Virus record (IMG/VR): IMGVR_UViG_3300048837_000140
Location: 1-35,111 of that record
Strand: one strand, 5' to 3'
Origin: a virus
Length of the DNA: 35,111 nucleotides
How positions within the stretch are numbered: the stretch's first letter is position 1; every line of letters begins with the position of its first letter. The notes beneath the pieces are model-generated. The model did no database searches and was not told where the DNA came from. It saw nothing but the letters and a program-made list of their open reading frames with translations. Positions 1 to 35,111 of the stretch are shown here, piece by piece. The translations under genes were made by a program, and so were the position numbers.

Positions 1-1
1 A

Positions 2-1297
2 TACAACGCAGCCACAACCGGCGTGCAGGTATCCAAGCGCCCGCCATCGCTCGGCATTGTCGAGCCATCCGGTGCCGTCCGTGCGCCAGTCTGCGATCCG
101 GTGGGCGATGATGCGCCGCTAAGTATTGCGGAGTTGCACCAGCGGCTGAACCTGGTCGGCAAGGTCGGGCACGCGAAGGGCACGCTGGACAATGTCATGC
201 GGGTTCTGGAAGGTCACAGGCCGTTTCTGGGCCGGTTCTACTATGACGACTTCCACGGCACGGTGTTCAGCTCATGGGGCGCTGATACCCCGGATGCCTA
301 TTACAAGTGGACGGATGCCGACACGCTCAGGCTTAACCTGACCATGCAGCGCGAGTGCGGGCTGGCTGAAGTGCGAGCAAGTCCTATTGAGGATGCGCTA
401 CAGATACTGGCGCGACGGCGCACCACGAATGAAGTAATGGAATGGCTTGAAACGCTGAAATGGGACAAAGAACCACGGCTCGAAATGATGCTGCCTGATG
501 CCTTCGGTGCGCCAAGTAACAAATACACTTGGGCGGTCGGGCGGTGCTGGCTTACGTCAATGGTCGCCCGCGCCTATCAAGGCGGGTGCCAAGTGGACAC
601 TATGCCGATCTTTGAAGGCTCTCAGGGTGTCGGCAAAACCCAGGCGCTGCGCATTTTGGGCGGCAAGTGGTATTCAGAATGCCATGAGTCGATCCAGAGT
701 AAGGACTTCCTGCAATCCCTGGCCGGTGCCTGGCTGGTCGAAATATCCGAACTCCACGCCTTCAAGCGCGCCGATGTCGAGCGCATCAAGGGAATCATCA
801 CGACCAGAATAGACCGCTATCGCCCGTCATATGGCCGGCGCGTGCAAGATTTTCCCCGCCGCGCCGTATTCGCCGGCACAACAAACCGCGACACCTGGCA
901 AACCGATGACACGGGCGGGCGCAGATTCTGGCCGGTCGAAGCCGCGCAAGTAAATCTAGAATATCTGTCCGACAATCGGAACCAGCTCTTTGCGGAAGCT
1001 GTCGCGCTATACAAGGCTGGCCGGTCATGGTGGGACATTGACGCAGACCTGGCAGCAGCTGAGGTTGAGAAGCGGTTCGAGATAGACGAATGGGAAACGT
1101 TGCTTAAGTCCTGGCTGCAAGGCCGCGATACGGTTGACTACGCTGGCTGTATGTATGCGCTAGGTATGAAAGCGTCCCAATGGGACCGGGCTATACAACT
1201 GCGCGTGGCGTCAATCCTGCGGCGCATGGGCTATAAGTCTGCGACCGTGTACCTTGACGGCTCTACCAAGCGGGCATGGAAACGCGGTAAAAAATAA
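2..1297 (+). CDS. VirE/VapE-type phage helicase (primase-helicase), 5' truncated
   Basis: This is the C-terminal part of a replication ATPase. A Walker A motif GSQGVGKT lies at 617-640. It is followed by an acidic segment VEISEL near 740 and a conserved stretch ending GTTNRDTWQTDDTGGRRFWPVE near 880-940. That arrangement is typical of the virulence-associated E (VirE/VapE) family of superfamily-3-like helicases, often fused to a primase in phages. A GTG at 23 could be a start, but the frame stays open to the window edge, so the N-terminal part, probably a primase or primase-like domain, is likely upstream. It is convergent with the minus-strand block and separated from it by a terminator. It probably unwinds phage DNA in replication. 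The family call is confident; the primase half is inferred only. Confidence 0.85.
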   Translation, partial: YNAATTGVQVSKRPPSLGIVEPSGAVRAPVCDPVGDDAPLSIAELHQRLNLVGKVGHAKGTLDNVMRVLEGHRPFLGRFYYDDFHGTVFSSWGADTPDAYYKWTDADTLRLNLTMQRECGLAEVRASPIEDALQILARRRTTNEVMEWLETLKWDKEPRLEMMLPDAFGAPSNKYTWAVGRCWLTSMVARAYQGGCQVDTMPIFEGSQGVGKTQALRILGGKWYSECHESIQSKDFLQSLAGAWLVEISELHAFKRADVERIKGIITTRIDRYRPSYGRRVQDFPRRAVFAGTTNRDTWQTDDTGGRRFWPVEAAQVNLEYLSDNRNQLFAEAVALYKAGRSWWDIDADLAAAEVEKRFEIDEWETLLKSWLQGRDTVDYAGCMYALGMKASQWDRAIQLRVASILRRMGYKSATVYLDGSTKRAWKRGKK

Positions 1298-1316
1298 CCC
1301 GCCACTAGGGCGGGTT
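1286..1316 (-). terminator. Rho-independent terminator for the minus-strand block
   Basis: A perfect 8-bp inverted repeat (AACCCGCC at 1296-1303, GGCGGGTT at 1309-1316) encloses a 5-nt loop. Read on the minus strand the stem is followed by ATTTTTT (complement of 1289-1295), which makes an intrinsic terminator for leftward transcription of the gene ending at 1340. On the plus strand the stem is preceded by A residues and followed by only weak U content, so it would stop rightward transcripts less well. Confidence 0.75.
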
Positions 1317-1339
1317 AAGGGTTGCGGGCTGGTAGCCGG

Positions 1340-1843
1340 TCAATAGTCGAACCAGCGGCGGGCCATGCTCAGGCCGTATTGTCGCTTGAACTGGCGCCGG
1401 ATCGCGTCTCCGGCAGACTCGCCCGGCTTGGCCGCTGCTGCGAAATCCTCCCGGTACCAATCCCAAAGGGCAGCAGCCAGCACGGCGGCCACTGCCCGCC
1501 GGTACTCTGTCGGCCAATACTGGCCGGTGCAGTAGTCGAGCTGCTGACCGTCCCATGACAGGCGGCCACAGAAAGCCCGGAAGCCGCCTTTCAGTGTCTC
1601 AGTGTCCATGCTCGACAGCTCGACAGCTCGCAGCAGCGTCCGTGCGTCTGCCAAGTCACGCGTAATGCTGCGCAGCTCGGCGCGATAGGCTGGCACGTTG
1701 CCATAATTGTTAAAATCCAAGCCGGGGCGCTGGCTGATCCATTTGCCCATTGCCGCCAGAATCGTGGCGCGTTCCTGGTCGGTTGATCCGGCTTCGGCTG
1801 CTCTACGGTGGGCTTCGTTCTGATACGTCGCGGTGTGGTCCAT
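1340..1843 (-). CDS. Conserved phage protein of unknown function (167 aa)
   Basis: This is a soluble, mostly helical protein with no recognised catalytic motif and no membrane segment. A good Shine-Dalgarno AGGAGA (complement of 1852-1857) lies 8 nt before the ATG. The central region has a DYCTGQYWPTEYRRAV block followed by a hydrophobic helix (AAVLAAALWDWYRE), and the protein ends in an R/F/Y-rich tail. I recall similar proteins beside clamp or replication genes of podoviruses, without a known function. It is the last gene of the leftward block, so it may be early and linked to replication. That role is inferred from neighbours only. Confidence 0.7.
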   Translation of the reverse strand: MDHTATYQNEAHRRAAEAGSTDQERATILAAMGKWISQRPGLDFNNYGNVPAYRAELRSITRDLADARTLLRAVELSSMDTETLKGGFRAFCGRLSWDGQQLDYCTGQYWPTEYRRAVAAVLAAALWDWYREDFAAAAKPGESAGDAIRRQFKRQYGLSMARRWFDY

Positions 1844-1860
1844 TGGTCCTGTCTCCTAAC

Positions 1861-1870
1861 GGTTAGTGGT
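1861..1870 (-). promoter_or_regulatory. Leader box ACCACTAACC upstream of the 1843 start
   Basis: On the minus strand ACCACTAACC sits 3 nt upstream of the AGGAGA ribosome-binding site. The same 10-mer precedes the RBS of the clamp-like gene (2445-2454), and ACCACCGACC precedes that of the 2873 gene. It could be a translational leader element or a relic of cassette duplication. Confidence 0.4.
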
Positions 1871-1913
1871 TCATCGTGCAGCAGGCTATTGCTAACCCGC
1901 TGCCCGCTGCCCG

Positions 1914-2426
1914 CTAAATCCGCATCGGCATTACGACTGCAATCACGTCTGCGCCACAGTGAACCCGGACCGCAGAGCTAGCGTCAATGCTGCCGTCCTC
2001 ATTCAGTGCGAATTGCAGGCCGATTCCCTTAACGCCTGCTGCCTTCTGTATTGCAGCCAGATACTCGGCATTAATGCCAATCTGCGCGGTTCCGTCCTTT
2101 GGGATGATCCTATCGAAGTCCGGGAACTGTCCCAGGTCGCCAGGGCGCGGGAAGGTCGGACCATTGGCTACCGCCAGGCTGCCATTGCAGGCGATCGCCG
2201 CGTCGCAATGCCTGCCCGCAGCCTTGATAGCAGCCTTGATTGCTTCGGCGGTCACTGGGCCGGACGTGTCGCCATCCTCGATCGTGACCGGGATGCATAC
2301 CAGTTTATGCCCGTCAGTCGCCACAAGGCGCGACCCGGCCACGTCAAGGTGCGCGGCGGTCAAATGGGTGCGACTGTCTTTCTTCGCGATGATTCCGGAA
2401 ATGTCGTGTGATTTGTTGAATTGCAT
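1914..2426 (-). CDS. Miniature DnaN-like sliding clamp (DNA polymerase III beta-like), 170 aa
   Basis: Several signatures match the bacterial beta clamp. VATDGHKL (residues 35-42) corresponds to the VATDGHRL motif of DnaN domain II. GQFPDFDRIIPKDG followed by a helix matches the domain II/III junction (GRFPDYRRVLPKN in E. coli). The last residues VVMPMRI match the DnaN C-terminus VVMPMRL. At 170 residues it is less than half the usual 366 or so and seems to lack domain I and parts of II and III. A ring would therefore need more subunits than the normal dimer, or the protein may bind clamp partners without forming a ring. RBS AAGGAA lies about 8 nt upstream. It is likely a phage processivity factor or a modulator of the host replisome. 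The family call rests on motifs; the stoichiometry is unknown. Confidence 0.7.
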   Translation of the reverse strand: MQFNKSHDISGIIAKKDSRTHLTAAHLDVAGSRLVATDGHKLVCIPVTIEDGDTSGPVTAEAIKAAIKAAGRHCDAAIACNGSLAVANGPTFPRPGDLGQFPDFDRIIPKDGTAQIGINAEYLAAIQKAAGVKGIGLQFALNEDGSIDASSAVRVHCGADVIAVVMPMRI

Positions 2427-2444
2427 TGCGGTGGTTCCTTCTGT

Positions 2445-2454
2445 GGTTAGTGGT
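2445..2454 (-). promoter_or_regulatory. Leader box ACCACTAACC upstream of the clamp-like gene
   Basis: This is an exact copy of the 1861-1870 box, just upstream of the AAGGAA RBS. The wider segments 1861-1915 and 2445-2505 also share ATCGTG(C/T)AGC and repeated CCCGCT motifs, so the two intergenic regions look like diverged copies of one sequence. Confidence 0.4.
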
Positions 2455-2470
2455 GGTTAGCGTCTATCGT

Positions 2471-2492
2471 GTAGCCCGCTGCGACAGGCTAC
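2471..2492 (-). other. Small stem-loop between two minus-strand genes
   Basis: GTAGCC (2471-2476) pairs with GGCTAC (2487-2492) around a 10-nt loop. There is no U tract, so this is not a convincing terminator. It could be an RNA processing or stability element in the leader of the clamp-like gene. Confidence 0.3.
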
Positions 2493-2502
2493 CCGCTAGG
2501 CG

Positions 2503-2679
2503 TTAGCAGTCGTCGCCGTAGCTCGGCGGTTCGCAGCCGCACCAGTCGGTCCATTCGCGGCCATCCGGGCAAGCGGGATGCTCCATGCCGGTCTGCCCGT
2601 CCGATGCTGTACAGGCGACGCATAGCGCCAGCCAGCAGGTTACAAACAGGGCCGCCAGCAGGCTGGGGCGGGCGGTCAT
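2503..2679 (-). CDS. Small exported or membrane-anchored cysteine-rich protein (58 aa)
   Basis: I chose the start at 2679 because its ATG overlaps the TGA of the upstream gene (ATGA), although an ATG 9 nt upstream is also possible. The N-terminus has one basic residue, a hydrophobic stretch (SLLAALFVTCWLALCVAC) and then a polar region. This resembles a signal peptide, or a lipoprotein signal with an imperfect lipobox ending CVAC. The mature part is short and rich in Cys, Trp, Pro and acidic residues (ending EPPSYGDDC). The function is not recognised. A surface or periplasmic role, such as an envelope change or exclusion, is conceivable but unsupported. Confidence 0.5.
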   Translation of the reverse strand: MTARPSLLAALFVTCWLALCVACTASDGQTGMEHPACPDGREWTDWCGCEPPSYGDDC

Positions 2680-2873
2680 GACGCGCACCGGTCGGCATAG
2701 GCGATTGCATGTTCGCGAGTCTGGTACTCACGGTCCCCGACCTTCTCACCGGTCGGGATGTCGCGAACCGTCACGCGCCAATTCCCGGCGCGGCTATGAC
2801 CGCGCGGTATCTGGTGGATGGTCACGCTTACGTCGTCGGTGGCGCAGCTATAGATGGTCTCGGCGTGGTTAAT
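2676..2873 (-). CDS. Small hypothetical protein with probable ATT start (65 aa)
   Basis: An open frame on the minus strand runs to the TGA at 2676-2678, overlapping the next ATG. It has ordinary protein-like composition (for example GNWRVTVRDIPTGEKVGDREY). Between the preceding in-frame stop and the end there is no ATG or TTG, and the first GTG (2823-2825) has no ribosome-binding site. An ATT at 2871-2873 lies exactly 8 nt downstream of a perfect AGGAG (complement of 2882-2886), and the leader box ACCACCGACC abuts that SD. I therefore propose an AUU start; the GTG start would give 49 residues. The function is unknown. It would be the first gene of the leftward block. Confidence 0.5.
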   Translation of the reverse strand: MNHAETIYSCATDDVSVTIHQIPRGHSRAGNWRVTVRDIPTGEKVGDREYQTREHAIAYADRCAS

Positions 2874-2886
2874 GGTCTGTGCTCCT

Positions 2887-2896
2887 GGTCGGTGGT
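2887..2896 (-). promoter_or_regulatory. Leader box variant ACCACCGACC upstream of the ATT-start gene
   Basis: On the minus strand this 10-mer directly precedes AGGAG. It differs at two positions from the ACCACTAACC boxes upstream of the next two SD-preceded minus-strand genes. The shared context supports translation starting just downstream, at the ATT. Confidence 0.35.
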
Positions 2897-2956
2897 GGTC
2901 GTTGTCGATGTGGCGACTATGAGCGCGTCATTACCTGTGGTCAACAGGCGGTGACG

Positions 2957-2985
2957 CCTATATTGCCAACATTACCAAAGGTTAA
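2957..2985 (-). promoter_or_regulatory. Candidate sigma70-like promoter for the leftward block
   Basis: On the minus strand TTAACC (complement of 2980-2985) and TATAGG (complement of 2957-2962) are separated by 17 nt, each matching four of six consensus positions. A transcript starting near 2950 would have a leader of about 75 nt before the ATT-start gene. The match is weak and rests on position as much as on sequence. Confidence 0.25.
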
Positions 2986-3064
2986 TATTCCGCAACGCAG
3001 CGGGCAGTTGATCTAGGTCAATTTGGATTATGCGCATACGGTTTTCCGTGTTGCAGCACGTTTT

Positions 3065-3079
3065 TGCAGTGCAAGAGGA
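3065..3079 (-). repeat. TTGCACTGCA box, inverted copy
   Basis: The reverse complement reads TCCTCTTGCACTGCA and is identical over 15 bases to 3250-3264. With the copies at 3255 and 3436 it forms a second repeat family interleaved with the first. Confidence 0.7.
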
Positions 3080-3146
3080 AAATGACCGTTATGTGCATAT
3101 TCTGGGTCGTGGTGCATAAATCTCTGTTAGAACGGCCCAGCATTGA

Positions 3147-3224
3147 CGCGGGTTCTAACGTTCTCTAACGGTGACAGAATCGGCCTCAAACCCTTGCCCA
3201 GTATGGCCTGAGCTCTCTTACTCT
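3147..3224 (+). repeat. Left arm of 78-bp imperfect inverted repeat
   Basis: This arm matches the reverse complement of 3318-3395 without gaps at 56 of 78 positions by my count. The conserved blocks are CGCGGGTTCTAACG, TGACAGAATC, GCCCAGTA, GGCCTG and TCTTACTCT, separated by diverged spacers. Conserved blocks with free spacers suggest protein-binding sites rather than an RNA hairpin. Confidence 0.8.
3159..3178 (+). repeat. Direct repeat copy 1, CGTTCTCTAACGGTGACAGA
   Basis: This 20-base sequence recurs exactly at 3406-3425, outside the right arm of the inverted repeat. The motif therefore occurs as two direct copies, and its GGTGACAGA half also occurs once inverted (3361-3372). Confidence 0.85.
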
Positions 3225-3249
3225 CTATTACTCTAATATATATCTAGTA

Positions 3250-3268
3250 TCCTCTTGCACTGCACAAC
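3250..3268 (+). repeat. TTGCACTGCA box, central copy
   Basis: TTGCACTGCACAAC (3255-3268) lies inside the AT-rich core of the large inverted repeat. It matches 3436-3449 over 14 bases on the right, and with its TCCTC extension matches the inverted copy at 3065-3079. Confidence 0.7.
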
Positions 3269-3317
3269 ACGTACTGCATACGGCAGCACCACATTTACAC
3301 GAAATGTTTGAGATTTA

Positions 3318-3395
3318 AGAGTAAGACGCTCCAGGCCTTACTGGGCGTGGCTTACACTAGGATTCTGTCACCAGTTGTTGGCGTTAGAACCCGCG
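3318..3395 (-). repeat. Right arm of 78-bp imperfect inverted repeat
   Basis: This is the mirror partner of 3147-3224, with the axis near 3271. The blocks appear inverted as AGAGTAAGA, CAGGCCTTACTGGGC, GATTCTGTCACC and CGTTAGAACCCGCG. The equal arm length and ungapped alignment argue against chance. Confidence 0.8.
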
Positions 3396-3405
3396 CCGCT
3401 GCGTG

Positions 3406-3425
3406 CGTTCTCTAACGGTGACAGA
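3406..3425 (+). repeat. Direct repeat copy 2, CGTTCTCTAACGGTGACAGA
   Basis: Exact match to 3159-3178, 247 bases downstream. It lies 10 bases outside the right inverted-repeat arm. Confidence 0.85.
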
Positions 3426-3435
3426 TTATGTAAAG

Positions 3436-3449
3436 TTGCACTGCACAAC
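3436..3449 (+). repeat. TTGCACTGCA box, right copy
   Basis: TTGCACTGCACAAC is identical to 3255-3268. It stands about 190 bases before the terminase small-subunit gene. Confidence 0.7.
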
Positions 3450-3632
3450 GACCTAAAATGGCGTCCAAATAGCGCTAATTTGGCACGGATCATGCAAGCG
3501 AATAGGCGAACCGCGCACAATCGCATATAGCGCACAGTCACGGCTCCGGCAGGCATAGGGCAGGGCCTACAGGCCAGCGATCAGCAGGCGAGCATATAGG
3601 CGGGCTGGCGTGGGCGTGGTAATGTCGCCGCC

Positions 3633-4253
3633 ATGTCGAAAGCATCAAGCCTGGACTATGCGCCACCGGCAACAGTGCTAGACGTGCGGGATCTATCGCC
3701 GGGTGATTGCCCGCTAGACCCGGCTCCGGTCAGTACCGCGTACAGCGCAGACATGGCCGGAGTGATCCTGGACCAACTCGCCGACGGTCGGACGCTGGCC
3801 GACATATGCCAGCAGGCGGGCTATCCGCGTGCGGCGACCGTGCGCCGATGGGCAGTCGATGATGTGGCCGGGTTCGCCGCCCGGTATCAGCAGGCACTAG
3901 AGCTACAGGCCGACGCCTGGTCGGACGAGCTGGTGCAGATAGCAGACGGCGCAGACGACGCCGACACGACACGCGACCGGCTCAGGATCGAGACGCGCCA
4001 GTTCCTCATGAGGGTTCGCAACCGCAGCACATACGACCCACCCAAGCAGACCGCAACAACGGATGCGCTCGACTGGCTGGCCGTCCTGCAAGCGGCAGGG
4101 TTAGCAGCTCAACCGGCAGCACGTACCATCGAGCAAGGCGCGATCATCGAGCATGAGGCAGCGCCAGCCATCGCAACCGCGCAGCAGATGGGTCCCCTTC
4201 CGCAGCCACCGGGCGACACGGGGTTTTCGCCGGAGTCCCATGAGCGCGGGTAG
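3633..4253 (+). CDS. terS: Terminase small subunit
   Basis: The protein probably recognises phage DNA and regulates packaging by the large subunit encoded next. Residues 44-76 form a helix-turn-helix-like segment (LADGRTLADICQQAGYPR...TVRRW), followed by a helix rich in Ala, Gln and acid residues. This layout is that of small terminase subunits of BPP-1-like phages. The C-terminal 60 residues are Ala/Pro/Gln rich and probably flexible. The length of 206 aa is ordinary. No strong Shine-Dalgarno precedes the ATG at 3633, so the start is not certain. Its place directly before the large subunit gives most of the confidence. Confidence 0.8.
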   Translation: MSKASSLDYAPPATVLDVRDLSPGDCPLDPAPVSTAYSADMAGVILDQLADGRTLADICQQAGYPRAATVRRWAVDDVAGFAARYQQALELQADAWSDELVQIADGADDADTTRDRLRIETRQFLMRVRNRSTYDPPKQTATTDALDWLAVLQAAGLAAQPAARTIEQGAIIEHEAAPAIATAQQMGPLPQPPGDTGFSPESHERG

Positions 4254-4326
4254 GGGGGGTCTCTGAAAATCCGCGTAAAAATTCCAACCATTTGTCACCA
4301 ACTTATGACGTATCAGAGGTAAGGGC

Positions 4327-5805
4327 GTGTTAACGGCTGACGTACAGGCGGCGTTTGCGGAGAGGCTGCCGCGTTGGAAGGATAGTCCGGCGCTGATGGT
4401 GCGGGAGTTATTTGGGGTGGAGCCTGACGCGTGGCAGGTACGCGTGTTGGAGGCTTTCCCGGTGACACAGCGTCAGGCGATGCAGGCCTGCAAAGGCCCT
4501 GGTAAGACGGCGTTGTTGGCGTGGTTGGCGTGGAATTTTCTGTTGACGCGGCCATTTCCGAAGATAGCGGCGACGAGCGTGACTGGGGATAACTTGTCGG
4601 ACAATTTGTGGGCGGAGATGGCGAAGTGGCAGCAGAAGTCGGTATTGCTGACGGAGTTATTTTCGTGGACCAAGACACGGATCAGCAGCAAGCAGTATCC
4701 CGAGACGTGGTTCATGAGTGCGAGGACGTGGCCCAAGAGTGGTGATCCGAAGGCGCAGGCGGATACGTTGGCGGGTTTGCACGCGGATTACATCATGTTC
4801 TTGTTGGACGAGAGCGGGGGCATACCGGACGCGGTGATGGCGACGGCTGAGGCTGGGTTGTCGTCGTGCATTGAGGGTCACATTGTTCAGGCTGGGAACC
4901 CGACGATGCTGAGTGGTCCGTTGTATCGGGCGGCGACGCGGGATCGGGCGCTGTGGCATGTGACGGAGATAACGGGTGACCCGGACAGTCCGTTGAGGTC
5001 GAGTCGTGTGAGTGCGGAGTGGGCGCGACAGCAGATTGGGATGTACGGGGCGGAGAACCCGTGGGTGCTGGTGAACGTATTTGGGCGGTTTCCGCCGTCG
5101 AGTTTGAACAGTTTGTTGGGGTTGGGAGACGTGATGGCGGCGGTGGAGAGGCGGTATGAGCCGCTGGTATGGGAGGGTGATGCGGTCGTGATGGGTGTGG
5201 ACGTGGCGCGGTTTGGGGATGACGCGAGCGTGCTGATGCGTCGCCAGGGTCGGAAGGTGTTTGACCCGAAGCTGTGGAGGAACATGGACTCGGTGAGTGG
5301 TGCGGCGCATGTGTCGCTGGAGTGGGGCGCGGTGGATGCTGATGCGTGCTTCGTGGACGACACGGGCGGGTACGGGAGTGGGTGGATCGACAATTTGCGT
5401 CGGTTGGGTCGGTCGCCGATAGGTGTGCCGTTCAGTGGACGTGCGATGAACACTGGGAAGTATTTGAACAAGCGTGCTGAGATGTGGTTTCTGATGGCGG
5501 AGTGGGTGAAGGGTGGCGGGTGGTTGCCGAACGTGCCGGAGTTGATTGCTGACCTGACGGAGCCGACGTATACGTTTCGGGCAGACAAGCTGATGATTGA
5601 GGACAAGGATCAGATCAAGGCGCGGTTGGGTCGGTCGCCTGACTGGGGAGATGCGTTGGCGCTGACGTTTGCGTATCCGATAGAGGGTCGTGCGCGTGGG
5701 CGGTTGGCGCGTGCACAGAAAGAGTTTGGTATTACCGCAGTGCAGGACTATGATCCGTGGCAACGCGACGAGGCCGAGGAAGGGCGGATAGCCCGGTTGC
5801 ATTGA
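4327..5805 (+). CDS. terL: Terminase large subunit (packaging ATPase/nuclease)
   Basis: This is the DNA-packaging motor. The Walker A-like motif CKGPGKT is at residues 55-61 and Walker B FLLDES has D161/E162. The C-terminal RNase H-like nuclease has GVDVARFGDD with D292, VDDTGG with D344/D345, and PDWGDALAL with D439/D442. The length of 492 aa is normal. The start is a GTG at 4327 preceded by AGAGGTAAGG. Codon choice is striking: G-ending codons (GCG, ACG, TTG, GTG, CGG) dominate far more than in neighbouring genes, which leaves a long stop-free antisense frame. That suggests a different history for this gene or strong strand-specific bias. Confidence 0.93.
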   Translation: MLTADVQAAFAERLPRWKDSPALMVRELFGVEPDAWQVRVLEAFPVTQRQAMQACKGPGKTALLAWLAWNFLLTRPFPKIAATSVTGDNLSDNLWAEMAKWQQKSVLLTELFSWTKTRISSKQYPETWFMSARTWPKSGDPKAQADTLAGLHADYIMFLLDESGGIPDAVMATAEAGLSSCIEGHIVQAGNPTMLSGPLYRAATRDRALWHVTEITGDPDSPLRSSRVSAEWARQQIGMYGAENPWVLVNVFGRFPPSSLNSLLGLGDVMAAVERRYEPLVWEGDAVVMGVDVARFGDDASVLMRRQGRKVFDPKLWRNMDSVSGAAHVSLEWGAVDADACFVDDTGGYGSGWIDNLRRLGRSPIGVPFSGRAMNTGKYLNKRAEMWFLMAEWVKGGGWLPNVPELIADLTEPTYTFRADKLMIEDKDQIKARLGRSPDWGDALALTFAYPIEGRARGRLARAQKEFGITAVQDYDPWQRDEAEEGRIARLH

Positions 5806-5817
5806 CAGGAGACGTGG

Positions 5818-6378
5818 ATGTGTAACGCGAAGGTTATCAAGGTTGCTGGCTTGGCGGCTGCTGTCACGGGCATTGGCGCGGCTGCATATGGCGGATTGAG
5901 TGCGGCGGGTGCTGGTGGTGCGGCTAGTGCTGGTGGCGCTGGTGCAGCTAGTGCAGGAGCCGCAGAAGCCGCAGGTACGGCGGGTGCTGGTGCGGCAGGC
6001 GCATCCGGCGTCGGTGGCGCACTGACGACTGGAGGTGTTGACGCGGCGCTGGCGTCGAAGGTTGGGGCGGCGAGTTTGAGCAACGTGACTGGAGCGGTTG
6101 GCGCGACTGAGGCGGCTAACGCGGCGACGGCAGCTAAGATAGCGACCGCAGCAAAGGTTGGCGCGACGGTGGCTGGTGCCGCTGGCCCGCTGCTGGCGAA
6201 TCAAAAGACGCCGACCGCGCAGATGCCAGGTGGATCGGTGTTGCAAGACTACGACGCGGCACGCAAGACAGCCCGCAACCGGGCGCGTGCAATGGGCGCG
6301 TCTGGTCGGGCGAGTACGCTGCTGACAAAGGGTGGCGGTCTGCCATCGTTCGGAGCTAAAACACTGCTCGGGCAGTAA
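5818..6378 (+). CDS. Ala/Gly-rich virion-module protein of unknown function (186 aa)
   Basis: The protein starts MCN followed by a hydrophobic Ala/Gly stretch (VAGLAAAVTGIGAAAYGGL), then about 100 residues of small amino acids. The basic C-terminus contains ARKTARNRARAMGASGRAS and ends KTLLGQ. Podoviruses often have such a gene between terminase and portal, and I recall the RAS-TLL...KTLLG ending from them; no function is known. A clear RBS (AGGAG, 7 nt before ATG) is present. The MCN start resembles that of the gp14-like ejection protein at 14937, so a membrane-active or virion role is possible. The composition makes homology weak evidence. Confidence 0.65.
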   Translation: MCNAKVIKVAGLAAAVTGIGAAAYGGLSAAGAGGAASAGGAGAASAGAAEAAGTAGAGAAGASGVGGALTTGGVDAALASKVGAASLSNVTGAVGATEAANAATAAKIATAAKVGATVAGAAGPLLANQKTPTAQMPGGSVLQDYDAARKTARNRARAMGASGRASTLLTKGGGLPSFGAKTLLGQ

Positions 6379-6389
6379 GGGGCGCGGCG

Positions 6390-8093
6390 ATGGCAGAGAC
6401 TGAGCGCAAGCGATACGGGCGGCTGGTATCGGCACTGAAGCAGGATCGGGCATCGTGGGAACCGCACTGGCGCGACCTGTCAGACCATTTCCTGCCGAGG
6501 CGCGGTGAGTGGTTGGGCGTTCAGAGCAACAGCACATCGAGGCGCGGAGACAAGAGAAACCAGAAGATGATCGACGGCACGCCGCGCTACGCGGCCCGCA
6601 CATTGGCGTCAGGGCTGATGGCCGGTCTGACTTCTCCGGCGCGTCCGTGGTTTAGGCTCACGACGCCTGACCTTGGGCTAATGGAGTATTTGCCCGTCAA
6701 GCAATGGCTGTACGCGGTCGAGCAGCGTATGCGAGACGTGTTCTCGCGGTCGAATCTGTACAACACGCTGCCGGTTGTTTACAGCGAGTTGGGCGTCTTT
6801 GGCACGATGGCGATGCTTGTAGACGACCATCCGACTGAGGTTATTCGCTGCCAGCCGTTCACCATCGGGTCGTACTACTTGGCGAACAATTCCGACTTGC
6901 AGAACGATACGTTCGTGCGCGATTTCAGGCTGACGGTTCGGCAGTTGGTGCAGAAGTTCGGACGCGCCGCCCTGTCGCCGCAGGTTGAGAATCTGGTTCG
7001 GTCGGGGAACTTTGAGCAGCAGATCGACGTTGTGCATATCATCACTCCAAACGGCGACCGTGAGATTGGCGCTTCTGGCGCGAAGGGCATGGGAGCCTTG
7101 TCTGTGTACTACGAGGCGTCTGAAGGTGACGCTCAGGACAAGTTTCTGAGCAAGCAGGGCTACCACGAAAACCCTGTCATGGCCGGTCGGTGGGAAGTGA
7201 CGAGCGACGAGGTGTATGGGTCGAGTCCCGCGATGGATGCGCTCGGCGATGCACGGGCGTTGCAGCTACAGCAGAAGCGCAAAGCGCAGGCCATCGACAA
7301 GCACGTTGACCCGCCGATGGTTGCCCATCCTTCCATGCGGAACGACATGCCATCGGCGTTGCCAGGCATGACGGTATTCTCTGAACAGAACACGGGGTTC
7401 GCCCCGGCGTACACGATCAAGCCTGAGATTCAGGCGCTGATGCTCGACATACGGGAGATTCAGGAACGCATCAAGATTGCGATGTACGAGAACCTGTTTC
7501 TGATGATTTCGCAGAGTGACCGGCGCGAGATTACGGCGCGTGAGATTGACGAGCGGCACGAAGAAAAGCTGTTGCAGCTCGGGCCGGTGCTTGAGCGGTT
7601 GAACGATGAAGTGTTGGACAACCTGATAGACAGGACGTTCAACATCATGGTTCGGCGTTCGCAGCCGTACTGGGAAGGCAAGCTGATGGGCACGCCATTG
7701 CTGCCGCCGCCGCCGCCAGAGCTGGCTGAGATAGACCTGAGGGTTGAGTACATCAGCATCATGGCGCAGGCACAGCGCATGGTGGCGACTGGTGGTCTTG
7801 AGCGCACCGTGGCGTTTGTCACGTCGATAGCTGGCATTGACCCGGATGCGCGTGACAAGGTGGACTTCGATCAGTTGATCGACGAGTACACGCAGTCGCA
7901 GGGCATTCCGCCGACAGTCGTGCGCGACGACAAGGTAGTTGCAGAGATACGAGCGGCACGGGCAGAGCAGGCGCAGGCGGCGCAAGCCGCGCAGCAGATG
8001 CCTGAAATGGCAAAGACGGTGAAGATGCTCGGCGAGACGCCGACTGGCGGGGATACGGCACTGACCAACATTGGTGAGGCGCTGGCCGGATGA
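6390..8093 (+). CDS. Head-to-tail connector (portal) protein
   Basis: This is the podoviral portal, forming the ring at the capsid vertex through which DNA passes and to which the tail attaches. The N-terminus (RWx-type segment SWEPHWRDLSDHFLPRRG, then ARTLASGLMAGLTSPARPWF) is the signature of the phage head-to-tail connecting protein family seen in T7-like and BPP-1-like phages. The length of 567 aa is normal. The C-terminal 60 residues are Ala/Gln rich. The SD is AAGGGG in the 6380s. The stop overlaps the next start (ATGA). Confidence 0.93.
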   Translation: MAETERKRYGRLVSALKQDRASWEPHWRDLSDHFLPRRGEWLGVQSNSTSRRGDKRNQKMIDGTPRYAARTLASGLMAGLTSPARPWFRLTTPDLGLMEYLPVKQWLYAVEQRMRDVFSRSNLYNTLPVVYSELGVFGTMAMLVDDHPTEVIRCQPFTIGSYYLANNSDLQNDTFVRDFRLTVRQLVQKFGRAALSPQVENLVRSGNFEQQIDVVHIITPNGDREIGASGAKGMGALSVYYEASEGDAQDKFLSKQGYHENPVMAGRWEVTSDEVYGSSPAMDALGDARALQLQQKRKAQAIDKHVDPPMVAHPSMRNDMPSALPGMTVFSEQNTGFAPAYTIKPEIQALMLDIREIQERIKIAMYENLFLMISQSDRREITAREIDERHEEKLLQLGPVLERLNDEVLDNLIDRTFNIMVRRSQPYWEGKLMGTPLLPPPPPELAEIDLRVEYISIMAQAQRMVATGGLERTVAFVTSIAGIDPDARDKVDFDQLIDEYTQSQGIPPTVVRDDKVVAEIRAARAEQAQAAQAAQQMPEMAKTVKMLGETPTGGDTALTNIGEALAG

Positions 8094-8410
8094 GCAAGCC
8101 GACAACGACCCGTCAGGCGCGTGAGGAACAGGCGACCAGGCGCAACGAAGAACTTGAGGACTTGCGAAAAATTGTTGCAACGCCTGAAGGGAAGCGGTAT
8201 ATCTCACGCCTACTAGTGCAGTGCAACGTGTTCGGCGTGTCGTTAGACCCTAACGGTAGCCGGATGTACTGGAAAGAGGGGGTTCGCAGTGTAGGGGTCG
8301 GGATCATGAACGAGATAGCGTTCATATCGCCAGAACTGCTGACCGATCTGTTGCGTAAACCGGCTGAGAGGCCGCTGGAAAAAGTAGAGGAATCCGATGA
8401 CTCAGACTGA
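8090..8410 (+). CDS. Bbp19-like phage protein (106 aa)
   Basis: The core EDLRKIVATPEGKRYISRLL...FGVS, then YWKEGVRSVGVGIMNEI and SPELL, matches the small Bbp19-like family found between portal and scaffold genes in BPP-1-type head modules. The biochemical role is not established. The protein is charged and helical, with an acidic C-terminus. It overlaps the portal stop by ATGA, and its end overlaps the scaffold gene by 14 bases, so the three are translationally coupled. Confidence 0.8.
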   Translation: MSKPTTTRQAREEQATRRNEELEDLRKIVATPEGKRYISRLLVQCNVFGVSLDPNGSRMYWKEGVRSVGVGIMNEIAFISPELLTDLLRKPAERPLEKVEESDDSD

Positions 8411-9011
8411 AACAGTCCTTACCGCACAGGCAACAACCGACGCGGCTGCGGGCAATGGTCAGGCTGACGACAAGACTGTTGCCGCTGGTAGTGATACCGG
8501 GCAGGTAACAGAAACAACCGGCAAGACGGAGGCGACTGTTACTGCCCCTGTCGTACCGGAGAAGTATGAGGCTTTCAAACTGCCTGAAGGTACGGAACTC
8601 GACGCGACGGCGCTGGCTGAGTTTGAACCCATTGCAAAAGAGCTGGGGCTGACTCAGGACGGTGCACAGAAGGTCGTTGATCTGTACGCAGGGCAAGTCG
8701 CAAAGCTCGCGGAGGCACAGCAGAAGCTGATCGGCGATACCGTTGCCGAATGGGCCAAGACAGCCCAAGCCGACAAAGAGTATGGCGGCGACAAGTTTGG
8801 GGCCAACATCGCAGTCGCACAGAAGGCGATCAGCGACTTTGGTTCGCCAGAACTGGCAAAGATGCTCAACGAGACTGGGCTTGGCAATCACCCGGAGTTG
8901 ATCCGGTTTTGTCTGAACGTCGGTAAAAAGCTGTCGGAAGATAGTGTCGTGCGCGGGAGCAAATCCGCCGCCGCTGTCGATACGGCAGAATTGTTTTACG
9001 GAGCTAAATAG
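8397..9011 (+). CDS. Capsid scaffolding protein
   Basis: The probable internal scaffold for procapsid assembly. The N-terminal 55 residues are low-complexity Thr/Ala/Gln. They are followed by YEAFKLPEGTELD...FEPIAKELGLTQDGAQKVVDLYAG, a recurrent block in proteins encoded immediately before podoviral major capsid genes. The rest is helical and ends with a charged segment. RBS GAGGA precedes the ATG. The length of 204 aa and the position between portal and capsid genes both fit. Some homologues are annotated as scaffold/protease, but I see no protease motif here. Confidence 0.8.
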   Translation: MTQTETVLTAQATTDAAAGNGQADDKTVAAGSDTGQVTETTGKTEATVTAPVVPEKYEAFKLPEGTELDATALAEFEPIAKELGLTQDGAQKVVDLYAGQVAKLAEAQQKLIGDTVAEWAKTAQADKEYGGDKFGANIAVAQKAISDFGSPELAKMLNETGLGNHPELIRFCLNVGKKLSEDSVVRGSKSAAAVDTAELFYGAK

Positions 9012-9015
9012 CTCC
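9000..9015 (+). promoter_or_regulatory. Stem-loop at the scaffold stop, upstream of the capsid gene
   Basis: GGAGCT (9000-9005) and AGCTCC (9010-9015) form a perfect 6-bp stem with loop AAAT. It spans the scaffold TAG and ends just before the capsid RBS (AGGTGAGGA). There is no U tract, so it is not a terminator. It may stabilise or process the mRNA for high capsid expression. Confidence 0.4.
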
Positions 9016-9034
9016 ACAGGTGAGGACTTAAATC

Positions 9035-10036
9035 ATGGCTACTATTGGCGCAAACGTACTTACGCTTGCCGACTGGGCGAAGCGGCTTGATCCCGATGGC
9101 AAGGTTCCTTCCATCGTTGAAATGTTGAGTCAGACGAACGAGATTCTGACCGACATGATGTGGGCTGAAGGCAACCTGCCGACCGGCCATCGCACGACCG
9201 TTCGCACGGGTCTGCCGAATGCCGCATGGCGCTTGCTCAACAACGGCGTCCAGCCGTCGAAAAGCACCACGGCACAGATCGACGAGGCGTGTGGCATCCT
9301 GGAAGCGTGGTCCGAGGTTGATAAAGACCTTGCCATGCTGAACGGCAACACTCCGGCGTTCCGTCTGTCTGAGGCTCAAGCGTTCATCGAGGCGATGAAT
9401 CAGGAAATGGCCGACACGATCTTTTACGGCAATTCCAGCACCGCCCCCGAGGAATTCACGGGTCTGGCTGCTCGGTATTCGTCGCTGAGTGCTGCAAACG
9501 GCAAGAACATCCTGAGCGCAACTGCATCGCCGTCAGGCTCCGACAATATGTCGGTCTGGCTGATCTGTTGGGGTGGTCAGACTGTTCATGGCATCTTCCC
9601 GAAGGGGTCGCAAGCCGGTCTGGTTCACAACGATCATGGCGAAGTGACCGTTGAGACGACTGCTGGCATGGCAGGCACCCGTCTGCGGGCCTATCAGGAT
9701 CAGTGGCAGTGGAAGTGCGGTATCGCGCTGCGCGACTGGCGCTATGCGGTGCGTATTGCCAACATTGACGAATCGCAGCTCGACACGGCTGGCTCGGCTG
9801 TGCCGCTTATCAACAACATGGTGAAGGCCATCCATCGCATCCCGACTCCGGGTATGGGTCGTTGCGCGTTCTACGCCAACCGGACGGTCAAGGAGCTCCT
9901 TGATCTTCAGGCGCTGAGCAAGAGCAACGTCTACCTGAACGTCGGCGAGGAAGAAGGCAAGCCGAAAACCACGTTTCGTGGCATCCCAGTGCGTACTTGT
10001 GACGCGCTTCGGTGCAATGAAGCCACCGTATCCTAA
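9035..10036 (+). CDS. Major capsid protein (GP7/Bbp17-like)
   Basis: The principal shell protein. The N-terminus (LTLADWAKRLDPDGK...IVEMLSQTNEILTDMMWAEGNLPTGH) and the following TTVRTGLP and WR-LNNGVQPSKSTT blocks are typical of the GP7/Bbp17 family of podoviral major capsid proteins. The length of 333 aa is usual. A strong SD (GAGGA) and a preceding stem-loop fit high expression. The genes order scaffold, capsid and cement as in BPP-1-like phages. Confidence 0.93.
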   Translation: MATIGANVLTLADWAKRLDPDGKVPSIVEMLSQTNEILTDMMWAEGNLPTGHRTTVRTGLPNAAWRLLNNGVQPSKSTTAQIDEACGILEAWSEVDKDLAMLNGNTPAFRLSEAQAFIEAMNQEMADTIFYGNSSTAPEEFTGLAARYSSLSAANGKNILSATASPSGSDNMSVWLICWGGQTVHGIFPKGSQAGLVHNDHGEVTVETTAGMAGTRLRAYQDQWQWKCGIALRDWRYAVRIANIDESQLDTAGSAVPLINNMVKAIHRIPTPGMGRCAFYANRTVKELLDLQALSKSNVYLNVGEEEGKPKTTFRGIPVRTCDALRCNEATVS

Positions 10037-10048
10037 AGGGGAACAACC

Positions 10049-10522
10049 ATGATTCTTGATGCACAAAACTATTTTTCAAACGACATTCCTGTAACTGCTG
10101 ATGCAATCTCAGATGTCATAGACTTGATCGGCAATACCCGATTCAAGAACGATGGCTCTGGTGCTTATCCGAACATCCTGAAGGATATCGGTACTGGGCA
10201 GGACTTGTATCTTGTCATCCAAGTTGGCACGGTTTCGTGGGCTGCTGCCGGTACTGTCATCTTCACGCTGGAATCAGATTCCACCGCGAACTTGGCAACG
10301 TCTGCGACGGTTCACTGGACATCAGGCAGTATTAATAAGTCTGCTTTGACTGCTGGCGCAAGGGTTGCAGCAGTCAAACTGCCTGCCGGTAGCTACGAGC
10401 GGTATCTTGGCGTGCGTTACAACGTCACTACTGATGAGACGCAGGGTACTATTGATGCATTTCTCACCACAGACGTTAATTCGTACACCGCCTACAGCGA
10501 CAACATGCGTCTGGCTGTCTAA
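10049..10522 (+). CDS. Bbp16-like capsid cement (decoration) protein
   Basis: The probable protein that binds the outside of the capsid lattice and stabilises it. It starts MILDAQNYFS, contains TADAISDVIDL near residues 16-26, and continues with beta-rich sequence (LYLVIQVGT...VIFTLESDST) and LPAGSYERYLGVRYNV. These are hallmarks of the Bbp16 cement family. The length of 157 aa and the position right after the capsid gene agree. A strong SD (AAGGGGA) lies upstream. Confidence 0.87.
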   Translation: MILDAQNYFSNDIPVTADAISDVIDLIGNTRFKNDGSGAYPNILKDIGTGQDLYLVIQVGTVSWAAAGTVIFTLESDSTANLATSATVHWTSGSINKSALTAGARVAAVKLPAGSYERYLGVRYNVTTDETQGTIDAFLTTDVNSYTAYSDNMRLAV

Positions 10523-10538
10523 TCAGGAGCGGTAACAG

Positions 10539-10802
10539 ATGAGAGTCAAGGCAAAGGAAGTCGGCTACTACGGCCTGAAGCGGCGCAAGGTTGATGAGGT
10601 TTTCGAGGTTGAGAACGTCAGTGATCTTGGCAAGTGGATGGAGCCGGAGTCCGAGAAGGATCAGGCTGCTTACAAGAAAGAGTTTGAGCGGCGCGATACT
10701 CTCAAGCGTAAGCAGACCGCAAACCGCGATGCTATGGAGATGGCGCACAACGCCATCGTCAAAGGCGCAGCGGCACACCTTCAGTCTGACAACGTACTCT
10801 GA
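10539..10802 (+). CDS. Small head-module protein (87 aa), unknown function
   Basis: The N-terminal MRVKAKEVGYYGLKRRKVDEVFEV is a pattern often seen in small proteins following phage capsid genes; the rest is a highly charged helix (KKEFERRDTLKRKQ). RBS CAGGAG precedes the ATG. It is the last gene before the terminator that closes the head block, and its stop codon abuts the strand of a possible anti-terminator stem. The role is unknown; head completion is a guess from position. Confidence 0.7.
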   Translation: MRVKAKEVGYYGLKRRKVDEVFEVENVSDLGKWMEPESEKDQAAYKKEFERRDTLKRKQTANRDAMEMAHNAIVKGAAAHLQSDNVL

Positions 10803-10838
10803 AGCCGCATGAGTGAGTGACTACGGGGGGGCGGCTTC
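10801..10838 (+). promoter_or_regulatory. Competing stem (possible anti-terminator) overlapping the terminator
   Basis: GAAGCCGC (10801-10808) is perfectly complementary to GCGGCTTC (10831-10838). The second segment includes most of the 5' arm of the terminator, so the two structures exclude each other. The first segment begins inside the TGA of the preceding gene, so a ribosome ending there would mask it. Confidence 0.35.
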
Positions 10839-10855
10839 GTGCCGCCCTTCCTTTT
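10829..10855 (+). terminator. Rho-independent terminator closing the head gene block
   Basis: GGGCGGC (10829-10835), loop TTCGT and GCCGCCC (10841-10847) form a perfect 7-bp GC-rich stem, extendable by G-U pairs. It is followed by TTCCTTTTT. Read-through would be needed to express tail genes from an upstream promoter, unless a promoter lies inside 10803-10869, where I see none. Confidence 0.85.
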
Positions 10856-10869
10856 TATGAGGGAAGCGC

Positions 10870-11517
10870 ATGGCGTCCGTAATCAACATCTACAACATGG
10901 CGCTGTCGCGTATCGGCGTCACGCAACGGGTGGCATCGCTCACCGAAGAAACGGAGAATCGCCGTGTATGCAGCTTATGGTATGAGCAGTGCAGAGACAC
11001 GGTGCTGCGCGCCCATCCGTGGGGTTTTGCGAAAACAGTCCAAGCTCTCGCCTTATTGTCGGAGTCGCCGCCGCCTGGGTGGGCGCTCGCTTATGCCTAC
11101 CCGACTGACTGTGTGCTTGCCAGACAGATTACTACGAGTGCTGGCGCAAGGCTTGCATCACTGAGTCCATATGGCTACGAGCCTATGGCTATGGCGTACA
11201 CGAATTCTCGCATCCCATTCGATCAGCAATACTCCGCGTACACGTCGCAGCGGATCATTGCTACAGACCAGTCTGACGCCTATCTGGTGTATACGAGCCG
11301 TGTCACTGATTCGTTGCTGTTTGATTCACTGTTCACAAATACGCTGGCATGGCTGCTCGCCAAAGAGGCGGGAGCTGCGCTGCGTGCCGAGACGCGGCTG
11401 GTAACTGCGGCAGGCCAAGAGTACGCATCTGCTCTGCATCTGGCATCGGCAATGACTCAGAACGAGCGCGTCCCTGACATCATTCCGGACAGCCCAAGCA
11501 TATCGGTGCGTGGATGA
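10870..11517 (+). CDS. Tail tubular protein A (T7 gp11-like adaptor)
   Basis: The adaptor that joins the portal to the tail nozzle. The N-terminus MASVINIYNMALSRIG..., followed by ENRRVCSLWYEQCRDTVLRAHPWGFA, is the signature of T7 gp11-type proteins. The length is 215 aa, against 196 for T7 gp11. RBS GAGGGAAG precedes the ATG. The stop overlaps the next gene by ATGA, coupling adaptor and nozzle translation. Confidence 0.92.
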   Translation: MASVINIYNMALSRIGVTQRVASLTEETENRRVCSLWYEQCRDTVLRAHPWGFAKTVQALALLSESPPPGWALAYAYPTDCVLARQITTSAGARLASLSPYGYEPMAMAYTNSRIPFDQQYSAYTSQRIIATDQSDAYLVYTSRVTDSLLFDSLFTNTLAWLLAKEAGAALRAETRLVTAAGQEYASALHLASAMTQNERVPDIIPDSPSISVRG

Positions 11518-14447
11518 GCGAACTACCGCAACCGTCATTCAGTAGGGGAGAGATTTCACCGTCGCTGTACGGGCGAGTTGACCTGTCCCTGTACAGCACG
11601 GCGCTCCGCAAGCTGACAAATATGTTTGTCAGACCGTTCGGCGGCGCATCGAGCCGCAGCGGGACTCGGTATCTTGCAAGGACGAAGTTTCAGGATCGCA
11701 AGTCGGTGCTGGTGAAGTTCATCTACTCGACGGAGCAGGTATACCTGATCGAGTTTGGGCACCTGTACGCCATGTTCTACGCTAACAATGCGAAGGTCAG
11801 GACTGGCACCGTTTTCACCGTCACCAGTGTTGGCGAGACTGGCGGGCATTTTGTCGTTACGACCAGCGGTGTACATGGTCTGGTTGTCGATGACGTGGTG
11901 GCGATCAGGAACGTGGTGGCGACTGGTGGCTACAAGGCAATCAACGACGACTGGACGGTTGCTGCCGTGCCAACGACGACGACATTCCGCGTGGCTCGTA
12001 ATTCGTCGGCAGGAGGCACATATGTCAGCGGCGGCACCGTACAGGCGTGCTTGCAGGTTGTCACGCCATACACTGAGGATGATGTAGACGGCATTCGCGT
12101 CACGCAATCCGCGGACGTGATGACTGTCATGCACCGCGACTATCCGCAGTATGACTTGGCGCGTACCAGTGCAACGAGCTTCACGTTTACTGAGGCGGAG
12201 TTTGAGGACGGGCCGTTTCTGGACATCAATCCAGACGAGGACAGGACGGTATATGCATCAGCAGTGACTGGCTCTGTCACCCTGACGGCAGACAGCAACA
12301 TCTTCAATGCCAACCATGTCGGCGCGTTGTTCTACATGGAGGAAAAAGACCTTCGGCGCGTGCCACCGTGGGAGCCGAGCAAGCTGATAAACGTCCCCGG
12401 AAACAGTGAGACCTATGGACTTCTGCGCAGGTCGGACGGCAAGACATATTCATGCCTGACACGGGCATGGACACAATCTATTGCAACGGGCAGCGTGAAG
12501 CCGACCCATGAGGAAGGCGTTGCGCCTGATGGCGACGGCAAGCGGGTATCTGGTCTGGCCGACCGTACCGGAGTGACGTGGCAGTACCTGCACAGTGGGT
12601 ACGGGATACTGCGCATCACGGCGTATACGTCTCCGACTCAAGTGACGGCAACCGTGCTGTCGCGCCTGCCTGACTCTGTGGTTGGCGGAACGGTTATTGC
12701 CGCAGGGCCGTGGACGATGACTGGTGATGGCGCTGATGTGACGTTGAGCGTGACTGGTGCTACATCGTCACGCGCAGACGATTACGAGGTTCTTGTCGAT
12801 GGGGAGCAGTTAAGCCCGACAGACTATACCGTTAATCCGACAACTGATGTGCTGACGTTTCTGGTTGCTCCGGCTCTCGGCACTGCTGTTACGGTGACGC
12901 AAATAGACAGCAACAACCTGACCGACATCTGGGCGTTCGGCGCATGGTCTGAAGATCAGGGCTATCCGCGCACCGGGACGTATTACGGTGACCGCAAGGT
13001 ATTCAGTGGCACGCGGGCGGCACCGCAGCGTGTGGATATGTCAAAGGTCGGCGAGTATGACGACTATGGGTTCAGCATCCCTGGCATAGACTCCGACTCC
13101 ATAGCGATGACTATGAACGCACGTCAGATCAACGCCATCAATGATCTGGTTCCGCTAGATCAGCTTGTCGCTCTGACATCATCTGGCGCGTGGCGCATCG
13201 GTGCAGGCGACAATGACGCTATCACGCCGACGACTGTAGGCTTCAGGCCGCAGGTATACCGTGGCGCTGGTGAGTTGCCAGCCGTCATCATCGGCGATAC
13301 GGCGCTGTATGTGACATACAACGGCACGAAGATTCGTGACCTTCAGTATCAGGTCAATGCCGACAAGTTCACTGGCGACGATGTGACGCTGACGGCATCG
13401 CACCTGCTGACACCGACGCGCACCGTGGTTGATATGTCGTTCGCAGACGAGCCGCATGGCATCGTGTGGATAGTGCGTTCTGACGGTGTCTTGCTGTCGT
13501 TGACCTATCTGCGCGAGCAGGAGGTTGTTGGATGGGCGACACACGACACAGACGGCATCGTGGAGCGCGTGTGTGCGATACCGATAGGTGGCGTTGACGT
13601 GCCGTACTTCATCGTCAAGCGCACGATCAATGGCGTCGAGCAGCGGTACGTTGAGACGCTGACAAACCGTGACGTTGATGATACGCGGGACGTGGTATGC
13701 GTTGACGCATCGCTGACCTATGACGGTCGCGGCAATGGCACGGATACCGTCACGCTGACAGGCGGGACGTGGGCCAGCGGGCAGAACGTCACAGTGACGT
13801 TGACGGATAGCCTGCTGGAGTCTGGCGACGTTGGCAACGAGATATGGGTATACGCTGACGAGTACATCTATCGCGGCAGGATCACGACCGTTTACGGGCC
13901 AACATCAGCATTGCTGCTGTCGCTGATCGACGTTCCAGCATCAATCCGGTCTGTTGCGTCTACGGACTACGGACTGGCGAAGGACTTGTTCTACGGGTTG
14001 GATCACCTTGTCGGCAAGACGGTCGCGGTCTGCGCTGATTCAACGGTTCATGCCAGTCTTGATGTTGAGGATGATGGGTCTGTGCAGCTTGGGCAGCATG
14101 GCGTGGTTGTCCATATCGGCCTGCCATTCACGGCTGAAATGGAAACGCTAGACATCAATATCGTCGGCAAGAGTTCGGCCTACATGCAGAGCAAACTGGT
14201 CAAGCGGGTGGCGCTGTATGTGCAGGACAGCCGAGGGTTCGTTGCGGGGTCTGACCGTAGTGCCCTGAACGAGTACTTGTCGCGTGGGCAGGAGGACGAC
14301 TACGAGGCTCCGGCTACAACGACCGGGGTTGCGGAAGTGCAGCTTACATCGTCCTACAACGACCACGGGCGGGTTGTCATTCGGCAGACGAATCCGTTGC
14401 CGCTGACTGTGCTGGCAGTGGTGCCAGACGTGACGGGTGGCCCATGA
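11514..14447 (+). CDS. Tail tubular protein B (T7 gp12-like nozzle)
   Basis: The nozzle protein at the tip of the short tail. The start SFSRGEISPSLYGRVDLSLYSTALRKLTNMFVRPFGGASSRSGT is diagnostic of this family. The later beta-propeller-like region includes SSGAWRIG and YVTYNGTKIRDLQYQ. At 977 aa it is longer than T7 gp12 (about 794); beta-rich segments near residues 90-180 and 400-470 may be added Ig-like domains. It is coupled to its neighbours by ATGA overlaps at both ends. Confidence 0.92.
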   Translation: MSELPQPSFSRGEISPSLYGRVDLSLYSTALRKLTNMFVRPFGGASSRSGTRYLARTKFQDRKSVLVKFIYSTEQVYLIEFGHLYAMFYANNAKVRTGTVFTVTSVGETGGHFVVTTSGVHGLVVDDVVAIRNVVATGGYKAINDDWTVAAVPTTTTFRVARNSSAGGTYVSGGTVQACLQVVTPYTEDDVDGIRVTQSADVMTVMHRDYPQYDLARTSATSFTFTEAEFEDGPFLDINPDEDRTVYASAVTGSVTLTADSNIFNANHVGALFYMEEKDLRRVPPWEPSKLINVPGNSETYGLLRRSDGKTYSCLTRAWTQSIATGSVKPTHEEGVAPDGDGKRVSGLADRTGVTWQYLHSGYGILRITAYTSPTQVTATVLSRLPDSVVGGTVIAAGPWTMTGDGADVTLSVTGATSSRADDYEVLVDGEQLSPTDYTVNPTTDVLTFLVAPALGTAVTVTQIDSNNLTDIWAFGAWSEDQGYPRTGTYYGDRKVFSGTRAAPQRVDMSKVGEYDDYGFSIPGIDSDSIAMTMNARQINAINDLVPLDQLVALTSSGAWRIGAGDNDAITPTTVGFRPQVYRGAGELPAVIIGDTALYVTYNGTKIRDLQYQVNADKFTGDDVTLTASHLLTPTRTVVDMSFADEPHGIVWIVRSDGVLLSLTYLREQEVVGWATHDTDGIVERVCAIPIGGVDVPYFIVKRTINGVEQRYVETLTNRDVDDTRDVVCVDASLTYDGRGNGTDTVTLTGGTWASGQNVTVTLTDSLLESGDVGNEIWVYADEYIYRGRITTVYGPTSALLLSLIDVPASIRSVASTDYGLAKDLFYGLDHLVGKTVAVCADSTVHASLDVEDDGSVQLGQHGVVVHIGLPFTAEMETLDINIVGKSSAYMQSKLVKRVALYVQDSRGFVAGSDRSALNEYLSRGQEDDYEAPATTTGVAEVQLTSSYNDHGRVVIRQTNPLPLTVLAVVPDVTGGP

Positions 14448-14944
14448 GCAGGGTCAGCCGCCCCGTTGTACGCAGCGCAAAAGCAGAGGATGTGGACGTG
14501 CTGATGGCCGACATTCGGCAGGCCGACTGGGAAGAGATATATGCGACGACCGGCAACGATCCGCGTCGGTCTATCGAGGATGGTGTGGCAACGTCCGTGC
14601 CCGCCCTGACGGCGACGGTTGACGGCGAGTTGCTGTGCATATTCGGCATATCCCCAGTGTCGATCCTGACGCGGCATGGCGTACCGTGGCTGGTTGGCAC
14701 GAATCTCATGAATAGCCACCAATTCGTGTTTCTGCGGGAGAACAGGCGCTACATGCGACATCTGCTGGAACTGTACGGGAGCCTGGTCAATTACGTCGAT
14801 GACCGGCATGAGGCGTCAAAGCGGTGGCTGCGGTGGTTGGGTTTTGAACTGGGCCAGCCGGAGCCATATGGGCACTTCGGGTTGCCTTTTCGGCGGTTTT
14901 ACATGGATACAAACAAGCAGCGGCAGGGGCAAGTGAATGTGTAA
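14444..14944 (+). CDS. T7 gp13-like internal virion/assembly protein
   Basis: A protein of 166 aa. The N-terminal VRSAKAEDVDVLMADIRQADWEEI and the later IFGISPVSIL...GVPWLVGTNLM match the T7 gp13-like family, which has an acetyltransferase-like fold. T7 gp13 is needed for assembly of the internal core. The C-terminal WLRWLGFELGQPEPYG resembles the end of acetyltransferase folds; whether it is an active enzyme is unclear. It sits between the nozzle gene and the gp14-like gene and overlaps both. Confidence 0.8.
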   Translation: MSRVSRPVVRSAKAEDVDVLMADIRQADWEEIYATTGNDPRRSIEDGVATSVPALTATVDGELLCIFGISPVSILTRHGVPWLVGTNLMNSHQFVFLRENRRYMRHLLELYGSLVNYVDDRHEASKRWLRWLGFELGQPEPYGHFGLPFRRFYMDTNKQRQGQVNV

Positions 14945-15392
14945 TCCGGTGATGATGCAGCTCAGTGCTGCCGGGGTAGCTGCTGCGAGCGGTGTGACAT
15001 CTGGACAGGCGCAGGCTGATGCGGCGAAGGCAAACGCCGACCAGATGCGCTATCAGGCGCGGGATGCGCTTACGAGAGGGTCTATAGACGAATACAGGCT
15101 CCGTAGGGACACGCGGGCGCTGGCAGGCTCTCAGGTAGCGTCTCTGGCCGCAAATGGCGTACAGGTAGGCACAGGGTCTGCTGGGCGACTTGTGGAGGAT
15201 ACATACCAGCTTGGCGAGGAAGATGCCATCACGATCCGCAATAACGCAGCGCGGGAAGCGTGGGGGCTGAACCAGCAGGCGAACATCACCGAGAAACTGG
15301 GCAAGCAACAGAAGAAACAGACCATCGCCAGCGGCTTCATGACCGCCCTGACGCACGGCGCTCAGGGTTGGCAGTACGGGAAAACACGCTGA
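14937..15392 (+). CDS. T7 gp14-like internal virion (ejection) protein
   Basis: A small ejected core protein thought to form the outer-membrane part of the DNA conduit. It begins MCN, recalling the Met-Cys start of T7 gp14, with a hydrophobic Ala/Gly segment. A helical region QADAAKANADQMRYQARDALTRG and repeated Ala/Gln helices follow. The length of 151 aa compares with about 196 for T7. The start overlaps the previous stop by 8 bases and the stop overlaps the next start (TGATG). Confidence 0.8.
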   Translation: MCNPVMMQLSAAGVAAASGVTSGQAQADAAKANADQMRYQARDALTRGSIDEYRLRRDTRALAGSQVASLAANGVQVGTGSAGRLVEDTYQLGEEDAITIRNNAAREAWGLNQQANITEKLGKQQKKQTIASGFMTALTHGAQGWQYGKTR

Positions 15393-17005
15393 TGCCACGG
15401 GTTCCAACATACCAGCAGAACAGGGTTTCGCTCCGGGCCGTGCCTGACGTTCGGACGGCACCGGCTCCGCAGCCGCTTGAGGGGGCAGACAAGGCGCTTT
15501 CTCAGGTCGGTGCGGCGGTGGATAGCATCTATCAGGACGAGAAGCGCAAGGCGACGATTGCCAGCGTCTACGAGGCACGGGCAGCAGTCGATGCACTGGC
15601 TGACGACATCGAGTCGAACCCTGAGACGGGGGTTATTGCGCAGCGCGGTAAGAACGCTGTCAACCTGGAATCCAGGTACATGCCTGGCTGGGACGAGAAG
15701 ATTGGGGCGATACGTGGGAAGTACGCGACAAACCCTGATGTGCTGTTGGCGCTAGACGGGTACACGGCTGATAGGGGTAATCACCTACGCCGGTCGATGG
15801 CTCGGCACGAATACGGCGAGACGCAGAAGCTGTATGTAACTGGGATCGAGGCGGCTATTACTACCGCACGCGACAAGGCTGTGTCGGCGACTGATCCGAA
15901 TGAGAGTGAACGACATATCCAGCTCGTGCGGAACGCCGTGACTGATCTTGGCGCAGTGGCGGGCTGGACGCCGGAAATTGTCGCGCAGAAGCAGAAGGAG
16001 CAGGAATCTGGTGCCCGTCGCGGTGTTGCCGAGAACCTTATCAACAAGGGTCAGTACGACGCAGCGAAGGCGTACATGGGCAAATACGGCGATACGCTGA
16101 CTGAGGAAGATGAGGCGGCTGTCGTTCAGTACGGGAAGGTGGCGGCACAGCGTGAGTTGGCAGAGCGTCGGTCTGCTATATCGTTCGCCCGCCAAGAGGA
16201 AGCCTATCGCAAGAACCAGCAGTTTGAGGCGACCAGCAAGCTGTACTTTGACAAGGGCGCAGGCGCTATCACGACTGAGATGCTGTCGAACCTCGATGAC
16301 TCCGGGCGTCAGGCCATGCTCAGGATGATGAATGGCGAGCAAAAGGACACAAGCCGCAGCGATTACCTGTATTCATCGCTGATGGATATGTCGGTGCGCG
16401 ATCCCGTCAAGTTCAAGAGTCTAGACCTGATCCCGTACTACGAAGGCATGTCTGAATCAGACATCACGCGACTGAAGGCTCGGATGGATGATGTCAGGAA
16501 GGATCAGAACGCACCGCTGAAGCCGAAAGAAACAGAGCATATGACGCGTTCTACGCAGGCGTCTAGGGTGCTGCGGGCGACGTTGTTCCCTGACGCTAAA
16601 GAACTCACAGGGAAGGCAAAGACAGAGTTTGAGTCGGCTACCGTTGAGTTTGCCAATCGCATCGAATCACTGAACGCAGACGGCAAGATGACCAGCCAGC
16701 AGTTCGACGATGAGCTGTCTAGGTTTGCAGCGGAGAAGTGGGCGAGGAAATATGCGAAGGCTGACGATGGCTGGTTCGCCGACAAGCCTGACGCAAATCT
16801 GCCGCTGCCAGATACGGCATATATCGACACGTCAGACGTTCCAGAGACCATCGAGGCGAACTCGGTAAAAATACTGAACGACATGGCAAGCGAGGAAGGC
16901 ATCACACTGACCGACGATATGCTTAACGAGGCATACGTCATATGGGCGACGAGAGGCGATGAAGGCGTCGAGCTGTACCTGAAGGCACTGAGGGGTAGCA
17001 AGTGA
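15392..17005 (+). CDS. T7 gp15-like internal virion protein (537 aa)
   Basis: The probable periplasmic-tube component of the ejected complex. I chose the ATG at 15392 because it overlaps the preceding TGA (TGATG) and begins MPRVPTYQQNRV, a common start in this family. Upstream in-frame codons translate as low-quality sequence inside the gp14-like gene. The protein is almost wholly helical and charged, with no membrane span, and has a segment YMPGWDEKIGAI...HLRRSMARHEYGE. Its stop overlaps the next GTG start (GTGA). Confidence 0.8.
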   Translation: MPRVPTYQQNRVSLRAVPDVRTAPAPQPLEGADKALSQVGAAVDSIYQDEKRKATIASVYEARAAVDALADDIESNPETGVIAQRGKNAVNLESRYMPGWDEKIGAIRGKYATNPDVLLALDGYTADRGNHLRRSMARHEYGETQKLYVTGIEAAITTARDKAVSATDPNESERHIQLVRNAVTDLGAVAGWTPEIVAQKQKEQESGARRGVAENLINKGQYDAAKAYMGKYGDTLTEEDEAAVVQYGKVAAQRELAERRSAISFARQEEAYRKNQQFEATSKLYFDKGAGAITTEMLSNLDDSGRQAMLRMMNGEQKDTSRSDYLYSSLMDMSVRDPVKFKSLDLIPYYEGMSESDITRLKARMDDVRKDQNAPLKPKETEHMTRSTQASRVLRATLFPDAKELTGKAKTEFESATVEFANRIESLNADGKMTSQQFDDELSRFAAEKWARKYAKADDGWFADKPDANLPLPDTAYIDTSDVPETIEANSVKILNDMASEEGITLTDDMLNEAYVIWATRGDEGVELYLKALRGSK

Positions 17006-20000
17006 GCGTCATTCAGCTACGTCCACGCGACCCGCTTGATGCGGGCCTGACTGACGCAGCGCCACTTGGGGCCGAGCAGCCGAAGCCGGACACTGACCCT
17101 AAGCGCGGGGTTATCTTTCGTCCTAGCACTACGGTCGCTGTGCCGGAACTGAAGGCGCTCGTCGAGCCGGTAGCCGCACCTGAGCCGCCCAAGCCGGAGC
17201 CGCCGCCTGAGAACGCCGACAACGAGTATCTGGCACGCGGCATGACCGGCGACGAAGCTGCCGAGCAGTTGCAGCAGTTGTCCATGACTGGTCTGCCGTA
17301 TGGCATGGCAATGCAAGCGCCCGGTGCTGTCGCAGCTATCGCAAAAGAGAAGGAGCAGCAGGACATCGCCGCGATGTCTGAGTACACGCCGTCGCTGAAG
17401 GCGTGGCGCGAGGCGAACCCGCACCGGACTGCCATCAGCCGCGACAAGTTCAAAGAGATGGGGGTGATGGAGTGGCTGCTGAAGGCACCTGGTCAGGCTG
17501 TCAACAGGTCGTACTTCAGGAACGAGATTACCAACATCAACATGCACGACATGGACGGCACGATGACGCCGGAGATGGCTGCGCGGCGTGATGTGTTGGA
17601 GGAAGCGTCGTCGGTTGGCGGTGAGGACTACGGCAGCAGTTTGGTTGGACGGTTCCTGACCATGCCTGCCGAAAACGTAGCGAACATTGCGAGGACGATG
17701 ACGGCTGGTGGCAAGCTGAGTGCTAACGCTGCTGCGGCTGTTGCCACCACGTCATTGCTGCTGAAGTTGCCGCCTGCTGTCACGCTTGAGGCGACGGCGC
17801 TGGCGATGAAGTCAGGTGCGATCATCGGATCGGGCATCGAGGAAGGGCGCTTAGAGCGTGCCAATGCGTTCCGCGAGTACACGATGATCCCCGGCGTTGA
17901 CCGTGAGGCGGCACGACTGGCGGCTAACGTGGTCGGCATCATCAACGGCGCGTTCGGTATGACCGAGGCGAAGATACTCTTTGACTCCATTCCGGCGTTC
18001 AAGAATTTCGGCACGAAAGCCGCTATCAAAGCCGCTGTTGGTGCAGCACTGAAAGACCCCACGACTGCCGCCAAGTTTGCCGTACTGGCGAAAGAGGTCG
18101 GCGCGTCGTTTGGGGAAGGCGTTGCTCAGGAGGTTGGGCAACGGGCCAGCACCATCTTGGGCGAGCATTACGCCCGCGCAGAGTCAGGTCTGCCGCTGCG
18201 GTCTGCCGGAGAGATAGTCGGCGACATTGGCGCAGAAGCGGAAGGCGCAGCGTTCATGTACCCGCTGATGCTGCTGCCAGGGGCAAGCATCAAGTCCTAT
18301 CGCATTGCCCGCGAGCATAAGTACAGCGAGAATCGACCAGACAAGACCATCGACAAGTTGAACGAGGCGGCGACGAAAATCCCGTTCGCCAAGTCGCCTG
18401 AAACGTACAAGTCCTTCGTCAAGGAGGCTGCGGCTGGCACCGGCAAGGAAACCGCCTACGTCAATCTTGAGGGCTTCCAGACGCTGTACCAGACGCAGGA
18501 CGAAGATCCACGCGAAAAGGCGGTTGAGTTGTTTGGTAGTGCAGAAGCCTACGACGAGGCCGTTGCGAGCGGTGGTCCTATCGCTGTCCCTATTGAGCAA
18601 TGGACGGCGACGGTATCGCAGAGCAGTAACAAGTCGGCGCTGTCTGAGCATATGTCGTTCGACCCGGACGGCATGACGCGCTATGAGTATGAGGCTGCAC
18701 AGGCGGAGGCCGATAAGGACATCACGGCTGAAGATGTCGGCGCAGAGGACGCTGCGACAACCGACCTTCAGGCACTTGAGGACGACATACGCGGGCAGCT
18801 TGTTGGCAGCGCCCACACGCCGGAGTCTGCGGATACCTTTGCGAAGTTCCTTGCGTCTGGCTATGGCGCGGCGGCAAGTCGCAGCGTGCGTAGTCTTGCC
18901 AGCATCAGGGCGATGTTCGACCCGATCATCAAGCGGTACATGCCGGGGCTTGAGTCGGCTGCATCAAACACGAAGGTACTGGAAAGCCAAATCCACATGA
19001 TCCAGATGGGTCAGGGGCCAACTGACAAGGATATGTACGGCGATAGCGTGCTTGAGTTCATTCGCAAGAATGGCGGGCTGAAGTACGACAAAGGCGGCGA
19101 ACTGAAGGGCATGGATGCCAGATTCCAGAGTCTCATCAATGAGGCCGGGAAGAACCTTGACGACATGGCAGGGATGGCGCAGGAGGCCGGTTACATCACC
19201 GAACATGACCAGAATGCGCTGCTGGAACTGATAGCCGATGAACTAGGCGGCAAGAAGGCGTATTCGACCAGAAACATCAATAGCAACGCGGAGCGCATGA
19301 ACGCCGACCTGAATGCGCTGCACGACGCCATCAAGGCGTTCGACATCGACCTTAGCCAGACGCCGCAGCAGATCGCCAAGCAGCTACACGCCAAGAACAA
19401 CGAGCAGGTTACGGAGAGTGGTGGGGACACGTTGGAGCAGGCGGCGTATCACGGGTCGCCGCATAATGTTAAGAGGTTCGATCTATCGAAAATAGGGACA
19501 GGAGAAGGTAAACAGTTATACGGATGGGGAATATATTTTGCAGAATTAAAAGAAGTTGCAAAGCAGTATGTGAGGGCTGGTAGAAATATTGGATTTGACA
19601 ACCGAGACGGTGTGCCACAGTTCATATCAAAATCTCTTGCGATGACTGGCGGAGACCATCAGGCCGCTATCGGAATCCTTAATGATGAACTGTCGAAAAC
19701 AAAGGGCGATACCAAGTCGCTGAACCTGAAACTAGCTATTAAGCATTTGTCAAAAGGTAACGTTGATTACGGACTCTACAATGTCGATATTCCTGATGAT
19801 GCTATATCAAATATGCTCGACTGGGACAAGTCGCTAAGGCAACAGCCTGAGAGTGTGCGTAAGGCTATAGAGGGGTGGGTAGGGCCGGAAGCGTTTGCGG
19901 AGTTGTTGAAGCGTGGCACGACAGGGATGCAGCTATACAGCATGGCCCCAGCCCCAAACGCAGCGAACAGGGATGAAGCGCAGAAAATGGCAAGCGAGCA

Positions 20001-23000
20001 TTTTCGCTCCATCGGCATCCCAGGTCTTAGATACCTTGATGGTGATAGCAGGTTAGTCGGAGAAGGAACGAGAAATACAGTTGTATGGGATCAATCTGTA
20101 CTAGACAACATATCAGATAGCCTTGCATCAGACACCCTATTCCAAAAGCAGGGCAAAGCCGAACCGAAAGGCTCCGTCACCTTCACTGGCACGCAAGCCA
20201 TTATCAAACTGTTCAAGGCGCAGGATCGCAGCACGTTCATCCATGAGGGGGCGCATATCTTCCTTCGTATGCTGATCGAACTGACGAAGGATGGTAATGG
20301 CACGCCGCAGATGCAGGCCGACATGCAGACGCTGATGGACTGGTGGAAGATCACATCACCAGACCAGATCACCGTTGAGCATGAGGAAAAGTTTGCCAAA
20401 GGCTTTGAGAAGTGGGTGGCGAAGGGTGAGGCTCCGTCGCTGGCATTGCGTGACGTGTTTGCCGCCATGAGCGCATGGCTGATGCGCGTCTACAGCGGCA
20501 TTGTCCATAGGGGTATCGCTGTCAGCCCTGCTGTCGAAGATGTGATGAAACGGATGATGGCGACCGACGCCGAGATAACTGCCGCGATGGAGCAGAAGGG
20601 GGCGCTTGACCTGCTAACGGAGATTGACAAGCAGAACATCCTGGCACCAGAGGAAATGGAGGCGTATCGCAAGGATATTCAGCGCAAACATGACGATGCC
20701 GTTGCGCTACAACTGCGGAAGCTGACCGCTGCAAAGGAAAAGGCCGAGCGCGACATGAGCAAGTCGCACTATCAGGCCATCAAGGATGAGGTTGCAAAAC
20801 AGGTACACGCCATGCGCGTGTATCGGGCGATCTTCGCCATGCGCGACGGCACCACGCCTGACGGCATACCGCTGCCTAACGTCGAGAATCTGAAGTTCAA
20901 CGCCGCTGATCTGGCTGAGAACTACGGCACCAATGCTCGCGGCGATGACAAGAAAATCATCAAGAACCCGCTGGTGGCGCGACTGCGTGAATTGGGGCTA
21001 GTGGCATCCGGTCAGAAGCAGTACGAGCTTGACCAGAAAACCGGCAAGCCGATCACCCGCAATGGCAAGAAAGTGCGCCTGCCAGACTTGGGGATGCGGC
21101 TTGAGGACGTGGCGCGTGTGACTGGCTACAACACCGCCGATGAGATGGTCGAGGAACTGGCATCGTCGCCGGATATGAACGAGGCCATCAAGGCCGAGAC
21201 TGAGCGCCGGATGCGGGTTGAACACCCGGACGTGATCTATGACGGCACGCTGGCTATGGAGGCGGTAGAGGAAGTCACGTCCGGCGAGACAGGACTTGCC
21301 ATCGCACTTGCCGAGCAGCGTGCAATGCGGGCTGTCGCCGCCATACAGCGGAAGGCGGAAGCGGTTGCGGATCGCAAGGCGCGGAATGCGGAGAAAAGCG
21401 CAGGCCCGCCGATCACGCTGGCAATAGCGCGGCAGTACGCTAAGAGCGTGCTGTGGAACAAGCCCATCGGCCAGATCAAGCCTGAGCAGTATCGGAAGAT
21501 AGCTCGGGCGGCTGCGCTAAAGGCGATTGATGCGGTCAAGGCGAAGGACTTTGCGGCTGCGGTCAAGCACAAGCGCACGGAGATTTTGAACATCGCGCTG
21601 TATACCGAAGCGCGGAAGATAGAGAAGTCTGTCACCACCAAGCGCAATCAGATGCTGGCGCTAACCAGCGTTCGTATGCGGCAGGTCATCGGCAGGGCTG
21701 GCGAGGGCTACTTGGAGCAGATTGAGGCTCTGCTGGCTCAGGTGGAGATGAAGAAAATATCTGACGTTCGCCGCCGCCAGATCATGCCGTTGCAGGCATT
21801 CGTGCAGGCGCTACAGGCTGAGTTCAAGGACGGCGAGATAGACCCGACCAGCGTTGGTCATATCCCGCCCAAGCTGTCCGAGTTTGTAATGAGCGGCGCG
21901 AAGCCATATCAGGAGATGACGGTCGCTGAGTTTAACGCGCTGCACGACGATGTGATCCAGTTGGCGACACTGGCACGCGGAATCAACAAGCTGCTCGATG
22001 ACAAGGCCAAGCAGACCTTGAGCGAAGGACAAGAGGCGCTGGCTGGCGCTGTCCGTGACAATGCCAGGGATGGTCGGCAAGCGATCACTCACAACGAGAT
22101 GCGCCTTCCACAGCATAAGTTGATGCGCGGATTGCGATGGTTTGCGGCTCACCATCGCAACTTTGCCAGCCATGTGCGTGAGGTATTTGACGGACTGAAG
22201 GATAACGGCGTCGGCTTCAAGCTGCTGCTGAAGGGATTGCAGAAGGCCGGTGACACGCAGGCCAAGATGCACCGAGACGCAACACTGGCGCTCGGTAAGG
22301 CTGCGAAGATATACAACAAGCGCGAACGGCTGATGATGACTCGGAACCCGAAGATTGTGCCGGGGACCAACATCGCCCTGACTCATATGGGGCGGCTGAT
22401 GTTCACGCTCAATCTCGGCAATGCCGACAATACCAACAAGATGATGCAGGCTGGGTTTGCCACTCGGACGGCGACCGATGCGCGTGGCAACAAGGTTCCA
22501 ATCCCGATCACAAAGGCTGAAGTGCGGGCCATTCTGGATACGTTGACCGCGAAGGACGTTAAGTTTCTCAACAACATATGGGCGCAGATTGACTCCTACT
22601 ACGACGCTGTTGCTGAGAAAGAGAAGAAGATTCGCGGGATCGCCGCGCCTCGGGTTGTGGCAACACCGTTCGATGTCAAGGCGGGACATCTGACAGGCGG
22701 GTACCTGCCTATCGAGGGCGAGCAGCGGGCTTCGGTGTCGTTCCGTAACCAGTTGTCGCAGAGTGCCGAGCGGCTGATGAGCGAAGGTGGCGGGCAAATC
22801 CTGCCGTCACGGGACTTCACCCATGAGCGGCAGGCAAAAGCCAAGCACCCGCCATTCCGTCTGGACTTCTCTGTGGTCACTCAGCATATCGCGGAAGTTA
22901 CCCACTACCTGTCGTACTACGAGTACGTCATGGACACCGCCAGACTGCTCGGCGCTGACAATGTGCGGAACTCCGTGGTGGACGTGTACGGCGACCAGGT

Positions 23001-24132
23001 GTACGGCGAGATGCGTAACGCGCTGAAGCGGGTTGCTGCCGGTCATATCCAGCAAAGCGACGGCATGGCTGGAATGGCGGCACGGTGGCGCGTTGGAGCG
23101 TCGGCTGGCGGTATGGCGCTGAACATGCTGACGGCTATTGTGCAGTTGCTTGGCGTCATCCCAGCGATGACCCGTGTTGGGCCAATGTGGATCGCTAAGG
23201 GGTTCGTTTCGGCAATGGCCGGTGGTCACGGGCAGATATTCCGTACCCGTGGGTGGATTCGTAGCCAGTCGCAGTTCATGGCAAACCGCAAGGACGTAAT
23301 GAACCGAGAAATGGCTGAACTGAATGACCGGCACTTTTCAACGTCACTAGCAGAAACGGCGTTCAAGACGGCAGGCGCGTCATTCTTTTGGCTGATCGCG
23401 CAGATGCAGTCCCTGACAGACACGGTTATCTGGATGGGCGCGTATGAGAAGGCGCTGGCCGAGAAGAAAGACGGTGGCATGGGTGCAGAGTCCCATGAGG
23501 ACGCGGTGCTGCTGGCAGACCGCACAATCAGGGACACGCAGGGTAGCGGCCAGATAGGCGACCTGAGCGGCATGATGTCTGGCGGGCAGGTACAGCGCCT
23601 GTTCACGACCTTCTACAGCTACATGAACCAGATGCAGATGCTGTCGGCAGAGACTATTGCTATGGCTCGGCAGATGGGCGGGGCCGGTGGGGCGGCATAT
23701 GCCTTTGCCAGCTTGGCGCTGATCGTCGTGGTGCCTGTTGTGCTGCAAGAGGCGATCTATGCGGCACTGCGGGGTGATTGGGATGACGACGAGCCGGAGG
23801 AAATAGCTACCAAGTTGGCGCGGTCAACACTGGCGGCTGGCATGGGCCTATTCGTCGGCGCTCGGGAGGTCAGCGGGGCGGTTGAGGGCTTCCACCAGTA
23901 CAGCGGTCCAGCAGGCATGGGGCCAGTTGCCGGGGCGGTTACGCTGGTCGGGCAAGCGCAGCAAGGCGAAATGGACCGTGCCTTCTGGAAGGCTGCACTG
24001 ACAACCGCCAGCGGCGTCCAGCCGATCCCGACAACACAGATCATGCGCCTATACGACGCTGTTGAGCAGGATCAATACAACCAAGTGCGCCCCGCATGGA
24101 TGGTGGCGGCATTTGGCAAACCGGCCAAGTGA
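17002..24132 (+). CDS. Giant polyvalent ejection protein (T7 gp16-like position) with ART-like and zincin domains, 2376 aa
   Basis: The largest virion protein, in the place of T7 gp16, which is ejected and spans the inner membrane. The N-terminus has a Pro-rich stretch (about residues 54-72). An ADP-ribosyltransferase-like domain of the ART-PolyVal type spans about residues 816-1035, with YHGS (H817), YGWGIYFAE (Y845, E848) and RNTVVWDQ (1024-1031). A metallopeptidase motif HEGAH is at 1081-1085. Long charged helices fill 1200-1700. The C-terminal part (about 1950-2300) looks like a polyvalent-protein-associated module with hydrophobic segments near 2031-2057 and 2231-2257. No transglycosylase ES motif is evident. 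DNA coding for the ART domain is much richer in A+T than the rest, so the domain seems newly inserted. The GTG start has a GAGGGG RBS. Confidence 0.85.
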   Translation: MSVIQLRPRDPLDAGLTDAAPLGAEQPKPDTDPKRGVIFRPSTTVAVPELKALVEPVAAPEPPKPEPPPENADNEYLARGMTGDEAAEQLQQLSMTGLPYGMAMQAPGAVAAIAKEKEQQDIAAMSEYTPSLKAWREANPHRTAISRDKFKEMGVMEWLLKAPGQAVNRSYFRNEITNINMHDMDGTMTPEMAARRDVLEEASSVGGEDYGSSLVGRFLTMPAENVANIARTMTAGGKLSANAAAAVATTSLLLKLPPAVTLEATALAMKSGAIIGSGIEEGRLERANAFREYTMIPGVDREAARLAANVVGIINGAFGMTEAKILFDSIPAFKNFGTKAAIKAAVGAALKDPTTAAKFAVLAKEVGASFGEGVAQEVGQRASTILGEHYARAESGLPLRSAGEIVGDIGAEAEGAAFMYPLMLLPGASIKSYRIAREHKYSENRPDKTIDKLNEAATKIPFAKSPETYKSFVKEAAAGTGKETAYVNLEGFQTLYQTQDEDPREKAVELFGSAEAYDEAVASGGPIAVPIEQWTATVSQSSNKSALSEHMSFDPDGMTRYEYEAAQAEADKDITAEDVGAEDAATTDLQALEDDIRGQLVGSAHTPESADTFAKFLASGYGAAASRSVRSLASIRAMFDPIIKRYMPGLESAASNTKVLESQIHMIQMGQGPTDKDMYGDSVLEFIRKNGGLKYDKGGELKGMDARFQSLINEAGKNLDDMAGMAQEAGYITEHDQNALLELIADELGGKKAYSTRNINSNAERMNADLNALHDAIKAFDIDLSQTPQQIAKQLHAKNNEQVTESGGDTLEQAAYHGSPHNVKRFDLSKIGTGEGKQLYGWGIYFAELKEVAKQYVRAGRNIGFDNRDGVPQFISKSLAMTGGDHQAAIGILNDELSKTKGDTKSLNLKLAIKHLSKGNVDYGLYNVDIPDDAISNMLDWDKSLRQQPESVRKAIEGWVGPEAFAELLKRGTTGMQLYSMAPAPNAANRDEAQKMASEHFRSIGIPGLRYLDGDSRLVGEGTRNTVVWDQSVLDNISDSLASDTLFQKQGKAEPKGSVTFTGTQAIIKLFKAQDRSTFIHEGAHIFLRMLIELTKDGNGTPQMQADMQTLMDWWKITSPDQITVEHEEKFAKGFEKWVAKGEAPSLALRDVFAAMSAWLMRVYSGIVHRGIAVSPAVEDVMKRMMATDAEITAAMEQKGALDLLTEIDKQNILAPEEMEAYRKDIQRKHDDAVALQLRKLTAAKEKAERDMSKSHYQAIKDEVAKQVHAMRVYRAIFAMRDGTTPDGIPLPNVENLKFNAADLAENYGTNARGDDKKIIKNPLVARLRELGLVASGQKQYELDQKTGKPITRNGKKVRLPDLGMRLEDVARVTGYNTADEMVEELASSPDMNEAIKAETERRMRVEHPDVIYDGTLAMEAVEEVTSGETGLAIALAEQRAMRAVAAIQRKAEAVADRKARNAEKSAGPPITLAIARQYAKSVLWNKPIGQIKPEQYRKIARAAALKAIDAVKAKDFAAAVKHKRTEILNIALYTEARKIEKSVTTKRNQMLALTSVRMRQVIGRAGEGYLEQIEALLAQVEMKKISDVRRRQIMPLQAFVQALQAEFKDGEIDPTSVGHIPPKLSEFVMSGAKPYQEMTVAEFNALHDDVIQLATLARGINKLLDDKAKQTLSEGQEALAGAVRDNARDGRQAITHNEMRLPQHKLMRGLRWFAAHHRNFASHVREVFDGLKDNGVGFKLLLKGLQKAGDTQAKMHRDATLALGKAAKIYNKRERLMMTRNPKIVPGTNIALTHMGRLMFTLNLGNADNTNKMMQAGFATRTATDARGNKVPIPITKAEVRAILDTLTAKDVKFLNNIWAQIDSYYDAVAEKEKKIRGIAAPRVVATPFDVKAGHLTGGYLPIEGEQRASVSFRNQLSQSAERLMSEGGGQILPSRDFTHERQAKAKHPPFRLDFSVVTQHIAEVTHYLSYYEYVMDTARLLGADNVRNSVVDVYGDQVYGEMRNALKRVAAGHIQQSDGMAGMAARWRVGASAGGMALNMLTAIVQLLGVIPAMTRVGPMWIAKGFVSAMAGGHGQIFRTRGWIRSQSQFMANRKDVMNREMAELNDRHFSTSLAETAFKTAGASFFWLIAQMQSLTDTVIWMGAYEKALAEKKDGGMGAESHEDAVLLADRTIRDTQGSGQIGDLSGMMSGGQVQRLFTTFYSYMNQMQMLSAETIAMARQMGGAGGAAYAFASLALIVVVPVVLQEAIYAALRGDWDDDEPEEIATKLARSTLAAGMGLFVGAREVSGAVEGFHQYSGPAGMGPVAGAVTLVGQAQQGEMDRAFWKAALTTASGVQPIPTTQIMRLYDAVEQDQYNQVRPAWMVAAFGKPAK
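19465..20150 (+). other. Compositionally foreign segment encoding the ART-like domain
   Basis: Within the giant ejection gene, codons such as AAA, ATA, TTA, GGA, AGA and GAA become frequent at about 19465 and the normal GC-rich usage returns at about 20150. By my count 19501-19560 is 21/60 G+C (35%). The segment coincides with the ADP-ribosyltransferase-like domain and keeps the reading frame, as expected for an in-frame domain insertion or replacement. Confidence 0.7.
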
Positions 24133-24196
24133 GGAAAAATGATGCATTGCATAGATATATTTGGTAGCTTCTACAGGGCGATACAGGGGATTCGGC
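24133..24196 (+). other. AT-rich gap before the fibre gene
   Basis: A short non-coding gap with a TATATT hexamer (24156-24161) and a perfect small palindrome ATGCATTGCAT (24142-24152). No acceptable -35 hexamer lies at 16-18 nt, so a promoter is only possible. It is the first real gap after five overlapping genes and marks the start of the host-recognition module. Confidence 0.3.
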
Positions 24197-26365
24197 ATGA
24201 CGGTTGAAACGGAAGTCTCTACTTGGGAGTTCAGTGGCAACGGCGTCACGACCGCTTTCGCCATCCCAGCGCGGTTTCTGGCCGATTCTGACCTTGTTGT
24301 GTCGTCTATTGACTCTAACGGGTCAGAGTCTATTAGGACGCTCGCAACGCATTATACGGTCTCTGGCGCGGGGGCTGAGAATGGCGGCACTGTCACATTC
24401 CTGACAGCTCCGGCGTCGAATACGACCATCCTAGTGCGGCGGGTGCTGGATATAACGCAGCCGACAGACATCCGTAATCAAGGGCGGTTCCTCGCCACCA
24501 TCCATGAGGATGTATTTGACCGGCTGACAATGATCGAGCAGCAGCAGGAAGAAGTGCTGAATCGGTCGTTGCGAATGTCCCACCTTGAAGATGTCATTGA
24601 TCCGATCCCGGCTGGGTCAAGCACCTATGACAAGTTCCTCTACCGGGACTCTGCTGGCGACATAACGTGGGTTAGCGGCACACCATCCGACCCGATAACC
24701 GTCAGGACAACCATCGGCTATCCGACATCCGGAGATACCGCGCTTGCCACTGGCTACACCTATACGCCTGGTAGCAACGACTTGTCCCTGTACCTGAATG
24801 GCGTCAAGCAGGTCGTCGGGGTGGACTACACGGAGACGGACGAGAACACCGTCACACTGACTGTCCCAGCAACGACTGGCGACATATATGAGATTGATAT
24901 TGGCACGATACGCGACGTAACAATGCTGCGCCCAAACAAGGTAGTGGCAGAGATAACAGCGACCACTGGGCAAACGGCAATCACCGTCCCGGCTTACAGC
25001 ATCAACAACGACGAGATTGAGGTTTTCTTCAATGGCGCACTGCTGTCAAGCACCGACTATGTAGAGACAAACAGCACAACGGTAACTCTAACAGCGCCAT
25101 GTGTTGCGGGTGACTTGATCCGGGTATTGATCGGGCAAGGCTATGACGTAGCTACGCCAGAGTTGACGGCTACTGACATTGGCAGGCTGCTCTACCCGCA
25201 GACGGCGGCTGAGATTGCCGCTGGCGTTACGCCTACGGACTACGGCTACGCGCCGGGTGACGTAAGGCGGTACGGGGCTGATACGACCGCGACAGCCGCG
25301 GTCAACGACACGGCCATTCAGGCGGCGCTGGACGCCAACGGCACGATTGAGTTGTGGGAGATCTACCCGATCAACGCCGCGCTGTCGATGAACGACTACA
25401 ACTTCATAAATGGCCGTGGGCGGAACAGTGGGCTGGCGGCATCGCACGCGGGCGCTGTCCTTAAGGGCAAGTCGGTCACCACCTACGCCACGACCAACGT
25501 CCGGCGGTACAGCGGCGGCGGTCGTGATTTCACGATCACCGGCCCCGGTGTTGGAGTTGCCGGAAGCCTCGCGCTGGATATGCGCGGCTGCACGATGTTC
25601 AAGTGGTGGGGGCTGTTGGTTTCCGGGGTGGAGACCGGCGTCAAGCAGGGCGACGGTTACGCCACGTTCTACAACGAGTACCACGGCTGCGACCTAAACG
25701 GCGTCGGTACAGGTTACAACAACACCACGCTCGGCAATGAGAACAAGGTGTTTGGAGGGCGCGTAAATGACTGCGTGACCGGCACCATTGACGATGATAA
25801 TTCATGCAACACTTACATCGGTCTAGCTATCGAGGCGTTTACCACGACGGGTCACAGCGTCTCGCCCACCGCCGCATCCCTGCTCACTCGGTTCATCGGG
25901 TCTCGCTTGGAGAACTTACCCACGGTTGGCACTGGCATCCTAATCGGAGCGACCGCGCAGGACACGCTGATCGAGTCCGTGTACTTCACTGGCCTGGCCG
26001 CCGACATCACGGACGCCGGTCTCCGCACGTCGGTACTTCTACCCAGAGGGGCGGCAGCTACGCCTTACCTCCAGTTCAACGGCGGAACTGGCATCAGCAA
26101 GATTCTGAAAGTGGCCGTTGTCCATGACGTGGCCTCGCTGGCTTCAGCGACATTCCGTCAAGAGGGGCCGATCACGGTCACGGGTGCCGCCGTTGGGGAT
26201 GCAGTAACAGTCACTCTCCCGGCTGCATGGCCTAACAACATTATCGTTGGGGTGCCGATTATCTCAGCGACTGACACGGTTTACCTTCCGATTTATAACC
26301 CGTCCGTTGGGGCTGTTGATCCAGCTTCAGGGACGTTTGTTTTCAATGTTATGAAGTTCACTTAA
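24197..26365 (+). CDS. Tail fibre/tailspike with T7-type virion anchor and beta-helix (722 aa)
   Basis: An adhesin fixed to the tail. The ATG at 24197 has RBS AGGGGA; earlier in-frame codons lack one. Residues 1-150 (WEFSGNGVTTAFAIPARFLADSDLVV...) form the T7 fibre-type particle-binding domain. Two related beta repeats follow at about 172-240 and 250-313; both contain a LYLNGVKQ/VFFNGALL-like strand, a DY-ET motif and a TVTLT strand. YPQTAAEIAAGVTPTDYGYAPGDVRRYGA near 333 is the common hinge preceding pectate-lyase-like right-handed beta-helices. The C-terminal small beta domain ends FNVMKFT. The substrate or receptor is unknown, as is whether it has depolymerase activity. Confidence 0.85.
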   Translation: MTVETEVSTWEFSGNGVTTAFAIPARFLADSDLVVSSIDSNGSESIRTLATHYTVSGAGAENGGTVTFLTAPASNTTILVRRVLDITQPTDIRNQGRFLATIHEDVFDRLTMIEQQQEEVLNRSLRMSHLEDVIDPIPAGSSTYDKFLYRDSAGDITWVSGTPSDPITVRTTIGYPTSGDTALATGYTYTPGSNDLSLYLNGVKQVVGVDYTETDENTVTLTVPATTGDIYEIDIGTIRDVTMLRPNKVVAEITATTGQTAITVPAYSINNDEIEVFFNGALLSSTDYVETNSTTVTLTAPCVAGDLIRVLIGQGYDVATPELTATDIGRLLYPQTAAEIAAGVTPTDYGYAPGDVRRYGADTTATAAVNDTAIQAALDANGTIELWEIYPINAALSMNDYNFINGRGRNSGLAASHAGAVLKGKSVTTYATTNVRRYSGGGRDFTITGPGVGVAGSLALDMRGCTMFKWWGLLVSGVETGVKQGDGYATFYNEYHGCDLNGVGTGYNNTTLGNENKVFGGRVNDCVTGTIDDDNSCNTYIGLAIEAFTTTGHSVSPTAASLLTRFIGSRLENLPTVGTGILIGATAQDTLIESVYFTGLAADITDAGLRTSVLLPRGAAATPYLQFNGGTGISKILKVAVVHDVASLASATFRQEGPITVTGAAVGDAVTVTLPAAWPNNIIVGVPIISATDTVYLPIYNPSVGAVDPASGTFVFNVMKFT

Positions 26366-26436
26366 CAGCGGATGATGCCCTGATGTTGTTGAGCAATGGG
26401 ACCAACTGGTACGAAGTCAGCAGGAGCGTCAACTAA
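26362..26436 (+). pseudogene. Orphan C-terminal remnant of a tailspike
   Basis: Immediately after the fibre stop, in the -1 frame, lie 24 codons plus TAA that read LTADDALMLLSNGTNWYEVSRS + VN. An LLSNGTNWYEVSRS-like ending is a familiar C-terminus of phage beta-helix spikes. It has no sensible start of its own; the in-frame ATG would give a 17-residue peptide. It looks like the 3' end of an older spike gene left behind by recombination. Alternatively, it is the true fibre end displaced by a one-base deletion (ACTTTA to ACTTA). Confidence 0.55.
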
Positions 26437-26440
26437 ATGA

Positions 26441-26707
<267 letters not shown>

Positions 26708-26708
26708 C

Positions 26709-27080
26709 ATGACAAATGCAAGGTCAACGGGGCGGATCGGACGGGTTGATCGCGGGCAGTCCTATGGGCTTTCCGAAGCATTCACCGCCTCCGACACGCT
26801 GACCACTGCCGAGTCTGGCAAGCACTGCACCAACATCGGCGCGGTGATTCCCGTCACTCTCACCGCCCCTGCCAGCCCTGTGCTTTACGACGAGTACACG
26901 CTTGAGCGGGTGGCTGGTTACGCCTTCCGGTTCAAGCCGGGTGCGGGTCACACGGTCAACGGTGGCACGGCTGACAAGTACGTTGAGCTGGCCGCTACCG
27001 GGGGGCTGACGTTCAAGTACATCCGTGCGGGCGCGTGGGTGATCGTCAACGAGTCGGCAGCTTGGAACTTTGAGCCATGA
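26709..27080 (+). CDS. Small beta-rich receptor-module protein (123 aa)
   Basis: Alternating short strands (IPVTLTAPASP, DEYTLERVAGYAFRFKPG, KYVELAATGGLTFKYIRAGAWVIVN) suggest a beta-sandwich, with a basic N-terminus. It is like small accessory proteins near phage spikes in which a GxhvT-LP...YxFxR...AW-F pattern recurs; a precise function is not known. It begins one base after the previous stop and overlaps the next start (ATGA). Confidence 0.6.
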   Translation: MTNARSTGRIGRVDRGQSYGLSEAFTASDTLTTAESGKHCTNIGAVIPVTLTAPASPVLYDEYTLERVAGYAFRFKPGAGHTVNGGTADKYVELAATGGLTFKYIRAGAWVIVNESAAWNFEP

Positions 27081-27889
27081 TCGGTCTAGGGATTAACCTG
27101 TGGCGGCGCGGCGGCGGGGGCTTCCAATACCCGATGGGCGTGTTCGACGGTGATTATCTCTGGAACGATCCAGATACGAATACAGCGTGGACAGCATCTG
27201 ACACGACGAGCTGCACGCTGGTCTGTGAGATACGGACCCCAGCACTCCCTACGGGCGCTGACTGGACGCTGGTGGGGGTAGGGGCGGTGGCCGGCGCACC
27301 GCACCCGAAGGCGTTTTTGAAGGTCACATCAGCGGGCGAGGTGTATGTCTTTGTTGCGAACAGCTCAATCACATGGCCCCTATACACCGGCATCACGACC
27401 GACGCCGCGCTCGTGCCTGACACGAGGTACATGATCCACGCAGTCGTTGACACCACGGCCACCGGGGATGAGATCCGCGTATGGGTGAACGGCGTCGAGA
27501 AAACAGTTACGGTAACGGTAGATCAGGGACTTGGTAGCGACGTATTAGACTGGTCAAGCACCGCCCCCGCCACGCTTTCGGGCGGTCGCCGCGGCTCGGT
27601 TGGCATTCAGGTCAGCGCCTTCGGTTCGGGCGGGTCAGTCGTTACCGCATCTAGGGTCGGCTACATCGACGGCGGGTCGGGGGACGTTCCTGTCGAGATC
27701 GGGCTTGCCTTTTTCAGCACGGCGGCGATTACTGATCCAGCGGAGTTTTATGGGCCGGTCGGTGTTGATCTGTCGGCATATGCAGCAACAGTGCCTATGC
27801 TCCTCGGGCACACGGAGACGTATGACGTTGCCGCATGGGCGGCTGGTCGGAACGACGGCACCGGCCCTGATCTGACGGTGGCCCCATGA
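27077..27889 (+). CDS. Concanavalin A/laminin-G-like protein (270 aa)
   Basis: After a Gly-rich N-terminus (LWRRGGGG) the sequence follows the beta-jelly-roll pattern of LamG/ConA-like domains: CTLVCEIRTP, WTLVGVG, TRYMIHAVVDTTATGDEIRVWVNGVEK and SVGIQVSAFGSG. Such domains bind glycans. In this cluster it may be a carbohydrate-contacting subunit of the host-recognition apparatus. It is coupled by ATGA overlaps on both sides. The fold assignment is by pattern only. Confidence 0.6.
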   Translation: MIGLGINLWRRGGGGFQYPMGVFDGDYLWNDPDTNTAWTASDTTSCTLVCEIRTPALPTGADWTLVGVGAVAGAPHPKAFLKVTSAGEVYVFVANSSITWPLYTGITTDAALVPDTRYMIHAVVDTTATGDEIRVWVNGVEKTVTVTVDQGLGSDVLDWSSTAPATLSGGRRGSVGIQVSAFGSGGSVVTASRVGYIDGGSGDVPVEIGLAFFSTAAITDPAEFYGPVGVDLSAYAATVPMLLGHTETYDVAAWAAGRNDGTGPDLTVAP

Positions 27890-29643
27890 CGATCTCTACC
27901 ACAGCTAGACTCACTGGCCCGAGGCGGATGATCGGGTTCTTTTCCGGGGACCCGCAGCCCACGTCAGTCAAGATTGTGCTTGCGAGTTTTACTGACGCGG
28001 CTATCACTGTGTCGGTTTATTCCAATGCTGCCAGAACCACGCTGGTTACTACCGTGACGGTCAATGCGTCTGCCGGGGCCGCCCCGAAGCTCGCCAAGTA
28101 TTGCGATGACCGCGCCAGCTCAGCCCTTGATCCCGGCCCGGACGTATCTGGTGTGACATACCTCTGCTGGGTCGGCTCGACGACGATCACGGGCCTGTCG
28201 GCAAATACCCGGTACTTCCTCAAACTGGTACAGGTGCAGGGTGGTAGCACTATCACTGAAACAGATGCATCAACCTGCACGGCCCCTGCTGCTGGCACGG
28301 ATTTCTCGGTCTACTTTGCCAACTGCGATAACTCCCACGCTTTCGATTATGTGGAGGGCGGCGGCGGGTGGAAAACGATTGCGCAAGACATTGTGCGCGG
28401 ATATACGCAGTGCAAGTATCTCGTCTGGGCAGATGACATTGGTTACACCGATTGGCTGCGCACGACAGATATATCTGGCGGAACGGACGCAGTCACTGGC
28501 AAGAACATATCCGCAAAGCCGATCTTCGATCCGATCGCGTACAACTACGGCTATTTGTATCTGGTACTGCTCGGCATGATGGGCCAGAACGCCACGTCAG
28601 AGCTGGCGTGGGGGGCTGACCGCAATCGCATGTTCTGTATGCGCAACATGCCGATTGCGTGGCAGTGGGGCGATCATGAGTTCAACAACGATTGCGGCCA
28701 CTGGTCAGGCGCTCTGTACGTTGGTACAGGGAGCGTTCCAGGGTCTACTGCTGCGCAGGCAACCCCGTGGTACACGCCGGGGAAGACTGCATGGGATACG
28801 TTGATCGGGCTGGCGAACCCTACGCCGACAATCAAATCTGCGGATACCGCAGCGAATCACTGGGCATGGTCTCTTGGCGATCTGCTGATTCTGTGTCCGG
28901 ACTCGATTACGAACGGGTCTGGGTGCCCGGTGATGGATGGGGTTCCCATACTTGCTGACACGCTGCTCGGAGTCGGGCAGATTACCGATCTGCTGAACGC
29001 GGCGAACACGACGCACCCATTCAAGTGCTTTGTCCTGCCAACCTTTGATTTTCAGTCGTGGGAGACCATCACTGATGACGGTCTCGGTCACGGCAACGGA
29101 GCGTGCGGGACGCATATCCCGCTGCAAGAGTCTTCACCGCAGGACTATGACCAACTGGTCTGGTCGGTCGGTGCCACACCAAAGTCACTGATGGACAACC
29201 CGAAGACCAACGGCACCGAAGGCGTGCTGGTGCTGATGCACGGGGACATTCACCGATCATCGGTAGACCAGTACCACGGCAACAAGGCACGGACGGGGAT
29301 GACTGGTCTGGTCGGGTCGTGGGTCAATGTCCACTACGGATGCACGGGAGGGCAGGACAATATCGCCGTGGCCGAGGGGGTGCTATCGCTGTGGGATGCT
29401 CCAGCCGGAGATGATGGTCTTGTGTGCTTGTGGTATCCCGCGTTGCAGACGGCGTGGCCAGACGGGGAGACAGCCCCAACTGCGCTTAATAACTTCCCGA
29501 GCTACGGGCGCATTGATGTGAGCGGCAGTCTTCCAACCAAAGAAATCAACGTCCGACTGTTCCAGCGCAGCGATGAAACGAACGCGCATGTGCCTGAAGT
29601 GTGGTCGGGAGTCTTTCAAGTCGGCAGCAACTTGCCAATATGA
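27886..29643 (+). CDS. PhoD-like metallophosphatase in the receptor module (585 aa)
   Basis: The N-terminal about 130 residues are beta-rich with a fibronectin III-like pattern (TITGLSANTRYFLKL). The rest follows the PhoD-type alkaline phosphatase/phosphodiesterase layout: FANCDNSH (C147, D148), WADDIGYTDW, WQWGDHEFNND (D263, H264, N267, D269) and MHGDIHRSS (H452, D454, H456). These positions match the metal-site motifs of PhoD relatives. It could cleave phosphodiester bonds in capsule, O-antigen or teichoic-type polymers during adsorption, or be a phosphate scavenger. Its place among spike genes favours the first. No signal peptide is seen, which suits a virion part. Confidence 0.7.
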   Translation: MTISTTARLTGPRRMIGFFSGDPQPTSVKIVLASFTDAAITVSVYSNAARTTLVTTVTVNASAGAAPKLAKYCDDRASSALDPGPDVSGVTYLCWVGSTTITGLSANTRYFLKLVQVQGGSTITETDASTCTAPAAGTDFSVYFANCDNSHAFDYVEGGGGWKTIAQDIVRGYTQCKYLVWADDIGYTDWLRTTDISGGTDAVTGKNISAKPIFDPIAYNYGYLYLVLLGMMGQNATSELAWGADRNRMFCMRNMPIAWQWGDHEFNNDCGHWSGALYVGTGSVPGSTAAQATPWYTPGKTAWDTLIGLANPTPTIKSADTAANHWAWSLGDLLILCPDSITNGSGCPVMDGVPILADTLLGVGQITDLLNAANTTHPFKCFVLPTFDFQSWETITDDGLGHGNGACGTHIPLQESSPQDYDQLVWSVGATPKSLMDNPKTNGTEGVLVLMHGDIHRSSVDQYHGNKARTGMTGLVGSWVNVHYGCTGGQDNIAVAEGVLSLWDAPAGDDGLVCLWYPALQTAWPDGETAPTALNNFPSYGRIDVSGSLPTKEINVRLFQRSDETNAHVPEVWSGVFQVGSNLPI

Positions 29644-29676
29644 CGCGCCCGTCTTCACTGTTTTTGAGGGTTTGAC

Positions 29677-31965
29677 ATGAGACTGAAAGCATTAGCCGAA
29701 CACAACCGCGTTGTCCGGCTTGAGGATTGGACGGGGCTGGACTACACCGGGCAGACGGATATGTCCACCATCGTCCAGCAGTGGCAGGATCAGGCGTTTG
29801 CTGCCGGTCGTGTTGCGATGGCTCCGGCTGGCATATTTGGGCTGTCAACGAAGGTGATCTTCCGCGCCCCGACTGAAGGGGCAGGTGGGCAACGATTCGG
29901 GCAACAGTCACTGACGCCGACCACGGGAGCAGTCCCGTATACCTGTTTCAAGAATCTCGCGATCAACGACAACTCGTGGATGATCGACGTTGAAACGGTC
30001 GATAACTCACGGATGCAGGGATTCCTAAAGGGGTTCCGCGTTCACGCGGGCGGATTGAATGTTTCCTTGATGCGGGTGCTTGGTGTTGAGGCAGTAACTG
30101 ATGTCGGCGTCGGTCACTTCTCGTTTGAGAAGTTCCTTTGGGACGATATTTGTGCCTATGGTGGTTGGGTAAACCTGGAGCATTACGGCTACGGTGGAGC
30201 AATCCGTGGCGTCTACTCACGAGCCGCTAGACTGTCAGCATTCAGGGCGTATCTGTGTAACGCACTCCGGGTTGAAGGTGGCTGGTTCGGCGTAGCGAAC
30301 AGTACCGCATGGGAATTTGAAGTGTTCGGGCGTCAGGCGTATGACAATGTTGAATCCTCGCACGGAATCACATTCAATCAGACTGTGTTCCAGTCTGAAG
30401 ATGCGTCGAATGCAGGAAACGGGTTGCGAATATCAGAGGGCGTTAGAGAGGTAAGGATAAACGCTTATTTTGAGTCGCATAAGGTTGTTGCAGGTGGCGG
30501 CGGAATTGCTTTGATGGTCGGGTGTAATAGAGCTGGGCACCCTTCCCCTGAGATACCGATAGAGGTTGATATTGCCGATCCAACAAAGGACGCGCCTACC
30601 AATGACCCAAGATACGCAGCGAGGCATATAGACCTGTCTGGATGTACTGGCGGCTATGCGGGGGGGACGGTTTCCCCTACGCAGGGAAGTCGTTTTGTAT
30701 TCGGTAATGTTCGCGGTATAACTTGGGGAACGCATGGGCTTGGTGGTCGTTGGGCGGAGTATTCAAAACACACTCACGATATTCGTGACTACCCACTTTC
30801 TAATACAACGCAATACTCTACGTCACTCTCCGGTGTGGGTGGGACGACAACAGACGACACCGTAGCTGCTGGCATAGATGTAATACCAGTTGTGGCTACA
30901 ACCATGTTCGGTGTCGGAGAGGTTGTCTATGTAAACCTTGTTGATATTTCGGGCAGATACAATGTTCACGAAAGTACGGTAAGCGCGATTGATCCCGGTG
31001 TATCAATCACTATCGCTGATGTGATACCGACTGGCAGATCAGTCGCATCGGGGGCACTGGTTAGTCGGAACAAGCTCGACAGAATAGCAACAGGACTCGG
31101 AGTTGCTGATGAATTGAACCGTGGAGGAGAGGCGGCGGTTAATCTTCTGCCCGCTGGTAACTTTGTAGGGACGGTAAGTGCCGCACCTATTGCCGGGTAT
31201 GTCCACGGCGTCAAGTCAAATGGCACATCAATAGGCAATGGGCGTGCGTTGATAGCAACAGACACTACTGTCAAACGACACGGTAGGCCGACACTGAAAG
31301 TGACGCGCAAGGGAACGGTAATCGGCGGAGCGCAAACCTGCCGTTTCATCCTGTATCCGCATGGCAATGAGTCCCTTGTTCAAACTGGCGTCCCGATAGT
31401 CGTGGCCGGTTGGATGCTGATGGAGGATGTGTCCCCGTATAACAGCACGGACTTTTCGTCGTCAGCTACTTATGACTTGCCGATGATTGGCCTCACTACC
31501 CATGATGGGACTACTGAAACGCATATGCTTGGGTCTGCGGCTGGATACCCCAAAGCGGGCGAGTGGTATCCGTTCCTGTACACGTTCACGATTAATGACC
31601 CAAACGTGACGAGACTTGGAATAAATTTTATGCCTTCAGCCGGATCAGGATGGAACTGGACGACTGATGCTTCAGTGTGGTTTGACTCTCTCGGCATCTT
31701 CATCAACCCGCGCAGTTATCAGGACATTATCAACGGCAACTATTCGCATCATGCGTCTGCGGGCAAGTTTGAAGGTGGTGCTTTTTATTGGAAAGCAACG
31801 CAGGCTGATGCGACGGCAACGATTGCAGATACTGAGGTCTACTTCGCAGTAGGCGATACCGTCGAATACACCGATCCCGTCTTAGGCGGCGTCAAGGGCA
31901 AGGTCTGCACCACGGCAGGCGCAGGCGGGACGGCAGTGTTCAGAGACTTCGGTGTGATCGCGTAA
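29677..31965 (+). CDS. Second tailspike-like protein (762 aa)
   Basis: The N-terminus has a short virion-side segment, then VQQWQDQAFAAGRVAMAPAGIFGLSTKVIF, a pattern seen at the beginning of right-handed beta-helix spikes (a low column of Gly/Ala with VIFRAP turns). The middle alternates short strands with Asn/Gly turns. The C-terminal region (about 520-700) looks like a carbohydrate-binding beta-sandwich (RPTLKVTRKG, VAGWMLMEDVSPY, WYPFLYTFTINDPNVTRLGINF). RBS GAGGG. The interior (about 30400-31150) is lower in G+C (27/60 in 30421-30480), suggesting exchange. A depolymerase or adhesin role is inferred. Confidence 0.7.
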   Translation: MRLKALAEHNRVVRLEDWTGLDYTGQTDMSTIVQQWQDQAFAAGRVAMAPAGIFGLSTKVIFRAPTEGAGGQRFGQQSLTPTTGAVPYTCFKNLAINDNSWMIDVETVDNSRMQGFLKGFRVHAGGLNVSLMRVLGVEAVTDVGVGHFSFEKFLWDDICAYGGWVNLEHYGYGGAIRGVYSRAARLSAFRAYLCNALRVEGGWFGVANSTAWEFEVFGRQAYDNVESSHGITFNQTVFQSEDASNAGNGLRISEGVREVRINAYFESHKVVAGGGGIALMVGCNRAGHPSPEIPIEVDIADPTKDAPTNDPRYAARHIDLSGCTGGYAGGTVSPTQGSRFVFGNVRGITWGTHGLGGRWAEYSKHTHDIRDYPLSNTTQYSTSLSGVGGTTTDDTVAAGIDVIPVVATTMFGVGEVVYVNLVDISGRYNVHESTVSAIDPGVSITIADVIPTGRSVASGALVSRNKLDRIATGLGVADELNRGGEAAVNLLPAGNFVGTVSAAPIAGYVHGVKSNGTSIGNGRALIATDTTVKRHGRPTLKVTRKGTVIGGAQTCRFILYPHGNESLVQTGVPIVVAGWMLMEDVSPYNSTDFSSSATYDLPMIGLTTHDGTTETHMLGSAAGYPKAGEWYPFLYTFTINDPNVTRLGINFMPSAGSGWNWTTDASVWFDSLGIFINPRSYQDIINGNYSHHASAGKFEGGAFYWKATQADATATIADTEVYFAVGDTVEYTDPVLGGVKGKVCTTAGAGGTAVFRDFGVIA

Positions 31966-33101
31966 TGGCTAACCCCATCCTAGACTCGCACTACCCCACG
32001 ACGAGTAACGCGATACTCACGTCGCAGGGCTGGCCTGATGGCTCGTCAACGAATAGTGTGCTGGCAAGTCACGATGCGGATTACCCTGATCCTGGCGGTG
32101 GTGGCTTCACCGCAGTCCTGAACGCCGGCACGGGGGAGTTGGTCATTACCGGCACCGGGTTTGGCACGAAGTCTCCGGCTGCGCCGTTGTGGTTCAGTGA
32201 CTTCTCGGGTGCGACGGTTGACTCGCCAGATGCCATCACGTCAGGCGGATTCGACGAACACGATCACTCAATCACCGCTGACTTTCCTGCGCTGGTTTAT
32301 AAAAACGGTGAGGGGGTTGGCGGAGGCCGGTCGCTGCGAGTAACGAAAACGACGAACTACAACAACTTCCACCACACTGAAAAGCACTTCACGCAGACGC
32401 AAGAGCTGTTCATGTCGTCGTGGAACAGGTTTACCTACGTCAGCGGCAGCGGTACGTTGCAGGTCAAGGGGCATAGAGCTGGGCCTAGAGACGACCCCTC
32501 GGACCCGACGACGAACTACTACGATAATGGCAGGAGCGCCGGTCGCTTTGCGACGAGTTACTGGCTGGATGGTAGCGGGGATTTGTACCGTCTGAATGTA
32601 GACGTACTCCCCGGTGAGCCGGGGTGGACTAACGATTTTGAAATACCTACCGTCCCGAATCGCGCCGCGGGTAATCACATTAACTTTGAATCGTACTACC
32701 GCTACAACACCATATCGCCGGGCGTCCTCGCAGATGGCGTAACGACGCATACGATTAACGGCCTGACTGTGCTTAACCGCACTACTCGGACGGGGCGAGT
32801 TGACGCAGTAACCCCACCTGAGGGGATTGAGTATTGGCAGGTATCTCCGGGGCTTGATGAGTACGCTGTTGTGGTTGTTCAGGATTTGAGCCGCCCCTAC
32901 ATCGACAACACCCGCAAGCGCGTATTCCTCGGTAACGCGGCGACGCTCGGAGCCTGTACTGGTCGGTTCATCCTCCCGCCGACAGACTGGAGCGATACGC
33001 AAATCGTCTGCTCCCACGCCACGAACATCCCATCTGGCTATGACTGGGTGTACGTGATGGATGAGAACGATGCTGAGATCGCCAGCGGGGCGCGCACATG
33101 A
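31965..33101 (+). CDS. IPT/TIG-like receptor-module protein (378 aa)
   Basis: The beginning is polar and low complexity; AVLNAGTGELVITGTGFGTKSPAAPLWFSDF is typical of an IPT/TIG immunoglobulin-like domain start. A long beta-rich, aromatic-rich region follows (FHHTEKHF, YYRYNTISPG, EYWQVSPGLDEYAVVVVQDLSRPYI), ending with a second Ig-like unit (RVFLGNA...TDWSDTQIVCSHATNIPSGYDWVYVMDENDAEI). The function is not recognised. TAATG and ATGA overlaps tie it to the spike and the next gene, so it is probably a virion surface component. Confidence 0.6.
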   Translation: MANPILDSHYPTTSNAILTSQGWPDGSSTNSVLASHDADYPDPGGGGFTAVLNAGTGELVITGTGFGTKSPAAPLWFSDFSGATVDSPDAITSGGFDEHDHSITADFPALVYKNGEGVGGGRSLRVTKTTNYNNFHHTEKHFTQTQELFMSSWNRFTYVSGSGTLQVKGHRAGPRDDPSDPTTNYYDNGRSAGRFATSYWLDGSGDLYRLNVDVLPGEPGWTNDFEIPTVPNRAAGNHINFESYYRYNTISPGVLADGVTTHTINGLTVLNRTTRTGRVDAVTPPEGIEYWQVSPGLDEYAVVVVQDLSRPYIDNTRKRVFLGNAATLGACTGRFILPPTDWSDTQIVCSHATNIPSGYDWVYVMDENDAEIASGART

Positions 33102-33442
33102 GCAACTACTTCCACAACCTGCGCCTCTGGCTAACCGGCTTCGGCAAGCTCAGCTCGATCGGCTACAAACCCGGCTGGAACCCGTGGGTGTTCTCCCCCG
33201 TCTACTTGCTCGACTGCGGCCTGAATGTCTTAACAGGCGGGGCAGTCTGCCCGCTGTCGCGGCGATTCCAAGATCACCGCTCCGGCTGGGTCTGGGACAA
33301 GATCCTCGACATCATCGAGGCCTTCGACAAATACCACGGCCTTTCCGCTGGCCCGCCTTTGTTCGGGTCAGTCGAGTGCAGTAAACGAGTGCAGATATTC
33401 GTGACAACGGCGTGGCTTGCTGCGCTTTTCCTTTGGCAATAA
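33098..33442 (+). CDS. Small protein with C-terminal membrane segment (114 aa), unknown
   Basis: It is rich in Trp, Gly and Pro with a central CPLSRRFQDHR and an aspartate/histidine-containing helix (ILDIIEAFDKYHG). The last 15 residues are hydrophobic (FVTTAWLAALFLWQ), suggesting membrane association. It overlaps the previous gene by ATGA. It lies at the border between spike and lysis genes, and I do not recognise a function. Confidence 0.6.
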   Translation: MSNYFHNLRLWLTGFGKLSSIGYKPGWNPWVFSPVYLLDCGLNVLTGGAVCPLSRRFQDHRSGWVWDKILDIIEAFDKYHGLSAGPPLFGSVECSKRVQIFVTTAWLAALFLWQ

Positions 33443-33469
33443 AAATGGAAACCCAACTGGTGAGGCACG

Positions 33470-33811
33470 ATGGATGAAGGATTCAGTTTCCGTGAGGCGG
33501 CGACTTGGGCTATCTCAACGCTGGCGATTGCAGTGAGTGCGCTGAGTGCGAAGGTGTGGAAGGGGCACGAGGAAAGGGTGGGAACGTTGGAAGCAGCACA
33601 CAACCAACACGTCCACGACCTGACGCAGCACGCGGTGGCTGACGCTGGTGCCCACGACAGGATCAAAGAGCATCTGGCCGATGAGATAAGCAAGCTGAAC
33701 GACAAGATAGACGCAAAGACTGACGCGCTCAGTACCCAGATCACGACGCAGCACGGGTCGCTAAGTGGGCAGATATTTGAGGTCATGAAACTCATCAAGG
33801 GGGGCAAATGA
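33470..33811 (+). CDS. Membrane-anchored coiled-coil protein (113 aa)
   Basis: One N-terminal hydrophobic segment (about residues 11-28, ATWAISTLAIAVSALSA) is followed by a long hydrophilic helix with a heptad-like pattern (EERVGTLEAAHNQHVHDL, DRIKEHLADEISKLNDKIDAK). Such proteins occur just before holins in phages and may be lysis accessories or anti-holins, but this is inference. RBS GGTGAGG. The stop overlaps the next start (ATGA). Confidence 0.55.
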   Translation: MDEGFSFREAATWAISTLAIAVSALSAKVWKGHEERVGTLEAAHNQHVHDLTQHAVADAGAHDRIKEHLADEISKLNDKIDAKTDALSTQITTQHGSLSGQIFEVMKLIKGGK

Positions 33812-34044
33812 AATACGACAAATGGCTAATGGCGCTCATCATGCTCGGGGCACTGGCGCTGTTCCTGATTGCCGGGAGTGCGTTTGCTGGCACGGCAACA
33901 GTTAGCCTGACACCGCCCACGCTGCGCACAGACGGCAGCACGATCACCGGGGCGCTGACGTACCGGTATGACATTGGCACCTGCCCCAGCGTCTCCACAG
34001 TCACGGCTACGCAGACCACGGCAGCTTGCGGGGAGTCGTCATGA
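33808..34044 (+). CDS. Small exported protein with partial Fn3-like sequence (78 aa)
   Basis: A clear signal peptide (MKYDKWLMALIMLGALALFLIAGSAFA with cleavage after AFA) precedes a 51-residue mature part. That part reads like the first half of a fibronectin III domain (ATVSLTPPTLRTDGSTIT, then YRYDIGTCPS) and ends with a second Cys (AACGESS), possibly forming a disulfide. It may be the shortened descendant of a larger Fn3 protein. The function is unknown. Its end overlaps the holin candidate (ATGA). Confidence 0.55.
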   Translation: MKYDKWLMALIMLGALALFLIAGSAFAGTATVSLTPPTLRTDGSTITGALTYRYDIGTCPSVSTVTATQTTAACGESS

Positions 34045-34262
34045 ACACCGAAAACCGACCGAATATCATCACCATCGGACTGCTCGGCGGGGCCATCGCC
34101 CAGCTTGTGTGTTTCGCGTGGAACAATCTCGCCCCCGTCCAGCTTGGGGCGGGTGAGGCGGCGGCGGTGGCGACACTGCTCACGGCGGCTCTGCAATGGC
34201 TCGACCGGGCCAGTAAGCGGTCAACCGATCACGTCATAACCAAGTACACGGCGATTGACTGA
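34041..34262 (+). CDS. Putative holin (73 aa)
   Basis: I chose the ATG at 34041 because it overlaps the previous TGA and has RBS GGGGAG. The protein has two hydrophobic segments (IITIGLLGGAIAQLVCFAW and AAAVATLLTAALQWL) and a charged C-terminal tail (DRASKRSTDHVITKY), as in class II holins, which open the inner membrane to release endolysin. Position at the head of spanin and endolysin genes supports this. No family-specific motif is available, so it is a topology call. Confidence 0.6.
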   Translation: MNTENRPNIITIGLLGGAIAQLVCFAWNNLAPVQLGAGEAAAVATLLTAALQWLDRASKRSTDHVITKYTAID

Positions 34263-34609
34263 TGTGGCCCTTGCCCGCTGTATCGAGCCGCTTGGTTATC
34301 GCTGCCGCGATCCTGAGCCTTGCATTCGCTGTCGGATGGTCTGTGAATGGCTGGCGGCTGGGCAGGCAGATAGACCAGATCAAGCTGGACGCGGCACAGA
34401 CGCAACTGAGCGGCTACAAGGCGGCCATGAGCGCGCTGGAAGCCCAGAGGGGGCGGTCAGCCGAGATAGTGGCTCAGGCGACCGCTGAGGCGGGCAGGCT
34501 GCGTCAGGCGCTCGCTACCCAGCGGGCCAAGTACAACCAGGCCGTGAAGGAGGAACCCGAATGCTCAGAACAAGCCTCGCAGCCGCTGCGCTGTCCTCCT
34601 GCTTGGTAG
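34262..34609 (+). CDS. Rz-like inner-membrane spanin (i-spanin)
   Basis: An N-terminal transmembrane helix (about residues 11-29, LVIAAAILSLAFAVGWSV) is followed by an Ala/Gln/Glu-rich coiled coil, the layout of i-spanins. These reach across the periplasm and, with the o-spanin, fuse inner and outer membranes at the end of lysis. The length of 115 aa is normal. The ATG overlaps the holin stop (TGATG). The o-spanin gene begins inside it in another frame, as in lambda. Confidence 0.75.
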   Translation: MWPLPAVSSRLVIAAAILSLAFAVGWSVNGWRLGRQIDQIKLDAAQTQLSGYKAAMSALEAQRGRSAEIVAQATAEAGRLRQALATQRAKYNQAVKEEPECSEQASQPLRCPPAW

Positions 34610-34800
34610 GCTGCTGTACGACTGAGACCGTCACGGTGACTGTCCCTATCCCGTCAGCACTGACCGCGCCATGTCTACATGACGCCGACCCGCAGACTGT
34701 CGGGGATCTTTACACGGCCTACGGGGATGCTAGGCAGGCTTTGGGCGAGTGTGACGACCGGATGAGCCGGATCAGGGCGCTCGATGTTCAAGCTCAGTAA
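34561..34800 (+). CDS. Rz1-like outer-membrane lipoprotein spanin (o-spanin)
   Basis: A short signal peptide ends in lipobox LVGC (residues 15-18), so Cys18 would be lipidated and the protein fixed to the outer membrane. The mature part is about 62 residues with a Val/Pro/Thr-rich start. A strong AAGGAGGA lies before the ATG. It overlaps the Rz-like gene by 49 bases in a different frame, which is a classical sign of a spanin pair, and its end overlaps the endolysin start by 17 bases. Confidence 0.78.
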   Translation: MLRTSLAAAALSSCLVGCCTTETVTVTVPIPSALTAPCLHDADPQTVGDLYTAYGDARQALGECDDRMSRIRALDVQAQ

Positions 34801-35111
34801 ACGCAGCCTGAAGGCGCTGGAAGGCGTCCACCCTGACTTGGTTGCGGTGGTGAAACGCGCCATCCAGATCACGCCAATAGACTTCGTGGTGATCGAAGGG
34901 CTACGTACCATCGAGCGCCAGCGGGAACTGTTCAAAGCCGGGGCCAGTCGGACGATGCGCAGTCGCCACCTGACCGGACATGCCGTAGACCTCGCTGTGT
35001 GGCTCGGTACGGTGCGATGGGAGCAGCCCCTATACGCTGACCTTGCCGTGGCTGTTAAAGCCGCAGCGAAGGAACTGGGCGTTCCTATCGAATGGGGGTG
35101 GGACTTGTGGG
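34784..35111 (+). CDS. Endolysin, M15-family peptidase, 3' truncated by the window
   Basis: The frame starts at ATG 34784 inside the o-spanin gene and is open to the edge (109 codons). VIEGLRTIERQRELFKAG followed by SRHLTGHAVDL (residues 60-70) is the zinc-binding signature SxHxxGxAxD of M15 peptidases, with ligands H62 and D69. EWGWDLW near the edge corresponds to the start of the final catalytic region. Relatives are L-alanoyl-D-glutamate endopeptidases that cut peptidoglycan stem peptides. There is no signal peptide, so it depends on a holin. Roughly 20-40 residues are probably missing. Confidence 0.88.
   Translation, partial: MFKLSKRSLKALEGVHPDLVAVVKRAIQITPIDFVVIEGLRTIERQRELFKAGASRTMRSRHLTGHAVDLAVWLGTVRWEQPLYADLAVAVKAAAKELGVPIEWGWDLW

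Follow-up and report, generated by a model that had tools for sequence, protein, structure and literature searches.

Genes and repeats between helicase and terminase

The window analysed here, an incomplete linear virus contig of 35,111 bases, belongs to a podovirus-like phage with a VapE-type helicase, a small terminase subunit (TerS) of the Sf6 type, a large terminase subunit (TerL), a head-tail connector (portal), a GP7-type capsid protein and tail genes. Amid the structural genes lies a 2376-aa protein (17002-24132) that matches phrog_9880, a family of unknown function. Between the helicase gene and the element studied here are about 1.8 kb holding minus-strand genes, and TerS follows the element at a distance of about 200 bp (Table 1). 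The initial annotation had called the element a divergent control region, and the layout agrees, with a short set of minus-strand genes on the left and TerS on the right. The region is noncoding: in each of three genomes every one of the six frames is interrupted by stops, which rules out open reading frames across it. An Rfam search and a megablast search of phage records gave no match.

Table 1. Coordinates of genes and sequence elements around the noncoding region
Feature	Position	Strand	Remarks
VapE/D5-type (SF3-like) helicase, C-terminal two thirds	2-1297	+	Presumed initiator; 5' end cut by the contig
Two minus-strand genes	1340-1843; 1914-2426	-	Between helicase and candidate origin region; missing from L006
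Second of these, clamp/RusA-like	1914-2426	-	phrog_3007
Possible 65-aa gene	2676-2873	-	Only plausible start ATT; AGGAG ribosome-binding site; uncertain
Left flank	2987-3118		92% invariant (3 genomes); probable leftward promoter/regulatory block
FNR/ANR-type dyad TTGATCTAGGTCAA	3008-3021		Invariant in relatives
Three DnaA-box-like 9-mers	3028, 3092, 3111 (cluster 3028-3119)		One mismatch each
TTGCASTGCAA box 1	3064-3074	-	
Outer left iteron (GTTCTAAC inverted)	3126-3133	-	
Left arm	3140-3224	+	Iterons 3152-3160, 3164-3170; decayed third near 3206-3214
AT-rich centre, TTACTCTCTATTACTCTAATATATATCT	3200-3259		Candidate melting site; 70% AT in 40 bp; TACTCTAATATWTATCT kept in L010
TTGCACTGCA box 2, near axis	3255-3264	+	
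Right arm	3318-3402	-	Intact iteron 3382-3390; decayed near 3327-3336, 3370-3378
20-mer, second copy	3406-3425	+	Contains outer right iteron TCTAACG (3411-3417) and GGTGACAGA
Right flank	3418-3540		92% invariant; probable rightward (terminase operon) promoter block
TTGCACTGCA box 3	3436-3445	+	
Sigma54-like GG-N10-GC TGGCACGGATCATGC	3481-3495	+	Spacing kept in 3 genomes; putative
Terminase small subunit, Sf6 type	3633-4253	+	PF20901, 1.5e-20
Terminase large subunit	4327-5805	+	phrog_2

The helicase matches PF05272 (6e-72) and PF19263 (2e-7), the latter being common to the helicases of this contig, of P4 (alpha) and of Sfi21 (primase). As a single-sequence query it matched only its counterparts in two close relatives, L006 and L009; a profile built from 16 helicases matched, at E 1e-119, PDB entry 7pds, described as 'Similar to D. 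nodosus vapE'. The full-length protein can be read in L006, where it has 683 aa and is 99% identical to that of the contig over their overlap. Its full-length structural model has a pLDDT of 56, and only the C-terminus was used: this region is modelled as helices plus a beta hairpin (mean pLDDT 79), and its PDB matches, which are weak (E >= 0.03), are partly to winged-helix proteins. The model is thus compatible with a DNA-binding domain but is not proof of one.

The centrepiece of the region is an inverted repeat, previously described as 78+78 bases with 56 identical, which we recover at 3147-3224 and 3318-3395; it extends to 85+85 positions (60/85 identical, axis 3271), the arms of Table 1. 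The repeat scores 27.5, the highest value in the whole contig, against an average of 10.4 and a best of 13.2 for 60 dinucleotide shuffles of the region; the runner-up (15.7), an 18-bp TTGCAGTGCAAGAGGA pair, lies in the same region. The other repeats of the initial annotation are equally real: the exact 20-base direct repeat (first copy 3159-3178), of which a scan of viral contigs found no further copy, the three TTGCACTGCA boxes, the inverted one occupying 3065-3074, and the three GTTCTAAC boxes, the direct one at 3152-3159 and the second inverted one at 3383-3390. The centre, said to be AT rich, reaches 70% AT at 3220-3259 (contig about 42%) and is only moderately so. Five of the nine TCTAAC copies of the 35-kb contig are clustered within 330 bp here. 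TCTAACG occurs four times in the element, only just above the shuffle maximum of three, and the richest stretches elsewhere in the contig also reach four; the contig's iterons are few and partly decayed, and the exact 7-mer count alone is weak. A similar motif pair is found in coding sequence, where the gene at 8090-8410 holds, within 40 bp (8216-8256), a TTGCACTGCAC box and after it CGTTAGA and CTAACGG, the same pair as in the element; the box and CGTTAGA are also present in L006 (12078-12110).

Conservation of arms and flanks

Relatives were collected by a TerL search of viral contigs. The closest is L006 (98% TerL identity), followed by L007-L009 (88%), which form one lineage in the repeat region, and L010 (87%). 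The L006 and L007-L009 lineages align to contig positions 2940-3640 at about 84%. Within the arms, positions that are paired in the contig are 78% invariant across three genomes and unpaired positions 44%, which bears out the earlier suggestion that the conserved blocks reflect selected protein sites. The inverted repeat is stronger in L006 (37.9) and L009 (31.7) than in the contig. Each arm in these two relatives carries up to three TCTRACG copies (GGTTCTAACG, TCTRACGGTGACAG, GGCTCTAACGCTCTTACTCT), part of which has been lost in the contig, and these iterons face inward across the AT-rich centre, with one further copy outside each arm; the outer copies of the contig lie at 3126 and 3411. Counted on both strands, TCTAAC is present five times in the contig and six times each in L006 and L009. 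No long ungapped inverted repeat was found in L010, which retains TTGCAGTGCAAGA, inverted GAGTTACA-type sites and an AT-rich TACTCTAATATTTATCT.

The distance from helicase to element shrinks to 0.75 kb in L006, and the minus-strand gene set between them varies (1340-2873 in the contig, 6377-6724 in L006, 3442-3813 in L009), one of the L009 genes having an ArdC-N anti-restriction-like domain; these look like exchangeable accessory genes. An exact GGTTCTAACG also lies on the minus strand of L006 at 4151-4160, 21 bp ahead of the start codon (ATG) of the helicase gene, the other copies in L006 (19.7 kb) being confined to the two arm ends. Its position suggests either self-regulation by the initiator or the operator of a regulator.

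Conservation is higher in the flanks than in the arms (92% against 66-71% invariant in three genomes), for which an origin alone does not account, and a regulatory role of these blocks is likely. They hold two of the three TTGCASTGCAA boxes, the sole exact TTGAT-N4-RTCAA of the contig (TTGATCTAGGTCAA), and three DnaA-box-like 9-mers where 0.34 would be expected, one of them perfect in L006; the other phages compared do not generally have such an enrichment. The sigma54-like site is the only exact match, but 20 sites with at most one mismatch were found against 16.6 expected, and since this is chance level we do not claim it. A scan of the region for sigma70-type promoters gave one site (2944-2916) against 1.0 expected, again chance, and a terminator scan was likewise at chance level. 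The flanks probably carry promoters for the terminase operon and the leftward accessory genes, and individual elements in them may act as promoters or as accessory sites of initiation.

Iteron clusters beside other VapE-type helicases

Three further TerL relatives (L023, L036 and L045) have a close VapE helicase, and in each of them iterons in two orientations surround an AT-rich core in the segment from about 40 to 270 bp past the helicase stop. These arrays begin 40-80 bp past the stop, are flanked by co-directional genes, and are built from GGATAG, GGTAGCA and GGTAACA. Another relative, L018, whose helicase is of the D5_N type, has at the same place a 36+36 inverted repeat with an AT-rich centre between helicase and TerS (8874-9033), which is probably the origin of that phage.

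For a wider sample, helicase matches in a phage collection were chosen first by host diversity and then at regular intervals along the ranked list; with L023, L036 and L045 added, the set came to 23 phages. An outstanding two-strand 7-mer cluster, meaning that the best cluster near the helicase stop was matched by less than 1% of the other windows in the locus, lies just 3' of the helicase in 18 of the 23, whose hosts are very different. The iterons are present 4-12 times in the segment and mostly 0-2 times elsewhere in the locus (exceptions 4 and 5), and their sequence differs by phage group (GTCAACA, CGTTTAC, GGGACAA, TGTAACA and others). No iteron cluster was found by the 7-mer test in the remaining five (L075, L083, L084, L085, L086), indicating that the rule is not universal or that the iterons there are degenerate. 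Given that iterons are found in most of the VapE-helicase phages tested and vary in sequence by group, recognition of iterons by the helicase is directly testable by plasmid swaps.

A candidate replication origin and its known counterparts

Origin, operator cluster and packaging site were all offered as possible in the initial annotation; of these the origin is supported, and neither a packaging site nor a pure operator cluster is favoured. We consider it likely, with good confidence given the sequence comparisons, that region 3120-3430 is the replication origin of the phage and of the VapE/D5-helicase iteron kind, because the same plan recurs 3' of the helicase in 18 of the 23 phages compared and is also that of the origins annotated in Sfi21 and P4. 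The contig has a VapE/D5 helicase, iterons in two orientations and an AT-rich segment between the iteron sets. The helicase probably binds the TCTRACG iterons, perhaps via its C-terminal domain, and as the iterons in the two arms face inward across the AT-rich centre, we infer that two helicase rings could assemble head to head and melt that centre, from which bidirectional replication would then start with the host polymerase. GC skew of the contig, run as a check, was uninformative, since the contig is incomplete and nearly all of its genes are co-directional.

This could be extended to the entire element of about 600 bp as a combined origin and divergent control region, in which the helicase would also bind an iteron at its own start codon, and the FNR/ANR-type dyad and DnaA-like boxes of the conserved flank, as sites for host sensors, would tie replication and late transcription to the oxygen or growth state of the host; we regard this larger scheme as improbable. 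Equally doubtful is that the region is mainly a divergent operator and promoter, where a phage regulator acting on dyads (TCTAACGGTGACAGA, itself an imperfect 15-bp dyad, and related ones) would switch both the leftward genes and the operon of the terminase. The divergent genes on both sides, the TCTAACGGTGACAGA dyad and the highly conserved flanks with their FNR-type dyad and TTGCASTGCAA boxes would fit, as would the GGTTCTAACG upstream of the L006 helicase start as the operator of such a regulator. However, the sigma70-type matches are those expected by chance, the arrays of L023, L036 and L045 lie between co-directional genes, and the recurrence beside helicases of unrelated phages is left unexplained. 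At other promoters the iteron is found once, before the L006 helicase ATG, and not at all at a Cro-like gene, the contig lacking its early region. This gene, a YdaS/Cro-like gene (PF15943) at 656-925 of L006, upstream of the helicase, has no TCTAAC nearby, which would also speak against a regulator's operator. Its presence suggests a temperate phage with its switch elsewhere. TTGCASTGCAA was considered as the operator of the Cro-like gene and rejected, as L006 has no copy nearby.

Repeats near terS are usual for pac and cos sites, and the position of the region upstream of TerS would suit binding of that protein at a packaging start of the pac or cosB-like type. Yet among the phages with a VapE helicase that were checked, the array follows the helicase even where the next gene is not a terminase, and most TerL relatives lacking this helicase have no comparable array upstream of the terminase and show inverted repeats at background level only, including the Xanthomonas CP2 group (12.9-15.9), whose TerL identity is higher than that of L036 and L045. 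The comparison of TerL relatives with and without the helicase is suggestive but not clean, because some of those without it reach similar 7-mer counts through GC-rich words. Inverted repeats upstream of the terminase in L059, L061, L062 and L066 were set aside, as they resemble repeats of other kinds, either coding or dispersed through the genome. The comparison indicates that the element goes with the helicase and not with the terminase; a packaging site is not favoured, given that most helicase-less TerL relatives have no such upstream array, and we hold it to be very unlikely. Least credible of all is a decayed mobile element or duplicated DNA block without present function, since although the arms resemble two inverted copies of one block of about 80 bp, the paired positions are selectively conserved, L010 keeps a similar architecture despite having lost the sequence similarity, and no transposase gene is seen alongside.

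An origin of the VapE/D5-helicase iteron kind thus remains our preferred reading. With it an undescribed podovirus group gains a likely replication origin, and phages with VapE-type helicases can be approached by a simple rule: iterons that face inward across an AT-rich core should be sought just 3' of the helicase. The kind of origin is already known, and the example in this contig is partly degenerate. In phage-inducible chromosomal islands (PICIs), origins always have two iteron sets on either side of an AT-rich region (PMC6092414), and the Rep of the SaPI islands uses its C-terminal domain to recognise iterons directly downstream of its own gene, where it apparently acts as two hexamers (PMC7581432). 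As in the origins of SaPIbov1, SaPI5 and EcCICFT073, the presumed initiator helicase is self-encoded, and the solved VapE-like structure 7pds matches the helicase family of the phage. Unlike those islands, this is a full-size podovirus, with fewer iterons, placed within arms of about 85 bp. The strict PICI position immediately 3' of rep was not found in the contig, where 1.8 kb and minus-strand genes lie between the helicase stop and the first iteron, and we therefore do not file the element as a PICI origin. The origin of Streptococcus phage Sfi21 is also noncoding (302 bp), lies just 3' of a D5-type primase-helicase and has iterons in two orientations (AGTAAC/GTTACT) around an AT-rich core, although its iterons are denser, follow the gene directly and differ in sequence. 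Satellite phage P4 likewise has Type 1 repeats in the order ++--+ at crr and ori1 beside its alpha helicase-primase, which shares the PF19263 helicase domain; P4 differs in having two sites about 4.5 kb apart with TGTTCACC repeats, whereas the contig has one known site.
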